Source: Sulfuricella denitrificans skB26 (GTDB lineage Bacteria > Pseudomonadota > Gammaproteobacteria > Burkholderiales > Sulfuricellaceae). Taken from it: a stretch of 64,000 bases of DNA. Every line of letters begins with the position of its first letter. Positions within the stretch are counted from its first letter, which is position 1. Below are positions 1-64,000 of this stretch, piece by piece. The translations under genes were made by a program, and so were the position numbers. The DNA is taken from positions 744,001-808,000 of the forward strand of contig NC_022357.1 of assembly GCF_000297055.2 (NCBI RefSeq), in the 5' to 3' direction. Under the pieces are notes generated by a model. That model was not told the origin of the DNA, made no database searches, and was given only the letters and a program-made list of their open reading frames with translations.

Positions 1-1
1 G

Positions 2-2692
2 GTCTTTGCGGCTGAAGCATTGCGCCATGATCTGGAGGTGGAACCGGACCGTGATGTGCTGGCCGAGTTGTTTGCCGATAGCCGTTTGGCTGCCGATGCC
101 GAGGAGTTCGCCGGCATGCTGGAGCGCGGCACTGCCACCGATCTCAAAAATGTCACAAAGCTGCGCGTTGCTTTGGCGGGAGGTGATTTCGAGTCATTCT
201 GTTTGGTGTTCCTTACTGGCGAAGGCGAGCCCCGAAAACGGGAATACACCAAGGCTCTGGCAGGGCGGCTGGGCGAGGCTGGTGCAGCGCGCTTCCTGGA
301 TCTGCACCGGACGATTTCTGCGCGCTTGCTGGGAGCGAAAGACCAACTCGCCGCGCAAGCCGCTTACCGCTTCAACCGCGCTGCCTTGCGCTGCGGCGCT
401 GGGCTGCTCGCCGCCTACCAACGCCTCAAGGAGGAACGGCGGGCGGTGGATTTTACCGACGTGGAATGGCGTGTCCATGAACTGCTCAACCGTTCCGATC
501 ATGCCGAATACATGCAGTACAAGCTCGACTGCCGCTACCGCCATATCCTGCTCGATGAATTCCAGGACACCAACCCGCTGCAATGGCAAATCATGCGTTC
601 CTGGCTCGATGCATCGACGGGGGCGGGCAGCGCGCCGACAGTGTTTCTGGTGGGCGACCCGAAGCAGGCAATCTACCGTTTTCGTCGCGCCGATGCGCGG
701 TTGTTCGGCATCGCCGCCGATTTTCTGGAACAAGGCTACGGCGCGGCGCGACTGCAGCAGAACGTCTCCCGTCGCAGCGCGCCGCCGGTGTTGGAGGCGG
801 TGAACCGATTGTTCGGGCAGGAGGCTGAATTCAGTGGGTTCGAACTGCATGAAGCGCATCACACTGAAATCCCGGGTCGGGTGGAAGTGCTGCCCCTGGC
901 CCAAGGCGATCAAGTAGAACACGCCGAAGCCCAACCGTCAGTCCTGACCTTGCGCGACCCCCTGATCGAAGCGCTGGAAGAAGAGGAAGACCAGCGCGTC
1001 GAGCGGGAGGCCCAACAACTTGCGGAAAAAATCGGCAGCATGGTCGGGTCATGGCAGATCGTTACAGAAAATGGCGAAGGCAGAACGGCGGAGTTCCGCG
1101 ACATCCTGTTGCTGAAACGCAGCCGCACCCGGCTGGAAATTTACGAGCGCGCCCTGCGCACGGCGGGTATCCCTTACGTCAGCTCGCGTCAGGGCGGTTT
1201 GCTCGAAACGCTGGAATGCAGTGATCTGACGGCCTTGCTGACTTTTCTCATTACGCCCTTTGCCGACCTGTGCCTCGCTCAGGCGCTGCGCTCGCCCCTG
1301 TTTGGCTGTAGTGACGACGACCTGATGCGATTGGCAAAATTGCCTGACGGTTCCTGGTGGGCGCGCCTGCAGGCATTGGCCGTGCGCGGTGAGGCAGGCC
1401 CGACCCTACAGCGGGCAGCGGACCTGCTGCAGAGCTGGCTCGCACTCACCGATACCCTGCCGGTACACGACCTGCTCGACCGCATCTATTTCGAGGGCGA
1501 CTTGCTGCCGCGCTACGCCGCCGTGCCGGAAGCGATGCGCGGCGCGGTACAGGCCAACCTGCACGCCTTCATGGAACTGGCGCTGACCGTGGACAGCGGC
1601 CGCTATCCCAGCCTGCCCAAATTCATCAACGAACTGCAGCAGCTGCGCCGTGCGGCGGCGCAAGAGGCCCCGGACGAAGGCATCGTCGGCGATGCCGGCA
1701 ACGCCGTGCGCATTCTCACCATCCACGGTTCCAAAGGGCTGGAATCCCCCATCGTCTGGCTGCTCGACGCCCATGCTTCGCCCCGCAATGAGCGTGGCTA
1801 CCGGGCAGTGATCGACTGGCCGCCGGAAAACCCCCGCCCGCAGTATTTCTTCCTCTACGCTGGCAAACGCGAGCGCGCCGCACAGTGGCAGCCCGTGTTC
1901 GATGCGGAAACCCAGTTGGAGCGGCGCGAAGACCTGAACCTGCTGTATGTCGCGATGACCCGTGCCCGTCAGGCGTTGATCGTCAGCGGCAGCGAAAGCA
2001 CACGCAAGTCCGAGGAAAGCTGGTATGGCAAGTTGCTGCGCACGGTTCAGGCAACGCCCCCTCTCCCCAACCCCTCCCCCACTGGGGGGGAGGGGCTTTT
2101 CATCATTGGACAATCGCTCGCCAATGGCACCCCTCTCCCCTCGCGGGAGAGGGGCAGGGGAGAGGGGGAGAAGGCGGTCGATGCCTTGCCCCGCGCAATC
2201 ATCCCCACCGGCAAGCGCATCAGCCAGCGCCAGACTGAAGCGCAGCGCCACGGCATCCGGTTGCACGCGCTGCTGGAAAGGATCGCGCCGCCCGCGCCGG
2301 TGCTCGACCGGGCGTGGCTGAAAGACCGGCTGGAAGTGGACGATGCGGAGTTCGATTCGCTCTGGCAGGAGGCCCTGCATCTTACCCAAGCCCCCCATTT
2401 GCAGCGCTTCTTCGACCCCGCATGCTATGTGAACGCCTGGAAGGAAGTGCCCTATCGCACCGCGTCAGGGGAGAGCCGTCGGCTCGACCGGTTGGTTGAA
2501 TTCGAGGACAGTGTCTGGATACTGGATTTCAAGGCCGCCGAGAAGGTGGAGGAAGGTAATCTGGCGGTTTGCGCCGCGCCTTATCTGGGGGTGATGAGGG
2601 AATATCGGATTGCTATGGAGGGGGTGTTTGCGCCCAAGAGGGTGAGGGCGGTGTTGGTGTTTGGGAATGGCTTGCTATTTGAAATCGATTAG
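2..2692 (+). CDS. AddA/RecB-type UvrD helicase-nuclease, 5'-truncated by window edge
   Basis: The reading frame is open from the first bases, so the N-terminus with Walker A lies upstream of the window. Visible superfamily-1 helicase motifs, counted from the TTG at 20: motif II LLDEFQDTN (about residue 176), motif III VGDPKQAIYRFRR (about 211), motif V IHGSKGLE (about 568) and motif VI LLYVAMTRARQ (about 640). A C-terminal LDFK near residue 835 fits the PD-(D/E)XK nuclease core. Such proteins unwind and resect double-strand breaks for RecA loading, normally with an AddB- or RecC-like partner, which would lie upstream. Oddity: residues about 680-720 are low-complexity Pro/Gly/Glu encoded by two inverted palindromic DNA repeats inserted in frame. 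AddA versus RecB cannot be decided from this fragment. Confidence 0.88.
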   Translation, partial: VFAAEALRHDLEVEPDRDVLAELFADSRLAADAEEFAGMLERGTATDLKNVTKLRVALAGGDFESFCLVFLTGEGEPRKREYTKALAGRLGEAGAARFLDLHRTISARLLGAKDQLAAQAAYRFNRAALRCGAGLLAAYQRLKEERRAVDFTDVEWRVHELLNRSDHAEYMQYKLDCRYRHILLDEFQDTNPLQWQIMRSWLDASTGAGSAPTVFLVGDPKQAIYRFRRADARLFGIAADFLEQGYGAARLQQNVSRRSAPPVLEAVNRLFGQEAEFSGFELHEAHHTEIPGRVEVLPLAQGDQVEHAEAQPSVLTLRDPLIEALEEEEDQRVEREAQQLAEKIGSMVGSWQIVTENGEGRTAEFRDILLLKRSRTRLEIYERALRTAGIPYVSSRQGGLLETLECSDLTALLTFLITPFADLCLAQALRSPLFGCSDDDLMRLAKLPDGSWWARLQALAVRGEAGPTLQRAADLLQSWLALTDTLPVHDLLDRIYFEGDLLPRYAAVPEAMRGAVQANLHAFMELALTVDSGRYPSLPKFINELQQLRRAAAQEAPDEGIVGDAGNAVRILTIHGSKGLESPIVWLLDAHASPRNERGYRAVIDWPPENPRPQYFFLYAGKRERAAQWQPVFDAETQLERREDLNLLYVAMTRARQALIVSGSESTRKSEESWYGKLLRTVQATPPLPNPSPTGGEGLFIIGQSLANGTPLPSRERGRGEGEKAVDALPRAIIPTGKRISQRQTEAQRHGIRLHALLERIAPPAPVLDRAWLKDRLEVDDAEFDSLWQEALHLTQAPHLQRFFDPACYVNAWKEVPYRTASGESRRLDRLVEFEDSVWILDFKAAEKVEEGNLAVCAAPYLGVMREYRIAMEGVFAPKRVRAVLVFGNGLLFEID
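2056..2171. repeat. Two inverted CT-rich palindromic repeats inside the helicase gene
   Basis: A C-rich arm (about 2056-2080) and a G-rich arm (2084-2096) form one palindrome. A second palindrome spans about 2129-2171 with CCCCTCTCCCCTCGCGGGAG at its core. They face each other across about 30 bases. The same sequence family occurs inside hypF and, degraded, after 7998. The reading frame stays open across both. Confidence 0.75.
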
Positions 2693-2726
2693 CTGGAATA
2701 GTCTCTTTGTTATCAGCTGTTCCTGC

Positions 2727-3515
2727 TTACATCGTGAACTCACGTACGATATGGGTGTGCCGTGGAGCCAGGCGGTCAAATACTGTCGGTTTGTGTTTGC
2801 TGTAATGTCCAAAATAATAAGTCAGGTTCAGGAAAAGCTTTGCCTCATCCCAAGTGTTGTGGCTTGCACCAAGTTCCACGCTTAATTTTTTGTTCGGGTT
2901 CGCCTTCAACGCCGTTCTCCATCCCTGTACCGGTTTGATCGTTGTCGAAGCGTTCCATTGGTAGGCTTTAAGACTTAAGCGTGCATGGTTCGGGAACGGG
3001 GTGGGCACTTCAACTTTGAGATCGAAACCATCAAGGGCAAGTGGCTGGCTGCCGATGGCGTTATACAGATTCGCACGCACGACGGCGTTTTCACTGAATG
3101 CTTCGCCCCCGATGCTGATGTGTTCTGCGTTCGACTCAGTATCCTGATCGTAAAATCCGTTTAAACCTAGCGCCCACGTGTTGTCAGCAGTTAGCCAGCG
3201 GTAACCGCTGCCTATGTTCGTTGTTACGCCACCGTCTTCCTGTCGCAGTTTGCCTTGCAAGAATACGGTTTCATTATGGGTTTGCCGGATAGGGCGCAGG
3301 GTTTTTATCATCAATGTCGGCTGATTGTTAGCCATGCCAAATTTTATGGTGGTGTGCTTTAACCAAATTGGCCGGTATTGCGCTGAAAGTGCGCGGTTGC
3401 CAAGTTTCGTCAGGGTATTGGCCAGGTTGCGTGATTGCTCGTCAGCGAATGTTGATGGTGAAATCGGTAGCAAGATGCTAAACATACAGGTGCTCATAAC
3501 GGCTTGCCGTTTCAT
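2727..3515 (-). CDS. Stand-alone inverse autotransporter beta-barrel protein
   Basis: 262 aa with an N-terminal signal peptide (Cys-containing hydrophobic stretch, then STFADE). The body matches the inverse-autotransporter/intimin-invasin beta-domain: GSGYRWL, a long run of alternating strand-like segments, GLNGFYDQD, and a YYFG strand near the C-terminus. In intimins and invasins this barrel exports a C-terminal passenger made of Ig-like domains; here the protein stops directly after the barrel, as in YchO-like proteins. The ATG at 3515 has AGGAGG just upstream. It is monocistronic, with a near-perfect 34-bp palindrome 55 bases upstream. Its role (adhesion, envelope structure) is unknown. 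Family call is firm, function inferred. Confidence 0.75.
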   Translation of the reverse strand: MKRQAVMSTCMFSILLPISPSTFADEQSRNLANTLTKLGNRALSAQYRPIWLKHTTIKFGMANNQPTLMIKTLRPIRQTHNETVFLQGKLRQEDGGVTTNIGSGYRWLTADNTWALGLNGFYDQDTESNAEHISIGGEAFSENAVVRANLYNAIGSQPLALDGFDLKVEVPTPFPNHARLSLKAYQWNASTTIKPVQGWRTALKANPNKKLSVELGASHNTWDEAKLFLNLTYYFGHYSKHKPTVFDRLAPRHTHIVREFTM

Positions 3516-3570
3516 ATGCCTCCTAATAAACAGGATTGAATTATTCAGTGGTACTGTTTACATGATGATT

Positions 3571-3604
3571 TGCAATAATGGTTTTGTACAAAAATATTAT
3601 TGCA
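3571..3604. promoter_or_regulatory. 34-bp near-perfect palindrome upstream of the autotransporter
   Basis: Outer arms TGCAATAAT and ATTATTGCA are exact complements; the centre TTTTGTACAAAA is itself a perfect palindrome; only two positions per half do not pair. It lies between the autotransporter start (3515) and the BrnA-like stop (3657). The AT-rich symmetry and position suggest an operator for a dimeric regulator; a transcription terminator is less likely because the stem is AT-rich. Confidence 0.5.
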
Positions 3605-3656
3605 TAAAATGGGCGCGGAGGTGAAGTTGAACCAGCGTTGGGTTTTGGCCGATGCA

Positions 3657-3932
3657 TTACCCCGGTGAATGTGACTTGAGCCAGTCGCGTAATGCCTCGT
3701 TCATACGCGTTTGCCAGCGAGGACCGCTGGCGCGGAAAGCCTCGAGCACGTCGGCATCGAAGCGCACCGTGGTGGAAACTTTGTGGCTTCCCCGCGGGCG
3801 ACCGGGTGCGCGCTTGAATTGCGCCAGCTCGGTATCGGTCAAGGGTTGCGCATCCGGGTCTTGCAGCGCGGCAGCGGTGATCGCCGCGTCCTCTGCCGAC
3901 GTTGGCAATTTAATCTGGGAGCGTTTCAACAT
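3657..3932 (-). CDS. BrnA-like antitoxin, orphan
   Basis: 91 aa. The N-terminal TSAEDAAITAAALQDPD segment and the C-terminal ribbon-helix-helix region (STTVRFDADVLEAFRASG, then WQTRMNEALRDWL) are typical of BrnA/CopG-like antitoxins, which bind DNA as dimers and neutralise a BrnT ribonuclease. BrnT normally sits just upstream in the same operon; only 64 bases separate this start from the next gene, which encodes an unrelated membrane protein, so no toxin is seen. It may be a degraded pair, an anti-toxin against a distant copy, or simply a regulator. Confidence 0.7.
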   Translation of the reverse strand: MLKRSQIKLPTSAEDAAITAAALQDPDAQPLTDTELAQFKRAPGRPRGSHKVSTTVRFDADVLEAFRASGPRWQTRMNEALRDWLKSHSPG

Positions 3933-3996
3933 AGTGTTTGGCCTCTCGAGTTTGGGGCCTCTGTAATTTCACGCGAGTAAAGTGAATCGTTGATTT

Positions 3997-4341
3997 TTAT
4001 TCGTTCCTGTTCTTGGATTCGCGCTGACGTTCTTTGATGCGCTCTTGAACGCGAGAATCTGCTTTCTCCTTGAATTCAATAGCTGTTGCTGTAGCTTCTA
4101 TGGCCGCTGACTCCATGGATGTAAGCATTTTGCGTCGGCCATTCCAGAGAATCTGTATGTTCCTGATTGTGGTAAATAATATAAAAATAAGGGTTGAAAA
4201 GCCCGCGATGGTTCCGATGGTGTTTGTGGAGTCGCTGTTCGGCATGGCTCCGCTTGCAATCAAGAACAAGAGTGTTCCGGATAGGAATACCAATACCATT
4301 TTAATGTTGAATTTATACATTGCTATCAATGTGTCTTTCAT
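3997..4341 (-). CDS. Small membrane protein of unknown function
   Basis: 114 aa with two hydrophobic segments (about residues 14-32 and 43-60) followed by a charged, helix-prone tail rich in Lys/Arg/Glu that is probably cytoplasmic. I recognise no family. Met7 (4323) is an alternative start. It is the middle of three same-strand small genes separated by spacers that contain attC-like sequence, so it may be an integron-type cassette gene. Confidence 0.5.
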   Translation of the reverse strand: MKDTLIAMYKFNIKMVLVFLSGTLLFLIASGAMPNSDSTNTIGTIAGFSTLIFILFTTIRNIQILWNGRRKMLTSMESAAIEATATAIEFKEKADSRVQERIKERQRESKNRNE

Positions 4342-4373
4342 GATGCGTATTCCTGTTTACGAAAATATAGTTA

Positions 4374-4410
4374 GCTTAACGTGAAGCTAATCAGCCGCCG
4401 GAGGCAGAAG
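4374..4410 (-). other. attC-like right half-site (tentative)
   Basis: Read on the minus strand the spacer ends with GGCGGCTGATTAGCTTCACG followed by GTTAAGC. GTTAAGC fits the integron R' core GTTRRRY, and the preceding block resembles the L' side of many attC sites. A matching left R'' box was not found near the stop of the upstream gene, so this is at best a degenerate site. Confidence 0.25.
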
Positions 4411-4482
4411 GCCGGATGAAACCAGAAATATTGGGGTCTTGTAGTCATGCGTCAATGCAAGACCTTAAACTCTCGGCGATGT

Positions 4483-4986
4483 TTATTTCGTACTAAGAAT
4501 CTTTTTTTTCTGCGCTTCAAATTCGATTTCATTGATGATGCCCTTCTTTCGTAGGTCATCTAACTTGACCAATTCCGCATACACATCCACAGGTCTTATG
4601 GATTCATCTTTAGTGCGAATGTCGGGAGAAATATTTTCGATTTTTTGTATTAAAACATTCGCGGGCGGCAAAAGAGATGTTCTGCGTACCTCAGGGTCGT
4701 TTTTATCAACGACCCTGAACTGATACTCGAACGACGCCCACTGCGCTGGGCCATTCCCCATAGGTCTTTCTTTCGCAGAAATTGGAATTGCGACTTTACC
4801 CTGGCCTTCAGCGAAGGCATGGGCGTCACTGATAACCCCTGCTTTCAATGCGCTCGGACTAGCAAAGATGCCGCCGTGGGCTTCTCTTGATAACATATAG
4901 GTGTCTGGAGAAAGTTTAACGATGCCTGGATTTGCACATCCAGACAGGGCTGCAATGCTAAATAATAAAGCTGCTATTTGGCGCAT
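4483..4986 (-). CDS. Lipoprotein with C-terminal SHOCT domain
   Basis: 167 aa. The N-terminus is a lipoprotein signal with lipobox LSGC (Cys17), and the sequence begins maturation at CANPG. The last about 25 residues (KLDDLRKKGIINEIEFEAQ) are a SHOCT domain, a short C-terminal oligomerisation motif found in many bacterial proteins. The middle has no motif I recognise. GGAG lies 5 bases upstream of the ATG. Role unknown; an envelope-anchored scaffold is a guess. Confidence 0.65.
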   Translation of the reverse strand: MRQIAALLFSIAALSGCANPGIVKLSPDTYMLSREAHGGIFASPSALKAGVISDAHAFAEGQGKVAIPISAKERPMGNGPAQWASFEYQFRVVDKNDPEVRRTSLLPPANVLIQKIENISPDIRTKDESIRPVDVYAELVKLDDLRKKGIINEIEFEAQKKKILSTK

Positions 4987-5014
4987 AAATTCTCCGTGTG
5001 TGTGGGTTGTAGGA

Positions 5015-5080
5015 AGTCAACGTTCGAACTTGGTGGACGGACACAGCAGGCGACCGGTTCGCTGGAGCAAGGGGTTATGC
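5015..5080 (-). other. attC-like spacer between two small genes (tentative)
   Basis: On the minus strand the spacer runs from GCATAAC, immediately after the upstream gene's stop, through CCCCTTGCTCCAGCGAACC to AACGTTGAC before the next gene. This order (R''-like box, CTCCAGCG-type left block, GTT core close to the next start) is that of an integron attC site, but both core boxes deviate from RYYYAAC and GTTRRRY by one base. Confidence 0.3.
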
Positions 5081-5081
5081 G

Positions 5082-5678
5082 TCATTTCTTGATCGCCTCT
5101 ATGAATTCCTTCATTTGCCTCTCATGCTCGAAAATGGCGCCGATGTCTGGAGTCGCGAGGCCGGAAAATTTATCCGTTAGGCTCTCGAGCAGAGACTGCA
5201 AGCATTTGCGTACCGCAAAACACCACTGTGTATTCCCGATTGTTCCGGAATAGTGAATTTCTGCGTTGTCCCACTCCACAAAGGCAGGAAAGAACGTATC
5301 GTAGGCTTCGAGTGAGTAGCGGATAATAACGGAGAATGGCTGAAGCCGTTCTTTTAAGAAGTCGTAGTTCGACCGGTCTGAAAGAAAGCAGGCTAAATCC
5401 GCAAGCCGTTCGATGCTGTGACCTGCCTTTCGTATATCACAGTACACTTGCTTTGGATCGGCATCAAAATTCCCGAGAATCGCATGGGACTTGAGGGCGC
5501 ACTCGCAAGCCATAAGCAGATCTACAAACGCCTTGATTTGTCCTGTCTTGTGGGTCTCGATCTTCCATAGCACGTCAAACCGAGCCGCGAAATCGAACGC
5601 ATCGTGGTAGTAGTGCTCTGCTATCGAATAGAGGACAGAAAGGGGCTTCTCAGTCATCGCAGCCGTACTCTGAGGCAT
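5082..5678 (-). CDS. Hypothetical protein, soluble, alpha-helical
   Basis: 198 aa with no signal peptide or membrane segment. Several Cys residues (CECALK, LACFLS, CLQSLL) are spread through a predicted mostly helical protein. I recognise no family. Met8 (5657) is an alternative start. It shares strand and spacing pattern with the two small genes downstream and may belong to the same cassette-like group. Confidence 0.5.
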   Translation of the reverse strand: MPQSTAAMTEKPLSVLYSIAEHYYHDAFDFAARFDVLWKIETHKTGQIKAFVDLLMACECALKSHAILGNFDADPKQVYCDIRKAGHSIERLADLACFLSDRSNYDFLKERLQPFSVIIRYSLEAYDTFFPAFVEWDNAEIHYSGTIGNTQWCFAVRKCLQSLLESLTDKFSGLATPDIGAIFEHERQMKEFIEAIKK

Positions 5679-5813
5679 AATGTTAAGTGCACATCCTAAT
5701 TAGAGGCGGGCGGATTCAAGTCTTGAAGAGCAAAAGGGGCCAGGTCGATTTTAATCCTGAATTTTCTTGTGCAAGAAAGTTTGACTCAGTATAGGGAAGC
5801 TGGCTTCTGGGGT

Positions 5814-5834
5814 ATATAGGGGTTGCCCCTATAT
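5814..5834. repeat. Hairpin in the gene-free stretch 5679-6373
   Basis: ATATAGGGG, a 3-base loop, CCCCTATAT: a perfect 9-bp stem. A second small dyad (GGCTGG/CCAGCC, 5851-5865) follows. No convincing gene lies between 5679 and 6373; short open frames there run through repeats. Confidence 0.4.
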
Positions 5835-5950
5835 TTATTGGCAGGGTAAAGGCTGGTGGCCAGCCCAATGGCGTATAGCTGAGGTATAGCGGTGCTGGAT
5901 TTGAGTGCGCTGCGCGCAATTGCTTAGATGCCGGGGGCTGCCCGGCAGCA

Positions 5951-6286
5951 GGTTACTTTATTTTGCTTGTCCAAAATACAAGTAACCAAACAAAAAGACA
6001 CCCTGCCGCGCCGGCCCTGCGGGCTACCTTCGGTTTGACGGTCAAATTGGGCGGCTGCGCAACTCGCCCTAGCGGGATGCACACCCCGCACCCCACCGCG
6101 GAGCTCGAACAGTGCTCGCCTTCATCCCAATTTGGCCGCCAAACCGAAGCGGCGCAGAAGGGGATTTGGGTCTTGTGGGCGTAGCCCGGATTTTGGGTGC
6201 CCTCCCCGCTGGTGAGGGCTGGGTTGGGCGGGATTCTTTGTCCGTACAAAGAATCCCGCTCGCCGGATGGCCCTGGCACCCAAAAT
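5951..6286. repeat. Composite inverted-repeat element
   Basis: Four independent inverted repeats lie side by side: GGTTACTT at 5951-5958 with AAGTAACC at 5980-5987 (with an inner ATTTTG/CAAAAT pair); 24-bp arms at 6028-6051 and 6126-6149 with two mismatches; 12-bp arms ATTTTGGGTGCC (6190-6201) and GGCACCCAAAAT (6275-6286); and nested inside these a 13-bp perfect pair at 6228-6240 and 6247-6259. No gene with family signature is present. It resembles a non-autonomous palindromic repeat element rather than a coding region. Confidence 0.55.
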
Positions 6287-6373
6287 ACTGCGCAGAGCGC
6301 GTCAAAATGGCCCTCTGGCCTGGTACGTGTCTCTCGTTCTGCATAATGAATGGTATGCCGCTACACCGCCCGG

Positions 6374-6721
6374 TTATGCTGCTTTCAGCAAGAACTCAAC
6401 CTTCACTGCTTCGAACGGAAAAATGATACCGCCACCCTCCGCGCGGTCAAGCACGCCAGCATTTAGTAGTGCTGTTACGTCTCCGTGCACTGCCTTTACA
6501 TCGCGCCCGACGCGCCGGGCCGCTTCTCGGATCGATACTGGCCCCGCGCCGCATAGTGCCTTGAGCAATTCCCATCGTTTGGCGGTTAATACCTGCCAAA
6601 GCAGCTCAGGGGTGGCGAAACTGATATGAGCTGATTTTTCGGGTTTCCCTGTTTTCCAGGCGCGCGCAAAGTCCTCCATCGAATCAGCGGGAGTGCGTAC
6701 ATCAAGAGTCACGGTTTTCAC
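6374..6721 (-). CDS. TumA-like antitoxin (HVO_A0114-type winged-helix protein)
   Basis: 115 aa from a GTG at 6721, chosen because GAGGTGG lies about 6 bases before it and family members start with a KTVTL-like segment; the longer ATG start at 6757 would overlap the previous gene by 56 bases. The core ISFATPELLWQVLTAKRWEL, then SIREAARRVGRDVKAVHGDV and LLNAGVLDR, is the winged-helix DNA-binding region of this family. Gene order toxin-antitoxin with overlap matches TumE/TumA modules, in which the second protein neutralises the first and represses the operon. Confidence 0.65.
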   Translation of the reverse strand: MKTVTLDVRTPADSMEDFARAWKTGKPEKSAHISFATPELLWQVLTAKRWELLKALCGAGPVSIREAARRVGRDVKAVHGDVTALLNAGVLDRAEGGGIIFPFEAVKVEFLLKAA

Positions 6722-6998
6722 GGTTCCACCTCGCAATATCACGTTGGAAATCGGCAATCAGCTTGTCCGGCGTCTTGAAGATGTAGGCGCGCTCCTTGCC
6801 AGCAAAATGCCGGTGGTCGCCTTTTCCGACTTCGTTGTCATAACGCAAGACGCACACCCCGTCTACCACATACGCAAGCCTGTACTTGAATGAGTGAACC
6901 GAACCTGTAAGGGGTTCCGGAAGTTGCCACAGCACCAGCTCTGCAAAAGCAGAGGCAGAGTAGGCTATGCGAGTACGGACAAGCTGAATGGCCTTCAT
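6702..6998 (-). CDS. TumE-like toxin (DUF6516 family)
   Basis: 98 aa from the ATG at 6998; the open frame extends to a TTG at 7034 but the ATG gives the usual family length. The signature RYDNEVGKGDHRHFAG followed by YIF and a C-terminal DFQRDIARW segment is that of the TumE/DUF6516 toxin family (RelE-like fold, proposed ribonuclease). It overlaps its antitoxin by 20 bases, indicating translational coupling. Family call is by motif; toxicity is inferred. Confidence 0.65.
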   Translation of the reverse strand: MKAIQLVRTRIAYSASAFAELVLWQLPEPLTGSVHSFKYRLAYVVDGVCVLRYDNEVGKGDHRHFAGKERAYIFKTPDKLIADFQRDIARWNRENRDS

Positions 6999-7053
6999 GT
7001 TGGAGATGATGACAACATGCGTCTGCGTTGTCAATATCCATGAGGCTTTGAAG

Positions 7054-7554
7054 TTAAAGCGGCTCGACAGTTGCCACTGCCGCTGGATTCTCCTGCCAGC
7101 TTTCCAGCTTTTTTCTCATCCGCTTGTAATGCGATCCCCGCCAGTAAACCCGCCCGCAGTTCGGGCAGACCAATAACTCTTCCACCGGCTGCCGGGCATC
7201 TTCCGGCACCTGCAAAGCGTGTTCCGCCGTGGCGGGCTGCAGCGGGGTGTTGTCCATCAGGCAGCGGGTGAAGGCATGGCTGAGCCAGTCGATGTTGAAT
7301 TGACCGCTCAGGACTGCCGCCTGGAGGTCGAACGAGCCGAATGGAAGCTGGAGGACGTGGCCCTTGGCGGCTTTGTGTTCGGTGATTTTGCGGTCGGCGG
7401 TGAGCAGCCAGCGACCTTCGTCGATCGCCTCGCGCAGGATTTGTGCGTCGGTTGCAGTCTCGGCTGCCAGCGTGGTGTCCAGCCCTGCGGCGCGCAGGTA
7501 GCGGGCCAGGCGCGCCAGCATCACGTCACACAGGAAGCGGGGAGCAGATTCCAT
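7054..7554 (-). CDS. Mut7-C RNase-domain protein with zinc ribbon
   Basis: 166 aa. FLCDVMLARLARYLRAAG, then TDAQILREA and WLLTADRKI, is the PIN-like Mut7-C domain (PF01927), with acidic residues at the usual places. The C-terminus carries CPNCGRVYWRGSHYKRM, a zinc-ribbon-like CxxC with a basic patch. Prokaryotic members often have an N-terminal ubiquitin-like domain; this one does not. Predicted to be an RNA-processing nuclease; substrate unknown. Confidence 0.75.
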   Translation of the reverse strand: MESAPRFLCDVMLARLARYLRAAGLDTTLAAETATDAQILREAIDEGRWLLTADRKITEHKAAKGHVLQLPFGSFDLQAAVLSGQFNIDWLSHAFTRCLMDNTPLQPATAEHALQVPEDARQPVEELLVCPNCGRVYWRGSHYKRMRKKLESWQENPAAVATVEPL

Positions 7555-7620
7555 AAGACTCTCTATAATAAAGCAGAGGGGACTTTTTCAATCTTAATTA
7601 TGCAAAGAAGGAGAAGCACT

Positions 7621-7998
7621 ATGGCTAAAAAATTATGGTTGTTGCCGATGGCTGTGGGGATGATGGCTCTGTCACCGTATGTCGTCGGTGAAGATCAAAC
7701 GAAACAGAAGGATCAAACCCGCCAGCAGGATCAGCTTCGTACTCAGGACCAGGATCAAGTGTACGGCTCGCAGATGATGACGCAGCAAGAGCGCACGGCT
7801 TACCGCGCCAGAATGCGCACGGCAAAAACTCAGGAAGAGCGGGAAAGAATCCGCGCTGAACACCACGAGCAGATGAAGGTGCGTGCCAAGGAGCGAGGCG
7901 TTACTCTGCCGGATATGCCTCCCGCGATGGGCGGGGGGATGGGCCCTGGCGGCGGCATGGGGCCCGGCGGTGGAATGGGTGGCGGCAGGGGGCGTTAA
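7621..7998 (+). CDS. Small periplasmic protein, Gln/Met/Gly-rich
   Basis: 125 aa from the ATG at 7621, with AAGGAG 8 bases upstream; the much longer open frame from 7219 has no support. Signal peptide with cleavage near VVGEDQ. The mature protein is Gln/Asp-rich (QKDQTRQQDQ), has a helical Arg/Glu segment (TAKTQEERERIRAEHHEQM), and ends in repeats of GPGGGM. I recognise it only as a conserved-type small periplasmic protein; function unknown. It is followed by a CT-rich palindrome that may end transcription. Confidence 0.6.
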   Translation: MAKKLWLLPMAVGMMALSPYVVGEDQTKQKDQTRQQDQLRTQDQDQVYGSQMMTQQERTAYRARMRTAKTQEERERIRAEHHEQMKVRAKERGVTLPDMPPAMGGGMGPGGGMGPGGGMGGGRGR

Positions 7999-8023
7999 TG
8001 ATTTATTGAGGTGATTCATTCCG

Positions 8024-8056
8024 ACTTCCCTTCTCCCGGTGAGGGGGAAGGGGTTG
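8024..8056. repeat. Degraded copy of the CT-rich palindromic repeat
   Basis: CTTCCCTTCTCCCGGTGAGG followed by GGGAAGGGG pairs across a short loop. It belongs to the family found in frame at 2056-2171 and 27069-27160, here in its more usual intergenic setting. Confidence 0.5.
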
Positions 8057-8138
8057 GAATATCGTCCCAATGTCATGAGAAAATATACGGGTTCCTGGGC
8101 GCGGTTGCCATGCGCCAATAACCTGAAAAGAGGCGAGT

Positions 8139-8600
8139 TTAGTGGCGACCGGTGCTGCCGAACCCGCCGGAGCTGCGTTCGCTTGCTTCGAAATCGTCTA
8201 CCATATTGAATTCGGCATGGATCACCGGGACGATGACCATCTGCGCGATGCGCTCCATCGGGTTAAGGATGAAGGGCGTATGGCCGCGGTTCCAGCAGGA
8301 AACGAAGAGCTGTCCCTGGTAGTCTGAGTCGATCAGGCCGACCAGGTTGCCAAGTACGATGCCGTGCTTGTGGCCGAGTCCGGAGCGCGGCAGGATTATC
8401 GCCGCCATACCGGGGTCGCAGAGGTGGATGGCGATGCCGGTGGGGATCAGTTCGGTCTGCCCCGGATGGATGGTCATGACGTGCTCGACGCAGGCGCGCA
8501 GGTCTAGCCCAGCCGACCCCGGCGTGGCGTAGCTGGGCGGGTGCTGCTTGAGTCGTTCGTCGAGAATTTTGACATCGACTTTCTTCAGATTCTTTTTCAT
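8139..8600 (-). CDS. dut: dUTP diphosphatase
   Basis: 153 aa from the ATG at 8600 (the longer frame would run into coaBC). Hydrolyses dUTP to dUMP and PPi, keeping uracil out of DNA and feeding dTMP synthesis. Trimeric dUTPase motifs are all visible: [10 protein letters not shown] (motif 1), [12 protein letters not shown] (2), GLIDSDYQG (3), RIAQMVIVP (4) and the C-terminal SSGGFGSTG (5). It follows coaBC with 1 base between the coaBC stop and this start, the usual proteobacterial coaBC-dut pair. Confidence 0.97.
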
Positions 8601-8601
8601 T

Positions 8602-9810
8602 TCAAGCCCCGTTTTTATTTCCTGAATGATGGTATAGCTTTGCGACGTGGGCAATCAGCTGTCTCGCCAGCACGATTTTCGGCGCGCGCGGCAGCGGATG
8701 GGTGCCTTCGTCGTCGAACAGTATCAGCTCGTTGTCTTCCTGGCCGATGGCATCCTGCACCATGTTGGCGGCCAGCAGCGGCAGATTTTTGCGACGCCGC
8801 TTCATTTCGGCGAATTCGTAGAGATTCTCGCTTTCCGCCGCGAAGCCGACGCAAAACGGCGGGTTAGGCAGGTTCATCACGTTGGCGACGATGTCGGGGT
8901 TGGGTGCCAGTTCCAGCGTGAGGATGTGGGCGTCTTTCTTGATCTTCTGCCCGCTCGGGTTGAGCACGTAATAGTCAGCCACCGCTGCGACGCTGATGAA
9001 GATATCGGTTTCGCCAATTTCCTTGTTGACCGCTTCGAGCATTTGCTGGGCGCTGGTGACAGCGATGGTTTTCGCTGCCGTGGGCGGGGTCAAACAGGTC
9101 GGACCGGAGATCAAGGTGACTTCCGCGCCAGCTTCGATGGCGGCGCGGGCGACAGCGTAACCCATTTTGCCTGAACTCATGTTAGTGATGGCGCGTACTG
9201 CATCGATCGCTTCGAAGGTCGGCCCGGCGGTGATCAGCACGCGCTGGCCTTTTAGTAGTTTGGGATGCCAGAACGATTCGAGATCCTCGATCAGTGTTTC
9301 CGGTTCCACCATTCGCCCCATGCCAGTTTCACCACAGGCCTGAGAACCGCTGGCCGGACCGAGGATGGTGATGTCGTCGCGCCTGAGCTGGGTGATGTTG
9401 CGATGGGTGGCCGGGTTGTCCCACATTTCGCGGTTCATCGCCGGGGCGACCAGGAGCGGGCAGGCGCGTGCCAGGCAGGCGGCGGAGAGCAAGTCGTCCG
9501 CGGCGCCGTGCGCGAGCTTGGCGATAAAATCGGCGCTGGCCGGGGCGATCAGCACCGCGTCGGCACCGCGTGTTACATCGATGTGCGCCATGCCACCAGC
9601 CGTCTGGCCGTCCCATAAATCGCTCAGAACCGGTTTGCCGGAGAGCGCCTGGAAGGTGGCCGGAGCGACGAAGTGGCGGGCAGCTTCGGTCATGATCACC
9701 TGCACATCGATGCCGTTTTTAACCAGCAGGCGGGTAAGCTCTGCTGCCTTGTAGGCGGCCACGCCGCCGGTGACGCCGAGAACCAGGCGTTTTTTCGCTG
9801 TATCGGTCAT
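8602..9810 (-). CDS. coaBC: Bifunctional phosphopantothenoylcysteine decarboxylase / phosphopantothenate-cysteine ligase
   Basis: 402 aa, normal length for the fused enzyme. Joins cysteine to phosphopantothenate and decarboxylates it to phosphopantetheine in CoA synthesis. The N-terminal flavodoxin-like CoaC half shows [16 protein letters not shown] and the [12 protein letters not shown] substrate-binding motif; the CoaB half shows [20 protein letters not shown] and VAAVADY, and KxKK in SGQKIKKD. Divergent from radC across 37 bases and translationally linked to dut. Confidence 0.97.
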
Positions 9811-9847
9811 AATCTCTTCATTCTACTTGAAACAAAAAGAATTTGTC

Positions 9848-10522
9848 ATGGCGATAACGGATTGGCCGGAAGGCGATCGACCCCGCGAGAAGCTGCTGCA
9901 GAAAGGCGCTGCGAGCCTGTCTGACGCCGAGTTGCTGGCGATTTTTTTGCGCACCGGCCTGCCGGGCAAAAGTGCGGTGGATCTGGCGCGCGAACTGCTT
10001 GGGCGCTTCGGCGGCCTGAATGCGTTGTTCGCGGCCGGTGAAAAAGAGTTTTGTCAGACACCGGGCATGGGTGCGGCGAAATATGCCCAGCTGCAAGCGG
10101 TCCTGGAGATGGCACGGCGCGCGTTGCAGGAGGATATCGCGCAACGCGATGCCCTGTCCTCGCCGCAGGCTGTGCGCGATTATTTGCGGCTCCGGTTGCA
10201 GGGCTTGCCCCACGAAGTCTTTATGGCCTTGTTCCTGGATGCGCAAAATCGCGTCATAGTCAGCGAAGAACTGTTTCGCGGTACTTTGACCCAGACCTCG
10301 GTTTACCCAAGGGAAGTGGTGAAGCGCGCCCTGCATCACAATGCCGCCGCCGTTATCCTGGCCCACAATCATCCTTCCGGCGTGGCCGAACCCAGTAATG
10401 CTGACCAGGTCCTGACCCAAGCGCTGAAAAATGCGCTGGTTCTGGTGGACGTCCGGGTGCTGGATCATTTTATCGTTGCCGGAAGCGGTTTTTTGTCCTT
10501 CGCAGAGCGAGGCCTGCTCTAG
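9848..10522 (+). CDS. radC: RadC-family JAB/MPN-domain protein
   Basis: 224 aa from the ATG at 9848, where family members begin ([17 protein letters not shown]). N-terminal helix-hairpin-helix region with [12 protein letters not shown], then the JAMM metal motif [14 protein letters not shown] in the C-terminal MPN domain. Historically named a DNA repair protein; the biochemical role remains unsettled. Complete, single chromosomal copy in the common position next to coaBC and upstream of rpmB. Confidence 0.93.
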
Positions 10523-10538
10523 AGAGAGTAATTTCTTC

Positions 10539-10568
10539 TTGAGTTGTTGGGCAAAAATATGGTATAAA
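10539..10568 (+). promoter_or_regulatory. Probable sigma-70 promoter of rpmB-rpmG
   Basis: TTGAGT (10539-10544), 18-base spacer, TATAAA (10563-10568), with TGG directly before the -10 (extended -10 form). The rpmB ATG follows 46 bases later. Confidence 0.5.
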
Positions 10569-10614
10569 TCGCGTTTTTCGTAATTCATTCTTCTATTTCT
10601 TCTGGAGCAATACC

Positions 10615-10851
10615 ATGGCCCGCGTATGCAAGATCACCGGCAAGAAGCCGATGTCGGGGAATAATGTCTCCCACGCCAACAACAGGACTAAACGTCGTTT
10701 CCTGCCGAACCTGCAAAATCGCAAGTTTTGGGTGGAAAGCGAAAACCGCTGGGTGAGTATGCGCCTATCCTGCGCTGCATTGCGCACCATTGACAAGAAC
10801 GGCATCGACGCCGTGCTGGCGAAGCTACGCGCTCGCGGCGAAAGTATTTAA
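10615..10851 (+). CDS. rpmB: 50S ribosomal protein L28
   Basis: 78 aa, standard length. Begins [20 protein letters not shown] and contains the RRFLPNLQ and [14 protein letters not shown] segments of L28. Binds 23S rRNA in the large subunit. First gene of rpmB-rpmG, 11 bases before rpmG. Confidence 0.98.
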
Positions 10852-10862
10852 GGGGCTAAGAA

Positions 10863-11030
10863 ATGGCAAAAGGCGGACGCGAGAAAATCAAACTGGAATC
10901 CACTGCGGGTACCGGTCACTTTTATACTACCGACAAGAACAAACGTACCATGCCGGAAAAGATGCTGATCAAGAAATTTGATCCGGTGGCACGCAAGCAC
11001 GTGGACTACAAGGAAACCAAGCTGAAATAA
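10863..11030 (+). CDS. rpmG: 50S ribosomal protein L33
   Basis: 55 aa ([20 protein letters not shown] start, [11 protein letters not shown] near the end). It is the zinc-free form of L33: the two CxxC pairs of the zinc-binding form are absent. Starts 11 bases after rpmB and is followed by a strong terminator. Confidence 0.97.
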
Positions 11031-11053
11031 GCTGGTTTGCCTAGGTATTGCCC

Positions 11054-11085
11054 AACAAAAAACCCGCTTCGGCGGGTTTTTTGTT
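11054..11085 (+). terminator. Rho-independent terminator after rpmG
   Basis: CCCGC-TTCG-GCGGG stem-loop with an A-run before and TTTTTT after. The symmetric A/T runs mean it can also act on the convergent mscS transcript. Confidence 0.9.
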
Positions 11086-11115
11086 GTTGTATGTTCTGGT
11101 ACTCGATCGCTGGAA

Positions 11116-12384
11116 TTAGCTGGGCTGTCCACCGATGATGCGGATATCTCTTTGCGGATAGGGGATTTCGATGTTTGCCGTCTGGAACTGGCGCCAGATT
11201 TCCAGGTTGATATCGGATTTCAGGCCGAACTGGCCGTCCTCCGGATCGTCGATCCAGATGCTCAATTCCAGATCGATGCCGTTGTCGCCGAAGGATTTGA
11301 GATAGGCCTTGGTCTCCGGTTCGGCAAGCACCCTTGGCTGCTTCGCTGCGGCGTCCTTCATGATCTTCATGGCGCGTTCCAGGTCGCTCTGGTAGCTGAC
11401 CTGTACCGGAATGCTGACACGAAAATGGCGGTCGGTATAGGAATGGTTGATGACGGTGGAACTGATCAGGGTTTCGTTCGGGATGATGGCTTCAGTCCCG
11501 TCCAGGCTCTTCAGCACCATGTAGCGCGCGGTCAATTTTGAAACCGTGCCGAAGCGCCCTTCAACGGTCAGGGCGTCGCCGGGATGGATGGACCGGTCGA
11601 GCAGGATGATGAAGCCGCTGACGTAGTTGCTGGCAATTTTTTGCAGGCCGAAGCCGATGCCCACGCCTAGGGCGCCACCGAACACCGAAAGTACGGTGAT
11701 GTCGATACCCGCCAGAGGTAGGGCTATCAGCACGCCGAGTACGATCAATGCGGCGCGGATCAGCTTGGACAGTACCACGCGCAGATTCATGTTCAGGTTT
11801 TCTGCGGTCATTACCCGATTTTCGAGTGCCCGCCCCAGCCACATTGCCGCCAGCATGGTGACAAGGACGGACAGGATGCCGCTCAGGATGATGAGCAGCG
11901 AAACTTTCTGCTTGCCGACGTGGAAGCTGAGCTCGTCCATGGCGTCCAGAATTTCGGGGAGAAATCCGGTGAGGTGCAGGGCGAGGCCGATCCAGATTGC
12001 CGTGGCGATGAAGCGTTCGGAGCTGTGCAGCCAACCGCTCGGGGCGAAAATCTTGCGCAGGGCATAGACGGCAAGGCGGACCAGTGCCATGGCCAGAAGC
12101 AGGGAAGTGGCGATATTCAGCAGATTGACCGAGTGCCAGTTCTTGAGCACGGCTTTCCCAATTACTACCAGCAGCAGGGCGACCAGCGGAAAAGCCACCC
12201 GGGAAACCCCGCCAAGGCCCACTTTGGCCGCACCTTCCGACTTGGGCAGGTGACTTCGCAACAGGTGGCTGAAGCCCCAGGCCAGGGCAAGGCTGAATCC
12301 CAGTACCGCCAGTTGCCAAAGTATCTCGGTTTGTTCCAGATCGGAAAGAAAATCTGTCAGCAGGTTTTGAACATTCTGAGGCAT
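11116..12384 (-). CDS. MscS-family mechanosensitive ion channel
   Basis: 422 aa. About five to six membrane segments in the first 230 residues, then the pore helix region and the MscS beta domain: GGALGVGIGFGLQKIASNYVSG (quoted in parts GGALGVGIGF / LQKIASNY), LLDRSIHPGD and VEGRFGTVSKLTARYMVL, followed by a soluble C-terminal domain with FGLKSDINLEIW. Releases solutes on hypo-osmotic shock. Larger than E. coli MscS because of extra N-terminal helices. Convergent with rpmG. Confidence 0.92.
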   Translation of the reverse strand: MPQNVQNLLTDFLSDLEQTEILWQLAVLGFSLALAWGFSHLLRSHLPKSEGAAKVGLGGVSRVAFPLVALLLVVIGKAVLKNWHSVNLLNIATSLLLAMALVRLAVYALRKIFAPSGWLHSSERFIATAIWIGLALHLTGFLPEILDAMDELSFHVGKQKVSLLIILSGILSVLVTMLAAMWLGRALENRVMTAENLNMNLRVVLSKLIRAALIVLGVLIALPLAGIDITVLSVFGGALGVGIGFGLQKIASNYVSGFIILLDRSIHPGDALTVEGRFGTVSKLTARYMVLKSLDGTEAIIPNETLISSTVINHSYTDRHFRVSIPVQVSYQSDLERAMKIMKDAAAKQPRVLAEPETKAYLKSFGDNGIDLELSIWIDDPEDGQFGLKSDINLEIWRQFQTANIEIPYPQRDIRIIGGQPS

Positions 12385-12454
12385 GGAGTGGTTTGGGCAG
12401 GAGTGAGAGGGTTAAATTCTAGCATGGCCGGGGAGTCGCTCGGCGTGTTCTGGT

Positions 12455-13513
12455 TTAGAGCCACTTTTTCTTGCGGAAATATACCTGCATGGAAATACCG
12501 ACGGCCGCCATCAGCAGTAGTATCGCCGGGTAGCCCCAGGTCCATTCGAGTTCCGGCATGTGTTTGAAGTTCATGCCGTAGACACCAGCGAGAAAGGTGA
12601 GCGGCATGAAGATGGTAGCGATCACGGTGAGGACGCGCATCACCGCGTTCATGCGGTTGCTGACGCTGGACAGGTAGATGTCGAGCAGGCCGGTGGCGAG
12701 GTCGCGGAAGGTTTCCAGCGTGTCGATGATATGGATGGTGTGGTCGTAAATATCGCGCAGGTAAATCCGCGAAGATTGATCGAAGAAGGCGGATTCGCCG
12801 CGTTCCAGCGCACTGATGACATTGCGAAAGGGGAAGATGGCCTTGCGCAGGAAGATCAGTTCGCGACGGAGTTTGTGGATACGTTGCAGGGTACTGGGCG
12901 TGGCATTGGCAATGACATCCTCCTCGAGATCGTCGATTTCTTCTTCCCGTTTTTCCAGCACCACGAAATAGTGATCTACCACCGCATCCAGCAGGGCATA
13001 GGCGAGATAGTCCGCCCCCGCCTTGCGGACAAACCCTTTGCCGCTTTTGATGCGTTCCACGACAGGGTCGAAAATGGCGCTATTCTGTTCGCGGAAGGAC
13101 AGCACGAAATTCTTTCCCAGAATCAGGCTCACCTGTTCGGCGGTGATTTCCCCGCGATCGTTGAGGGTCAGCATTTTCAGCACGATGTAGACGTAATCGC
13201 CAAAATCCTCCATTTTCGGGCGCTGGTCGGTGTTCATGATATCTTCCAGCACCAGCGGGTGCAGCCCGAAACAGTCGCCGATTCGCTGAAGCAGATCAAT
13301 CTGGTGGATGCCGTCGATGTTGACCCAGGTGATGCCTGTGGCTGCCTTGGCAGCGCAGTACTCTTCGGTAGCTTCCGTTTCCTTTTCCAAAAAACTGGAT
13401 TCGTCGTAATTGATCAGCCTGATGCGGGTCTTTTCGCTCCGTTTTTTACCGATGTGAACCAGCGTGCCGGGCGGCAGACCGGCTTTTTTTGATCTTTTGG
13501 CGAATTTGGACAT
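12455..13513 (-). CDS. corA: CorA-type magnesium/cobalt channel
   Basis: 352 aa. Long cytoplasmic N-terminal domain (residues 1-290), then two C-terminal membrane segments with the selectivity-filter motif YGMNF and the conserved ...PLTFLAGVYGMNF context; ends in a basic KKKWL tail. Imports Mg2+, and in some homologues Co2+ or Ni2+. GGAG precedes the ATG. It is adjacent to nikR, but its own promoter region is separate, so a link to nickel is only suggestive. Confidence 0.95.
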   Translation of the reverse strand: MSKFAKRSKKAGLPPGTLVHIGKKRSEKTRIRLINYDESSFLEKETEATEEYCAAKAATGITWVNIDGIHQIDLLQRIGDCFGLHPLVLEDIMNTDQRPKMEDFGDYVYIVLKMLTLNDRGEITAEQVSLILGKNFVLSFREQNSAIFDPVVERIKSGKGFVRKAGADYLAYALLDAVVDHYFVVLEKREEEIDDLEEDVIANATPSTLQRIHKLRRELIFLRKAIFPFRNVISALERGESAFFDQSSRIYLRDIYDHTIHIIDTLETFRDLATGLLDIYLSSVSNRMNAVMRVLTVIATIFMPLTFLAGVYGMNFKHMPELEWTWGYPAILLLMAAVGISMQVYFRKKKWL

Positions 13514-13638
13514 GGCTGCTCCATGGATTATGGAAATGCTGCAATGTAATTATGAACCACTTTTCATTGCGGCAAACTGCGGCAATACGTTAAATTAGTC
13601 CTCACCGGGCATTTTCCGGGTCAAATCCAGGAGTCGCA

Positions 13639-14118
13639 ATGGAACGCTTTACCATCTCGATCGACGAGGGTCTTGCAGCCGAATTTGACCACTTGATCAC
13701 CCAGCGCGGCTACCGCAACCGATCCGAAGCAGTGCGCGACCTGATGCGCGGCTACCTGGAGCGGGAACGACTGGAGCGCGAGGAATCCACCCATAGCGTC
13801 GCCAGCCTGTCCTATGTTTACAACCACCACGAACGCGAACTGGCCGAGCGCCTCACCGCCTTGCAGCACGGTCATCACGACCTGACAGTGGCGACCATGC
13901 ATGTTCATCTCGACCACGAACACTGCCTGGAGAGTGTGATCCTGCGCGGCCAGACTGCTGCCGTGCGCAGCTTCGCCGAGGCCCTGATGGCCGAACGCGG
14001 TGTGCGCCATGGCCAGATTAATCTGGTCGCAGTCGAAGTCGAGCATGGCCACCATGCCCACGGCTATGTGCCGGCGGGCAAGGGCGCGCCGCACCTGCAT
14101 CTGAAACCTAAAACCTAG
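13639..14118 (+). CDS. nikR: Nickel-responsive regulator NikR
   Basis: 159 aa. N-terminal ribbon-helix-helix (FTISIDEGLAAEFDHLI, RNRSEAVRDLMRGYL), then an ACT-like nickel-binding domain. High-affinity square-planar Ni ligands are recognisable by spacing: His77, His88, His90 and Cys96 in MHVHLDHEHC, matching H76/H87/H89/C95 of E. coli NikR. The C-terminal 25 residues are extended and His-rich (EHGHHAHG, HLHLK). With Ni bound, NikR represses nickel uptake genes. It lies tail-to-tail with the transporter operon (7 bases between the stops); a candidate operator sits upstream of nikK at 17364-17400. Confidence 0.95.
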   Translation: MERFTISIDEGLAAEFDHLITQRGYRNRSEAVRDLMRGYLERERLEREESTHSVASLSYVYNHHERELAERLTALQHGHHDLTVATMHVHLDHEHCLESVILRGQTAAVRSFAEALMAERGVRHGQINLVAVEVEHGHHAHGYVPAGKGAPHLHLKPKT

Positions 14119-14125
14119 AAGCTGC

Positions 14126-14911
14126 TTATTCGGGAGTATCCCAGTCGTGCGTATGCGCGTGGTCATGTTCGACCCCGTCGTGGCGATGTTTGTGACGGTG
14201 CGCCAGATTGGCTTTTTCCAGTAGTTCTGTGGCGCGCAGCGCATGCCCCACCGGTCCGTCGAACAAAATTTCGCCGCGCTCGCCGAGAACCAGGCAGCGG
14301 CTGCCGAGTTCGGCTGCCATGCTCAGGTTATGGGTGCTGACGATGACGGTCTGATTCGAATCCAGCAGGGTGTCCACCAGCCAGCCCGCCGTGGCCGGGT
14401 CGAGGCTGGCAGCCGGCTCGTCCAGCAGCAGAAGCTGTGGTTCCAGCGCGAGCAGGCAGGCCAGGGCGACTTTCTGCTTCTCGCCGCCACTCAGACTGAA
14501 GGGTGCTTTGTCGAGCAAGGGGTCAAGTCGGAGCGCGCCGGCCCAACGCGCCACGCGCATGTCGGCATCCGGCAGGCCGAGCTGGCGCGGGCCATAGGCG
14601 ATTTCCTCGCGTACGGTCGGGTTGAACAGCATCGCCTCCGGATGCTGGAACAGGAGCCCCACCTGGCTGCGGAAGCGGCGCGCGAAATCGCGCTGCTGCA
14701 GGCGCGGCCGGTTCAGTTCTTCGCCCTGCCAGACCACACTGCCGCATTCGGCGAAAATCAAGCCATCAAGCAACTGTAGCAGGGTCGATTTTCCGCAGCC
14801 GTTGGCCCCGAGCAATACCACTTTTTCGCCGGCTGAGACAGAAAAGCTGAGGTCGTCGAACAGCACAGCGCCGTCAGGCCAGATGAAGCCGAGATGATGG
14901 AGTTCAATCAT
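14126..14911 (-). CDS. nikO: Nickel ECF transporter ATPase NikO/CbiO
   Basis: 261 aa from the ATG at 14911. ABC ATPase with Walker A GANGCGKST, signature LSGGEKQKVALA, Walker B LLLLDEPAASLDP and switch His in VSTHNLS. Energises Ni2+ import with NikM/NikQ. The tail is an unusual His/Asp run (HRHKHRHDG, HDHAHTHDW) that may store or buffer nickel. Last gene of the operon, overlapping nikQ by 8 bases. Assignment to nickel rather than cobalt rests on nikR, nikK/nikL and the hydrogenase next door. Confidence 0.92.
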   Translation of the reverse strand: MIELHHLGFIWPDGAVLFDDLSFSVSAGEKVVLLGANGCGKSTLLQLLDGLIFAECGSVVWQGEELNRPRLQQRDFARRFRSQVGLLFQHPEAMLFNPTVREEIAYGPRQLGLPDADMRVARWAGALRLDPLLDKAPFSLSGGEKQKVALACLLALEPQLLLLDEPAASLDPATAGWLVDTLLDSNQTVIVSTHNLSMAAELGSRCLVLGERGEILFDGPVGHALRATELLEKANLAHRHKHRHDGVEHDHAHTHDWDTPE

Positions 14912-15455
14912 CGAAAGCCCCGCGCGAACGCATTGCCTGGGTGACTTCGGTGGTTGAGGCGAGGGATTTGTCGAACAAGGTGGTGGCTTGTGCCGCGGCA
15001 TTGCGGGCGCGGTCGGCCAGGTGAGGCCGCATCGGATTGCGGCTTTCGAATGCGAGGCGGAAGTCGCGAACGATGCGGGCGAAGGTCTGCATCTGCCCCA
15101 GCGCCAAGGTGGCGAGCAGGGTCAGCATGGGCCAGCCGCGCAGTGCCGCCAGCAGGTTTACGCGAGCGGTGAACCAGAAGCCGAGGTAGACCAGCAGCAG
15201 CACGCGCAGATTGACCAGTAGCAGGTAGTCGGGTGAGAAGCCGCCGCGCCACGTGGTGACGGCCAGATAGCCAAGGCTGACGGTGAGGTTGAAAGCCAGT
15301 AGCGCTCGGAGAGTCTTGCCAAGCAGGCGCCAGCGCAGCCTGCCGCTGGTAATAATGGCAATCAGAAGTCCCGCTGCCAGCCAGCCGGTGTTATGCAGGA
15401 AGGTTGCCGCGACCACGGTCGCGGCATAGGCCAGTAGCCATGCGCGTGGGTTCAT
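14904..15455 (-). CDS. nikQ: Nickel ECF transporter T component NikQ/CbiQ
   Basis: 183 aa from the ATG at 15455, which overlaps the nikM stop as ATGA; the frame extends to 15488 without need. Four to five membrane segments, then the two Ala-Arg-Gly-type coupling helices (SRNPMRPHLADRARN, and TQAMRSRGAFDD at the end) that contact the ATPase. Couples NikO to the substrate-binding NikM. Confidence 0.9.
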   Translation of the reverse strand: MNPRAWLLAYAATVVAATFLHNTGWLAAGLLIAIITSGRLRWRLLGKTLRALLAFNLTVSLGYLAVTTWRGGFSPDYLLLVNLRVLLLVYLGFWFTARVNLLAALRGWPMLTLLATLALGQMQTFARIVRDFRLAFESRNPMRPHLADRARNAAAQATTLFDKSLASTTEVTQAMRSRGAFDD

Positions 15456-16093
15456 GTCACCCACCTGCGGGCCCGGGCGAGTCGCCATACCAGCACGGTC
15501 AGTACCGCTTCACCTGTACCGATGAAAAGGTGCGGCAGCATCACGGCCGGTAGCGTAATGTCGATTCCGAAAGGGAAGAACAGCGGCGTGCCGTCGGCGC
15601 GCTGCGCAATTAACGGCTGGATGCCGAGTACCAGCGCGATCAACCCGGCCGGCAGCACCACCGATAGCCAGGCGCCGAAGCCGACTGAGATGGTTTCCCC
15701 CGCTCCGCTGAGTAACCTCTTGCCGCCGACTGCGGCTGCTGCGCCGACCAGTCCCATCGCCAGCGCATTCACCGGAAGAGCGGTGATGCCGCCCGCGCCG
15801 AACAGCATCGCCTGCAGCAGCAGTACCAGGCTGTAGGCAATGAAGGCTGTGCGCACGCCAAAGGCCATCGCCAGCAGCGCTATGCCCAAGGCGTGGCCGG
15901 AGGTGCCGCCGGGCAGCGGCACCATCACCAGGCCCAAGCCATAGGCCAGCGCCGTCAACATCGCCAGGCGCGGTACGGTGGTTTCGTCCAGCTGCTGCCT
16001 GAGGCCGCGCGCCGCCCACGACCAAGCGCCAGCAGCAAGTGCATAGGCGGGCAGGTAGGTTTGCGGCGAGAGGAAACCGTCGGGGATATGCAT
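15452..16093 (-). CDS. nikM: Nickel ECF substrate-specific component NikM/CbiM
   Basis: 213 aa. Begins MHIPDGFLSPQTYL: the N-terminal Met-His-Ile-Pro segment threads into the protein and its His2 coordinates the metal in characterised CbiM/NikM. Six or seven membrane segments follow, with GGTSGHALGI and GAGGITALPVNALAMG as conserved blocks. Starts 6 bases after a 32-codon ORF and overlaps nikQ by 4 bases. Confidence 0.94.
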   Translation of the reverse strand: MHIPDGFLSPQTYLPAYALAAGAWSWAARGLRQQLDETTVPRLAMLTALAYGLGLVMVPLPGGTSGHALGIALLAMAFGVRTAFIAYSLVLLLQAMLFGAGGITALPVNALAMGLVGAAAAVGGKRLLSGAGETISVGFGAWLSVVLPAGLIALVLGIQPLIAQRADGTPLFFPFGIDITLPAVMLPHLFIGTGEAVLTVLVWRLARARRWVT

Positions 16094-16099
16094 GTTTGC

Positions 16100-16198
16100 T
16101 CAGAACAGAATCGAGGAGCTGAAGATCGGGCGATCTTTTTCCGTGTTTTCGCCGTCAAGCTGCTGGTTGGGATCGTTGAGTGCGCTCGGTGTTTTCAT
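16100..16198 (-). CDS. Candidate 32-aa microprotein in the nickel operon
   Basis: 32 codons, ATG at 16198 overlapping the nikL stop as ATGA, TGA 6 bases before the nikM ATG. The product starts MKTPSALNDPN and ends DRPIFSSSILF: hydrophilic, acidic middle, hydrophobic C-terminal end, no membrane segment. The tight fit between two overlapping genes suggests it is translated. It is not CbiN/NikN, which has two membrane helices. Function unknown. Confidence 0.45.
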   Translation of the reverse strand: MKTPSALNDPNQQLDGENTEKDRPIFSSSILF

Positions 16199-16620
16199 GA
16201 GGTTTTGCGTTTCCTGATCCGGAGCTGGACCAAGCCGAAGCCGGCCAACAGCAGCGACAGCCCGAACAGGATCAGGCTGAGCCGGTTCGGGCCTTGGCTG
16301 ACCGGGGAAGAAGGACTGGCGACGGCAGGTGATTCGAAGCTCAGGTCGGTGCCGTGTCCGTCCGTGGAAAAGGCTTTCAGACGCCATGCCCGCTTGTCGC
16401 CAGGGATGAATACAACGCGTCCTTGTGCATCGGTGCGGCCAACCTGGGTCGGGATGTCCTTGCCGGCCGGGTAGAGTTCGTAGGCTTCGTAGGCGTAGGG
16501 TTTGCCGTCAGCATAGGCGAGGTGCACGGTGACTGCGCCGGTGGTTTCGATGGTGTGATGGACCTCGTGGGCGGCGCAGGGGACTGCGAGCAGGAGCAGT
16601 ATCAGCAGCCAGTTTTTCAT
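16195..16620 (-). CDS. nikL: NikL-like accessory protein of the nickel transporter
   Basis: 141 aa from the ATG at 16620. Signal peptide (LLILLLLAVPCAA) and mature N-terminus HEVHH, a potential Ni-binding His cluster; a carboxypeptidase-like beta domain (YAYEAYELYPAGK, GRVVFIPGDKRAWRLKAF); one C-terminal membrane helix and a basic RIRKRKTS tail. NikK/NikL are extra components in NikMQO systems lacking NikN. Overlaps nikK by 4 bases. Confidence 0.8.
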   Translation of the reverse strand: MKNWLLILLLLAVPCAAHEVHHTIETTGAVTVHLAYADGKPYAYEAYELYPAGKDIPTQVGRTDAQGRVVFIPGDKRAWRLKAFSTDGHGTDLSFESPAVASPSSPVSQGPNRLSLILFGLSLLLAGFGLVQLRIRKRKTS

Positions 16621-17327
16621 TGTGGCAGCTCGAATTGCAGGGTGGTAGCTTGGATCAGGGTGTCGGCCTTGCCGTCGGCGAGCTGGGTTTCGAGGCTGGC
16701 CTCGATCAACTGCATGCCGCCCTGGCGCAGGCGAATCGCCACCTTGCCGTCTTCGCCGCTGGTGACACGCGTATCGCCGCCGTAGGCGACCGGTACGCCG
16801 GCACGGGGCTGCTTGCGTTCGGTTACCAGCACTGTCAACTTGTCGCCTGGTTTGAGGCGGGCAGGGTCGCTCAGCGGCGTGAGTTCCAGCCCGTTGCTCA
16901 GTGGTTGCGCCACTGCGGGCGTCCAGCGGTCGATGCGCTTGACCGATTCCTCCGACAGCCAGCTTTCGACCACGCCGCTGGCCTGGTTTTTCGGCACGTT
17001 CCTGGTTTCCCATGCGGTCTTGCTCCAATAACCGGAGGAGAAGCTGACGAACAGCGCCGTGCAGTTCGCCGCGATGCGGACCGGGAAGCTTTTGACCAGG
17101 GCCGGGGAACGGGCAGCGCCACTGTCATCGACGCAGACCGCGCTTTTGGCAAAGGCTGGGTCGTAGTTCACAAACTCAGCGCCGGCGTGGGCCGAATGCC
17201 GGTGCCCCTGGTACAGGAGGTAGCCGTTGCTGTCTCTTTCCAGCCAGAGATCATGGGCGAGCGCAGGTAGGGTGCAGAGGAGAAGCGCCACTGCCAACAG
17301 ACTGATTTTCAGACTCTGATTTGCCAT
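16617..17327 (-). CDS. nikK: NikK-like periplasmic nickel-binding component (DUF4198)
   Basis: 236 aa. Signal peptide cleaved near LPALA, exposing HDLWLERD, the characteristic N-terminal His-Asp-Leu-Trp of DUF4198 proteins; GHRHSAH gives a further His cluster. The C-terminal half is an Ig/Cna-like domain (LKPGDKLTVLVTERKQPRAG, TSGEDGKVAIRL). First gene of the operon nikK-nikL-ORF32-nikM-nikQ-nikO. Presumed to capture or present Ni2+ outside the membrane. Confidence 0.82.
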   Translation of the reverse strand: MANQSLKISLLAVALLLCTLPALAHDLWLERDSNGYLLYQGHRHSAHAGAEFVNYDPAFAKSAVCVDDSGAARSPALVKSFPVRIAANCTALFVSFSSGYWSKTAWETRNVPKNQASGVVESWLSEESVKRIDRWTPAVAQPLSNGLELTPLSDPARLKPGDKLTVLVTERKQPRAGVPVAYGGDTRVTSGEDGKVAIRLRQGGMQLIEASLETQLADGKADTLIQATTLQFELPQ

Positions 17328-17363
17328 GTGGACATTCTGGCTCCGGCGCTTATGGATCAGGAA

Positions 17364-17400
17364 ATGTTATATGAAGAAATATAAAAACATCATACAACAT
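17364..17400. promoter_or_regulatory. Candidate NikR operator
   Basis: ATGTTATATGA and TCATACAACAT, 11-bp arms with one mismatch, separated by 15 bases. The inner half-sites ATATGA and TCATAC resemble the E. coli NikR consensus GTATGA-N16-TCATAC, with one base less spacing. It lies 37 bases upstream of the nikK start and 208 bases upstream of the hydrogenase operon. Confidence 0.6.
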
Positions 17401-17607
17401 GGTGCCGTGGATGCAAGTTTCCCGTCATAGCAGGGAAATCTTCAATCCAGATCTTGGGGAAACTTTTTTCCGATGGGCTGCCTGATTGAATTTTCAAATG
17501 ACCATACAGGATCATATTGTCTTTTTATAATTTTCTACTATGCTGTTATATATAAGACATAGGTGTCATCAATTCGTGTCGAACTTCAAACAGATCGGGA
17601 GCTATCG

Positions 17608-18783
17608 ATGAGCGAGAACAAGGTCAAAAGCAGCGAAAATATCGCGATGCTTGAAAACAGGCTGGGCATTTCGCGCCGCAGCTTTCTGCAATTGTGTGCA
17701 GCCATGGCTGCCACCATGGGCCTTCCGCCCGGTGCCGACGCGGCCATTGCCGCAGCGGTGGCGAGCAAAAAACGTCCTTCCGTCATCTGGCTGCACTTTC
17801 AGGAATGCACCGGCTGTACCGAATCCTTATTGCGCGCCGAGCATCCCACTCTGGAAAAGCTGATCCTGGACGTGATCTCGCTGGATTACCACGAGACCCT
17901 GTTCGCGGCGGCCGGCCATCAGGTCGAGGCGGCGCGTCGACTGGCGATGAAGGAGAACAAAGGCAAGTACCTGCTGGTGGTCGAGGGGGCGATTCCGACC
18001 AAGGACAAAGGCATCTACTGCAAAATCGGCGGCCAGACTGCAATCGACATGCTTAAGGAGTGCGCCGCTGATGCCGGCGCGGTGGTGGCAATCGGCAGCT
18101 GCTCCTCGTGGGGCGGCATGCCTTCTACCGGGCCGAATCCGACCGGCTCATCCAGCGCCGGCGAGGTGCTGGGCAAGGTGATCCCCAATATCCCGGGCTG
18201 CCCGCCCAACCCCTACAATTTCCTGTCGACGGTGGTGCACTTCCTGACTTTCGGTAAGCTGCCCGAGGTCGATCATCTGGGCCGTCCGAAATTTGCCTAT
18301 TCTCGCCTGATCCACGAAAACTGCGAACGCCGCGCCCATTTTGACGCTGGCCGCTTCGCCATGGAATTCGGCGACGTGGGCCACCGTAAAGGTTACTGCC
18401 TGTACAAACTGGGCTGCAAAGGACCGGAGACCTATGCCAACTGCCCGGCTATCCTGTTCGGCGATGTCGGCAACGCCAGCTGGCCGGTCGGTACCGGCCA
18501 TCCCTGCATCGGCTGCACCGAGAAGGGCATCGGCTTTACCAAACCGATCCATGCTTTGGCCGATCTGAAAAACGTCACACCACCATTGGGCTTCCCTCGC
18601 ATTGTTGAAGAGCAAGGCTCGGGTGCGACCATCGCTTCTGTCGCGGTAGTGGCTGGTGCTGCTGGCGCAGCTGTGGGTGCGGCGGCTGCGATGGCGCACA
18701 ATCTTGGCAAAGTGACTGTGCCGCCACCAGAAAACCCTGGCAAATCCGAGGCCAAGAAAGAACCTGAAAGGGCCGAGCCATGA
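17608..18783 (+). CDS. hybO: [NiFe] hydrogenase small subunit, Hyb type
   Basis: 391 aa from the ATG at 17608. Tat signal with RRSFLQ (Arg23-Arg24), so the dimer is exported folded. Proximal cluster ligands at CTGC (Cys67, Cys70) with a further Cys in SCSSWGG and IPGCPP; medial/distal cluster region HENCERR, CLYKLGCKGP and GHPCIGC. The C-terminus has a hydrophobic Ala-rich helix and a Lys/Glu tail (KSEAKKEPERAEP). Electron-transfer subunit of a periplasm-facing H2-oxidising enzyme. Order small subunit-HybA-HybB-large subunit is that of group 1c-type (E. coli hydrogenase-2-like) enzymes. Overlaps hybA by 4 bases. Confidence 0.95.
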   Translation: MSENKVKSSENIAMLENRLGISRRSFLQLCAAMAATMGLPPGADAAIAAAVASKKRPSVIWLHFQECTGCTESLLRAEHPTLEKLILDVISLDYHETLFAAAGHQVEAARRLAMKENKGKYLLVVEGAIPTKDKGIYCKIGGQTAIDMLKECAADAGAVVAIGSCSSWGGMPSTGPNPTGSSSAGEVLGKVIPNIPGCPPNPYNFLSTVVHFLTFGKLPEVDHLGRPKFAYSRLIHENCERRAHFDAGRFAMEFGDVGHRKGYCLYKLGCKGPETYANCPAILFGDVGNASWPVGTGHPCIGCTEKGIGFTKPIHALADLKNVTPPLGFPRIVEEQGSGATIASVAVVAGAAGAAVGAAAAMAHNLGKVTVPPPENPGKSEAKKEPERAEP

Positions 18784-19745
18784 AACGGCGAGAATTCCTG
18801 AAAGGCGCACTGGCTGGTGGAGCATTGCTTGCTACAAGTTCACCTGCCGAGGCGCGCCCCAACAAAACCATGCCACCTGAGGCAGTCGGACTGCTTTACG
18901 ACAGCACCTTGTGCATCGGCTGCAAGGCTTGTGTAGCAGCCTGCAAGGAGGCCAACGATATGCCGCCGGAGTTCTCCACAGTAGAGCAATACTGGGATAC
19001 CCCGCTGGATATATCGGGCAAAACCCTCAACGTCATCAAGATGTACAAAGAGGGTAGCGGGGCCACTAAAGACAGTGAACATAACGGCCATGCTTTCATG
19101 AAGTTTTCCTGTCTGCACTGTGTCGATCCGTCCTGCGTGTCGGCTTGTCCGGTATCGGCAATGACCAAAGATCCGGTCAACGGTATTGTCAGTCATGACA
19201 AGAGTGCCTGTATCGGGTGTCGCTACTGTGTGGCGGCGTGTCCGTTCGGCGTGCCGCGCTTCCAGTATGACCGGCCATTTCCGCAGATTACCAAGTGCCA
19301 GTTGTGCAAACATCGTATGGCTGAAGGCCAGTACGCTGCTTGTGCTTACGTCTGTCCGACTGGCGCTACCCTGTTCGGAAAAATGACTGATCTGAACGCC
19401 GAGGCCAAGCGCCGGTTGGCACTGAAGCCTGGGGAAGATACAGAATTTCCGCGCGGAAACCTGACTACCCACGACCAGTCATCCTTCCCTGCCAAAGCGG
19501 CAAAGTATTTACCGCAGATCTACGGAGATAAGGAACTGGGAGGTACCCAGATGATCAAGTTGTCTGCCGTACCGTTCGAGAAACTGGGTATGCCCACGTT
19601 ACCGGAGCGCTCTTATGCGGCTACTTCCGAGACCATGCAGCATACGCTGTACGGTGGATTGGTGTTACCACTGGTGTTTCTTGGCGGGTTGACATTCATC
19701 GCCAAGCGCAACGTCAAGAATGACGGTGAAGACGAGAAAGAATAA
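18780..19745 (+). CDS. hybA: HybA, four-cluster ferredoxin subunit
   Basis: 321 aa. Tat-type signal (KRREFLKG), then four Cys-rich blocks: CIGCKACVAAC, CLHCVDPSCVSACPV, CIGCRYCVAACPFG, and CQLC with CAYVCPTG, ligating four [4Fe-4S] clusters as in DmsB/NrfC-type proteins. One membrane helix near the C-terminus (LYGGLVLPLVFLGGLTFI) and a short charged tail. Carries electrons between HybO and the membrane subunit HybB. Confidence 0.94.
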   Translation: MKRREFLKGALAGGALLATSSPAEARPNKTMPPEAVGLLYDSTLCIGCKACVAACKEANDMPPEFSTVEQYWDTPLDISGKTLNVIKMYKEGSGATKDSEHNGHAFMKFSCLHCVDPSCVSACPVSAMTKDPVNGIVSHDKSACIGCRYCVAACPFGVPRFQYDRPFPQITKCQLCKHRMAEGQYAACAYVCPTGATLFGKMTDLNAEAKRRLALKPGEDTEFPRGNLTTHDQSSFPAKAAKYLPQIYGDKELGGTQMIKLSAVPFEKLGMPTLPERSYAATSETMQHTLYGGLVLPLVFLGGLTFIAKRNVKNDGEDEKE

Positions 19746-19755
19746 GGAGACTTCA

Positions 19756-20910
19756 ATGTCGGCAACTCACAACCATCCTGCTCCCGCCCCGCTTGGCGGT
19801 CCGCTGGTTACTCCGGTGACAATCACGCTGGCCATTCTGGTGGCTGTCGCTTTCATCATTCTGGGCATCCGTTTCGTCCTGGGCATAGGCGCAGTGACCA
19901 ACGTCAGCGACGGTTATCCTTTCGGTATCTGGATCGCCTACGATGTCGTGGTCGGCTCGGCTTTTGCCTGTGGCGGATATGCCATGGCAATTTTGGTCTA
20001 TATCTTCAACAAGGGCGAATATCACCCGATGGTGCGGCCGGCTCTGCTGGCTTCGATGTTCGGCTATACCCTGGCCGGTGCCTCGGTGATTTTTGATCTG
20101 GGTCGCTACTGGAACACCTGGCATATTTTCTGGCCGGGTTATGCCCAGGTTAACTCGGTGATGTTTGAAGTGGCGGTGTGTATTACGGCTTACATTGTCG
20201 TAATGATGATTGAATTTTCACCGGCATTCCTGGAAAAATTCGGCCTCAAGGATATCCATAAAAAACTCAACAAAGTGCTGTTTTTTATTATTGCCCTGGG
20301 CGTGTTGCTGCCTTCCATGCACCAATCATCGCTGGGCTCGCTGATTGTCGTGTTCGGCAACCAGATTCATCCGCTGTGGCAGACCGTCATGCTGCCGCTG
20401 TTGTATCTGTTGACTGCGGTGATGATCGGCTTTGCCATCGTGATCTTTGAATCCTGTCTGTCGTCGAGTGGCTTCAAACGGCCATTGGAATTGCATCTTC
20501 TGACCAAGCTGTCACGCCTGATGACCGGCATGCTGGTGGTTTATCTGGTGGTGCGACTGACTGATCTGGCGGTGCGCGGTGTGCTCGGATATATCTTCGA
20601 ACCCAGCCTAGAGGCTGTCATGTTCTGGGTAGAAATGGGCTTGTTCATCGCTCCGCTGTTCATATTGTGGCAGCCCGCATCAAGGGTAAAGCCGGTCAGG
20701 TTATTTGTTTCTGCATTTTGCCTGTTGTTTGCCGGGTTTTTCCTGCGCATCAATGCCTTCCTGGTGGGTTATGAAACCGGGGCGGGCTGGCACTATTTTC
20801 CGGCGGTACCGGAAATCATGGTTAGCGTAGGCTTGGTTGCGCTGGAAATACTGGGTTACATCGTGCTGGTGCGCTACCTGCCGATTCTTCCCAGGGAAGA
20901 AAAAATCTAG
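19756..20910 (+). CDS. hybB: HybB, NrfD-family membrane subunit
   Basis: 384 aa from the ATG at 19756, AAGGAGA 7 bases upstream. Nine to ten membrane segments; typical NrfD/HybB features include FGIWIAYDV near the first helix and GYETGAGWHYFPAVPE near the last. Haem-free quinone-interacting membrane anchor; hydrogenase-2 can both feed quinone and run in reverse with proton motive force. Ends 9 bases before the large-subunit start. Confidence 0.93.
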   Translation: MSATHNHPAPAPLGGPLVTPVTITLAILVAVAFIILGIRFVLGIGAVTNVSDGYPFGIWIAYDVVVGSAFACGGYAMAILVYIFNKGEYHPMVRPALLASMFGYTLAGASVIFDLGRYWNTWHIFWPGYAQVNSVMFEVAVCITAYIVVMMIEFSPAFLEKFGLKDIHKKLNKVLFFIIALGVLLPSMHQSSLGSLIVVFGNQIHPLWQTVMLPLLYLLTAVMIGFAIVIFESCLSSSGFKRPLELHLLTKLSRLMTGMLVVYLVVRLTDLAVRGVLGYIFEPSLEAVMFWVEMGLFIAPLFILWQPASRVKPVRLFVSAFCLLFAGFFLRINAFLVGYETGAGWHYFPAVPEIMVSVGLVALEILGYIVLVRYLPILPREEKI

Positions 20911-20919
20911 GAGATGAGC

Positions 20920-22623
20920 ATGGGAACAAGAATCACGATTGATCCGATCACCCGGATTGAGGGCCACCTCAGAATCGATTGCCAGGTGGACGGCGGAAAA
21001 GTCACCAAATCCTGGGCTTCCGGCCAGATGTGGCGTGGCGTCGAGGAGATCCTGCTGGGGCGTGATCCGCGCGATGCCTGGGCGATCACCCAGCGCATCT
21101 GCGGTGTGTGTACTACGGTGCATGCTATCGCCTCGGTGCGTGCGGTGGAAAATGCCCTGAACCTGGAAGTGCCGCTCAACGCCCAGTACATCCGCAACCT
21201 GATCATCACGGCCCACGCTATTCATGACCATATCGTGCACTTTTATCACCTCTCCGCGCTGGATTGGGTGGACGTGACTTCCGCGCTCAAGGGTGACCCG
21301 GCCAAGACCGCGCTGTTGGCCGAGAGCTTGTCCACCTGGAGCGGCAACAGCCAGCAGGAGTTCACCAAGGTCAAGGAGCGGCTCAGCGGTTTTGTCGGCA
21401 CCGGCCAGCTGGGCATTTTTACCAACGGCTACTGGGGGCACCCGGCGATGAAATTGTCGCCCGAGGTGAACCTGCTGGCGGTGACGCACTACCTGCAGGC
21501 ACTCGATGTGCAGCGCAAGGCCAACAAGATCGTTGCCGTTCTCGGTTCGAAAACGCCGCACATCCAGAACATGGCGGTGGGCGGCGTGGCTAACCCGATC
21601 GCGCTGGATTCGCAATCTGTCCTGACGGTGGAACGCCTGCTGGCGATCAAAACCTGGATCGACGAACTGGCGGATTTTGTCAAGAATGTTTATCTGGTTG
21701 ACGTGGCGGCAATCGGTGCATTTTATGCAGACTGGACCCAGATCGGTACTGGTATCACCGATTATCTTTCGGTGCCGGATATCCCGCTCGACACCAAGGG
21801 CACGCAATTCGCCCTGCCCGGCGGCTACATTCCCGGCGGCGACCTGTCCAAGTTCCACGCGATCAAGAGCTTCAGCGATCCGTATTTCCGCGATGGTGTC
21901 GAGGAAAGCGTCAAGCATGCCTGGTACAAAGGCGGCAAGGGCGCATTGCATCCCTACAAGGGTGAAACCGTACCTGAATACACCGACTTCCAGGACAACG
22001 GAAAATACTCCTGGGTCAAGTCGCCCACCTTCTACAGCAAACCGGCCCAGGTTGGCCCGCTGGCACGGGTTCTGGCGATGGTGGCGGCCAATTATGAGCC
22101 TGCCGTCAAATACGTCACCCAGACCCTCGATCTGGTCGGTACGATTGCAAAGACCAAGGTGCCGGTGGCGGCACTACATTCCACTATCGGCAGACATGCT
22201 GCCCGCGCTGTGTCGTGCGCGTTACAGGTCGATGTGCTGGGAAGCCAGTGGCAGATGCTGGTGGACAACATCGCCAAGGGCGACGTGAAAACCTTCAACA
22301 AGCCGGTATTTCCGAAAGGCGAAATCAGTGGCGTCGGTTTCCACGAAGCGCCACGCGGCGTGCTGTCGCACTGGGTAGTGATCAAGGATGGCAAGATCAC
22401 CAACTACCAGGCGGTCGTGCCGACTACCTGGAATGCCGCGCCGCGCAACGAGAACGATGCTATCGGACCGTATGAAGCGTCGCTCCTGAACACCCCTGTG
22501 GCCGATCCGGAGCGCCCGCTCGAAGTGCTGCGCACCGTGCACTCCTTCGACCCATGTCTGGCCTGTGCCGTGCATGTGCTCGACGACGAGCAGCGCGAGG
22601 TGGTGAAAGTCAAGGTGCTTTAA
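20920..22623 (+). CDS. hybC: [NiFe] hydrogenase large subunit, Hyb type
   Basis: 567 aa from the ATG at 20920; AGGAG sits 7 bases before it, whereas it abuts the ATG at 20914. Holds the NiFe(CN)2CO active site. N-terminal L1 motif RICGVC (Cys61, Cys64) and C-terminal L2 motif DPCLACAVH (Cys546, Cys549, His552) supply the four Ni ligands. HybD should cleave after His552, removing a 15-residue tail. Conserved GHLRID near the start. Full length with no missing ligand. Confidence 0.96.
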   Translation: MGTRITIDPITRIEGHLRIDCQVDGGKVTKSWASGQMWRGVEEILLGRDPRDAWAITQRICGVCTTVHAIASVRAVENALNLEVPLNAQYIRNLIITAHAIHDHIVHFYHLSALDWVDVTSALKGDPAKTALLAESLSTWSGNSQQEFTKVKERLSGFVGTGQLGIFTNGYWGHPAMKLSPEVNLLAVTHYLQALDVQRKANKIVAVLGSKTPHIQNMAVGGVANPIALDSQSVLTVERLLAIKTWIDELADFVKNVYLVDVAAIGAFYADWTQIGTGITDYLSVPDIPLDTKGTQFALPGGYIPGGDLSKFHAIKSFSDPYFRDGVEESVKHAWYKGGKGALHPYKGETVPEYTDFQDNGKYSWVKSPTFYSKPAQVGPLARVLAMVAANYEPAVKYVTQTLDLVGTIAKTKVPVAALHSTIGRHAARAVSCALQVDVLGSQWQMLVDNIAKGDVKTFNKPVFPKGEISGVGFHEAPRGVLSHWVVIKDGKITNYQAVVPTTWNAAPRNENDAIGPYEASLLNTPVADPERPLEVLRTVHSFDPCLACAVHVLDDEQREVVKVKVL

Positions 22624-22626
22624 ATG

Positions 22627-22727
22627 CGGTGAGGAGTAAGGGGTTAGGAGTGAGGAGGAAAGTCAGAAGCCGCCGAACTCCCGGTTTTACTCCTCACGCC
22701 TCACTCTTCGCTCCTCACTCTGGGTTG
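22627..22727. repeat. Inverted heptamer-like repeats between hybC and hybD
   Basis: GTGAGGAGTAAGG and TTAGGAGTGAGGAGG on the left face ACTCCTCACGCCTCACTC and GCTCCTCACTC on the right: degenerate copies of a 7-base word (ACTCCTC or its complement) that can fold back. This is the only long gap inside the hydrogenase operon, and the hairpin may set relative expression of the structural and maturation genes. Confidence 0.55.
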
Positions 22728-22734
22728 AAATATT

Positions 22735-23226
22735 ATGCGCATAATCATTCTTGGTGTCGGCAACATCCTGCTTTCCGACGAAGGTATCGGGGTGCGTGCG
22801 GTCGAGTCGCTCAAGCGCGAATACCGCCTGCCGCAGGGAGTGGAAGTGATCGACGGCGGCACCTCGGCGATGGAGATGCTCGACGACATCGCCTGTGTCG
22901 ATCATCTGATCATCGTCGACGCGGTGCGCAGCGGCAAGCCACCGGGCACCATGGTGAGAATCGCTGGCGACGCGGTGCCGGTGTTCTTCAAAACCAAGCT
23001 GTCGCCGCACCAGATCGGCTTGTCCGACGTGCTGGCCACGCTCGTTCTGACCGGAGAGCAGCCGGGTGGCGTGACCGTGATCGGGGTGGAACCTAACTCT
23101 CTGGCCACCGGTATGGCGTTGACACCGCAGATCGAGGCGCTGTTGCCGAAAGTGGTGGCGCAGCTGGTTGAAGAGTTGCGGCAACACGGCATGGCAGCTG
23201 AACGTGTCGAGGAGGAGGTGGCCTGA
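22735..23226 (+). CDS. hybD: Hydrogenase maturation endopeptidase
   Basis: 163 aa. Begins IIILGVGNILLSDEGIGVRA, the family N-terminus with the conserved Asn and Glu/Asp that bind nickel; DGGTSAMEMLDDI and DAVRSGKPPGT follow, and HQIGLSDVL carries the third ligand His. It removes the C-terminal peptide of HybC after nickel insertion. TGATG overlap with the following hypC. Confidence 0.94.
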   Translation: MRIIILGVGNILLSDEGIGVRAVESLKREYRLPQGVEVIDGGTSAMEMLDDIACVDHLIIVDAVRSGKPPGTMVRIAGDAVPVFFKTKLSPHQIGLSDVLATLVLTGEQPGGVTVIGVEPNSLATGMALTPQIEALLPKVVAQLVEELRQHGMAAERVEEEVA

Positions 23227-23456
23227 TGTGCATGGCGATCCCCTCACGCATCGTCGAACTGGTCGGTGAAATGGCCACGGTCGAGGCCTTCGGAGAATTG
23301 CGCAGCATCAGCCTGATGTTGATGAACGACGAGGTTGCCCTCGGTGACTATGTGCTGGTGCAGGCCGGCGGCTTCGCCTACGATCGCGTCGAGCATCAGG
23401 TCGCGCAGGAAGCGCTGCAAATTTTGGGTCGGGTGGTGGGTTTGCCACAGGCTTAA
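23226..23456 (+). CDS. hybG: HypC/HybG-family chaperone, first copy
   Basis: 76 aa starting MCMAIPSRI; Cys2 carries the Fe(CN)2CO unit in this family. GDYVLVQAGGFAYDRV is the usual central block. Position inside the structural part of the operon suggests it is the HybC-specific chaperone (HybG role), while the second copy at 28338 serves with HypD. It starts inside the hybD stop (TGATG). Confidence 0.9.
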   Translation: MCMAIPSRIVELVGEMATVEAFGELRSISLMLMNDEVALGDYVLVQAGGFAYDRVEHQVAQEALQILGRVVGLPQA

Positions 23457-23517
23457 TGTCGGGTCTTTTCGGTTATGATTGAGTTGGCCGGCATGGCCAA
23501 CTTTTTTGTCAGACCTT

Positions 23518-24642
23518 GTGAATCTCGAAGCTAAAATCCACATCAAATTGCACTGGGATGGACGGCGCATCTGCCGGGCAGAACTACAGCCACGTCCGCT
23601 GGTGAGGGCGACCGAACTGGTGCGGGGCAAGCCGGCCGGGCAGGCGGCGGTCGTGATCCCCATGCTGTTCAGTATTTGCGGCAAGGCGCAGGGCGCGGCT
23701 GCTGCCGTGGCATTGGCGTTCGCTCAGGGGGGCGAGCCGGCCCATGCCGCGAAGTGGGAACGGCTGGTGCTGGCCGAGGCGCTGCAGGAGTTGCTGTGGC
23801 GATTCCTGCTGGATTTGCCAAAAGCCATGGGTGGCCAGGGTAATGCTGCCCTGCTGGCCTCATTGCGCAAGAGCCTGGCGCAGGCTGCGGCAGGCCAGGA
23901 CGAGGCGACCTGGCAAACGTTTGCGGTGCAAGCTGAAACGGCGCTGAGCCAAGCCATCCTCGCTATGCCTGTCGCCGACTGGCGAAAATTAACCGACCTT
24001 GAGCAGTTATCGGAATGGCTGCACCGGGCCGATACCGAAACTGCGAGCAACCTGCTGGAACTATGGAACGGTGCGGGCCGCTGGGGTGACGGTGGGGCTG
24101 TCTTGATGCCAGCCGCCAGCCGCGAACGGATACTGAACGAGGTGCTGCCCGGCTTGGAGAGCGATGAGAATTTTGCTCAGCGTCCCCATTGGCAGGGGCG
24201 GGTGATGGAAACCGGATCCCCGGCGCGGCTACAAACGCATCCCGTGCTGGTGCAACTCCTGCGGCAGGAGGGAGTGTCGATTCTGGTCCGTTTCCTGGCG
24301 CGTCTGTTCGAGATAGTGGAGTTGCTCGACTGGCTGCGCGAGCCGGCGACAAAGCCGCACTGGGTGCAGGGGGCTGCGCTGGGGCAGGGTATCGGACTGG
24401 CTTGGGTGCAGACCGCGCGTGGCCTGCTGTTGCATCGTGCAGAACTGGACGGGCAGGGCGACGTGGTGGATTACCGCATCGTTGCGCCCACCGAATGGAA
24501 TTTTCATCCGGCTGGCGCCTGCGTCAAAGCGTTGACGGGAAAACCCGCGACCAGCGCCGATGAGGCGCGGCGCGGCGCCGAACTGCTGGTGCAGGCGCTG
24601 GACCCCTGTGTCGCCTATACGATTGAGGTGGAGCATGCATGA
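23518..24642 (+). CDS. hupK: HupK-like degenerate large-subunit paralogue
   Basis: 374 aa from a GTG at 23518 (a TTG at 23479 is an alternative; neither has a clear Shine-Dalgarno). It keeps the outline of a NiFe large subunit but with broken metal sites: SICGKAQ in place of RICGVC, and DPCVAYTIE in place of DPCxxCxxH, so one Cys of each pair remains and the His is lost. HPAGACVKAL and APTEWNFHP match large-subunit blocks near the C-terminus. HupK-type proteins are proposed scaffolds for cofactor assembly. Its last 8 bases overlap hypA. Confidence 0.8.
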   Translation: MNLEAKIHIKLHWDGRRICRAELQPRPLVRATELVRGKPAGQAAVVIPMLFSICGKAQGAAAAVALAFAQGGEPAHAAKWERLVLAEALQELLWRFLLDLPKAMGGQGNAALLASLRKSLAQAAAGQDEATWQTFAVQAETALSQAILAMPVADWRKLTDLEQLSEWLHRADTETASNLLELWNGAGRWGDGGAVLMPAASRERILNEVLPGLESDENFAQRPHWQGRVMETGSPARLQTHPVLVQLLRQEGVSILVRFLARLFEIVELLDWLREPATKPHWVQGAALGQGIGLAWVQTARGLLLHRAELDGQGDVVDYRIVAPTEWNFHPAGACVKALTGKPATSADEARRGAELLVQALDPCVAYTIEVEHA

Positions 24643-24976
24643 AATGTCCCTCGCCCAGGGGGTGCTGCAGGTGATCGAAGACAGTGCCCGGTCCAACGCC
24701 TTTACCCGAGTGAAGACGGTGTGGCTGGAGATCGGCGAATTGTCCGGGGCGGATGTCGAGGCGATGCGGTTTTGCTTCGATGCAGTGGTCAAGGGCACGC
24801 TGGCGGAGGGTGCCCAGTTGGAGGTTATCGCAACCGAAGGACAGGGGCGTTGTCTCACTTGTGGCCAAACTGTTCATATCCAGCTACGCTATGAGCCTTG
24901 CCCTCTGTGTGGCTGTTATCCCGTTGAACCGACCGGTGGGCTGGAGATGAAGGTCAAGGAACTCGAAGTGGAATAA
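24635..24976 (+). CDS. hypA: HypA, nickel insertion protein
   Basis: 113 aa from the ATG at 24635, giving the family start MHEMSLAQ with His2 as Ni ligand. Zinc site CLTC...CPLC near the C-terminus (Cys pairs in GRCLTCG and CPLCG). Delivers nickel to the large subunit with HypB. It overlaps hupK by 8 bases and is followed 12 bases later by hypB. Confidence 0.95.
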   Translation: MHEMSLAQGVLQVIEDSARSNAFTRVKTVWLEIGELSGADVEAMRFCFDAVVKGTLAEGAQLEVIATEGQGRCLTCGQTVHIQLRYEPCPLCGCYPVEPTGGLEMKVKELEVE

Positions 24977-24988
24977 AGGAGAATTCAA

Positions 24989-25858
24989 ATGTGTACAACT
25001 TGCGGCTGCGGTCAAGGCGAAACGAAAATCGATGGCGAAGAGCATGCCCATGCTTACGTTCATGTCCATGAACATGGCAGTCTGTTGCAAGGCCGCCCTC
25101 ATGCGCACACCAGCCGCATGGTTCAAGTCGAGCAGGATATTCTTGCCAAAAATAATCAGTACGCGTCAGCCAACCGTAGTCGTTTCGCCGAACACGGCAT
25201 CTTCGCTCTCAACCTGGTGTCGAGTCCTGGCTCCGGCAAGACCTCGCTGCTCACCCGTACTATCGAACGGTTCAAGGATAAGGCCCGGATTGCGGTGATC
25301 GAGGGTGATCAGCAGACCAGCCTCGACGCCGACCGTATTCGCGCCACCGGCGTGTCCGCGGTTCAGATCAATACCGGCAAGGGGTGTCATCTCGATGCCC
25401 ACATGGTGGGTCATGCAATGGAGAAACTTGCACTGGCCGACGACAGTCTGCTGTTGATCGAAAACGTCGGCAATCTGGTTTGCCCGGCAGCCTTCGATCT
25501 GGGCGAGGCGCACAAGGTAGCGATCCTGTCAGTGACGGAGGGCGAGGACAAGCCACTGAAATACCCGGACATGTTTGCTGCAGCCGAGGTGATGCTGCTT
25601 AATAAAGTGGACTTGCTGCCCTACCTGAGTTTCAACGTGCCGCTGTGTATCGAGTACGCGCGTCGGGTCAACCCCTATATCCGTGTCATTCTCACCTCGG
25701 CGGTCAGCGGCGAGGGGATGGATGAATGGCGGGAATGGATAGCGGCGGGCATGGAGCAGGCGGCTGAACAGAAAGCCAATGAGGTGGATACTTTGAAGCG
25801 CAGGGTTGCCACACTGGAGGCTGAGCTGAAAAAAGTGTGGAGTGAGGGTAGGGGGTGA
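24989..25858 (+). CDS. hypB: HypB, GTPase for nickel insertion
   Basis: 289 aa. N-terminal MCTTCGCG high-affinity metal motif, a His-rich stretch ([17 protein letters not shown]), then the GTPase: P-loop [27 protein letters not shown] and NKVDLLPYL. The last about 30 residues ([17 protein letters not shown]) form a predicted leucine-heptad coiled coil beyond the usual end. Works with HypA; GTP hydrolysis drives nickel transfer. AAGGAG precedes the ATG. Confidence 0.95.
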
Positions 25859-25861
25859 GGT

Positions 25862-28297
25862 GTGGGGAGCAAGGAACCCCTTCTCGATAGCCGAGATTTT
25901 TCGCCCTGTGCAGTGCGTATCCGTGTTCGTGGTCAGGTGCAGGGAGTGGGGTTTCGTCCTTTCGTCTACCGTCTGGCCCTGGAGTTGGAACTGAGCGGGT
26001 GGGTGCTGAACGACGCCGACGGCGTGGAAATCGAGGCGCAGGGTGATGGGGCGGCACTGGAGACATTGCTGAGCCGGCTGAAAAATGATGCACCCGACCT
26101 GGCGCAAGTGGATGAGGTGAGTGCGGTATCGGTCGAGGTTTTGCCGCGACTCGGTTTCGCCATTCTGGAAAGCCGCTCCGGCCACGCCCATACTGGCATC
26201 ACGCCCGATGCCGCCATCTGTCCGGCCTGCCTCTCTGAAATTTTTGATCCCGCAAACCGGCGCTACCGTTACCCCTTTACCAATTGCACTCACTGCGGTC
26301 CGCGTTACACCATCACTCGCCATCTTCCCTACGACCGTCCCAACACCAGCATGGCGAAGTTCGCCCTGTGTCCGGCCTGCCGGCGCGAATATGACGATCC
26401 GCTGGACCGTCGCTTTCACGCCCAGCCTAATGCCTGTGCGGTATGTGGGCCGCGCCTGACCTTACTGGAAAAAGACGGGCAGCTGATCGAAAGTGACGAC
26501 CCGATTGCCGAAACGGTGAGGCGCCTGCGCGCAGGGCAGATCCTGGCGATCAAGGGTATCGGCGGTTTCCACCTGATGTGCGATGCGCGCAATGCCGAAA
26601 CCGTGGCACGCCTGCGCCAACGCAAGCAGCGCGAGGGAAAACCGTTCGCGGTAATGCTGGCTGGCATCGCTTCGATTGCGCCATGGGTCATTTGCGGTGA
26701 AAGCGAGCGGCAATTGCTGGAAGCGCGCGAACGGCCCATCGTGTTGTTGCAAAAACTGCCGGGATGCGACGCCGCCATGCCGGGTGTGGCGCCCGGCATG
26801 GCGGAACTGGGCGTGTTGCTGCCCTATGCGCCGCTGCATTATTTGCTGTTTCACGAGGCGGCCGGCCGACCGACCGGTACTGCATGGCTGGCGGCACCTC
26901 ATGCTCTGGCGCTGGTCTGCACTTCGGCCAACCCCGGCGGCGAACCGCTGGTGACCGACAATGCCGAGGCGCTACGGCGGCTCTCCGCCATTGCCGATGC
27001 ATTCGTGATGCATGACCGCGAGATTGTGGTGGGGTGCGACGATTCTGTGGTGAGGGTGCACAAAAAAGCTCCCTCCCCCTTGATGGGGGAGGGTTGGGGA
27101 GAGGGTGAACGCGCCGCAACCCCTCTCCCTAACCCTCTCCCGCAAGGGGAGAGGGGGCAAACGGCGCTGGCGCGGGTTGGTTTCATTCGTCGTGCTCGCG
27201 GCTACACCCCACGCGCCATCAAGTTGCCGAGGGCGGGGCGTTCGGTGCTGGCCTGCGGTGGTTGGTTCAAGAACACCATCTGCCTGACTCGCGGCGATGA
27301 AGCGTTCGTTTCTCAGCACATTGGCGATCTGGACAACGCCGCTACCTGCCGGTCGCTGGCGGACACGGTTCAGCATTTGATGGGCGTGCTGGAAATCGAG
27401 CCGGAGGTCGTCGTCCATGATTTGCACCCGGATTTTTTCAGCACCTCCTTCGCGGTGGGCTTTGCGCGGCAGCACGGTCTACCTGTGTTCGGCGTACAGC
27501 ACCATCATGCGCATATCGCTTCGGTCATGGCGGAGCATGGGCTGGCCGGTCCGATATTAGGGCTGACGCTGGATGGGGTGGGCCTGGGTACAGATGGCAC
27601 TGCCTGGGGCGGCGAGTTGCTGCGAGTGGACGGGGCGCGTTTTGAACGTCTGGGCCATCTGAAGGAACTGGCGCTGCCCGGCGGTGACCGCGCTGCGCGC
27701 GAACCCTGGCGCATGGCAGCGAGCGCCCTGAATGCGCTGGGCAGGGATGAGGAAATCGAACGCCGGTTTTTGCATTCAGCTGCCACGGCGGTACGTGAGA
27801 TGCTGGAGAAGAACTTAAATTGCCCGACTACTTCCAGTTGCGGTCGCTTGTTTGATGCCGCCGCCGGGTTGCTCGGCGTGCGTGAAATCTCCGCATTCGA
27901 AGGCCAGGCGGCAATGCTGCTTGAAGGGCTGGCGCAGGCTCATGGCCCGGTTGCGCCGATGAATGCGGGATATATCATGCAAGGCAGTGTGCTGAATTTC
28001 CTGCCGCTGCTCGAACGTTTGGCAGATACCGATGATGCCGGGTTCGGGGCCGCATTGTTTCACTCTACGCTGGCGCATGGCTTGGCGGAATGGGTGATGG
28101 CGGCAAGGGGAAGAACGGAATTAAATGAGGTGGTGCTGGGCGGAGGGTGTTTCCTGAATGCCGTCTTGCGAGTCGAATTATCCCGGCTATTGAACTTGAG
28201 TCCGTTAACGCTTTACCATGCACAGGATGTGCCTCCCAACGACGGGGGTTTGAGCCTTGGTCAGGCATGGGTTGCAATGCAAGAGTTTCCCTGTTGA
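25862..28297 (+). CDS. hypF: HypF carbamoyltransferase
   Basis: 811 aa from a GTG at 25862, 3 bases after hypB. Makes the cyanide ligands from carbamoyl phosphate together with HypE. Order: acylphosphatase domain (VRGQVQGVGFRPFVYRLA, about residues 15-100), two zinc fingers (CPACLSEIFD...CTHCG and CPACRREYDD...CAVCG, about 118-200), YrdC-like domain (KGIGGFHLMCDA, about 240), and Kae1-like domain (HHHAHIASVMAEHG). Longer than usual because about 35 residues (roughly 403-435), encoded by two inverted palindromic repeats, are inserted in the linker between DDSVVRV and RRARGYTPR. The catalytic motifs look intact. Confidence 0.95.
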   Translation: MGSKEPLLDSRDFSPCAVRIRVRGQVQGVGFRPFVYRLALELELSGWVLNDADGVEIEAQGDGAALETLLSRLKNDAPDLAQVDEVSAVSVEVLPRLGFAILESRSGHAHTGITPDAAICPACLSEIFDPANRRYRYPFTNCTHCGPRYTITRHLPYDRPNTSMAKFALCPACRREYDDPLDRRFHAQPNACAVCGPRLTLLEKDGQLIESDDPIAETVRRLRAGQILAIKGIGGFHLMCDARNAETVARLRQRKQREGKPFAVMLAGIASIAPWVICGESERQLLEARERPIVLLQKLPGCDAAMPGVAPGMAELGVLLPYAPLHYLLFHEAAGRPTGTAWLAAPHALALVCTSANPGGEPLVTDNAEALRRLSAIADAFVMHDREIVVGCDDSVVRVHKKAPSPLMGEGWGEGERAATPLPNPLPQGERGQTALARVGFIRRARGYTPRAIKLPRAGRSVLACGGWFKNTICLTRGDEAFVSQHIGDLDNAATCRSLADTVQHLMGVLEIEPEVVVHDLHPDFFSTSFAVGFARQHGLPVFGVQHHHAHIASVMAEHGLAGPILGLTLDGVGLGTDGTAWGGELLRVDGARFERLGHLKELALPGGDRAAREPWRMAASALNALGRDEEIERRFLHSAATAVREMLEKNLNCPTTSSCGRLFDAAAGLLGVREISAFEGQAAMLLEGLAQAHGPVAPMNAGYIMQGSVLNFLPLLERLADTDDAGFGAALFHSTLAHGLAEWVMAARGRTELNEVVLGGGCFLNAVLRVELSRLLNLSPLTLYHAQDVPPNDGGLSLGQAWVAMQEFPC
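27069..27160. repeat. Paired palindromic repeats inside hypF
   Basis: CCCTCCCCCTTGATGGGGGA followed by GGGTTGGGGAGAGGG, then CCCTCTCCCTAACCCTCTCC with CGCAAGGGGAGAGGG: two convergent palindromes about 15 bases apart, read through in frame. Same family as the pair in the helicase gene at 2056-2171. Confidence 0.75.
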
Positions 28298-28337
28298 AAC
28301 AGGGACCAAAAAATATCTAGGCTGGAAGGGGTTTATT

Positions 28338-28595
28338 ATGTGCCTGGCAATCCCGGCGCGAGTGGCTGAGCTTCAGGAAAACGATACCGCCATGGTGGAA
28401 CTGGGTGGTGTGCGCAAGCAAATTTCCCTCGCTCTTGTCGATGGCGTCAGTGTGGGGGATTACGTTATCGTGCATGTCGGCTATGCGTTAAACCGACTCG
28501 ATCCGGATGAGGCGGCCAAGACGCTGGCTCTGTTCGCGGAAATAGGCGAGGGGATTGCCCCTGAATTCCTTACCCCTTCCGCCTCATCAGAATGA
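28338..28595 (+). CDS. hypC: HypC chaperone, second copy
   Basis: 85 aa from the ATG at 28338, giving MCLAIPARV with the essential Cys2. VGDYVIVHVGYALNRLD is the conserved middle. With HypD it receives CN and CO on iron and hands the unit to the large subunit. Stop overlaps the hypD start by 4 bases, as usual for hypCD. Confidence 0.94.
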   Translation: MCLAIPARVAELQENDTAMVELGGVRKQISLALVDGVSVGDYVIVHVGYALNRLDPDEAAKTLALFAEIGEGIAPEFLTPSASSE

Positions 28596-29701
28596 AATAC
28601 ATCGACGAGTTCCGCGACGGCCAGCTTGCCCAGAAACTGGCTGCTGACATCCGCCGTGAGGCGCGGTCTGACCGGGCTTATGGTCTGATGGAGTTTTGTG
28701 GGGGCCACACCCACGCCATTTTCCGTTACGGCGTTCAGGGTCTGTTGCCCGACAATATCAACATGATCCATGGCCCCGGTTGCCCGGTGTGCGTGCTGCC
28801 GATCGGCAGGGTGGATAGCGCCATCGAACTGGCGTATAGACCCAACGTTATTCTGTGTACTTATGGTGACATGTTGCGCGTACCCGGTTCGAACCGGGTC
28901 AGCCTGCTCAAGGCCAAGGCGGGCGGGGCGGATGTTCGCATGATCTACTCCAGCGCAGATGCGCTGAAAATCGCACAGGAAAATCCGGACAAACAGGTGG
29001 TGTTTTTCGCCATCGGTTTCGAAACCACCACTCCACCCACGGCAGTGGCGATCCTGCAGGCGGCGACAATGGACCTGGCCAACTTCTCGGTGTTTTCCAA
29101 CCACGTGCTGACCCCCGCTGCCATCTCCGCCATCATGGGGAGCGGAGAAGCCAGGGTGGATGGCGTGGTCGGTCCGGCGCACGTTTCCACCGTGATCGGC
29201 AGTCGGCCCTACGAGCTGTTTGCGGAGCAGTACCACATGCCGGTGGTGATTGCCGGCTTCGAGCCGCTCGACGTGATGCAGGCAATCCTGATGCTGGTGC
29301 GGCAGCTCAATGAAGGCCGCGCCGAGGTGGAAAATGAGTTTTCCCGCGCAGTGACGCGCGATGGCAACCTCAAGGCGCAGGCCATGGTGGCGGAGGTGTT
29401 CGAACTGCGCAAGACCTTCGAGTGGCGCGGCCTCGGATGGGTGCCCGACAGCGGCCTGCAAATTCGGGAAAAATATGTGGCGTACGATGCGGAAAAACGT
29501 TTCGAATTACCTTATCAGTCTGTCGCCGATCACCCTGCATGCGAATGCAGTGCCATCATCCGCGGCGTGAAGAAACCGCTCGACTGCAAGGTGTTCGGTA
29601 CGGTGTGCACGCCGGACAATCCGATTGGCTCGTGCATGGTGTCGTCGGAAGGGGCGTGTGCGGCGTATTACACGTATGGGCGGTATAAAGAAAGTCGTTA
29701 A
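28592..29701 (+). CDS. hypD: HypD, Fe-S scaffold for Fe(CN)2CO assembly
   Basis: 369 aa. FCGGHTHAI carries the first conserved Cys, GPGCPVCVLP the CxxC, FAIGFETTTP the next block, and the C-terminal Cys residues of the [4Fe-4S] cluster are in HPACECSAI, GTVCTPDNPIGSCMVS and EGACAAYY. Forms the HypC-HypD complex on which the iron centre is built. Confidence 0.96.
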   Translation: MKYIDEFRDGQLAQKLAADIRREARSDRAYGLMEFCGGHTHAIFRYGVQGLLPDNINMIHGPGCPVCVLPIGRVDSAIELAYRPNVILCTYGDMLRVPGSNRVSLLKAKAGGADVRMIYSSADALKIAQENPDKQVVFFAIGFETTTPPTAVAILQAATMDLANFSVFSNHVLTPAAISAIMGSGEARVDGVVGPAHVSTVIGSRPYELFAEQYHMPVVIAGFEPLDVMQAILMLVRQLNEGRAEVENEFSRAVTRDGNLKAQAMVAEVFELRKTFEWRGLGWVPDSGLQIREKYVAYDAEKRFELPYQSVADHPACECSAIIRGVKKPLDCKVFGTVCTPDNPIGSCMVSSEGACAAYYTYGRYKESR

Positions 29702-29735
29702 CCCCTTCTCTGCGGTAAAAAAACAGGAATTAAAC

Positions 29736-30785
29736 ATGACCAAACCCAGAACTGGTTACATCCGCCCGCTTGATCTGAAAAACGGCCAGGTCGATATGAC
29801 CCACGGCAGCGGCGGCCGTGCCATGGCGCAGTTGATCGAGGAGCTGTTTCTGACTGCTTTCGACAATGAATACCTGCGCCAGATGAATGACCAGGCGAGT
29901 TTTCAGATTCCGGCGGGGCGTATGGTGATGGCCACCGACAGTCATGTGGTCTCACCGCTGTTCTTCCCCGGCGGCGACATCGGCTGCCTGTCGGTGCACG
30001 GCACCATCAACGACGTGGCCATGGCAGGCGCCGTGCCGCTTTATCTTTCCGCCAGTTTCATCCTGGAGGAAGGCTTCCCGCTCGCCGATCTCGCGCGTAT
30101 CGTCGAATCCATGGCAAATGCATCCAGGCAAGCGGGCGTGCCTATCGTGACCGGCGATACCAAGGTGGTGGAGCGCAACAAGGGCGATGGCGTATTCATC
30201 ACGACCACCGGGGTGGGAATCGTGCCGCATGGGGTCAATATTTCCGGCGACCTTGCCCGCCCGGGAGATGCGATCATTGTCAGCGGTACCGTGGGTGACC
30301 ACGGCGTGGCGATTCTTTCTGTGAGGGAGAATTTGAGCTTCGGCACTTCAATCCAGTCGGACACCGCCGCCCTGCATGGGCTAGTGGCGGCTATGGTTGC
30401 AGCGGTGCCCGGCATCCACGTGCTACGCGACCCCACTCGCGGCGGGCTCGCCACCACGCTGAATGAAATCGCGCGCCAGTCGGGGGTCGGCATGATGCTG
30501 CGTGAGACCAATTTGCCTATCCGCACCGAGGTCAGGGCAGCCTGTGAATTTCTGGGTCTGGACCCACTTTATTCCGCCAATGAAGGCAAGCTGGTGGTTA
30601 TTTGCCGGCAAGAGGATGCAGATGCGTTGTTAGAGGCGATGCGCACCCACCCGCTGGGCCAGGATGCAGCGTTGATCGGCGAGGTGATTGAGGACGATCA
30701 CCACTTCGTGCAGATGGAAACTGCCTTCGGCGGGCGGCGCATTGTGGATTGGCTGACGGGGGAGCAATTGCCTAGGATTTGCTGA
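29736..30785 (+). CDS. hypE: HypE, thiocarboxamide dehydratase
   Basis: 349 aa from the ATG at 29736. PurM/ThiL-like fold with THGSGGRAMAQLI at the N-terminus, GGDIGCLSVHGTINDVAM (ATP site), and DPTRGGLATTLNEIA. Ends PRIC: the C-terminal Cys is carbamoylated by HypF and dehydrated to the thiocyanate that donates CN. Last gene of the hydrogenase operon. Confidence 0.96.
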   Translation: MTKPRTGYIRPLDLKNGQVDMTHGSGGRAMAQLIEELFLTAFDNEYLRQMNDQASFQIPAGRMVMATDSHVVSPLFFPGGDIGCLSVHGTINDVAMAGAVPLYLSASFILEEGFPLADLARIVESMANASRQAGVPIVTGDTKVVERNKGDGVFITTTGVGIVPHGVNISGDLARPGDAIIVSGTVGDHGVAILSVRENLSFGTSIQSDTAALHGLVAAMVAAVPGIHVLRDPTRGGLATTLNEIARQSGVGMMLRETNLPIRTEVRAACEFLGLDPLYSANEGKLVVICRQEDADALLEAMRTHPLGQDAALIGEVIEDDHHFVQMETAFGGRRIVDWLTGEQLPRIC

Positions 30786-30908
30786 AAGCGGGGGTCTCCG
30801 TTCGACCCTGAAGAGACGCTCGAGCTTTGCAAAAGCAGATATTCAAGAACTGAACCTAGAAATTAAAACAGCGACCCAAGGCCGCCGTTATCGTGAACAA
30901 AAGGCTTT

Positions 30909-31727
30909 TTAAGCTGCTTTACGCCGCGCCACACCGACTAAGCTCAGAAGGCCAGACCCTAGCAACCAAGCAGCAGTCGGAACTGGCACAGGCGCAGTAT
31001 TTGCATAGATATTTAGATTACTCGCGGTCGTTCCAATTGGATTGGAATAGAGCGTTTTCATTACGTCAAATGCATGCGAACTCATGGCGTCACCACCGAA
31101 ACCTAGTGGATCATTGTCCGTTAACCAGTTTCCAAATCCATCAAAATGCGATCCAAATCCCATAGCATGAAAAAACTCGTGAATTACAATATCGCTATCG
31201 AGTTGGTCACCGGCAATCATTGATGTACCCAAATTCACATATAGCTTGGTAGAAATTGTTCCATTCGCCTGATAGAAGTTCCATGGATAGTTAGGCATGT
31301 TTGGTCCAGCGGAAACATTGGCCACATTTCGCCTGTCATCTGGTGTGTAGATTACGTACGATGTACCCAAACTTACTATCACCCCACGATTGATTTGAGC
31401 ATCCGGCGTTAATGCGATTGATTGGGTATCAAATAGCTGCATGCCAAGCACTCTCTCAATCGTTTGAATAGCCTCAGCGGCTTTGGTCGAACCATTCAGT
31501 TTTACAGGGATCAAGTTGCCTGGTGAGATATCCCAACGCTTAATTTCCCAATTCGTAGAGGACGCATTTGGCTGTCCATTCCACGGAAATGTTGCTGTAC
31601 TGAGATTCGTGGTTGCCAAATCGTTCAGTACCGACTGCTGATCAAGAGAGAGTGATGCAGCTCCAGAAACACCTGAGATAAGAAGATTAAGAGTAAAGGC
31701 ATAAGAAAGAACAGTGAATTTTTTCAT
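30909..31727 (-). CDS. Exported metalloprotease-like protein with VPLPA-CTERM anchor
   Basis: 272 aa. Signal peptide (LNLLISGVSGA). HEFFHAMGFGSH (His183, Glu184, His187) is a zinc-peptidase HExxH motif with the following GFG common in metzincin-like enzymes. The C-terminus, APVPVPTAAWLLGSGLLSLV then RRKAA, is a VPLPA-type PEP-CTERM-like sorting signal: Pro-rich motif, membrane helix, basic end, processed by an exosortase-like enzyme that is not in this window. The last about 35 codons are close in DNA sequence to those of the next gene. Substrate unknown. Confidence 0.7.
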   Translation of the reverse strand: MKKFTVLSYAFTLNLLISGVSGAASLSLDQQSVLNDLATTNLSTATFPWNGQPNASSTNWEIKRWDISPGNLIPVKLNGSTKAAEAIQTIERVLGMQLFDTQSIALTPDAQINRGVIVSLGTSYVIYTPDDRRNVANVSAGPNMPNYPWNFYQANGTISTKLYVNLGTSMIAGDQLDSDIVIHEFFHAMGFGSHFDGFGNWLTDNDPLGFGGDAMSSHAFDVMKTLYSNPIGTTASNLNIYANTAPVPVPTAAWLLGSGLLSLVGVARRKAA

Positions 31728-31844
31728 TTTTATTTTTCCGGATTGAGTTGTATTTAGATATTTGCAAACGCAATTGCTGCCACACGTTCTCGAACGTGGT
31801 AGCTCCAGTTAATCACTATGCAGCTTCAATTTACAGACATATGC

Positions 31845-31866
31845 ACAGCGACCCTAAGGTCGCTGT
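31845..31866 (-). terminator. Hairpin after the DUF1566 gene
   Basis: ACAGCGACC-CTAA-GGTCGCTGT, a perfect 9-bp stem 21 bases after the stop at 31887. A degenerate version (ACAGCGACCCAAGGCCGCCGT) follows the neighbouring CTERM gene near 30870, so the gene end and the hairpin look duplicated together. No long T-run. Confidence 0.55.
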
Positions 31867-31886
31867 TATTGTAAGGGTGGGACTCT

Positions 31887-32573
31887 TTAAGCGGCTTTGC
31901 GTAGCGCCACACCTACCAAGCTTAGCAACCCCGAGCCGAGAAGCCACGCTGCCGCAGGAACCGGGACGGTAGCGACTTGTCCGTCTCGAACCGCCAAGGC
32001 GTACATACTGGCGCCATTATAGAAATTGTCTTGGAAGCCGACGTAATAATTGCCGGTGAAAGTGAAACCAAGCTCAGTACTTGGTGCCGGCGCGTACACC
32101 GTACTGGACCAGTAGCTGCCATAGGCTGACGGAAAGTTCTGGAACAGGTTGTAATTGTCATTGTGCGTCGTGGTCAGGTCTTGATGCGCTACGCCACCCA
32201 ATCCATTGTAAAACAGATGGCCCATTTCGCTGCCGGCGCAGTTATAGCCATAACAAGCAGCATCGCTAGTGGGCAAACGCCAGTTATGGTAGCCCAGATA
32301 GTTGGCGGCGTTCATGGCGCCGATCCAGTTCTGTGCGGTGTTCAAGTTCATGATGCCGGCTTGCAATGGGTACTGGATTCCGTCAGCGATTCCGCTTACG
32401 CCAAAGGTATTGGTCGCGGCCAAGTTTATGTTGGCTAACCAGGTGACATTAAGATCGGTGTCGTTGACAACTTGGCCACCTAGGGCCGAGATCAGTGTAG
32501 CGTTAGCGCCAGTTGCAGTGAATAGGCCAACACTGATGGCAGCAACAAGAAGCAGGCTTTGCGTGATTTTCAA
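31887..32573 (-). CDS. Exported DUF1566 protein with VPLPA-CTERM anchor
   Basis: 228 aa from a TTG at 32573, chosen for GGAG 7 bases upstream and a normal signal peptide (LLLVAAISVGLFTATGANA). NWRLPTSDA and YGSYWSSTVY are the Lcl/DUF1566 signature, a lectin-like fold found in surface proteins. The C-terminus VPVPAAAWLLGSGLLSLVGV with ALRKAA is a VPLPA-CTERM sorting signal nearly identical to the previous protein. Probably an extracellular or envelope-anchored protein of the exosortase pathway. Confidence 0.7.
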   Translation of the reverse strand: MKITQSLLLVAAISVGLFTATGANATLISALGGQVVNDTDLNVTWLANINLAATNTFGVSGIADGIQYPLQAGIMNLNTAQNWIGAMNAANYLGYHNWRLPTSDAACYGYNCAGSEMGHLFYNGLGGVAHQDLTTTHNDNYNLFQNFPSAYGSYWSSTVYAPAPSTELGFTFTGNYYVGFQDNFYNGASMYALAVRDGQVATVPVPAAAWLLGSGLLSLVGVALRKAA

Positions 32574-32912
32574 TTGTTTCTCCAATTTGGAAATAGGTTA
32601 GTTGATTTTGATGCTGAACATGCCTGCTTAAGATTCACCGGCTAGCCCATATTGACCACACAAATTTAAGAGTGAAGTCATTGGGTGAGCTTAAAGCAAT
32701 TACCATGCCATTGTATTTCATACGCATAAAAACAATGTCATATGAAAATAGCATTCAAAGCCAAAGAAAAAAAGTGTAAATATTCCCGACAAATTACCTG
32801 AATTACGTTTGAGTGTCCGCAATGGAGCAAATTCTCATGCGACTACTTTTGGCACAACGCATACGGAGAGCAAGATTAATTCTGAAAATAGAATGCCTGT
32901 TTTTGAAAGTGA
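32574..32912. other. Gene-free stretch
   Basis: About 340 AT-rich bases between two minus-strand genes. It must contain the promoter of the DUF1566 gene and the end of the HD-GYP transcript. I see no RNA gene, strong hairpin or coding signature in it. Confidence 0.5.
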
Positions 32913-34019
32913 TTAGCCTTCAATCAATTTTCTAACCACGGCATTAAACGGGGATATCCACTCCGCCGCAAACTGGTTGTCGCAGGCATTCACTTCCGCG
33001 ATAGCGCGCAGCATCGAACGGCCATGGCCACGATGAGTATGCTTCAGCATCACGGCTTCAAAAGCGTCGACGATCGCCAGGATCTTTGCGCCCGGGCAGA
33101 TGGCATCTGATTTCAGGCCCTTTGGGTAACCCGCGCCATCCGGCATTTCATGGTGCTGTGCCACTATCTCGGCGGCGGGTTTCCAGCCTTCCATCCGTTC
33201 CAGTATTCCGGCCCCGTAACCGGGGTGTGCGTGCATGGCTTTCTTGTCATCCTCATTCAGTCGCCCCAGTTTGTTCAGCCACATCCCTTCGGGCAGAAAC
33301 ATCATCCCGACGTCGTGCATGTAGGCCGCGGCTTCCAGTTGAATCGGGTCGACCGGTTTTCCTGCGGCCTTGTTGGTATCCAGGGCAAGGCGAAGAATCC
33401 GGGCGCTACGTCCCTGAAAGTAGGTTGAGCGGCTCTCGAATTGCTGCGCAATCGAAAGGAAGAAGCGCAGGTCCAAGGCAATGCTTTCCTGGCTGCGCGA
33501 GATCGCCGACTTTTGCAGTGTGCCGCGCAGCGTCGCCATGGTGGGGCGAAATCCGGTGACTGATTCGATGACGCCGCTGATGGCGATGTCGAGTTGGTTT
33601 TGCGGAGTCTGGCTTAAGTTTTCCAGTCCCTGAACCAGCTTGACGAGCTGCAATTGGGTGATGGGTTTCCCTGCGGCCAAAGCTTCTACAGCCAATTCCA
33701 GACGATCTATCGTCAGCAGGATGATTTCGCCTAGCAATTCGGTGAAGCGCAGTTTTCCTGTGCGCAGGTGCCCCATCAGGGTTTCGAGTGGATGGCTGAT
33801 GATGACGCCCATATCCACCTTGCACAAGGCGGCGTCGCCCTTGATGTTGTGCAGAATGCGGAACAGATTGTCGATGATTTGCTTGTCGTCAGGCGATTGC
33901 TTGAGCCGGGCTACATCCTGCTCGACCTTGGGGGCGAGGTCGGACAAGTCTTCCAGGTAGTCATTCAGCGCTTGGCGGTCAAATATTTGCGGCTGGGTAA
34001 GGGCTTGAAGATTTGCCAT
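32913..34019 (-). CDS. HPt/HD-GYP domain protein (c-di-GMP phosphodiesterase type)
   Basis: 368 aa. N-terminal histidine-phosphotransfer-like helix bundle (RILHNIKGDAAL, His57 as phosphorylatable residue), a central helical linker, and a C-terminal HD-GYP domain with AAYMHDVGMM (His235-Asp236), AHPGYGAGIL and HHEMPDGAGYP (289-299). HD-GYP proteins hydrolyse c-di-GMP; the key HHExxDGxGYP is intact. HPt fused to HD-GYP suggests that a phosphorelay controls turnover. Divergent from the kinase gene at 34245. Confidence 0.85.
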   Translation of the reverse strand: MANLQALTQPQIFDRQALNDYLEDLSDLAPKVEQDVARLKQSPDDKQIIDNLFRILHNIKGDAALCKVDMGVIISHPLETLMGHLRTGKLRFTELLGEIILLTIDRLELAVEALAAGKPITQLQLVKLVQGLENLSQTPQNQLDIAISGVIESVTGFRPTMATLRGTLQKSAISRSQESIALDLRFFLSIAQQFESRSTYFQGRSARILRLALDTNKAAGKPVDPIQLEAAAYMHDVGMMFLPEGMWLNKLGRLNEDDKKAMHAHPGYGAGILERMEGWKPAAEIVAQHHEMPDGAGYPKGLKSDAICPGAKILAIVDAFEAVMLKHTHRGHGRSMLRAIAEVNACDNQFAAEWISPFNAVVRKLIEG

Positions 34020-34244
34020 TTTGACTCTCTTTGAAATAGTATTTAATACGGGCGACGGAGTAATATGAGGTTAGCCCGCTTTTCATGACCACCGTTATAC
34101 TGAAAATTCCGTGCCTAACTGTTGGTTTTTAGGAACACATACATCTATTTTATTAAAAAATACAAGAAAGTTATGGTATTAGGTTAAATACATGTAGTAT
34201 AAACTTAGATAAACTTTTTAGTGTCTTGTTTATAAATCATACTT

Positions 34245-36401
34245 ATGGCACCTGTCGCCTCACCATTGATCCAGAGTCTGGAGACTTCAAGTCTTCCTTC
34301 CTTGCCGCACGTGTTATTGCGGGTGCTGGACGCGTGCAATAGTAACGAGACCTCGTTTAGCGCAATTGCGGAAATCATCAACAAGGATGCTGCGCTCAGT
34401 TCCAAGGTCATTGGCGCGAGCAGTTCCGCTCTGTACGGCAAGCCAAACAAAATAACGGCATTCGAACAAAAACTGGTCATGCTTGGCCTTGATATGGTCA
34501 GAACCATTGCCATCAGCTCTTCGGTTTATCAGGTCTTCAGCAATATCAGCAGCAGTAGTCCTGAATTTGACATGAAGTCCTTTTGGGGCCGTTCATTGAC
34601 CTCCGCCACCTTGGCCAAACTCATCGCCCAGGAAACCGATTATCCCCATCCGGAGGAGGCGTATCTCACCGGACTTCTGCTCGATGTGGGCCAGTTGGTG
34701 TTGTGGAGCAACTTTCCCAAGCAGTATGCCATGCTCTCAGTCGGTGTCGTGGACGATCTCCAACTCATGCAGCGGGAAACGGAAGAAATCGGAAGCAATC
34801 ATTGCGAAGTGGGGGCATGGCTGGCAGGTAGCTGGCACCTGAATTCATTCATGGCGGACGCGGTGCTCTATCATCATGTGCTGGCATCAAGAGTCGCCGA
34901 TGCGCACCCGTTGATCAGGATTGCGCATGTGGCCAACAGCATGAGCCTGGTCAACCCCGATGACGAGGAGATGCTGGCGGACGGGGCTGCGTTGTTGGGA
35001 ATCACACCGGCAGACTCCCGGAGGATGATCGCCAAGGCCAGGGAACTGGTCACCAAGATTGCACTGTCACTTGAGATCGAGATCGATATAGGCACCGGTG
35101 AAGATGGCGCCACGCCCGAAAAGCCGGATCAGGACAAATTCCATCAGAAAAAGATGCAGCTTGCTCTGGAGGTGCGGGACATTGCCCTGGTTGACGGTAT
35201 TGTACTGGGTGTTACCGCCGCTCCGCCCTCACTGGATGGCATTCTGTTGGCCATTCAACGCTCGCTGCATATCCTGTTCGGTTTTCAAAATATTATTTTT
35301 TTCCTCCGTGACCGGGAATCCGGAGCTCTTCATGGGAAGAGCCTGGCCTGGCAGCACGACCTGGTCAATGAAATGGTTATCCCTCCGAAGAGGGGGAACA
35401 GCATCGTTACCGATGTGCTATTCGTCCGGTCAGCCTACAGTTCATTCGTTTCCGGGGACAACGGGACCTTGACCGTGCTGGACGACCAGATAGCCCGGTT
35501 GATGCAGGCAGAAGGGTTTTACTGTCAGCCCCTGATTTCGCAGGATACTCTTGTTGGTACCATGTTGTTCGGGCTTGCCAAGGTTCAGTTGCCGCATGTT
35601 GAGAAGCAGCGCAAGCTGATTTCGATGTTCGCCCAGCAAGCCTCCCAGACCTTGGCTGCATGGCATGTGGACAACGAGCAGGTGCAGCGCACCGAGTTCG
35701 AGGTGATGACCGCTTCGCGGGCCAAGGCCAGGCAGGTTGTGCACGAAGCCAATAATCCGCTCAGCATCATAAAAAACTACATCAAGCTGTTGAGCGTGAA
35801 GCTGCCGCAGGAAGACACGGTCCAAGGAGACTTGGCGATCATCAGGGAAGAAATAGATCGCGTCACCAAGATCATCAGACAGGTTACCGAGGTGACCGAA
35901 GTCTATGCGAGCCCGCTGGAGGAATTGAACGTCAATAGCGTGATTCAAGACTTGTATAAAATCTTTTTTGAGTCTCTGTTTGCGCAACATCAAATAACCG
36001 CGCAAACCCAGCTTGATCCGTCGCTGCCGAGTATTGTGGCTGACCGGGACAAGTTGAAGCAGGTGCTGATCAACCTGATGAAGAACGCGGCGGAGAGCAT
36101 GCAGGAAGGTGGGTTGCTGCTCATCTCCACGCGTGGGAAAATCATCCGCGACGGCAACGAATATATTGAAATTTCACTCGTGGACAACGGCCCCGGAATC
36201 CCCAAGCATATTATGGCGGATCTGTTCAAGCCGGTCACCAGTACCAAGGGGAAAGGACACGCAGGCCTGGGTCTCTTGATTGTGAAAAACCTGGTCGACG
36301 AATTGAAAGGCAGGATTTTCTGCCAGAGCAATGAAATATCGGGTACTGCTTTTCAGATACTTTTACCCGTACCGGCAAAGGTGGTGTTGATGGATCGGTG
36401 A
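34245..36401 (+). CDS. HDOD-GAF-histidine kinase
   Basis: 718 aa. HDOD domain (about 10-210: SLPSLPHVLLRVLDA, INKDAALSSKVIG), GAF domain (about 310-480), then a HisKA-like helix with HEANNPLSII (His500) and a HATPase_c domain (LINLMKNAAESM N-box, DNGPGIP G1, GHAGLGLLI G2). No membrane segment, so a cytoplasmic kinase. The receiver protein is encoded 84 bases downstream, and an HPt-bearing HD-GYP protein is divergent, so the three could form one relay. Input signal unknown. No strong Shine-Dalgarno at this ATG. Confidence 0.85.
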   Translation: MAPVASPLIQSLETSSLPSLPHVLLRVLDACNSNETSFSAIAEIINKDAALSSKVIGASSSALYGKPNKITAFEQKLVMLGLDMVRTIAISSSVYQVFSNISSSSPEFDMKSFWGRSLTSATLAKLIAQETDYPHPEEAYLTGLLLDVGQLVLWSNFPKQYAMLSVGVVDDLQLMQRETEEIGSNHCEVGAWLAGSWHLNSFMADAVLYHHVLASRVADAHPLIRIAHVANSMSLVNPDDEEMLADGAALLGITPADSRRMIAKARELVTKIALSLEIEIDIGTGEDGATPEKPDQDKFHQKKMQLALEVRDIALVDGIVLGVTAAPPSLDGILLAIQRSLHILFGFQNIIFFLRDRESGALHGKSLAWQHDLVNEMVIPPKRGNSIVTDVLFVRSAYSSFVSGDNGTLTVLDDQIARLMQAEGFYCQPLISQDTLVGTMLFGLAKVQLPHVEKQRKLISMFAQQASQTLAAWHVDNEQVQRTEFEVMTASRAKARQVVHEANNPLSIIKNYIKLLSVKLPQEDTVQGDLAIIREEIDRVTKIIRQVTEVTEVYASPLEELNVNSVIQDLYKIFFESLFAQHQITAQTQLDPSLPSIVADRDKLKQVLINLMKNAAESMQEGGLLLISTRGKIIRDGNEYIEISLVDNGPGIPKHIMADLFKPVTSTKGKGHAGLGLLIVKNLVDELKGRIFCQSNEISGTAFQILLPVPAKVVLMDR

Positions 36402-36484
36402 TTCGTCGCCTTTCGGCTCGCACCGTATTTCGGTAGATCAGGGATCTGACGCTGGCGAGGATGCAAAATGATGGAGCTTGAACT

Positions 36485-38662
36485 ATGAGTGTCGTATTGG
36501 CTGAACAACCATTGATATTGGTTGTGGATGATGAGTTGCATCTGCGCAACAGTCTGAGCGCCCTGCTTGGTCTTCATGGTTTTGCAACTGTAACCGCGGA
36601 TGGAGGGCGCGCAGCTATCGAGCTTCTCCAGAGCCAGCAATTCGATCTCGTCCTGCTGGATCTTTTTATGGCGGATGTGGATGGACTTCAGGTCATGGAT
36701 GCCATTATCGAGCATCGGATCGATACTTGCGTCATTGTCGTCAGTGGCGATGTTTCCATAGACTCTGCCATTAGCGCCCTGCGCCATGGTGCCTACGACT
36801 TCCTGAGAAAACCCTACGAGCCGGATGAACTGCTTCTGAAGATCGAGAATGCCCTTATCAAGCGCCGTCTGGAAAAAGAAAACAAAGCCATGAACCTCCA
36901 GTTGGGGGAGTCAGAGCGCTGGTACCGTTACATGGTTAACAGCTCGCCGGACATTATCTATACGCTGGATGGCAATGGCCGCTTCACCTTTCTTAATGAC
37001 CGTGTGGAACCGTTGCTGGGCTATCGCAAGGAAAGCCTGATCGGTCAGCATTATTCAGCTCTCGTCTATCTCGAAGATCTGGAATCTGCCCGTTATATCC
37101 TGAACGAAAAGAGGGTTGGCGATCGTGCGTCCCGCAATATGGAACTCAGGGTTCGCCACAATATCGAGTCGAAACTGCTAACTCTGGAGTTCAGTTCTTT
37201 CGGAATGTACCAAGAAGGCGTGACAGACCAGCCCGCCAGGCACGTGGGTACCTATGGTGTGGCGAAGGATGTCACTGAAAGAAAGAAGGCCGAGCAGATT
37301 ATCAGCTACCAGGCTTATCATGATCAGCTCACCGGGCTTGCCAACCGGATCTTGTTCAAGGATCACCTGGACCTGGCGATTGCCCAGGCTAAACGCAACC
37401 AGAAAATGCTGGCCGTGATGTTTCTGGATGTGGACCGCTTCAAGGTTGTTAACGACACGCTGGGCCATGTAATTGGCGACAATCTGTTAAAAAAAGTGGC
37501 ATCGCGGCTCAAGGGTTGTTTGCGCGAGGGGGATACGCTGGCCCGTCAGGGTGGGGACGAGTTTACTCTGCTTCTTCCCCAGATCGAAGATCGGGAAGAT
37601 GCCATGCGAACGGCGGAGAAAATGATCAAGTCGTTTGACGTTCCATTCCAGATTGAAGGGCATGAGCTCTACGTAACCATTAGCATTGGGGTTGCGCTTT
37701 ATCCTGCAGATGGGGAATTCATTGACGTCCTCATCAAGAATGCGGATATCGCCATGTATGACAGCAAGGCGAAAGGCAGGAACCGTTACCAGCTCTACTC
37801 CGGCAATATGAATGTGTCATTTGCAGAGAAGCTTTCCATTGAAATGCAGATGCGGAAAGCGATCGACAGGAAGGAGTTTCAGGTTTTTTATCAACCTCAG
37901 ATTTGTGTCAGCACGGGCATGATTTCCGGTATGGAGGCTTTGGTGAGATGGTCATCGCCTCTCCATGGTAGCCTGTCTCCGCTGGAATTTATTCCGCTGG
38001 CAGAAGAAACCGGCCTCATCCTCTCCATCGGGGAGTTCGTGTTAAGGTCTACATGCAAGCAGGCCATGCTGTGGAAAAATGCCGGCCTGCCGCCGATGAG
38101 AATGGCAGTGAATATCTCCTCACTGCAGATTGAACAGGATGGATTTTGCGATTGCATTACGCAGTTATTGCAGGAATACCATCTGGACGGTTCTATGCTT
38201 GAACTGGAGGTCACTGAAGGCGCGTTGCTGAGCGATGGCGAGCAGATGATTGCAAAACTTAAAATGCTGTCGAGCATGGGAATAAAAATCGCGCTGGATG
38301 ACTTCGGTACCGGTTATTCATCCTTGAGTTACTTGCAGAAATTTCCCATCGACACTATCAAGATCGACCAGTCTTTTGTGCGTGGGCTCCCCAGCGACCC
38401 GAATAATGTTTCTATCGTGACTGCAATTTGCGCCATGGCGCATGGGCTCAAGATGAATTTGATCGCAGAAGGGGTGGAGAAACCCGAACAGCTCAGATTT
38501 TTGCACTCTCTCGATTGCAACGAAGCACAGGGATTCCTGTTTAGCAAGCCGCTACCAGGCAATGAAATTACTGGGCTGTTGATGAGAAATGGCCCGTTGG
38601 CGCCCCCCGCATTTTATTCAGGCCAATCTGAATCAAACATTCAGACTCATAGAGTCGGTTAA
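36485..38662 (+). CDS. REC-PAS-GGDEF-EAL response regulator
   Basis: 725 aa. Receiver domain (LVVDDE, phospho-acceptor Asp59 in LVLLDLF), PAS (about 135-270, SSPDIIYTLDGNGRFTFLND), GGDEF with intact RQGGDEF (about 354-360) and EAL with MEALVRW (about 483-489), DDFGTGYSSLSYL and TIKIDQSFV. Both active-site signatures are complete, so it may make and degrade c-di-GMP depending on phosphorylation and PAS input. Same strand as and 83 bases after the HDOD kinase. Confidence 0.9.
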   Translation: MSVVLAEQPLILVVDDELHLRNSLSALLGLHGFATVTADGGRAAIELLQSQQFDLVLLDLFMADVDGLQVMDAIIEHRIDTCVIVVSGDVSIDSAISALRHGAYDFLRKPYEPDELLLKIENALIKRRLEKENKAMNLQLGESERWYRYMVNSSPDIIYTLDGNGRFTFLNDRVEPLLGYRKESLIGQHYSALVYLEDLESARYILNEKRVGDRASRNMELRVRHNIESKLLTLEFSSFGMYQEGVTDQPARHVGTYGVAKDVTERKKAEQIISYQAYHDQLTGLANRILFKDHLDLAIAQAKRNQKMLAVMFLDVDRFKVVNDTLGHVIGDNLLKKVASRLKGCLREGDTLARQGGDEFTLLLPQIEDREDAMRTAEKMIKSFDVPFQIEGHELYVTISIGVALYPADGEFIDVLIKNADIAMYDSKAKGRNRYQLYSGNMNVSFAEKLSIEMQMRKAIDRKEFQVFYQPQICVSTGMISGMEALVRWSSPLHGSLSPLEFIPLAEETGLILSIGEFVLRSTCKQAMLWKNAGLPPMRMAVNISSLQIEQDGFCDCITQLLQEYHLDGSMLELEVTEGALLSDGEQMIAKLKMLSSMGIKIALDDFGTGYSSLSYLQKFPIDTIKIDQSFVRGLPSDPNNVSIVTAICAMAHGLKMNLIAEGVEKPEQLRFLHSLDCNEAQGFLFSKPLPGNEITGLLMRNGPLAPPAFYSGQSESNIQTHRVG

Positions 38663-38669
38663 CAGATTC

Positions 38670-39056
38670 CTAGGCGAAACGCCCATGCAGATATTGGATG
38701 ATATCGGCGGACTCGTACATCCACTGGCTATTGCCCAGTTCATCTGTGATTTTCAGGCAGGGTACCTTGATCTGGCCGCCACCCTGCAATAACGCTTCAC
38801 GATTCTGCTGATCTGTTTGCGCATCACGTAATTCAATGTTAAGTGACAAGCGACTGATTTCTTTCCGGACTTTGATGCAAAATGGGCAGGTCTTGAATTG
38901 GTAGAGGATCAGTCCCCGGCTTTGCAGGTCAACCTGGCGTTGTTCTTCGGGCTGGCGCGCAACGCCCTTCGGTGTGGTCACGATCTCCCAAAGTAGAATG
39001 AAAGGACCGATAACGACTCTCAGGGTGCGGAAGAAAATTTTGAAGACCCATTTCAT
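38670..39056 (-). CDS. Membrane-anchored glutaredoxin-like protein
   Basis: 128 aa. An N-terminal hydrophobic helix (VVIGPFILLWEIVTT) precedes a glutaredoxin/GST-N fold with active-site CPFC in YQFKTCPFCIKVR, cis-Pro KVPCLKI and ESADIIQYL. Probably tethered to the inner membrane with the redox domain in the cytoplasm. Convergent with the GGDEF-EAL gene, 7 bases apart. Substrate unknown. Confidence 0.85.
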   Translation of the reverse strand: MKWVFKIFFRTLRVVIGPFILLWEIVTTPKGVARQPEEQRQVDLQSRGLILYQFKTCPFCIKVRKEISRLSLNIELRDAQTDQQNREALLQGGGQIKVPCLKITDELGNSQWMYESADIIQYLHGRFA

Positions 39057-39146
39057 GGCGAATTACCTAGTGTAGAGAGAAGATGAAAGCATAGGCGGCC
39101 TCAAATGAAAAGGGCTAGTCATTGCTGACTAACCCTTTGGATTTCT

Positions 39147-39222
39147 TGGTAGGCCGTGCCAGATTCGAACTGGCGACCAACGGATTAAAAGTCCGCTGCT
39201 CTACCGGCTGAGCTAACGACCC
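39147..39222 (-). tRNA. tRNA-Lys (TTT anticodon)
   Basis: 76 bases on the minus strand beginning GGGTCGTTAGCTCAGCCGG and ending in encoded CCA. Cloverleaf: acceptor GGGTCGT with ACGGCCT (two G-T pairs), D arm with AGCTCAG...GGTAGAGC, anticodon stem CGGA[CTTTTAA]TCCG with TTT, T arm with GTTCGAATC. Confidence 0.96.
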
Positions 39223-39267
39223 CCGAAAAACAGCGATTATGCCGTGGCATGCGTTTGCTGTCAAGAG

Positions 39268-39292
39268 CGAGGCCCCGTCCAGCGGGGCCTCG
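39268..39292 (-). terminator. GC-rich hairpin after the YeeE/YedE gene
   Basis: CGAGGCCCC, 7-base loop, GGGGCCTCG: perfect 9-bp stem 23 bases after the stop codon at 39315. It lacks a T-run, so termination is probable but not certain. Confidence 0.45.
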
Positions 39293-39314
39293 TGATGTTA
39301 ATGCCTTGATTAAA

Positions 39315-40499
39315 TCAGCCTTCTTGCATCATTCTCCAGTACTGATATTTCATTGTGGAGGCGCAGCCTGCAATGATGGCCAGCAGAGTAATGATGGAGC
39401 CGACCGCTAGAGTGGATACCCCGGTCACCCCCTGGCCGATGGTGCAACCCATTGCCAGAACGCCGCCGAAACCCATCAGGATGGCGCCTACGAAGTGATT
39501 GAAGAAATCTTTCACCGAGACAAACCATTCGATACGGAAGTTTCTGCTAATCAGGGACCATAGCAAAGACCCGAGGATCACGCCGGCAACCGACATAACG
39601 CCGAAAGTCAGCGCTGTGAGCTTGAAGCCGGCCATAGCGTAGCCAAGAGTCTGGCCCATGGGGTTGATGAAGGTAAAGGATTGCGCTGAGAGAGGGCGGC
39701 TGTCTGCGGGTTTCAGATCTTCCGGTTTGGCGTACATGTCCCATTGCTCGGCGACGAAGTTTTGCAGGGAGAAGGGCTGTCCGTCGGCACTCATCATTAC
39801 GTTGCTGGTGACGTACCAGGCTGCCAGTACGGCCAGGCCCACTACCAGGCCACCCAGGATATTGTCGAAATTGCTGCGGAAATCGGCGGATATGAATGCA
39901 AATCCGATGAGACCCAGTGCAAGTATGCTGCCGATCGCCAGTCGTGGTGTTGCGGCGTTGCCGCTGCCGGCGATGATAGCGCCCAGATCCTGGTTGGTTT
40001 GCAGGGTGACGGCGAGAGGACGTATCCAGTCGTAAAAAAATACGGTAAACAGCGTTTTGTCCGAGCCCGGGAATGGATTGACCATGTAGTAGGCGATGAC
40101 CGCGATGATGGCCAGGACCATGATGGATTTGAGGTTGCCACCACCGATGCGAACCAGGGTTTTGTTGCCGCAACCGGAGGCGAGGGTCATGCCGACGCCG
40201 AACATCAGTCCGCCCAGCAGGTTTTCGGCCCAGACCAGCTGATTTGCACGGTAGGGCGGGAAGGTGGAGGCCAGTTTGACGAGGCCGCTGGCTTCGAGGA
40301 TCGCCACGCCCAGCATCGCCACCGCAATTGCAAATAGCCAGGCACGCAGACGGCCTGTGTCGCCCATGTTAACCCAGTCGGAAACCGCACCCATGGTGCA
40401 GAAATTGGTTTTGTTTACGAGCGCCCCCATGGTCAGGGCGATGCCAAAGGTGACCCAAAGAAAAAACGATTGGGCTTGCGCAAAGTTCTCAAAAACCAT
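39315..40499 (-). CDS. YeeE/YedE-family sulfur-compound transporter
   Basis: 394 aa, about nine to ten membrane segments. The conserved Cys motifs of the family are present: NFCTMGAVSDW, ASGCGNKTLVR and MGCTIGQGVTG. In the thiosulfate transporter TsuA such Cys residues pass thiosulfate through the pore. In a sulfur oxidiser it may import thiosulfate or another sulfane compound, but the substrate is inferred. GAGGA precedes the ATG. Separate from TusA and SQR genes here. Confidence 0.88.
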   Translation of the reverse strand: MVFENFAQAQSFFLWVTFGIALTMGALVNKTNFCTMGAVSDWVNMGDTGRLRAWLFAIAVAMLGVAILEASGLVKLASTFPPYRANQLVWAENLLGGLMFGVGMTLASGCGNKTLVRIGGGNLKSIMVLAIIAVIAYYMVNPFPGSDKTLFTVFFYDWIRPLAVTLQTNQDLGAIIAGSGNAATPRLAIGSILALGLIGFAFISADFRSNFDNILGGLVVGLAVLAAWYVTSNVMMSADGQPFSLQNFVAEQWDMYAKPEDLKPADSRPLSAQSFTFINPMGQTLGYAMAGFKLTALTFGVMSVAGVILGSLLWSLISRNFRIEWFVSVKDFFNHFVGAILMGFGGVLAMGCTIGQGVTGVSTLAVGSIITLLAIIAGCASTMKYQYWRMMQEG

Positions 40500-40587
40500 C
40501 TGTTTGTCCTCTTATCAAGTTATTTATCGTACTTGTTTGATTTTATAGTTAAATGCAAAATTTATACATAGTCTGTTCGTACTAAAT

Positions 40588-41271
40588 TCAGCTATTCGTT
40601 TCAGGCTGGTAGCGGGTGGGATCCGCAATTTTCGCGCTGATGAAACCTTGCCGGCGCAAACGGCAGGAATCGCAGGTTCCGCAGGCCGATCCATCCTCTC
40701 CGGCCTGGTAGCAGGAAACGGTGAGGCGGTAATCCACACCCAGTTCTATGCCGCGGCGGATGATTTCCGCTTTCGAAAGGGCGACCAGCGGTGCACGAAT
40801 GCGTATGGCGTTGCCTTCAACAGCGGATTTGGTGGCAAGGTTGGCCATTTTCTCGAAGGCCTCCAGATATTCAGGGCGACAGTCCGGGTAACCCGAGTAG
40901 TCTACCGCATTGGCACCGATGAAGATGTCGCGGCAGCCCAGTACCTCCGCCCATGCCAGCGACAGCGACAGCATGATGGTGTTGCGTGCTGGTACATAGG
41001 TAACGGGGATGCCGGCCGATGGGGCAGTAGGCACGGCAATATTTTCGTCGGTCAGGGCTGAGCCGCCGAATGCCGTCAAATCGAGTTTAATCGTGCGTTG
41101 CTCGCTGGCTCCCAGCGCGGCAGCAACACGTTGTGCGGCTTCCAGTTCTGAGCCGTGGCGCTGACCGTAATCCAGGCTCAGGCAATGGCAGGCAAATCCT
41201 TCGCTGCGGGCGATGGCAAGAGTGGTGGCGGAATCCAGTCCGCCCGACAGTAGCACAACTGCTTTGTTCAA
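40588..41271 (-). CDS. queC: 7-cyano-7-deazaguanine synthase
   Basis: 227 aa from a TTG at 41271, with GAGGGG 9 bases upstream. Converts 7-carboxy-7-deazaguanine to preQ0 for queuosine. PP-loop [16 protein letters not shown], and the zinc site [20 protein letters not shown] at the C-terminus. No preQ1 riboswitch seen upstream. Downstream of it, same strand, is the YeeE/YedE gene. Confidence 0.96.
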
Positions 41272-41374
41272 GATGGCATTCCCCTCAAATGGCTTTCAAT
41301 TCTACACTTAGCCATTCCGGTTTTGAATCAAACTCGAAAAGCGATAAAATCGACCTTTTTTGCGGGAAAATACC

Positions 41375-41821
41375 ATGATCTGGAAGCCCAATGTCACCGT
41401 GGCGGCGGTGATTGAGCAAGATGGAAGGTTCCTCTTGGTAGAGGAAGAAACCGGTGAGGGCATACGCTTCAATCAGCCTGCCGGCCATTGGGAAGATGGC
41501 GAGACGCTGGCGCAGGGTGCTGTTCGCGAAGCGCTGGAAGAAACCGCTTATCATTTCACTCCGGAGTGGTTGCTGGGCATTTATCGCTGGCGTCACCCCC
41601 GCAAGGATATCACTTACCTGCGCTTTGCCTTTGTCGGGAGCGTGCACGGACACGAGCTACAGCGACAGTTGGATAGCGGCATTCTGCGCGCCGTATGGTT
41701 GAGTCAGGAAGAAATTCGAGCCACGGCTGAGCGTCACCGTAGTCCACTAGTTCTTCAGTGCATTGAGGATTATCTGGCCGGCACACGTTATCCACTGGAA
41801 CTGGTTACCCACCTTTCCTGA
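41375..41821 (+). CDS. nudJ: NudJ-like Nudix hydrolase
   Basis: 148 aa from the ATG at 41375. Nudix box GHWEDGETLAQGAVREALEE (GX5EX7REUXEE pattern), followed by YRWRHPRKDITYLRFAF as in NudJ/YmfB phosphatase. NudJ acts on nucleoside di- and triphosphates and HMP-PP. It heads nudJ-ORF-mnmA, overlapping the next gene by one base (TGATG); nudJ next to mnmA is a common proteobacterial arrangement. Confidence 0.93.
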   Translation: MIWKPNVTVAAVIEQDGRFLLVEEETGEGIRFNQPAGHWEDGETLAQGAVREALEETAYHFTPEWLLGIYRWRHPRKDITYLRFAFVGSVHGHELQRQLDSGILRAVWLSQEEIRATAERHRSPLVLQCIEDYLAGTRYPLELVTHLS

Positions 41822-42366
41822 TGAGGGCGTGGTTGATCCTGGTGATGTTGTGTTTCGGCCTTGCCGCGCAAGCCGATGAAGTCAGTATTTGTTACAACTA
41901 TGACTGCGCCGTAACCGCCAGGGTTAATCTTCGTGCGTACCAACTGCGCGCAGCCAGAAGGTTGTTGCTGCGCGCAACGGATGCGGCTGAGGAAAGAAAG
42001 GCAATTTCCCTGGTGATCGGACTGTTCGAGGTTGCCGCTGGACGGCAGACTCCGACCCGGGCTGATAAAGGCCGCAATGTGAATGATGATGGCGTGGATG
42101 GGCGGATGGATTGTATTGATGAGGCGGCCAATACTACTACCTATCTGCGCTTGCTGGAAGGACAGGGTTGGCTTAAGTACCACCGTGTTGTGGAGCCGGT
42201 GAAGAGGGCGCCGCTTTTGGTGAACGATCACTGGGCGGCGCGCATCGTGGAACAAAAGACTGGCCAGGAGTTCGCGGTGGATTCCTGGTTTTTCGATAAT
42301 GGACAACCGGCATTCGTGGTGCCGTTGAATGAATGGCTTGCTGGAGCGGAACCTGATGAGGAATAA
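41821..42366 (+). CDS. Conserved-type periplasmic protein of unknown function
   Basis: 181 aa. Signal peptide ([14 protein letters not shown]), mature start [11 protein letters not shown]. The middle carries [22 protein letters not shown], quoted in part [17 protein letters not shown], which looks like a structural motif with two Cys that could form a disulfide with the N-terminal pair. I recognise it only as a protein often found beside mnmA; function unknown. It overlaps mnmA by 11 bases. Confidence 0.7.
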
Positions 42367-43423
42367 GCGTGTGGTGGTGGGCATGTCGGGCGGGGTGGAT
42401 TCCGCTGTCGCGGCGTTGCTGCTGAAGCGACAGGGCTATGACGTGGTTGGCTTGTTCATGAAGAACTGGGAAGATGACGACACCGAAGACGGCTATTGCC
42501 CGGCCAAGCAGGACTTCATGGATGTGCTGGCGGTGGCCGAGAATATCGGCATTGAGGTCGAGGCGGTGAACTTCGCCAAGGAGTATCGGGAGCGGGTGTT
42601 CTCATTATTTCTGCGCGAGTATCAGGCAGGCCGTACTCCCAACCCGGACGTGCTGTGCAACTCTGAAATCAAGTTCAAGGCCTTTCTCGATCATGCCATC
42701 GCGCTTGGTGCCGACAAGATCGCTACCGGCCATTATGCGCGAGTGCGGGAGCGGGCCGGGCTGTTCGAACTGCTCAAGGCGGAAGACGGCAGCAAGGACC
42801 AGAGCTATTTCCTGCATCGCCTCAATCAGATACAGTTGTCCCGGACGTTGTTCCCGCTGGGCGAGATCTACAAACGCGAGGTGCGCGAGATTGCCCGCGA
42901 GGCCGGTGTGCCGGTTCATGCCAAAAAGGACAGCACCGGCATTTGTTTTATCGGCGAGCGCCCGTTTCGAGAATTTCTTTCCCGCTATCTGCCGAAACAA
43001 CCGGGCAATATGGAAACGCCAGAAGGTAAAGTGGTGGGGCAACACGAGGGGCTGGCCTATCACACCATCGGCCAGCGGCAGGGGCTGGGCATCGGGGGCC
43101 AAGGCGAGCCGTGGTTCGTCGCCGGCAAGGATATGGTGCGCAATGTGCTGATCGTGGTACAGGGTCATGACCATCCTGTCTTGTTCAGAGAAGGTCTGGT
43201 TGCCGCCGACCTGTCCTGGGTGTCAGGCCATGCGCCCCATACGGATTGGGTCTATGCTGCCAAGATTCGTTACCGCCAGGCGGATGCGCCGTGCAGTATC
43301 CATCGCGTAGATAGGGAAAGCTGCGAGATTGATTTTGCCCAGCCACAATGGGCAGTGACGCCAGGTCAGTCGGTGGTGGTGTATGAAAGCGAAGTGTGCC
43401 TGGGGGGAGGGGTAATTCTTTAG
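42356..43423 (+). CDS. mnmA: tRNA-specific 2-thiouridylase MnmA
   Basis: 355 aa from the ATG at 42356. Inserts sulfur at U34 of tRNA-Lys, -Glu and -Gln using persulfide from the Tus relay or IscS. PP-loop [15 protein letters not shown], catalytic Cys in [14 protein letters not shown] and the second Cys in [14 protein letters not shown] lies inside the end of the previous gene. A tRNA-Lys substrate gene lies 3 kb upstream. Confidence 0.97.
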
Positions 43424-43480
43424 TCCTGAGTCCTGAGTAGAAAGTGCTGAGTGGATGGTATCGCTGCGCGATGATGTTTT

Positions 43481-43551
43481 GCACTCAGCACTCAGCACTC
43501 AGCACTCAGCACTCAGCACTCAGCACTCAGCACTCAGCACTCAGCACTCAG
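43481..43551. repeat. 7-bp tandem repeat, about ten copies of GCACTCA
   Basis: GCACTCA is repeated about ten times without interruption from 43481, ending inside the stop codon of gst (read TGAGTGC on the minus strand). A short inverse segment, AGTCCTGAGTCCTGAGTAG and GTGCTGAGTGG at 43428-43455, can pair with it. It resembles short tandemly repeated repetitive (STRR) heptamers rather than a CRISPR: no spacers. Confidence 0.9.
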
Positions 43552-44159
43552 GCTGAAGGTGGCAGGGTTTCCTTGAAAGACGGTCGCTGCGACAGTTTGT
43601 CGGCGAGACGGGCCAGTACAGGGTGAGCCTTGCGCCATTCGATCTCGGGAAAGCGCAGGTCTAGGTAACCCATGGCGCAACCGGTGGCGATGTCGGACAG
43701 GTTGAAAAACTCGCCGGTGCACCAGTTCTTTTCGCCCAGTTCTTCCGCCATTGCTTCGAGGCCGCGGAATACCTTCTGTTCCTGGCGCAGAATCCATGCC
43801 GGGCTTTGCTGCGATTCCGGCCGTTTCTTCTCGATATAGATCGCAGCAGCGGCGTCGGATACGCCGTCGGCCAGCGCCTCCCAGCGGCGTACTGACAGAC
43901 GCTGGCGGCTGTCCTTGGGAATCAGCTGGGACACCGGGCTGACCGTGTCGAGATATTCGGCGATCACGCGCGAATCAAACAGGGTGTGGTTGTCGTCCAG
44001 CACTAGCACCGGTACCATGCCGAGCGGGTTGTAGTCCGGCACGTGAGAGTCCGCTTCCCATGGGCTGTCGATCACCTGTTCGTATTCGATGCGCTTTTCC
44101 GCCAGGACAATGCGCACTTTGCGCGCGAACGGGCTGGTAGGGGTCATGATCAGTTTCAT
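43548..44159 (-). CDS. Glutathione S-transferase family protein
   Basis: 203 aa. Thioredoxin-like N-terminal domain (TPTSPFARKVRIVLAEK with Ser as likely catalytic residue, NPLGMVPVLVLDD with cis-Pro, LFDSRVIAEYLD) and a helical C-terminal domain (LSDIATGCAMGYLDLR). Similar to YibF-type GSTs; substrate unknown. Six bases after acnB, so probably cotranscribed. Its stop codon is part of the adjoining heptamer repeat. Confidence 0.9.
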   Translation of the reverse strand: MKLIMTPTSPFARKVRIVLAEKRIEYEQVIDSPWEADSHVPDYNPLGMVPVLVLDDNHTLFDSRVIAEYLDTVSPVSQLIPKDSRQRLSVRRWEALADGVSDAAAAIYIEKKRPESQQSPAWILRQEQKVFRGLEAMAEELGEKNWCTGEFFNLSDIATGCAMGYLDLRFPEIEWRKAHPVLARLADKLSQRPSFKETLPPSA

Positions 44160-44165
44160 TTCTTG

Positions 44166-46721
44166 CTACACCTGCGTCAGTTTGATGATCTTGTGCGGAT
44201 GGTATTCCTCCATCCTGTCAAAGTTGAGGTAACGGTAAATATTCTCGGCCTCTGGAGCGATCTTGCTATTCACCAGATCAAGATACTCCTGCACCGTCGG
44301 GATGCGGCCCAGACGCGCGCAAGCTCCCGCCAGCTCGGCAGAACCGAGGTAGACGCGGGCGCCTTTACCCATCCGGTTGTCGAAGTTGCGGGTGCTGGTG
44401 GAGAATACCGTGGCATTGTCCGCCACCCGCGCCTGATTGCCCATGCACAGGGAACAGCCGGGCATTTCGGTGCGTGCACCGGCGCGGCCAAAAACACCGT
44501 AGGCGCCTTCTTCGCGTAGCTCTGATTCATCCATCCGGGTAGGCGGTACCACCCACAGGCGCGGCGTCACCAGCCCGGCATCCTCGATCATTTTCGAAGC
44601 GGCGCGGTAATGTCCGATATTGGTCATGCAGCTGCCGATGAATACTTCGTCGATCTTGTCGCCAGCGACGGCGGACAGCGGTTTGATGTCGTCAGGGTCG
44701 TTGGGGCAGGCGACCAGAGGTTCCTTGATAGTAGCGAGGTCGATCTCGATGATGTGTGCGTATTCGGCGTCTGCGTCCGGCGCAAGCAGTTCGGGCTTGG
44801 CCAGCCAGGCTTTCATGGCGTCGATGCGGCGCTGCAGGGTGCGAGCATCCTGGTAGCCATTCTCGATCATATTGCCAAGCAGGGCGATGTTCGAGTTGAG
44901 ATACTCGATCACGGGTTCCTTGTTGAGACGCACCGTGCAGGCTGCAGCGGATCTTTCAGCCGAAGCATCGGAAAGCTCGAACGCCTGCTCTACTTTCAGG
45001 TCAGGCAGACCTTCGATTTCGAGAATACGGCCAGAGAACACATTTTTCTTGCCCTGTTTGGAGACCGTCATGGAGCCTTCCAGTATCGCTGCGTAGGGGA
45101 TGGCATTGACCAGATCGCGCAGGGTAATGCCCGGCTGCATCTTGCCCTTGAAGCGCACCAGCACCGATTCCGGCATGTCCAGCGGCATGATGCCCATGGC
45201 CGCGCCAAAGGCGACCAGGCCGGAGCCGGCGGGGAAGGATATCCCGATCGGGAAGCGGGTATGGGAGTCACCCCCGGTGCCGACAGTATCAGGCAACAGC
45301 ATGCGATTCAGCCAGGAGTGGATGATCCCGTCGCCTGCCTTGAGGCTCACGCCGCTGCGGCTGGCCATGAAATCCGGCAGGGCATGTTGCAGCTTGATAT
45401 CTATTGGTTTGGGGTAGGCGGCAGTGTGACAAAAGCTTTGCATCACCAGATCTGCAGAGAAGCCGAGGCAGGCGATTTCTTTCAACTCGTCGCGGGTCAT
45501 GCCGCCGGTGGTGTCCTGAGAACCAACAGTAGTCATTCTGGGCTCGCAATAGGTGCCGGGGCGTACGCCAGCCACGCCGCAGGCACGGCCTACCATTTTT
45601 TGCGCCAGGGTGTAACCCTTGCCGGAATCATTGACCGGGGTGGGCAGGGCAAACAGCGTAGAGTGTGGAAGGCCGAGTGCGGTGCGTGCCAGGGTAGTGA
45701 GACCGCGACCGATAATCAGTGGGATACGACCGCCTGCGCGCACTTCGTCCGCCAAGGTGACTGGTGTCAGGGTAAAGCTGGCGATGAGCTTGCCGGCTTC
45801 GTCAGTGACCTGGCCCTTGTAGGGATGGATGACGATCACGTCGCCGGTATTCAGGGTGGAAACATCAAATTCAATCGGCAATGCGCCCGAGTCTTCGGCG
45901 GTATTGAAGAAGATTGGCGCGATCTTGCTGCCCAGTACGATACCGCCAGTGCGTTTGTTGGGGATGTGGGGGATATCCGTACCCATATGCCACTGCACCG
46001 AATTGATCGCGGATTTGCGCGAGGAGCCCGTGCCCACTACGTCGCCGACGTAGGCGATAGGCAGGCTCTTTTCCTTGAGCTTGGCGATGGTGGCAAGGCC
46101 GTCAGGCATTTTGGCGACCAGCATTTCTGTGGCGTGGAGCGGAATGTCGGGGCGCGACCAGGCTGCCTGGGCTGGTGACAGGTCGTCAGTGTTGGTTTCC
46201 CCTGGCACCTTGAACACCACGGTTTTGATTGCTTCTGCCAGCGCGGGCTTGGCGGTAAACCATTCGCCGTCAGCCCAGGACTGAATCAGGGCTTTGGCAT
46301 GGGCGTTGCCCGCCTTCATCCGGTCGGCGACTTGATGGAAAGCGTCGAAAATCAGGATGGTGCGTTTCAGCGCTTCGGCAGCATCGGCGGCAAGATGGGT
46401 ATCCAGCAACGCGATCAAGGCGGTGACGTTATATCCACCCAGCATGGTGCCAAGCAATCTGACTGCATGTTGCGGATTTACCAGCGGCGAACTTGCTCTG
46501 TTGTTGGCGATATCGGCGAGGAAAGCCGCCTTGATTTTGGCAGCATCGTCCACGCCGGCAGGAGTGCGGTTTTCCAGAAGGTCGACGAGGAAAGCTTCTT
46601 CACCCGCAGGTGGATTCTTCAGCAGTTCGACTAGCGCCGTAGTTTGCTCTGTATCAAGAGGTAGAGGCGGCAGGCCAAGCGCGGTGCGCTCGGCAGCATG
46701 GTCACGATAGGCTTTAAGCAT
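44166..46721 (-). CDS. acnB: Aconitate hydratase B
   Basis: 851 aa, normal length. Converts citrate to isocitrate in the TCA cycle. N-terminal HEAT-like AcnB domain ([20 protein letters not shown]), swivel domain, and [4Fe-4S] ligands in GSCMTNIGH and CSLCMGNQ. Also FHTAAYPKP-type block ([12 protein letters not shown]) and [11 protein letters not shown]. Starts with ATG at 46721. A 522-codon open frame on the opposite strand is a shadow. Confidence 0.97.
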
Positions 46722-46819
46722 GGTATGCGCTCGATAAAGAAAGTATTTTTCAATACGCCATTATATCCGTTATTGACAGGTCGCTTAACCATTCTTGGAA
46801 AGCAGGTTATCCGTATTAT

Positions 46820-46845
46820 AAAAAATGGGCGGCCGAAGCCGCCCC
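46820..46845 (-). terminator. Terminator after the first SQR gene
   Basis: On the minus strand GGGCGGC-TTCG-GCCGCCC then ATTTTTT, 37 bases after the stop at 46881. The sequence is almost identical to that after the second copy at 48425-48450. Confidence 0.88.
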
Positions 46846-46880
46846 AAAACGGAGACACAACAAAAAAACTTCAGAAGTCG

Positions 46881-48149
46881 CTATTTCAGCTTTTTGATGC
46901 CCAGTACATTGAGGACATATTTTTCATAAATCGGTTCGGTAGTGCCTTTTTTCATTTTTCGCAAAAAGTACTTCTCGAAGGCGATCTTGGCCAAGTGCAC
47001 CCATTTACCCTCCTTGAACCAGTTGACGTTGCGCGGCGGGATTTGCGGCAGCGCCACGAAGGCTGCGCCGGTGTCGCCGAAATCGGCCAGGCAGATGGCG
47101 TTCCAGGTGGCTTTATGATCGGGTACGTTGCCGTCGAGCATCGCGCATATGTTGTGAACGGCGGCGCTGACCATGCTCTCAAGCATGTAGCCGGTCTTGG
47201 GTGCGCCGGTTGGCACAGGGGTGGATTCAACCGGCGGAATGTCGACACATACGCCCACTGCGTAGATATTGTCGTACTCGGGATTGCGCTGGTAGGGATC
47301 GATCAGGATAAACCCGCTCTGATTGGTCAGGCCATCAATACCGGATACCGCGTCTACGCCCTTGAAAGCCGGCAGTATCATCGAATGTTTAAAGGGCAAT
47401 TCGTGCTCCTTTTTGACATTTCCCATGTCGTCCAGTTCGGTGACGAACATCTTGCCCGGTGCGACCCGGCTGATCATGGCGTTGCATATCCATTTGATAT
47501 GGCGCTCGCGCATGATTGATTCCATCATCCCCCTCGAGTCGCCCACTCCACCCAGGCCAATATGGCCGACGTAGGGTTCGGGGGTGATGAAGGTCATCGG
47601 CACCTGGTCGCGGATCTTGCGTCTGCGCAGGTCGGTTTCCATGATCATGGCGAATTCGTAGGCAGGTCCGAAGCAGGAAGCGCCCTGCGCGGCGCCGACG
47701 ACAATCGGCCCGGGATCCCTGATGAACTGGTTCCATGCCTTGCCAGCTTCGACTGCGTGATCGACGTGGCAGATGGAATACGTATTTTTGCCCGGACCCA
47801 TGCCTTCCACTTCGTCGAAAGCGAGCTTCGGGCCGGTAGCGATGACCAGAAAGTCGTAATCGACGATTTGGCCGTTCATGAGTTCGATCTGGTCTTTTTT
47901 TGGGTGCACTCGTTTCGCTGGTGTAGCGATCAGGTTGATGCCGTTGCGCTCGAAATAGGGGGCGATCGGAATCTCGATGTCTTCGCGGGTGCGCCAGTTA
48001 ACGGCGACCCAGGGGTTGGAGGGGACGAAGTGGAAATTGGGTGAATCAGAAATTACGGTGACTTTATCCCAGGGCCGAATCTTCTCCCGCATTTCATACG
48101 CACACGTCATACCGCCGGTGCCTGCGCCGAGAATTACGATATGTGCCAT
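46881..48149 (-). CDS. sqr: Sulfide:quinone oxidoreductase, copy 1
   Basis: 422 aa from the second ATG (48149), chosen because the paralogue starts there (MAHI..ILGAG); the frame also allows 48155. FAD-binding GAGTGG, and all three catalytic Cys at the R. capsulatus positions: Cys127 (SICHVDHA), Cys159 (ASCFGPAYEF) and Cys353 (NAICLADFGD). APKTGYMLESMV and the basic KYFLRKMKKGT membrane-docking end are typical of Acidithiobacillus-type SQR. Oxidises sulfide to polysulfide/sulfur and reduces quinone on the periplasmic face. Preceded by its own 65-aa gene; about 80% identical to copy 2 by eye. Confidence 0.93.
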   Translation of the reverse strand: MAHIVILGAGTGGMTCAYEMREKIRPWDKVTVISDSPNFHFVPSNPWVAVNWRTREDIEIPIAPYFERNGINLIATPAKRVHPKKDQIELMNGQIVDYDFLVIATGPKLAFDEVEGMGPGKNTYSICHVDHAVEAGKAWNQFIRDPGPIVVGAAQGASCFGPAYEFAMIMETDLRRRKIRDQVPMTFITPEPYVGHIGLGGVGDSRGMMESIMRERHIKWICNAMISRVAPGKMFVTELDDMGNVKKEHELPFKHSMILPAFKGVDAVSGIDGLTNQSGFILIDPYQRNPEYDNIYAVGVCVDIPPVESTPVPTGAPKTGYMLESMVSAAVHNICAMLDGNVPDHKATWNAICLADFGDTGAAFVALPQIPPRNVNWFKEGKWVHLAKIAFEKYFLRKMKKGTTEPIYEKYVLNVLGIKKLK

Positions 48150-48214
48150 ATGCACGAGTTCTCTGGAGTTAATGCTCTTGTTTTCAAGGTGATCAATTTC
48201 AGTTCGACAAGGGA

Positions 48215-48412
48215 TTACCAGACGAAGACTCGGGTCATTGCTTCCAGCCCCTCGTCTACGATGGCCTGCAGGTCTTCCGGCGCGTCCTCGCTTTCCATCG
48301 CCAGGCGGGTGTAAATTGACAGTGACTTCAGCGCACAGGCGATCTTGGCGACATCGCAGGCGGTCGTATCATCCAGGTTTACACCTTCCCGCAGATTCCA
48401 TTGGACAGACAT
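48215..48412 (-). CDS. 65-aa SQR-associated protein, copy 1
   Basis: 65 aa from the ATG at 48412, AAGGAAAA 6 bases upstream. Starts MSVQWNLREGVNLDD, has a helical middle (VAKIACALKSLS, SEDAPEDLQAIVDEGLEAM) and ends VFVW. No signal peptide, membrane helix or metal motif. Its paralogue precedes the other SQR (about 80% identical). I recognise no named family; pairing suggests an accessory or regulatory partner of SQR. Confidence 0.8.
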   Translation of the reverse strand: MSVQWNLREGVNLDDTTACDVAKIACALKSLSIYTRLAMESEDAPEDLQAIVDEGLEAMTRVFVW

Positions 48413-48424
48413 TCTGTTTTCCTT

Positions 48425-48450
48425 AAAAAAATGGGCGGCCGAAGCCGCCC
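48425..48450 (-). terminator. Terminator after the second SQR gene
   Basis: On the minus strand GGGCGGC-TTCG-GCCGCCC followed by ATTTTTT, 30 bases after the stop at 48480. It should uncouple most transcription of the downstream copy, which then needs read-through or its own promoter. Confidence 0.88.
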
Positions 48451-48479
48451 AAAACGGAGGCACAACAAAAAATGATGCT

Positions 48480-49748
48480 TTATTTTTTCTTCTTGATACC
48501 GAGTACGCCGAGTACGTATTTCTCGTAAATCGGTTCGGTGGTGCCTTTTTTCATCTTGCGAATGAAATATTTCTCGAAGGCGATCTTGGCCAGATGCACC
48601 CATTTCCCTTCTTTGAACCAGTTGACGTTGCGCGGTGGAATCTGCGGCAACGCTACGAATGCGGCACCAGTGTCGCCGAAGTCGGCCAGGCAGATGGCGT
48701 TCCAGGTGGCCTTGAAATCCGGCTCCTTGCCGTCAAGTACAGCGCGGATATTGTGTACCGTAGCGGTGACCATGGTTTCGATCATGTAGCCGGTCTTGGG
48801 CGCGCCGGTTGGCACCGGGGTGGCTTCTACCGGCGGAATGGCGACACACACGCCGATTGAGTAAATATTGTTGTATTTAGGGTTGCGCTGGAATGGATCG
48901 ATCAGGATGAACCCGCGCGGGTTGGTCAATCCCTCGATCCCGAATACGGCATCCACACCCTTGAAGGCCGGCAGCATCATCGAGTGTTTGAATGGCAGTT
49001 CGTGTTCCTTCTTGACGTTGCCCATGTCATCCATTTCGGTGACGAACATCTTGCCGGGTTCGACTTTGGTGACCTTGGCATTGCAAATCCACTTGATGTG
49101 GCGGTCGCGCAAGGCTGATTCCATCAGTCCCTTGGAGTCTCCTACGCCGCCCAGGCCGAGGTGGCCAATGTAGGGTTCGGCAGTGACAAAGGTCATCGGT
49201 ACCTTGTCGCGGATCTTGCGTCTGCGCAGGTCGGTGTCCATGATCATGGCGAATTCATAGGCAGGCCCATAGCAGGAAGCCATCTGCGCGGCACCCACTA
49301 CGATCGGGCCCGGATCCCGAATGAATTGGTTCCATGCATTGCCGGCTTCGACTGCGTGATCGACGTGGCAGATGGAATGCGTATTCTTGCCTGGCCCCAT
49401 GCCTTCTACTTCGTCGAATGCGAGTTTCGGTCCGGTGGCGATGACAAGGAAATCATAGTCGATAATCTGGCCGTCGGTCAGTTCGATCTGGTTTTTTTCC
49501 GGGTGAACGCGCTTCGCCGGTGTCGCGATCAGATTGATGCCCTTGCGCTCGAAATAGGGCGCGATGGGAATGGTGATGTCTTCCTTGGTGCGCCAATTGA
49601 CCGCAACCCAAGGGTTGGAAGGGGTGAATTGGAATAGTGGGGAGTCCGAAATAACGGTGACCTTGTCTTCGGGGCGAACTTTCTCCCGCATTTCGTACGC
49701 GCACGCCATGCCGCCGATGCCTGCTCCTAGAATGATGATATGTGCCAT
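48480..49748 (-). CDS. sqr: Sulfide:quinone oxidoreductase, copy 2
   Basis: 422 aa. Same architecture as copy 1: FAD motif LGAGIGGM, catalytic Cys127 (SICHVDHA), Cys159 (MASCYGPAYEF) and Cys353 (NAICLADFGD), and the amphipathic C-terminal end (KYFIRKMKKGT). It is the promoter-proximal copy: 65-aa gene, then this, under the sigma-54 promoter at 50046-50061. Whether the two copies differ in sulfide affinity cannot be told from sequence. Confidence 0.94.
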   Translation of the reverse strand: MAHIIILGAGIGGMACAYEMREKVRPEDKVTVISDSPLFQFTPSNPWVAVNWRTKEDITIPIAPYFERKGINLIATPAKRVHPEKNQIELTDGQIIDYDFLVIATGPKLAFDEVEGMGPGKNTHSICHVDHAVEAGNAWNQFIRDPGPIVVGAAQMASCYGPAYEFAMIMDTDLRRRKIRDKVPMTFVTAEPYIGHLGLGGVGDSKGLMESALRDRHIKWICNAKVTKVEPGKMFVTEMDDMGNVKKEHELPFKHSMMLPAFKGVDAVFGIEGLTNPRGFILIDPFQRNPKYNNIYSIGVCVAIPPVEATPVPTGAPKTGYMIETMVTATVHNIRAVLDGKEPDFKATWNAICLADFGDTGAAFVALPQIPPRNVNWFKEGKWVHLAKIAFEKYFIRKMKKGTTEPIYEKYVLGVLGIKKKK

Positions 49749-49808
49749 GTATACAGTTCCTTATGAGTTAAGATTTTTCTTGGGGGATTTTTTTGGAGTA
49801 GTCCCGAG

Positions 49809-50006
49809 CTACCAGACGAAAATCCGGGTCATCGCCTCAAGCCCTTCGTCTACGATGGCTTGCAGGTCTTCCGGCGCGTCCTCGCTTTCCATCGCCAGGC
49901 TGGTATAGGCTGACAGGGATTTTAGCGCACAGGCGATCTTGGCAACTTCGCTGGCAGTAGCGTCGTCCATTTTTACACCTTCGTGAAGTGTCCAATTTGC
50001 GGTCAT
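49809..50006 (-). CDS. 65-aa SQR-associated protein, copy 2
   Basis: 65 aa starting MTANWTLHEGVKMDD and ending ALEAM-type helix then RIFVW; identical in most positions to copy 1 (differences cluster in the first 25 residues). GGAG lies 8 bases upstream of the ATG. First gene of the sigma-54-driven unit and 60 bases before sqr copy 2. Confidence 0.8.
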   Translation of the reverse strand: MTANWTLHEGVKMDDATASEVAKIACALKSLSAYTSLAMESEDAPEDLQAIVDEGLEAMTRIFVW

Positions 50007-50045
50007 CTTTTTTCTCCGTGTTAAAAGGGTTACGGTATTCCTTTA

Positions 50046-50061
50046 AGCAATCAACGTGCCA
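50046..50061 (-). promoter_or_regulatory. Sigma-54 promoter of the SQR unit
   Basis: On the minus strand TGGCACG-TTGA-TTGCT, an exact match to the -24/-12 consensus (TGGCACG-N4-TTGCW). Predicted start site near 50036, leaving a leader of about 30 bases before the 65-aa gene at 50006. Confidence 0.88.
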
Positions 50062-50113
50062 ATAATTACCATTGTTGATTATTAAGGGTATTTATGCGAT
50101 GCCATTTTTGTTG

Positions 50114-50126
50114 TGACAGACTGTCA
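50114..50126. promoter_or_regulatory. Putative activator-binding dyad 1
   Basis: TGACA-GAC-TGTCA (also readable as TGACAG-A-CTGTCA). It lies about 55-80 bases upstream of the sigma-54 promoter, the usual range for an enhancer site. Confidence 0.6.
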
Positions 50127-50229
50127 TGCCAATATGTCAGTCATAGTCACTCATAGAGGAAAACTTTCTAGCCCTGTTGAGACCACAACTTTTTGATTTA
50201 CATGGCAGCTTGGTCATGGGTATACTTTG

Positions 50230-50248
50230 TCATGACAATCTGTCATGA
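50230..50248. promoter_or_regulatory. Putative activator-binding dyad 2
   Basis: TCATGACA-ATC-TGTCATGA, a perfect 8-bp inverted repeat containing the same TGACA-N3-TGTCA core as dyad 1, exactly 119 bases away. It ends 14 bases before the regulator's ATG, fitting autoregulation. Confidence 0.6.
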
Positions 50249-50262
50249 GGTGATGCTAACAA

Positions 50263-51639
50263 ATGAACGATCTTTCTCTCGACCTGCAATCTCTGATCAA
50301 TATCCAGGAAAATCCATTCGTCCTGATCGATAAGGATTACCGTGTGGTTTCGGCAAACAATGCTTATTGTCAGGTATATGGTTTGAATCCGGATGAGATT
50401 GTGGGCCGTTTGTGCCACGAAATTTCCCATCATTCCTCCGTTCCCTGTCATGAGAACGGCGAGGTCTGTCCACACCAGAAGGTATTTGCAACCGGTGAGG
50501 CTTGCCAGGTACTGCATATTCATTACGACAATAATAATCGCGCTGAGCGGGTGCGCCTCAAGGGATACCCGATTCGCGGGCGGGACGGTTGTCTTTACTT
50601 GGGCGAGGCTATCGTACCGTTGTCATCTTCAGAAGAACTGGATTGCGACGAGATGCGCATGATTGGCCATTCGCCCGCTTTTCTGGAGTGCGCAGACAAG
50701 CTGAGCCGAGTGGCCGAGTCGGATGCTCCGATACTGTTGTATGGGGAAAGTGGCGTCGGTAAGGAACTGGCGGCGGAATTCGTGCACAAGCTTTCAACTC
50801 GGGGCGGCCGTCCCTATGTCTCAGTCAATTGCGCTGCTATCGCTGAATCCATGTTTGAGAGTGAATTCTTTGGCCACGAGCGAGGTGCTTTCACGGGCTG
50901 TGTCGGACGCAAACAAGGATTGTTTGAACTGGCGGGTGGCGGAACGCTGTTTCTCGATGAAATCGGGGAAATCCCACTTTCAATGCAACCCAAGCTCCTG
51001 CGTGTGCTGGAAACCGGAGAATTCCGCCGGGTGGGTGGTACGGTTACCCTGACAGCGGATGTGCGGATTATTTCCGCCACCAACCGGAATTTGCTGGAGA
51101 GGGTGGACCAAGGGTTGTTTCGCGAGGATTTGTATTACCGAGTCGCCGGGATCGACGTGATGCTTCCCTCTCTGCGTGAGCGGCGCATGGATATTCCTGC
51201 GCTGGCTGACGCGTTGCTTGCCCGCATCAGCGGGGCAGGGAAAAATATTCCCAAACTTGCTGCAGACGCCATTTCACGGCTGATGAACTACGATTATCCC
51301 GGTAACGTTCGCGAACTGCGTAATGTTTTGCAGAAGGCGGTTGCTTTGTCCAGCAAAGGGATCATTCATGCCAAACATATTCAATTCGACAGCATGAATG
51401 AGGTAAAAGCACAAACGGCAATGCGAACGGGGGTTTCAGTGGGCAGTAGTCCGGTGCTTCCTCCAATGGTGAGCGCTCCTTCCGCTATCTCCATTGAGGA
51501 AATGGAAATTCGTCATATTTGCGAATTGCTGGAACATCACGGCGGGCATCGGCGCACGGTGGCGGATATCCTCGGTATCAGCGAGCGTACGTTGTACCGT
51601 AAACTGAACCGTTACGGGTTGCACCCCGCGAAAGATTGA
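50263..51639 (+). CDS. Sigma-54-dependent activator with Cys-rich PAS domain
   Basis: 458 aa. PAS domain (1-115) with five Cys (Cys36, 51, 62, 69, 81) in the pattern CHEISHH...PC...CPHQ, suggesting a redox, sulfide or metal sensor. AAA+ domain with Walker A GESGVGKE, Walker B GGGTLFLDEIGE, and GAFTGC where the usual loop is GAFTGA. C-terminal Fis-type HTH (RRTVADILGISERTLYRKL). Divergent from the 65-aa/SQR unit with its sigma-54 promoter, so it is the likely sulfide-responsive activator. Ligand is inferred. Confidence 0.88.
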   Translation: MNDLSLDLQSLINIQENPFVLIDKDYRVVSANNAYCQVYGLNPDEIVGRLCHEISHHSSVPCHENGEVCPHQKVFATGEACQVLHIHYDNNNRAERVRLKGYPIRGRDGCLYLGEAIVPLSSSEELDCDEMRMIGHSPAFLECADKLSRVAESDAPILLYGESGVGKELAAEFVHKLSTRGGRPYVSVNCAAIAESMFESEFFGHERGAFTGCVGRKQGLFELAGGGTLFLDEIGEIPLSMQPKLLRVLETGEFRRVGGTVTLTADVRIISATNRNLLERVDQGLFREDLYYRVAGIDVMLPSLRERRMDIPALADALLARISGAGKNIPKLAADAISRLMNYDYPGNVRELRNVLQKAVALSSKGIIHAKHIQFDSMNEVKAQTAMRTGVSVGSSPVLPPMVSAPSAISIEEMEIRHICELLEHHGGHRRTVADILGISERTLYRKLNRYGLHPAKD

Positions 51640-51707
51640 TAAGTAGGTTATTATTACAGGACGGTGTTTTGCCGGTAATGTCTTTGAAATATCAACTGGG
51701 AGAGAAT

Positions 51708-51920
51708 ATGAAAGCAAACGTGGGTGGTATTGACAGGGTGTTTCGCATTGTGGCCGGGATAGTGCTGCTGGCCTTGGTGTTCGTCCTCAAGAGCGAAGAC
51801 GGCCACCTGTGGCTGTGGGGCCTGATTGGCATCGTGCCGCTGGCCACCGGGCTGATGAACTGGTGCCCGGCCTACAGTCTGTTCGGTGCGAGTACTTGCT
51901 CAGCGGAAAAAAAGAAGTAA
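51708..51920 (+). CDS. DUF2892 inner membrane protein
   Basis: 70 aa from the ATG at 51708, GGGAGAG 7 bases upstream. KANVGGIDRVFRIVAGIVLL, then a second membrane helix (IGIVPLATGLM) and NWCPAYSLFGAST: the YgaP-C-like/DUF2892 family with conserved Cys in WCPAY and a second Cys near the end. Such domains are often fused to rhodaneses. Located after the SQR regulator, possibly cotranscribed; a sulfur-linked role is plausible but unproven. Confidence 0.85.
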   Translation: MKANVGGIDRVFRIVAGIVLLALVFVLKSEDGHLWLWGLIGIVPLATGLMNWCPAYSLFGASTCSAEKKK

Positions 51921-51940
51921 AGTTATCGGCTTTGATTTAT

Positions 51941-51970
51941 AAAGGCGCAGGATATTCGTCCTGCGCCTTT
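51941..51970. terminator. Bidirectional terminator
   Basis: AAAGGCGCAGGA, 6-base loop, TCCTGCGCCTTT: a perfect 12-bp stem between convergent DUF2892 and clpA genes, with TTTTGT following on the plus strand. Confidence 0.9.
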
Positions 51971-51983
51971 TGTCTTTTTGCGG

Positions 51984-54248
<2,265 letters not shown>

Positions 54249-54249
54249 T

Positions 54250-54558
54250 TTACTTTTCCTCCATCACGCATTGCAGCGGATGTTGATGCTGCCGGGCGAA
54301 TGCCACGACCTGTTCCACCTTGGTTGCGGCGATGTCCTTGGGGTACACCCCACATAGGCCAACGCCTTCAGTATGTACTTTGAGCATAATTTCCGTCGCT
54401 TGTTCGTAGGTCTTGGAAAAATATTGCTGCAGTACCTCGACCACAAACTCCATCGGAGTGAAGTCATCGTTCAGCAATACCACATTGAACAGTGGCGGGG
54501 TCTTCAGCTTGCTTTTTACTGTTTCCAGTACCGGAGTTTCTTGACGCTTGCTACCCAT
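54250..54558 (-). CDS. clpS: ClpS adaptor
   Basis: 102 aa. [18 protein letters not shown] with the N-degron pocket residues (Asn-Asp, Met) and the C-terminal [10 protein letters not shown]. Delivers N-end-rule substrates to ClpA. Conserved His-rich ARQHQHPLQ end. Confidence 0.97.
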
Positions 54559-54656
54559 TCGATTCCCTTAAGCATACTAAAGTTATTTTGACGCTGCCTG
54601 TGGATTTTTCAAGTACCACCAGGAGGGAATGAGGAAAAATAACACCCCTCTGAACG

Positions 54657-56087
54657 CTAGGGTTTCTTGGTAAGTTCGGCATGTTCGACACGCAATGCTT
54701 TGAGTCGCGCCTCAGCAATGGAAAGTTGGTAAAAATCGCTGTCACCCGCTTTCAAGCCAAGCTGCAGCTGCTCGATGGCGGCGACCAGATTGCCCTGTCG
54801 GGTGTAGGCTTCGGCCTGCGCCTGGTGAGAGAGCAGCATCTTGCCCTGCATGGCGTAGCCTTGCGCCTGCAATTCGTAGAGCCGGGCGTCGTTGGGAAAA
54901 CGGCGCAGCCGGTCGCCGACCAGCTTCAGTGCATCGCTGATGTGGCGGTTCTGCAGCAAGGCTTCAGCGTAACCGTACACCAGTGCCCGGTGATTGGGAA
55001 AGCTTTTCAGTGCAGTCTGGTATTGGGCGAGGGCGGCACCTGGCGGGCCGGAGGCAGTCTTGATCAGTGCGTCCAGGTTTTCGGTAATTGCGTTAGGCGC
55101 AGTGATTTTGCGTAATTGTGCCAACTCCTGCTCGGCGCGCGCGGTCTCCTTGGCACGCAGCAGGGCAGCTGCCAAGCCATAACGACTGGCAGCTTCGCTG
55201 CTGTATTTCTTTTCGCGCAGCGCTTCTTCGAAGTGTGCGATTGCTTGCTGCGGCGTTCCTTCCTCGGCGCGCAGCTTGGCGCGCACTAGCTGGAATTCCA
55301 GGCTGTCAGGAACCTGGCGATAGGGCTTGTCTTCCAGGCGGTTCTGCAGGTCGGCAATGCGACCGCTGGTGATCGGGTGAGTACGAAGGTATTCCGGCGC
55401 GTTGTTTTCGTACAGACGGCTGGATTTTTGCAGTCGTTCGAAGAAAGAAACCGCGGCACGCGGGTCGAACCCGGCCTGGGTCAGTGTCTGGATGCCAATG
55501 CGGTCGGCCTCGCGCTCGTGTTCGCGGGTGAAGTCTAGCTGAGTCTGGATGGAAGTCGCTTGGGCCGTCGCCATGGCGGCATTGGCAACCTGCGGATTGG
55601 AGCGCGCAGCCAGGATCGCCACCGCCAGCGCGGCTAGCGAGGTAACCGCGCTTTGCTCCTGCTTGGCGATGATACGCGCCAGGTGGTGCTGCGTGACGTG
55701 GGCGATCTCGTGGCCGAGTACGGCGGCGAGCTCGGATTCGCTCTGTGCCGCGAGTATCAGTCCGGTATGCACACCGATAAACCCGCCTGGCAGGGCAAAG
55801 GCGTTCAAAGTGTTGTCACGCAGCACGAAAAATTCAAAATCCTGGCGATTTTCCGTACTGGAGGCTACCAGTCGGTAGCCCAGGTTGTTGAGGTAGTCGG
55901 TCAGTTCGGTGTCATCCACCAGGCTACGATCATGACGGACGTCAACCATGATGGCCTCCCCGATGCGGCGCTCGGTTTGCGGGGAAAAACCGCTTTGTGA
56001 TGCCTCGCCCAAGTCGGGCAGGCCATCAGCCAACACGCCCGGCATGGTCAGCAGGGGGATGAGCAGGACTAGGTGGCGTAAATTCAT
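54657..56087 (-). CDS. bepA: BepA-like periplasmic M48 metalloprotease with TPR
   Basis: 476 aa. Signal peptide ([17 protein letters not shown]); zinc motif [10 protein letters not shown] with the third ligand Glu in [12 protein letters not shown]-terminal TPR repeats (about 290-460). BepA/YfgC maintains outer membrane protein assembly. Homologues are often beside the moaC/tusA region in betaproteobacteria. Divergent from moaC, 51 bases apart. Confidence 0.93.
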
Positions 56088-56138
56088 GGTGCTATGATAA
56101 TCGCTTTAAAATATAAGTTCAGTATTCAGGTGCCAAAA

Positions 56139-56618
56139 ATGAGCGGATTCACCCATTTTGACGAGGCTGGACAGGCGCATATGGTGGGCGTGGCAGAAAA
56201 GTCGGAAACTCGCCGCATTGCTCGCGCTGTGGGCAAAATTATCATGCAGCCTGCAACGCTGAAGCTGATTCTGGAGGGCGGGGCCAAAAAGGGCGATGTG
56301 CTAGGCGTTGCTCGTATTGCTGCTATCCAGGCATCGAAGCGCACCTCCGAATTGATTCCCTTGTGCCACCCGCTCGCGCTCACCAAGGTTGGCGTGGAGT
56401 TCAATGTGGACGAGTCCAATGCGGCGATCGAATGTATCGTCACGGCGGAAACTTTGGGCCGCACCGGCGTCGAGATGGAGGCGTTGACTGCTGCGAGCGT
56501 CGGTTTGCTGACCATATACGATATGTGCAAGGCGGTGGATCGTGGTATGAGGATGGATGGCATACGTCTGCTGGAGAAACAGGGTGGCAAATCGGGCCAC
56601 TGGGTGGCGGCTGAATAG
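56139..56618 (+). CDS. moaC: Cyclic pyranopterin monophosphate synthase
   Basis: 159 aa from the ATG at 56139 (the longer frame from 56094 is unsupported). [37 protein letters not shown]-type [12 protein letters not shown] and [13 protein letters not shown] are the MoaC signature. Second step of molybdopterin synthesis. Confidence 0.96.
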
Positions 56619-56812
56619 TGGATATGGGAGGATGGGTGACGGAGCTCGCGCTCCGGAACTTGTGGTGCGGTTGCGTGGTCTTTTATTAAAGACTGGAGTA
56701 ATGAGGTTGAACAGAATAAAATTATGTGCGCATAAATAAAAGTAATTGTAGATTCTCTGCTTTTTGGTATATTAGCGAACTCTGATTTTGTTGATGTAAG
56801 GAAAATATCGTC

Positions 56813-57154
56813 ATGTTTGGAACCAATATGTTCGGCATCAAGGAAATTGATGTAGCTGGGTTGCACTCCCTGTTGAGCGAGAAAAAGAATCTTGCCCTGG
56901 TGGATGTGCGCAGTGATAACGAAGTCGCTTACGGTGTGATCGAAGGTGCGCTACATCTGCCCTTGCACCTGTTGCCGATCAAGGCGGACGAGCTCGACAA
57001 GGATGTTCATACCGTCTTCTATTGCCGTTCGGGCGCGCGTTCGGCGCAGGCCTGTGCCTTCATGGCTGCCAAGGGGCACGACAACGTGTATAACTTGCAG
57101 GGTGGCATTATAGCCTGGGCGCAGTCCGGTCTGGCAGTTGCCAAAGCGGCTTGA
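56813..57154 (+). CDS. rhd: Single-domain rhodanese
   Basis: 113 aa, AAGGA 9 bases before the ATG. Active-site loop YCRSGARSAQAC with catalytic Cys, LVDVRSDNEVAYG as the CH2A-like block and LQGGIIAWA near the end. Transfers sulfane sulfur. Followed by tusA and dsrE on the same strand: rhd-tusA-dsrE is the classic sulfur-relay cluster of sulfur oxidisers, passing persulfide towards an Hdr-like complex. Confidence 0.93.
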   Translation: MFGTNMFGIKEIDVAGLHSLLSEKKNLALVDVRSDNEVAYGVIEGALHLPLHLLPIKADELDKDVHTVFYCRSGARSAQACAFMAAKGHDNVYNLQGGIIAWAQSGLAVAKAA

Positions 57155-57180
57155 TTTTTGTCAGGGAATAGTCGCGGCTG

Positions 57181-57209
57181 TTGCAATTTGCCCTTATCTA
57201 TATTATAAA
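57181..57209 (+). promoter_or_regulatory. Candidate sigma-70 promoter of tusA
   Basis: TTGCAA (57181-57186), 17-base spacer, TATAAA (57204-57209), 46 bases before the tusA ATG. tusA may therefore also be expressed independently of rhd. Confidence 0.45.
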
Positions 57210-57254
57210 ATCCTTTTTTACATCTAAACCCACCACTTTAGGAGACTAAGAAAA

Positions 57255-57482
57255 ATGAACTTCGATAAAGAATTGGACGCTAGCGGCCTGAACTGCCCCC
57301 TGCCCATCCTGCGTACCAAGAAAGCTCTCGCCGAATTGACTGCCGGTCAGGTGCTGAAAGTAATTGCTACCGACCCGGGTTCCGTCAAGGATATGCAAGC
57401 TTTTGCCAAGCAGACCGGCAACGAGTTGCTGTCTTCTGCTGAAGCAGGCGGCAAATATCAGTTCTTCATGAAGAAGAAATAA
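57255..57482 (+). CDS. tusA: TusA sulfur carrier
   Basis: 75 aa. The CPLP of GLNCPLPILRTKKAL holds the sulfur-binding Cys. ATDPGSVKDMQAFAKQTG follows the family pattern. Receives persulfide from rhodanese and passes it to DsrE or to tRNA thiolation. AGGAG precedes the ATG. High-level expression is usual in sulfur oxidisers. Confidence 0.97.
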   Translation: MNFDKELDASGLNCPLPILRTKKALAELTAGQVLKVIATDPGSVKDMQAFAKQTGNELLSSAEAGGKYQFFMKKK

Positions 57483-57534
57483 TAAAAATAGTTTGAAAAA
57501 ATAATAATTATCTACAACCTGGAGGCAACAAATC

Positions 57535-58041
57535 ATGTCGAAGAAACTTGCAATCATCGCGACCAAGGGTACGCTTGACTGGGCTTATCCACCTCTCATT
57601 CTGGCATCCACGGCCGCAGCCCTGGGTTATGATGTACAGGTGTTTTGTACTTTCTACGGATTGCAACTTCTTCGCAAGGATACCAGCGGACTGAAAGTCA
57701 GCCCGCTGGGTAACCCTGGCATGCCGATGAAGATGCCATTTGGACCGAAGTGGTTCAAAGATATCAACTGGAACATTCCCAATATCGTTCAGGCCAGCAT
57801 TCCCGGTTATGAATCACTGGCGACCACATTGATGAAGATGACCATCAAAAACTGTGGGGTTGCCACCATCGATGAATTGCGTGATCTTTGCGTCGAGGCG
57901 GAGGTGAAATTCCTTGCCTGTCAGATGACGGTGGAACTGTTCGGATTCGAGCATAACCAATTTATCGACAATGTTGAGTTTGTTGGCGCAGCGTCGTTCT
58001 TCGAGTTTGCTGGAGAGACCGATATCTGCCTGTACATCTAA
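57535..58041 (+). CDS. DsrE-family sulfurtransferase (DsrE2/DsrE3 type)
   Basis: 168 aa. KLAIIATKGTLDWAYPPLIL opens the DsrE fold; conserved Cys in KNCGVATIDELRDLCVE and in VKFLACQMTVELFG are the likely persulfide carriers, as in the DsrE3A partner of TusA. No membrane helix predicted beyond one hydrophobic strand, which favours the soluble DsrE3A-type over membrane DsrE2. Ends the rhd-tusA-dsrE unit before a strong palindromic terminator. Confidence 0.88.
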   Translation: MSKKLAIIATKGTLDWAYPPLILASTAAALGYDVQVFCTFYGLQLLRKDTSGLKVSPLGNPGMPMKMPFGPKWFKDINWNIPNIVQASIPGYESLATTLMKMTIKNCGVATIDELRDLCVEAEVKFLACQMTVELFGFEHNQFIDNVEFVGAASFFEFAGETDICLYI

Positions 58042-58071
58042 TGTATGGCAGCAGGTTGAACTGATGCAGTC

Positions 58072-58105
58072 AAAAAAGGGCAGGCGATATCGCCTGCCCT
58101 TTTTT
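58072..58105. terminator. 34-bp perfect palindrome, terminator of the rhd-tusA-dsrE unit
   Basis: AAAAAAGGGCAGGCGAT followed directly by ATCGCCTGCCCTTTTTT: perfect 17-bp arms with T-run. It separates the sulfur relay from the lipoate cluster that starts 23 bases later. Confidence 0.92.
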
Positions 58106-58127
58106 ACTTTTAAAGGGTGAGATGAGA

Positions 58128-58568
58128 ATGGCTTTAGTACGCGGCTGCAATTTCCCCGATGACCTGTATTACAACGTGGACGATAACGTGTGGGCTCGAC
58201 ACGAGTCGGACGAGACCATTGTCGTCGGTATGACCACTTACGGCTGCGCACTGTCGGGGGAGATCGTGGCCTGGACGGCAAAGAAAGTGGGTCGGGTGGT
58301 TGACCAGAACAAATCCACCGGCACCATTGAGTCGGGCAAATGGGTCGGCCCAGTCAAGGCGCCCGTCAGTGGCGAAATTATTGCCGTCAACGAGGCGGCA
58401 GTCGCCGTGCCCAGCATGATCAACGTCGATCCTTACGGTGCTGGCTGGCTGATCAGGATAAAACCTTCCGACTGGACAGGGGAGTCCGGCTCGCTCCTGA
58501 GTGGGTTGGCTGCGGCCGAGGCGTTCGAGGCCAAGATGCAGACAGAAGGTTTTCCGGGCTGCGCATAA
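58128..58568 (+). CDS. lbpA: Lipoate-binding protein LbpA (GcvH-like)
   Basis: 146 aa from the ATG at 58128, 7 bases after GGGTGA (ATG at 58122 is too close). GcvH fold with the lipoyl-Lys in TIESGKWVGPV (Lys71), where glycine-cleavage H proteins have SVK; that SGKW context is typical of the sHdr-linked LbpA. PVSGEIIAVNE is the conserved following turn. No glycine-cleavage genes nearby; instead four lipoate-assembly genes follow. In sHdr bacteria it carries sulfur as a lipoamide adduct between complex subunits. Confidence 0.9.
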   Translation: MALVRGCNFPDDLYYNVDDNVWARHESDETIVVGMTTYGCALSGEIVAWTAKKVGRVVDQNKSTGTIESGKWVGPVKAPVSGEIIAVNEAAVAVPSMINVDPYGAGWLIRIKPSDWTGESGSLLSGLAAAEAFEAKMQTEGFPGCA

Positions 58569-58594
58569 TTGTTGCCTGCCGACTGCATTTTTTT

Positions 58595-58669
58595 ACCGCA
58601 AAGGGCGCCAAGGAACGCGAGGTAACCCATGTTGTTGTGTTTCTTTTGCGTCCTTGGCGCCTTCGCGGT
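58595..58669. repeat. Intergenic inverted repeat between lbpA and lipS1
   Basis: ACCGCAAAGGGCGCCAAGGA continuing ACGC (58595-58618) faces GCGTCCTTGGCGCCTTCGCG continuing GT (58648-58669): arms of 22-24 bases with a few indels, 29-base loop. It can form a long hairpin in the transcript and resembles a dispersed palindromic repeat. Confidence 0.65.
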
Positions 58670-58731
58670 TCAATGTTTTGTTGAACTGCATTATGGAGCC
58701 CGTCATGTTTAATGACTGCGGCGGTGCTTAA

Positions 58732-59787
58732 ATGGATTGGCTGAACATTGCAGCAAAGATCGAGCCACTGGAAGGCCTCTCACTGGATGCCGCCCTAGTA
58801 GGGGAAATGCAGTGTGCCGCTGATACAATGGACGACAGCATCGATTTCTATACGCCAAGCTTCAAATCCTACGCCACATCCGAAATCGCCTCCTGCAGCA
58901 AGAGCGCCTGGCCAGCAGTTTCTATTACCGGACCGGACTGTAAATTGCAGTGTGATCACTGCAAAGGCAGAGTTCTCGCAAGCATGATTCCGGCCCGTAC
59001 TCCGGAAGAATTGTGGCGCGTAGCCAACCAGCAGATCGAACACGGCGCTCGTGGCATGCTGCTGACCGGAGGCTCCAACCATCACAACGAAGTCGAGTAC
59101 GATCCTTACTACGCGACTATCCGGCATATCAAAGAGGTATTCCCGGAGTTCAGGATCGCACTGCATACGGCACTGGTGGACAGGGATATGGCGCTACGTA
59201 TGGAGGACAGCGGCATCGATGCCGCCATGATGGATGTAATCGGCGCGCAGGAGACCATCACCCAGGTCTATCATCTGAAGCGCAGCGTGGACGACTTCGA
59301 GCGCTCACTGGAGAATCTGGTGGCGACGCGCCTTAAGGTGGTGCCGCACATCGTGTTGGGGCTTCATTACGGTCACCTTCTGGGCGAACGGGTTGCGCTG
59401 GAAATGCTGCGCCGCCACCAGCCGGCAGCCGTTGTGCTGGTGGTGGTGATGCCGTTCTACGCACCGGCCCACCAGCCTTTCGGCGTACCTGACAGCCTTG
59501 AAGTCGGCCGTTTTTTTCTCGACGCGCGACAGGCCTTGCCGGATATCCCGTTGCTGCTCGGTTGTGCGCGACCGGCAGGTCAGGTCAAGGCCGAGATCGA
59601 TGCCTATGCGCTGATGGCCGGTTTGAATGGGATCGCGCATCCTGCCGACGGCATGGTCGAACTGGCGGCTCGGCTCGGCCGGAAGGCGCGTATTGCCTCT
59701 GCTTGCTGTTCAATGGCAGTGGGTGGCGAGATGGTGATGGGGGGCGGAGTATGGACAAAACTTGGCGCGTCATCGATACCGGCCTGA
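58732..59787 (+). CDS. lipS1: Radical SAM lipoate synthase subunit, LipS1 type
   Basis: 351 aa. Radical-SAM cluster motif CKLQCDHCKG (CxxxCxxC); other Cys in SCSKS and ACCSM may bind an auxiliary cluster used as sulfur donor. Resembles biotin-synthase-like enzymes rather than LipA. In the sHdr-associated pathway two such proteins insert sulfur at C6 and C8 of octanoyl-LbpA. Assignment as S1 rather than S2 rests on gene order. Its last 37 bases overlap the ligase gene. Confidence 0.8.
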   Translation: MDWLNIAAKIEPLEGLSLDAALVGEMQCAADTMDDSIDFYTPSFKSYATSEIASCSKSAWPAVSITGPDCKLQCDHCKGRVLASMIPARTPEELWRVANQQIEHGARGMLLTGGSNHHNEVEYDPYYATIRHIKEVFPEFRIALHTALVDRDMALRMEDSGIDAAMMDVIGAQETITQVYHLKRSVDDFERSLENLVATRLKVVPHIVLGLHYGHLLGERVALEMLRRHQPAAVVLVVVMPFYAPAHQPFGVPDSLEVGRFFLDARQALPDIPLLLGCARPAGQVKAEIDAYALMAGLNGIAHPADGMVELAARLGRKARIASACCSMAVGGEMVMGGGVWTKLGASSIPA

Positions 59788-60803
59788 GGCCGGCGGCGGA
59801 GAATATCGCCCTCAACCGCGCCCTGCTTGAAGCGCGTCAGGCCGATGAAATCCCCAATACCCTGCGGTTTTTGCGCTTCCGGCCAAGCGCGCTGCTCGGC
59901 TATCACCAGAGTGCGGAGCAGGAGCTCGATCTCGATTACTGCCGTGCCAACAATATTACCGTACAGCGCCGTATCACTGGCGGAGGGGCGATCTACTTCG
60001 ATGAAACCCAGATCGGCTGGGAACTCTACCTTACCAAAGAGACTCTCGGCTGCGCCGACATGGAGCAGATTGCTCGCCGCATCTGTGTAGCGGCGGCGCG
60101 GGGAATCTCTGCCTTGGGCGTCGAGGCGAGATACCGCCCGCGCAATGACATCGAGGTGGAGGGAAAAAAGATCTCCGGAACCGGCGGCGCGTTCGAGGGT
60201 AATGCCCTGATGTACCAGGGCACGCTGCTGCTTCGGTTCGACGTGGAAAAAATGCTGCGCGTGCTGCGCATCCCGGCCGAAAAGCTTTCTGACAAGGCAA
60301 TTTCTTCGGCGCGGGAGCGGGTGACGAATTTGGCCGATTTGCTTGATCAGGTGCCCGACCTTGAGGTGGTCAAGGCGGCGCTGACCGGGGCATTCACCAA
60401 GGAGTTCGGTGTTTCTTTCGCCCCGGGCAATCTGGCTGCGGCAGAGTTGGCGCGTTATCAAGATGCCCTGGCCGAGATCGGCCATCCGGACTGGGTCAAT
60501 CTGATTGACCTCCCGGCGGAAGATATGCCGATCCTGCAGGCATCGCGCAAATTCTCCGGTGGCTTGCTGCGGGTAAGCCTCGCGTTTGATGCGCGCGCCG
60601 GTCGTATCAGGCAAGTGTGGTTCAGCGGCGATTTTTTCGTCAGCCCGAAGCGCGCGGTGGTTGATCTGGAGGCGGCATTACGCAATGTGCAGCTGGATGG
60701 GGTCGAAGAAATAATCCGGTCGTTTTTCGCTCGGCAGCAGGCGGATTTGTTGATGCTTACACCGGATGATTTTGCAGCAGTGATCCGGCAAGCTGTCGGA
60801 TGA
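59751..60803 (+). CDS. slplA: Lipoate/octanoate-protein ligase, sLpl(AB) type
   Basis: 350 aa from the ATG at 59751 (GGGGCGGAG just upstream). LplA-fold with RRITGGGAIYFDE (the RRxxGGG motif), DIEVEGKKISGTGGAFEGN and a C-terminal domain (about 255-345) like LplB, so both halves are in one chain. It loads octanoate or lipoate onto LbpA. Overlaps lipT by 4 bases. Confidence 0.87.
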   Translation: MDKTWRVIDTGLRPAAENIALNRALLEARQADEIPNTLRFLRFRPSALLGYHQSAEQELDLDYCRANNITVQRRITGGGAIYFDETQIGWELYLTKETLGCADMEQIARRICVAAARGISALGVEARYRPRNDIEVEGKKISGTGGAFEGNALMYQGTLLLRFDVEKMLRVLRIPAEKLSDKAISSARERVTNLADLLDQVPDLEVVKAALTGAFTKEFGVSFAPGNLAAAELARYQDALAEIGHPDWVNLIDLPAEDMPILQASRKFSGGLLRVSLAFDARAGRIRQVWFSGDFFVSPKRAVVDLEAALRNVQLDGVEEIIRSFFARQQADLLMLTPDDFAAVIRQAVG

Positions 60804-61870
60804 GAGTGGAAGTGGATGTGCTGGTGGTCGGGCTCGGTCCGGCTGGCGCCGCGGCGGCATTGGCCGCAGCGCAAGCCGGGTTGCGCGTGGCCGCGGTGGA
60901 GTGTCGTAAGGAAATCGGTGTGCCGGTGCAGTGTGCCGAATTCATTCCCTTGCCGTTGGCTCGTTACGCTGTGCCCGAGGGGGTGTCGCAGCAGCGCATT
61001 CGGGGCATGACCAGTCACCTGCCTTCGGGGTGGGTGGAAAAAAGTGATGCGCCCGGCCTGATGATAGACCGCGCCGCATTCGATCAGGCATTGGCTCGGC
61101 AGGCTGGGCAAAGCGGCGCCAGGCTGTACTTGAACAGCCGCCTGACCGGTCTGGATGGCGCAGGTTCGTCGGCTATTGTGCTTACGCCACAGGGAGAGAT
61201 ATATTTTGATTATCGGCTGCTAATTGCAGCTGACGGGCCGCACTCCTTCGTGGCTCGGTCGCTCGGGCTGCCCCGGCAGGAAACGGTACACACCCGGCAA
61301 TACACCGTACCGCTGCCTGAGGTCGCAGAGAATACCGAAATCTGGCTGTCGCCAGACTATCCTGGCGGCTATGCTTGGCTATTTCCCAAGGGCAGGGTAG
61401 CCAACCTCGGCCTCGGTGTGGACAAGCGCTTTGCGGCTGACACCAAGGCAGCGCTGGATGCGCTTCACCTCAAGCTCGTTGTGGAGGGCAGAGTGGGGGC
61501 GGATATCTTGTATCGAACCGGCGGGTCGATTCCGGTCAGCGGCCTGCGCCAGAATTTGGTGGTGGGTAACGTTCTGTTCGTCGGGGATGCGGCTGGGTTG
61601 ACGCATCCCATTACCGGTGCCGGCATCGCCGCCGCCGTGGTGTCTGGTGAATTGGCAGGGCAGGCTGCAGCGGACAGGTTGATGGGGCACGAGGATAATG
61701 CGTTGATGAATTATGAAAATACTGTCCGCGAACAATTCAGTGCCAGTCTGGAGCGAGCTTTGGTGCGTCGAGCCGGGTTAGGGAAGTGTTGGGGTAGGCC
61801 AGCGGCGAGTGAGGACAGGGTGCAGCGGCGCGGATGGGTCGCTTTTCCGGAATATTACGAGGAGCCATAG
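60800..61870 (+). CDS. lipT: FAD-dependent geranylgeranyl-reductase-like protein, LipT
   Basis: 356 aa. Rossmann FAD motif VVGLGPAGAAAALAA at the N-terminus and GDAAGLTHPITGAGI near residue 270, with IAADGPHSFVARSLG between; hallmarks of the geranylgeranyl reductase-like flavoprotein family. Within lbpA-lipS1-sLpl-lipT-lipS2 clusters it is thought to supply electrons for the radical-SAM steps. Start overlaps the ligase stop by 4 bases. Confidence 0.82.
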   Translation: MRVEVDVLVVGLGPAGAAAALAAAQAGLRVAAVECRKEIGVPVQCAEFIPLPLARYAVPEGVSQQRIRGMTSHLPSGWVEKSDAPGLMIDRAAFDQALARQAGQSGARLYLNSRLTGLDGAGSSAIVLTPQGEIYFDYRLLIAADGPHSFVARSLGLPRQETVHTRQYTVPLPEVAENTEIWLSPDYPGGYAWLFPKGRVANLGLGVDKRFAADTKAALDALHLKLVVEGRVGADILYRTGGSIPVSGLRQNLVVGNVLFVGDAAGLTHPITGAGIAAAVVSGELAGQAAADRLMGHEDNALMNYENTVREQFSASLERALVRRAGLGKCWGRPAASEDRVQRRGWVAFPEYYEEP

Positions 61871-61871
61871 C

Positions 61872-62993
61872 GTGATTGAGATGCCCCCTGATTTTTACCA
61901 TCCCGATTACCGCATCAAGACGCCGACGATGCGTTCTCCCGAATACGTCCAGATGAGCACGGCAGCCGCCATCACGCTCGGCTTGGTGCCGGGCCGCATG
62001 TATCGTACCGACTGCACGCATTGCCTTAACTTGCTGCTGACTTATCCCGAGGGCTGCCGCGCCAATTGCGCCTATTGCGGCCTGGCGCGGCACCGCGAAG
62101 AAACGCGCGATTATGCCGACCGCAACTTCATCCGGGTGGATTGGCCGGCGCTGAGCTACCGGGAAGTGATCGCACGCGTTCGAGCTGGCGGGGACAAGGG
62201 ACGGTTCCAGCGGATGTGCATTTCCATGATCAGCCATCCTGATTCAAACCTCGATACGCTGGAGTTGCTGACGCAATGGGTCAGTGAGTTGCCGCATATT
62301 CCGGTTTCCATCCTCTCCAATCCCACTACCATGGAACGCGATGATCTGGTGCGCCTCAAGCAGGCTGGCGCAGATATCTTTACCGTGGCGCTGGACGCCT
62401 TAACGCCGGAAATCTTCGAGCGCACCCGAGGCAAGGTCGTGGACAGCCCGCACCGCTGGGAAAAATACTGGCAGGCGATAATCTGGGCGGCGGATATTTT
62501 TGGTCCGGAAAAATTCGGAGTGCACCTGATTTGCGGCATGGGGGAAACGGAGCGCGAATTGCTCGAAGTGGTGCAACGTATCAAGGAGTTGGGCGGCCAT
62601 AGCCATCTGTTTGCCTTCTTCCCCGAGAATGGTTCCCTGATGGAAGATAGTCCGGCCTGCGGGCCTGCACAATGGCGGCGGGTGCAACTCGCGCGCTACC
62701 TCATCGACTATGCGGGTGGTGAATTTCGTCGCATGGTGTTCGATGAGGCTGGGCAGGTGGTTGATTTTGGCGTGGAGGGAAGCGAATTGGCAAGGTTTAT
62801 CAACGCCGGCAAGCCATTCCGTACTTCCGGTTGTCCGGGCAAGGACGATGCTGAAATATCGGCATGCAACCGACCTTATGGCGACAGCAATCCGGCCAAC
62901 ATATTGTCATACCCATTTAAGTTAGGTCCGGAAGATATTGAAATCGTTAAACTTCAGATGAAGGGTGAAATTGTTAAACCATTTCAGGAATAA
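61872..62993 (+). CDS. lipS2: Radical SAM lipoate synthase subunit, LipS2 type
   Basis: 373 aa from a GTG at 61872, with GAGGAG 8 bases upstream (ATG at 61881 is an alternative). Radical-SAM motif GCRANCAYCGLARH (CxxxCxxC); CLNLLLTYPEGC precedes it and SGCPGKDDAEIS-type CPG lies near the C-terminus (RTSGCPGKDDAEISACN). Partner of LipS1 in sulfur insertion. Last gene of the cluster. Confidence 0.8.
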   Translation: MIEMPPDFYHPDYRIKTPTMRSPEYVQMSTAAAITLGLVPGRMYRTDCTHCLNLLLTYPEGCRANCAYCGLARHREETRDYADRNFIRVDWPALSYREVIARVRAGGDKGRFQRMCISMISHPDSNLDTLELLTQWVSELPHIPVSILSNPTTMERDDLVRLKQAGADIFTVALDALTPEIFERTRGKVVDSPHRWEKYWQAIIWAADIFGPEKFGVHLICGMGETERELLEVVQRIKELGGHSHLFAFFPENGSLMEDSPACGPAQWRRVQLARYLIDYAGGEFRRMVFDEAGQVVDFGVEGSELARFINAGKPFRTSGCPGKDDAEISACNRPYGDSNPANILSYPFKLGPEDIEIVKLQMKGEIVKPFQE

Positions 62994-63237
62994 ACCCGAT
63001 TGTTGCGAAAAAGCAACAAAGCTACTTGTTGTTAATTTATTGTTTATAATTGATATTTAGTAAATTAGATGGGGCTAATATACTAAAATCTTTAGAAAGT
63101 GTTTGAGACATGTAACAGTTTGTGACATATTTCAGACCATGGCTAGCGAAAGGTCTGGATTGGGTTATCAATCAGGAACGAATTCATTCCGGCCGGGCAT
63201 AGAGAATTTACGAATTGATCAACGGAGGGCACACAAG

Positions 63238-64000
63238 ATGAAATTAAAAGCACTGGTAGGCGTTTTGGCTGTTGCAGGTCTGGCAATGCCAGGGATCGCT
63301 TCTGCAACCAACGGTTATTTTTCCCATGGCTACGGTATTAAAGCCAAAGGCATGGGTGGCGCAGCCACCGCGACGGCTAGCGACGCCATGGGCGGCGCAA
63401 ACAATCCGGCCAGTATGGTGTTTGTCGGTGATCGTTTGGATGTCGGCATTGATTGGTTTAGCCCGAAACGAGCTGCAAGTCGTACCGGTGCCGCATCGGC
63501 TGGCGGCTCTCTGGATATGAACGAGGCCAGTAGCAGCAACGATTTTTTAATTCCTGAATTTGGCTACAATATGATGCTGGGCGAAAAAATGTCGCTAGGC
63601 ATTACTGTTTACGGCAATGGGGGCATGAATACTGATTACCAGAATGGCAGTGCAATTCCGGGAACCGGTTGCGGTGGTTCGGCTAACGTGTTGTGCGGTT
63701 CAGGATCTACAGGTGTTAATCTGGAGCAAATGATTGTTGCGCCGACCTTTGCTTACAAGGTCAACGCCAGCAACTCCATCGGCGTATCGCCCTTGTTCGT
63801 TTATCAGCGATTCAGTGCGAAGGGCCTGCAGGCCTTTGGTCCGCTTTCTTCTGATTCTACAAAGCTAACTAATAATGGCCATGATTCCTCCACGGGTTGG
63901 GGTGTCAGGCTTGGCTGGCAGGGCAAGGTAACGGATGCCGTGACCTTGGGCGCAACCTATTCACCCAAGATCGATATGAGCAAGTTCAAGCGCTATGCTG
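63238..64000 (+). CDS. FadL/OmpP1-family outer membrane protein, truncated by window edge
   Basis: First 254 codons; the gene runs past the window. Start at ATG 63238 with GGAGGG 9 bases upstream. Signal peptide (GVLAVAGLAMPGIASA), then NGYFSHGYGIKAKGMGGAAT, the FadL/TodX hatch and NPA-like motif (GANNPASMVF), and alternating beta strands. Such channels take up hydrophobic compounds. Long leader (62994-63237) with a small GTTGC-GAAAAA-GCAAC hairpin after lipS2. Confidence 0.9.
   Translation, partial: MKLKALVGVLAVAGLAMPGIASATNGYFSHGYGIKAKGMGGAATATASDAMGGANNPASMVFVGDRLDVGIDWFSPKRAASRTGAASAGGSLDMNEASSSNDFLIPEFGYNMMLGEKMSLGITVYGNGGMNTDYQNGSAIPGTGCGGSANVLCGSGSTGVNLEQMIVAPTFAYKVNASNSIGVSPLFVYQRFSAKGLQAFGPLSSDSTKLTNNGHDSSTGWGVRLGWQGKVTDAVTLGATYSPKIDMSKFKRYA

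Follow-up and report, generated by a model that had tools for sequence, protein, structure and literature searches.

A 65-residue cysteine protein, probably an unrecognised helper of sulfide:quinone oxidoreductase, encoded in a duplicated unit of Sulfuricella denitrificans

To our knowledge, the in vivo sulfur acceptor of bacterial sulfide:quinone oxidoreductase (SQR), and whether the enzyme works alone, are unsettled. The window analysed here (64,000 nucleotides of Sulfuricella denitrificans skB26; contig NC_022357.1, positions 744,001 to 808,000) brings this question to one locus. On its minus strand lie two head-to-tail modules, A and B, each composed of a gene for a 65-residue protein (p65), an SQR gene and a terminator. 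Is p65 a partner of the enzyme?

The duplicated unit and its promoter

The initial annotation had described this tandem arrangement, and comparison of the copies confirmed it. p65_A and p65_B are identical at 52 of 65 residues (80%; 81% at the nucleotide level), SQR_A and SQR_B at 361 of 422 (85.5%; 82%), and the terminators, as the annotation had also said, are near-identical, sharing a UUCG-capped GC stem, a T-run and the leader TTGTGNCTCCGTTTTGGG. With up to two mismatches allowed, this leader has two sites genome-wide, only after SQR_A and SQR_B. Membership of the two 3'-UTRs in the Rfam sRNA families PhrS or AniS was rejected, as the matches scored below gathering and rested mainly on the terminator hairpin. 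p65, SQR and terminator were duplicated as one unit, and the event would predate the split of at least three Sulfuricella-type species. A search of the genome at E ≤ 10 found these two p65 copies only. Among three Sulfuricella-type genomes, pairwise dN/dS was 0.03-0.30 for all four genes, indicating purifying selection, so neither copy looks decaying. The start region of p65_B is placed directly behind the T-run of the inter-module terminator; since a terminator precedes copy B, this copy is probably dependent on read-through and would be less expressed.

Judged from their sequences, both enzymes are A. ferrooxidans-type SQRs. Pyr_redox_2, the FAD/NAD-binding disulfide-reductase fold, matched the two SQRs at 1.9e-14 and 9.4e-15, and the closest solved relative of SQR_A was the A. 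ferrooxidans enzyme (3sz0, 3t31 and relatives; presumably from Acidithiobacillus ferrooxidans), which aligned over residues 2-420 with 550 bits. Both copies have Cys127, Cys159 and Cys353, which we take to be the three catalytic cysteines that the annotation had reported; in the alignment they fall on the motif cysteines of that enzyme (SICxVDH, ASCxGPAYE and WNAxCxAD). In Sulfuricella the SQR gene sits behind p65 and is duplicated. The SQR tree was built by a quick method from 113 rows, excluding those below 380 aa or with stops, and three copy-B genes entered it twice with differently trimmed ends.

Divergent from module A is a FisR-like gene (50263-51639) with matches to PAS_4, Sigma54_activat and HTH_8. 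Its sensor part holds Cys51/62/69, spaced by 11 and 7 residues, as candidate sensor cysteines; those of the reference FisR are, in the numbering we assume, C53/C64/C71. Scoring up to 400 nt upstream of p65 with the GG and GC cores obligatory, we found a sigma-54 motif of at least 9 of 10.5 in 32/32 scored FisR loci, 51-97 nt 5' of p65, and in 0/15 scored SQR-paired loci without FisR. This count omitted eight off-motif p65 hits, of which four were fragments (the truncated p65 of L019 and three that run off the end of their locus) and four were whole (L052, L064, L066 and L067, restored for the p65 tree). The second p65 copies of the three tandem genomes scored only 7.0-8.0, and the stand-alone gammaproteobacterial copies scored had no sigma-54 promoter (best 8.5). 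TGTCAT/ATGACA hexamers occurred within 250 nt upstream in 22 of the 23 FisR loci tested. p65 and SQR are apparently switched on together by a sulfide-responsive type of regulator. The reported FisR sulfide-oxidation operons of Cupriavidus and Acinetobacter share with the Sulfuricella locus a divergent sigma-54 activator, a sigma-54 promoter and an SQR gene (PMC7315123). The Acinetobacter operon is reported to contain PDO, SQR, TauE and a homoserine dehydrogenase (PMC7315123), whereas the Sulfuricella locus pairs SQR with p65, twice in tandem.

Table 1. Features of the two modules and of the divergent regulatory region (window positions).
Feature	Position	Strand	Description	Basis
Terminator 3' of module B	stem 46827..46844	-	intrinsic terminator	
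Leader, copy B	46843..46860	-	conserved 3'-UTR leader TTGTGTCTCCGTTTTGGG	
SQR_B	46881..48149	-	422 aa; 85.5% identity with SQR_A; in the longer-branched copy-B clade	
p65_B	48215..48412	-	65 aa; Cys19 and Cys26; 80% identity with p65_A	
Terminator between modules A and B	48432..48451	-	intrinsic terminator; UUCG-capped GC stem, then T-run	
Leader, copy A	48448..48465	-	conserved 3'-UTR leader TTGTGCCTCCGTTTTGGG	
SQR_A	48480..49748	-	422 aa; A. ferrooxidans-type sulfide:quinone oxidoreductase; Cys127/159/353	profile and structure-relative match
p65_A	49809..50006	-	65 aa; leads module A; sole cysteine Cys26 in IACALKSLS	family alignment, AF2 model
Sigma-54 promoter	50045..50061	-	TGGCAC-N5-TTGCTT, TGGCACgttgaTTGCTT; 55 nt 5' of p65_A	motif score
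Candidate FisR enhancer site	50107..50128		dyad TGACAGACTGTCA	
Candidate FisR enhancer site, second	50226..50247		dyad ATGACAATCTGTCAT	
FisR-like regulator	50263..51639	+	divergent; PAS, sigma-54 AAA+, Fis-type HTH; Cys51/62/69 in sensor part	

Pairing of p65 with SQR across genomes

Persistent pairing of p65 with SQR had been proposed from the window, and the genome searches bore it out. SQR lies directly 3' of p65 in 49 of the 65 loci found in genome_contigs, and eight of the other 16 stop within 450 nt past p65. That scan detects only loci with either of two conserved peptides, and records near our genome may be missed. In the search of relatives, SQR was directly downstream in all 22 p65 loci, the genome studied here included. 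The gap between the two genes was 15-231 nt in the paired SQR rows examined. Besides SQR, no major gene cluster was common to 16 FisR-less pair loci and 26 of the 33 FisR ones; because the pair persists though its neighbours change, persistent pairing is supported. The adjacency spans several betaproteobacterial families, and SQR is the p65 partner in nearly all the betaproteobacterial loci seen; G466 and G467 retain p65 though it is separated from SQR.

In the class sample (seven p65-positive genomes of 369) and the relatives sample (18 of 100), with our genome in both, every p65-positive genome also carries an A. ferrooxidans-type SQR. The class search returned 14 genomes at E ≤ 0.01 and seven were counted (E<1e-10); the other seven were dropped because their matches lay inside long frames (428-504 aa). 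In the phylum sample, 3 of 398 genomes had p65 (E ≤ 0.001), all from the same order as Sulfuricella. p65 is dispensable, since 29 of 47 SQR-bearing relatives (100 genomes searched), including G003 of the same genus, had no p65 match; in G002, one of the SQR genomes scored as p65-free, the SQR gene lies at the end of a contig. Among the SQR-bearing genomes of the class sample, 99 of 106 lacked p65.

The idea of p65 as an unrecognised SQR partner is therefore strengthened by the pairing, and by the position of p65 as first gene behind a FisR-type sigma-54 promoter, and weakened by its dispensability. On balance, p65 is probably an unrecognised helper of SQR.

The p65 protein and its possible role

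p65 had no significant match in Pfam, NCBIfam or PHROG, weak ones such as DUF1659 being below cut-off, and none in Pfam or NCBIfam to the sulfur-carrier families TusA, DsrC, DsrE and rhodanese; a description of it was not found in the open-access literature subset. A virus or plasmid origin was rejected, with no relative in viral_contigs or plasmids. Of 77 distinct members, 73 retain the single cysteine in IACALKSLS (Cys26). The remaining four form one clade, which has cysteines at the Trp5 position and at the last residue instead. An in-frame TGA in L089 (the same genome as L086) had raised the suspicion of selenocysteine replacing Cys26, which was discarded as the TGA lies at the position of the N-terminal Trp rather than that of the Cys.

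The AF2 model of p65 is a confident helical hairpin (mean pLDDT 89, pTM 0.69), and the protein is predicted to be a two-helix hairpin whose ends meet, with Cys26 in the most conserved helix. Comparison of the fold with the PDB gave 17 matches, none convincing (best E 4.6). In a joined p65-SQR AF2 fold from a shallow alignment of 36 rows (pTM 0.73, p65 blocks 54-74) p65 was not confidently placed; the fold came with no contact map and was counted neither for nor against contact. Over 45 aligned members, variability in the family peaks at positions 1-20, with a mean entropy of 1.87 bits vs 0.47 bits at positions 21-34. The first 25 residues do contain 10 of the 13 differences between p65_A and p65_B, as the initial annotation had noticed, but its reading of them as partner-specific contacts is rejected: with positions 1-20 the most variable across the family, the difference needs no partner effect.

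TusA, DsrC and DsrE are small soluble proteins of sulfur oxidisers with conserved cysteines. p65 resembles them in size and in its conserved cysteine, with no family match and no convincing PDB fold match. Most likely, p65 is an SQR accessory: it may accept persulfide on Cys26 or, in the manner of the unrelated YjlC and ForE, serve as a structural or quinone-coupling subunit. Our main reading, to which we give a probability of about 0.4, sees in p65 an accessory dedicated to the A. ferrooxidans-type SQR of sulfur-oxidising Betaproteobacteria, most likely a sulfane-sulfur acceptor via Cys26; the acceptor role gains weight from the near-invariance of the cysteine. In this reading, the FisR-like regulator would be activated by the sulfane sulfur that SQR produces and, together with sigma-54, would drive transcription of p65 and then SQR. 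The sulfane sulfur released by SQR would form a persulfide on Cys26 of p65, and p65 would pass the sulfur to the next step, sustaining SQR turnover. Points against the main reading are the clade without Cys26, the many SQR-bearing genomes without p65, the mostly stand-alone gammaproteobacterial copies with their co-occurrence pattern not specific to SQR, and the missing match to a sulfur-carrier family. Rather unlikely, in our estimate, is a fuller version in which p65 would represent a novel type of sulfur acceptor protein: its helical hairpin of 65 residues would receive persulfide directly from SQR at Cys26, and in one gammaproteobacterial branch the working thiol would have shifted from the middle of the helix to the two paired termini.

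It is also conceivable, if somewhat doubtful, that p65 plays a structural part as a subunit, linking SQR to the membrane or its quinone or keeping it stable, in the way that small DUF1641 proteins serve other quinone enzymes, with Cys26 as a packing or regulatory residue. YjlC/YjlD (PDB 9pxk, 9snk) and ForE/ForC likewise place a small protein beside a quinone-reducing enzyme, and p65, small, predicted helical and encoded just 5' of SQR, may contact its enzyme similarly. The PDB entries with YjlD, an NDH-2-like protein that weakly matches SQR_A, also list an "NDH-2 membrane coupling protein" (YjlC). We take YjlC to be a DUF1641 protein, its own match to DUF1641 having an E-value of only 0.14. 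Two relatives have DUF1641 genes near distant SQR-like genes, and quinone coupling of ForC is reported to require ForE, a DUF1641 protein (PMC8808070). However, the YjlC chains have 140 and 176 residues vs the 65 of p65, which further differs from the DUF1641 partners by its near-invariant cysteine. No sequence relation was detectable (hhalign probability 0.3%, against only three DUF1641 sequences) and 45 p65 members gave no listed match to PF07849 at E ≤ 1, so p65 as a DUF1641 homologue was rejected. A structural subunit also leaves unexplained the cysteines at both ends in the sole clade without Cys26, and why most SQRs manage without p65.

The gammaproteobacterial members bear on another explanation, which we consider distinctly unlikely: that p65 belongs to the response to sulfide and sulfane sulfur but has no SQR contact, buffering or carrying persulfide elsewhere in the cytoplasm, its placement in the SQR operon serving co-expression only. 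The initial annotation had set its proposal against a family found mostly away from sqr; this is not so overall, but it is so in the main gammaproteobacterial branch seen, where most copies stand alone. The stand-alone copies scored in these sulfur oxidisers lack a sigma-54 promoter, and two stand-alone copies adjoin aprA-like genes (judged by eye). p65 co-occurs with SQR in 21 of 22 genome handles, with SoxB in 20 and with DsrA in 18 (SoxB 19 and DsrA 17 of 22 with the curated cut-off; 20, 19 and 17 of 21 distinct genomes, G316 and G480 being one genome with identical places), and G471 has p65 with SQR, SoxB and DsrA all absent. Co-occurrence with SQR in these members is not SQR-specific, being nearly equalled by SoxB. 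Against a buffer acting elsewhere, the SQR partner is nearly universal in the betaproteobacterial loci seen, outlasting changes of neighbours and of promoter type. A chance neighbourhood, with p65 and SQR co-duplicated merely through adjacency, is very unlikely: tandem duplication by itself does not discriminate, but p65 and SQR stay adjacent in 49 of the 65 loci, which span several families of Betaproteobacteria and differ in their surroundings.

A dedicated SQR accessory thus remains our preferred reading of p65. As a small, conserved and probably co-regulated protein with a near-invariant cysteine, p65 makes the SQR acceptor question directly testable, and its pairing with SQR is a lead to the function of a family without an entry in the libraries searched.

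Tandem p65-SQR modules and their transcription

The initial annotation described two tandem modules, each made of a gene for a 65-aa protein (p65), a sulfide:quinone oxidoreductase (SQR) gene and a terminator. Both are indeed present on the minus strand of the window, in a host genome of 3.2 Mb, and each SQR carries the three cysteines (Cys127, Cys159 and Cys353). The two p65 copies are identical at 52 of 65 residues and the two SQRs at 361 of 422. SQR_A aligned over its full length with the A. ferrooxidans SQR of solved structure (550 bits), and both SQRs weakly resembled the NCBIfam 'type III selenoprotein SQR' (116 bits vs a cut-off of 525).

Features of the p65-SQR locus (positions within the window)
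Feature	Position	Strand	Remark
Terminator, module B end	46827-46844	minus	after SQR_B
3'-UTR leader GTTGTG[T/C]CTCCGTTTT	46843-46860 and 48448-48465	minus	ahead of UUCG terminator
SQR_B	46881-48149	minus	after p65_B
p65_B	48215-48412	minus	first gene, module B
Terminator between modules	48432-48451	minus	after SQR_A
SQR_A	48480-49748	minus	after p65_A
p65_A	49809-50006	minus	first gene, module A
Sigma-54 promoter sequence, complete, TGGCACgttgaTTGCTT	50061-50045	minus	motif scan, ahead of p65_A
FisR-like regulator gene	50263-51639	plus	PAS + sigma-54 AAA+ + Fis-type HTH, divergent to p65_A
YgaP-like membrane protein (PF11127)	51636-51920	plus	immediately 3' of FisR-like gene

Copies A and B occur together in three Sulfuricella-type genomes (G000, G010 and G011), whose B copies cluster together in both the SQR and the p65 trees, so the duplication is older than their split. 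The copy B stem was long in both trees (SQR, 0.17, support 100; p65, 0.20, support 100/99), and copy B is under purifying selection. Second, unlinked p65-SQR pairs were seen on different contigs of genome G017 (L014 and L022) and in two records, DYIY01000001 and DYIY01000005, from a single Thiobacillus MAG (L041 and L044), extending duplication of the pair beyond the tandem form.

The 67-nt spacer between the modules comprises the terminator and then the p65_B start region; since this terminator is present and the spacer contained no promoter of the scanned kinds, copy B would probably be transcribed via read-through. The inter-module hairpin is conserved at the same place in all three tandem genomes, and a hairpin also follows SQR in single-copy relatives, with compensating stem changes. 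The leader is kept after SQR in a number of Sulfuricella-type genomes, and the present genome contains it only twice. Possible identities are a processing signal or a small RNA derived from the 3'-UTR, with a CUCC that resembles an anti-Shine-Dalgarno sequence; the PhrS/AniS hits from Rfam at the two 3'-UTRs scored under the gathering threshold.

The product of the gene divergent to module A has a domain layout like that of FisR, the activator of sulfide-oxidation operons (PMC7315123). When p65 loci were collected from genome_contigs (one genome per species, 84,980 species), a sigma-54 motif lay 51-97 nt ahead of the first p65 in all 32 scored loci with an adjoining FisR, in none of the 15 scored SQR-paired loci without FisR, and at none of the stand-alone members scored (best score 8.5). 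ATGACA-N3-TGTCAT-type dyads were located in the fisR-p65 interval, and ATGACA/TGTCAT-type hexamers within 250 nt upstream in 22/23 FisR loci tested. Because of the divergent FisR-like gene, the promoter sequence and the upstream dyads, p65 is the first gene of a probable FisR operon, and we infer that FisR acts at this locus. YgaP-like relatives were also seen near FisR in several Sulfuricella-type loci.

Pairing of p65 with SQR across genomes

Persistent pairing with SQR, the basis on which p65 had been proposed as a partner, was borne out by the neighbourhood check. In the relatives search p65 was found in 18 of 100 genomes, own included, with SQR beside it in all 22 loci fetched; in 49 of the 65 genome_contigs loci p65 was immediately followed by SQR in the same orientation. 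Of the 16 further loci, eight break off no more than 450 nt past p65, and the other eight, which continue for at least 0.96 kb, showed no SQR there. The pairing is genuine and speaks for a functional connection between p65 and SQR.

On the SQR tree (113 rows, three being repeats) the p65-linked SQRs formed one large clade, which also includes 12 unlinked SQRs, and one small separate clade, with 7 changes in total. We compared the surroundings of 16 paired loci without FisR with those of 26 of the 33 paired loci with FisR, using ORFs of at least 70 aa, a limit under which p65 falls, the loci having been chosen for carrying it. Of the 30 largest clusters, only SQR reading frames were shared by both groups, three minor clusters being found in 1/16 non-FisR and 4-5/26 FisR loci. 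Thus the p65-SQR pair has been kept while surroundings and promoter type changed. In two genomes (G466 and G467) p65 is kept though apart from SQR, and the SQRs there are sisters of p65-linked ones. Downstream of one pair, a SAM-alpha riboswitch scored over the Rfam cut-off (L142:4062-4135, minus).

p65 is accessory, not required. A p65 match was absent from 29 of the 47 SQR-bearing genomes among the 100 searched, including a member of the same genus (G003, locus L139) whose SQR is 91% identical and adjoins FisR. A truncated p65 lies alongside SQR and a FisR-like gene in genome G020 (L019:1501-1587), possibly a loss in progress. The family is rare, with 3/398 genomes in the phylum sample, all of the own order. 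In the class sample (369 genomes) all seven p65 genomes fell among the 106 with SQR (hypergeometric 1.4e-4; six non-adjacent cases, 4.9e-4). However, where p65 does not adjoin SQR (22 genome handles, representing 21 distinct genomes), SQR was present in 21, SoxB in 20 and DsrA in 18, so this co-occurrence is a marker of sulfur oxidisers and is not specific to SQR; one p65 genome, G471, lacks all three. Stand-alone p65 genes have other contexts, by eye often next to a small LexA/S24 peptidase-like gene. Also by eye, two gammaproteobacterial ones are convergent to aprA-like (adenylylsulfate reductase alpha) genes (L081:432-2357 and L083:4879-5613).

The p65 protein and its possible role

Comparison of p65 with Pfam, NCBIfam and PHROG gave nothing significant. 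AlphaFold, with 45 homologues, predicted helices at residues 15-38 and 48-62 (mean pLDDT 89, pTM 0.69) and short strand marks at 6-7 and 63-64, presumably paired in the model; a fold search of the PDB with this model returned no convincing match. The most conserved stretch is VAKIACALKSLSAY, and mean entropy was 0.47 bits over residues 21-34, compared with 1.87 (1-20), 1.63 (35-47) and 1.34 (48-65). The N-terminus thus varies across the whole family, and we dropped the earlier argument that divergence of the first 25 residues signals partner-specific contacts.

Of the 77 distinct p65 proteins, 73 carry Cys26. The other four (L090, L091, L092 and L093) form one clade in a gammaproteobacterial branch, so possibly reflect a single event; all four genomes carry SQR elsewhere. 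In these four exclusively, Trp5 is replaced by Cys and the last residue is Cys, two positions that seem to lie close to each other in the modelled fold. Every one of the 77 proteins has at least one Cys, so a thiol is kept even when its position has shifted.

Because of this cysteine pattern we lean slightly towards p65 being a sulfur acceptor. Slightly less favoured is a structural or quinone-coupling subunit of SQR, for which there is better precedent: YjlC, a DUF1641 member named 'NDH-2 membrane coupling protein' in the PDB, and ForE (PMC8808070) are small partners of quinone enzymes. ForE also belongs to the DUF1641 family; p65, however, showed no detectable relation to DUF1641 in profile/family comparison. 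When p65 was fused in frame to SQR, the AF2 model (pTM 0.73) left p65 unplaced. DUF1641 proteins were also seen near distant SQR-like genes (20-23% identity) in two relatives (L191 and L192), a second small-protein/SQR-like pairing.

Searches of open-access literature found no description of the p65 family. This family, with its almost invariant cysteine, seems to be undescribed and unrelated to DUF1641, and p65 would assist a quinone-reducing flavoenzyme as a small protein encoded in its operon.
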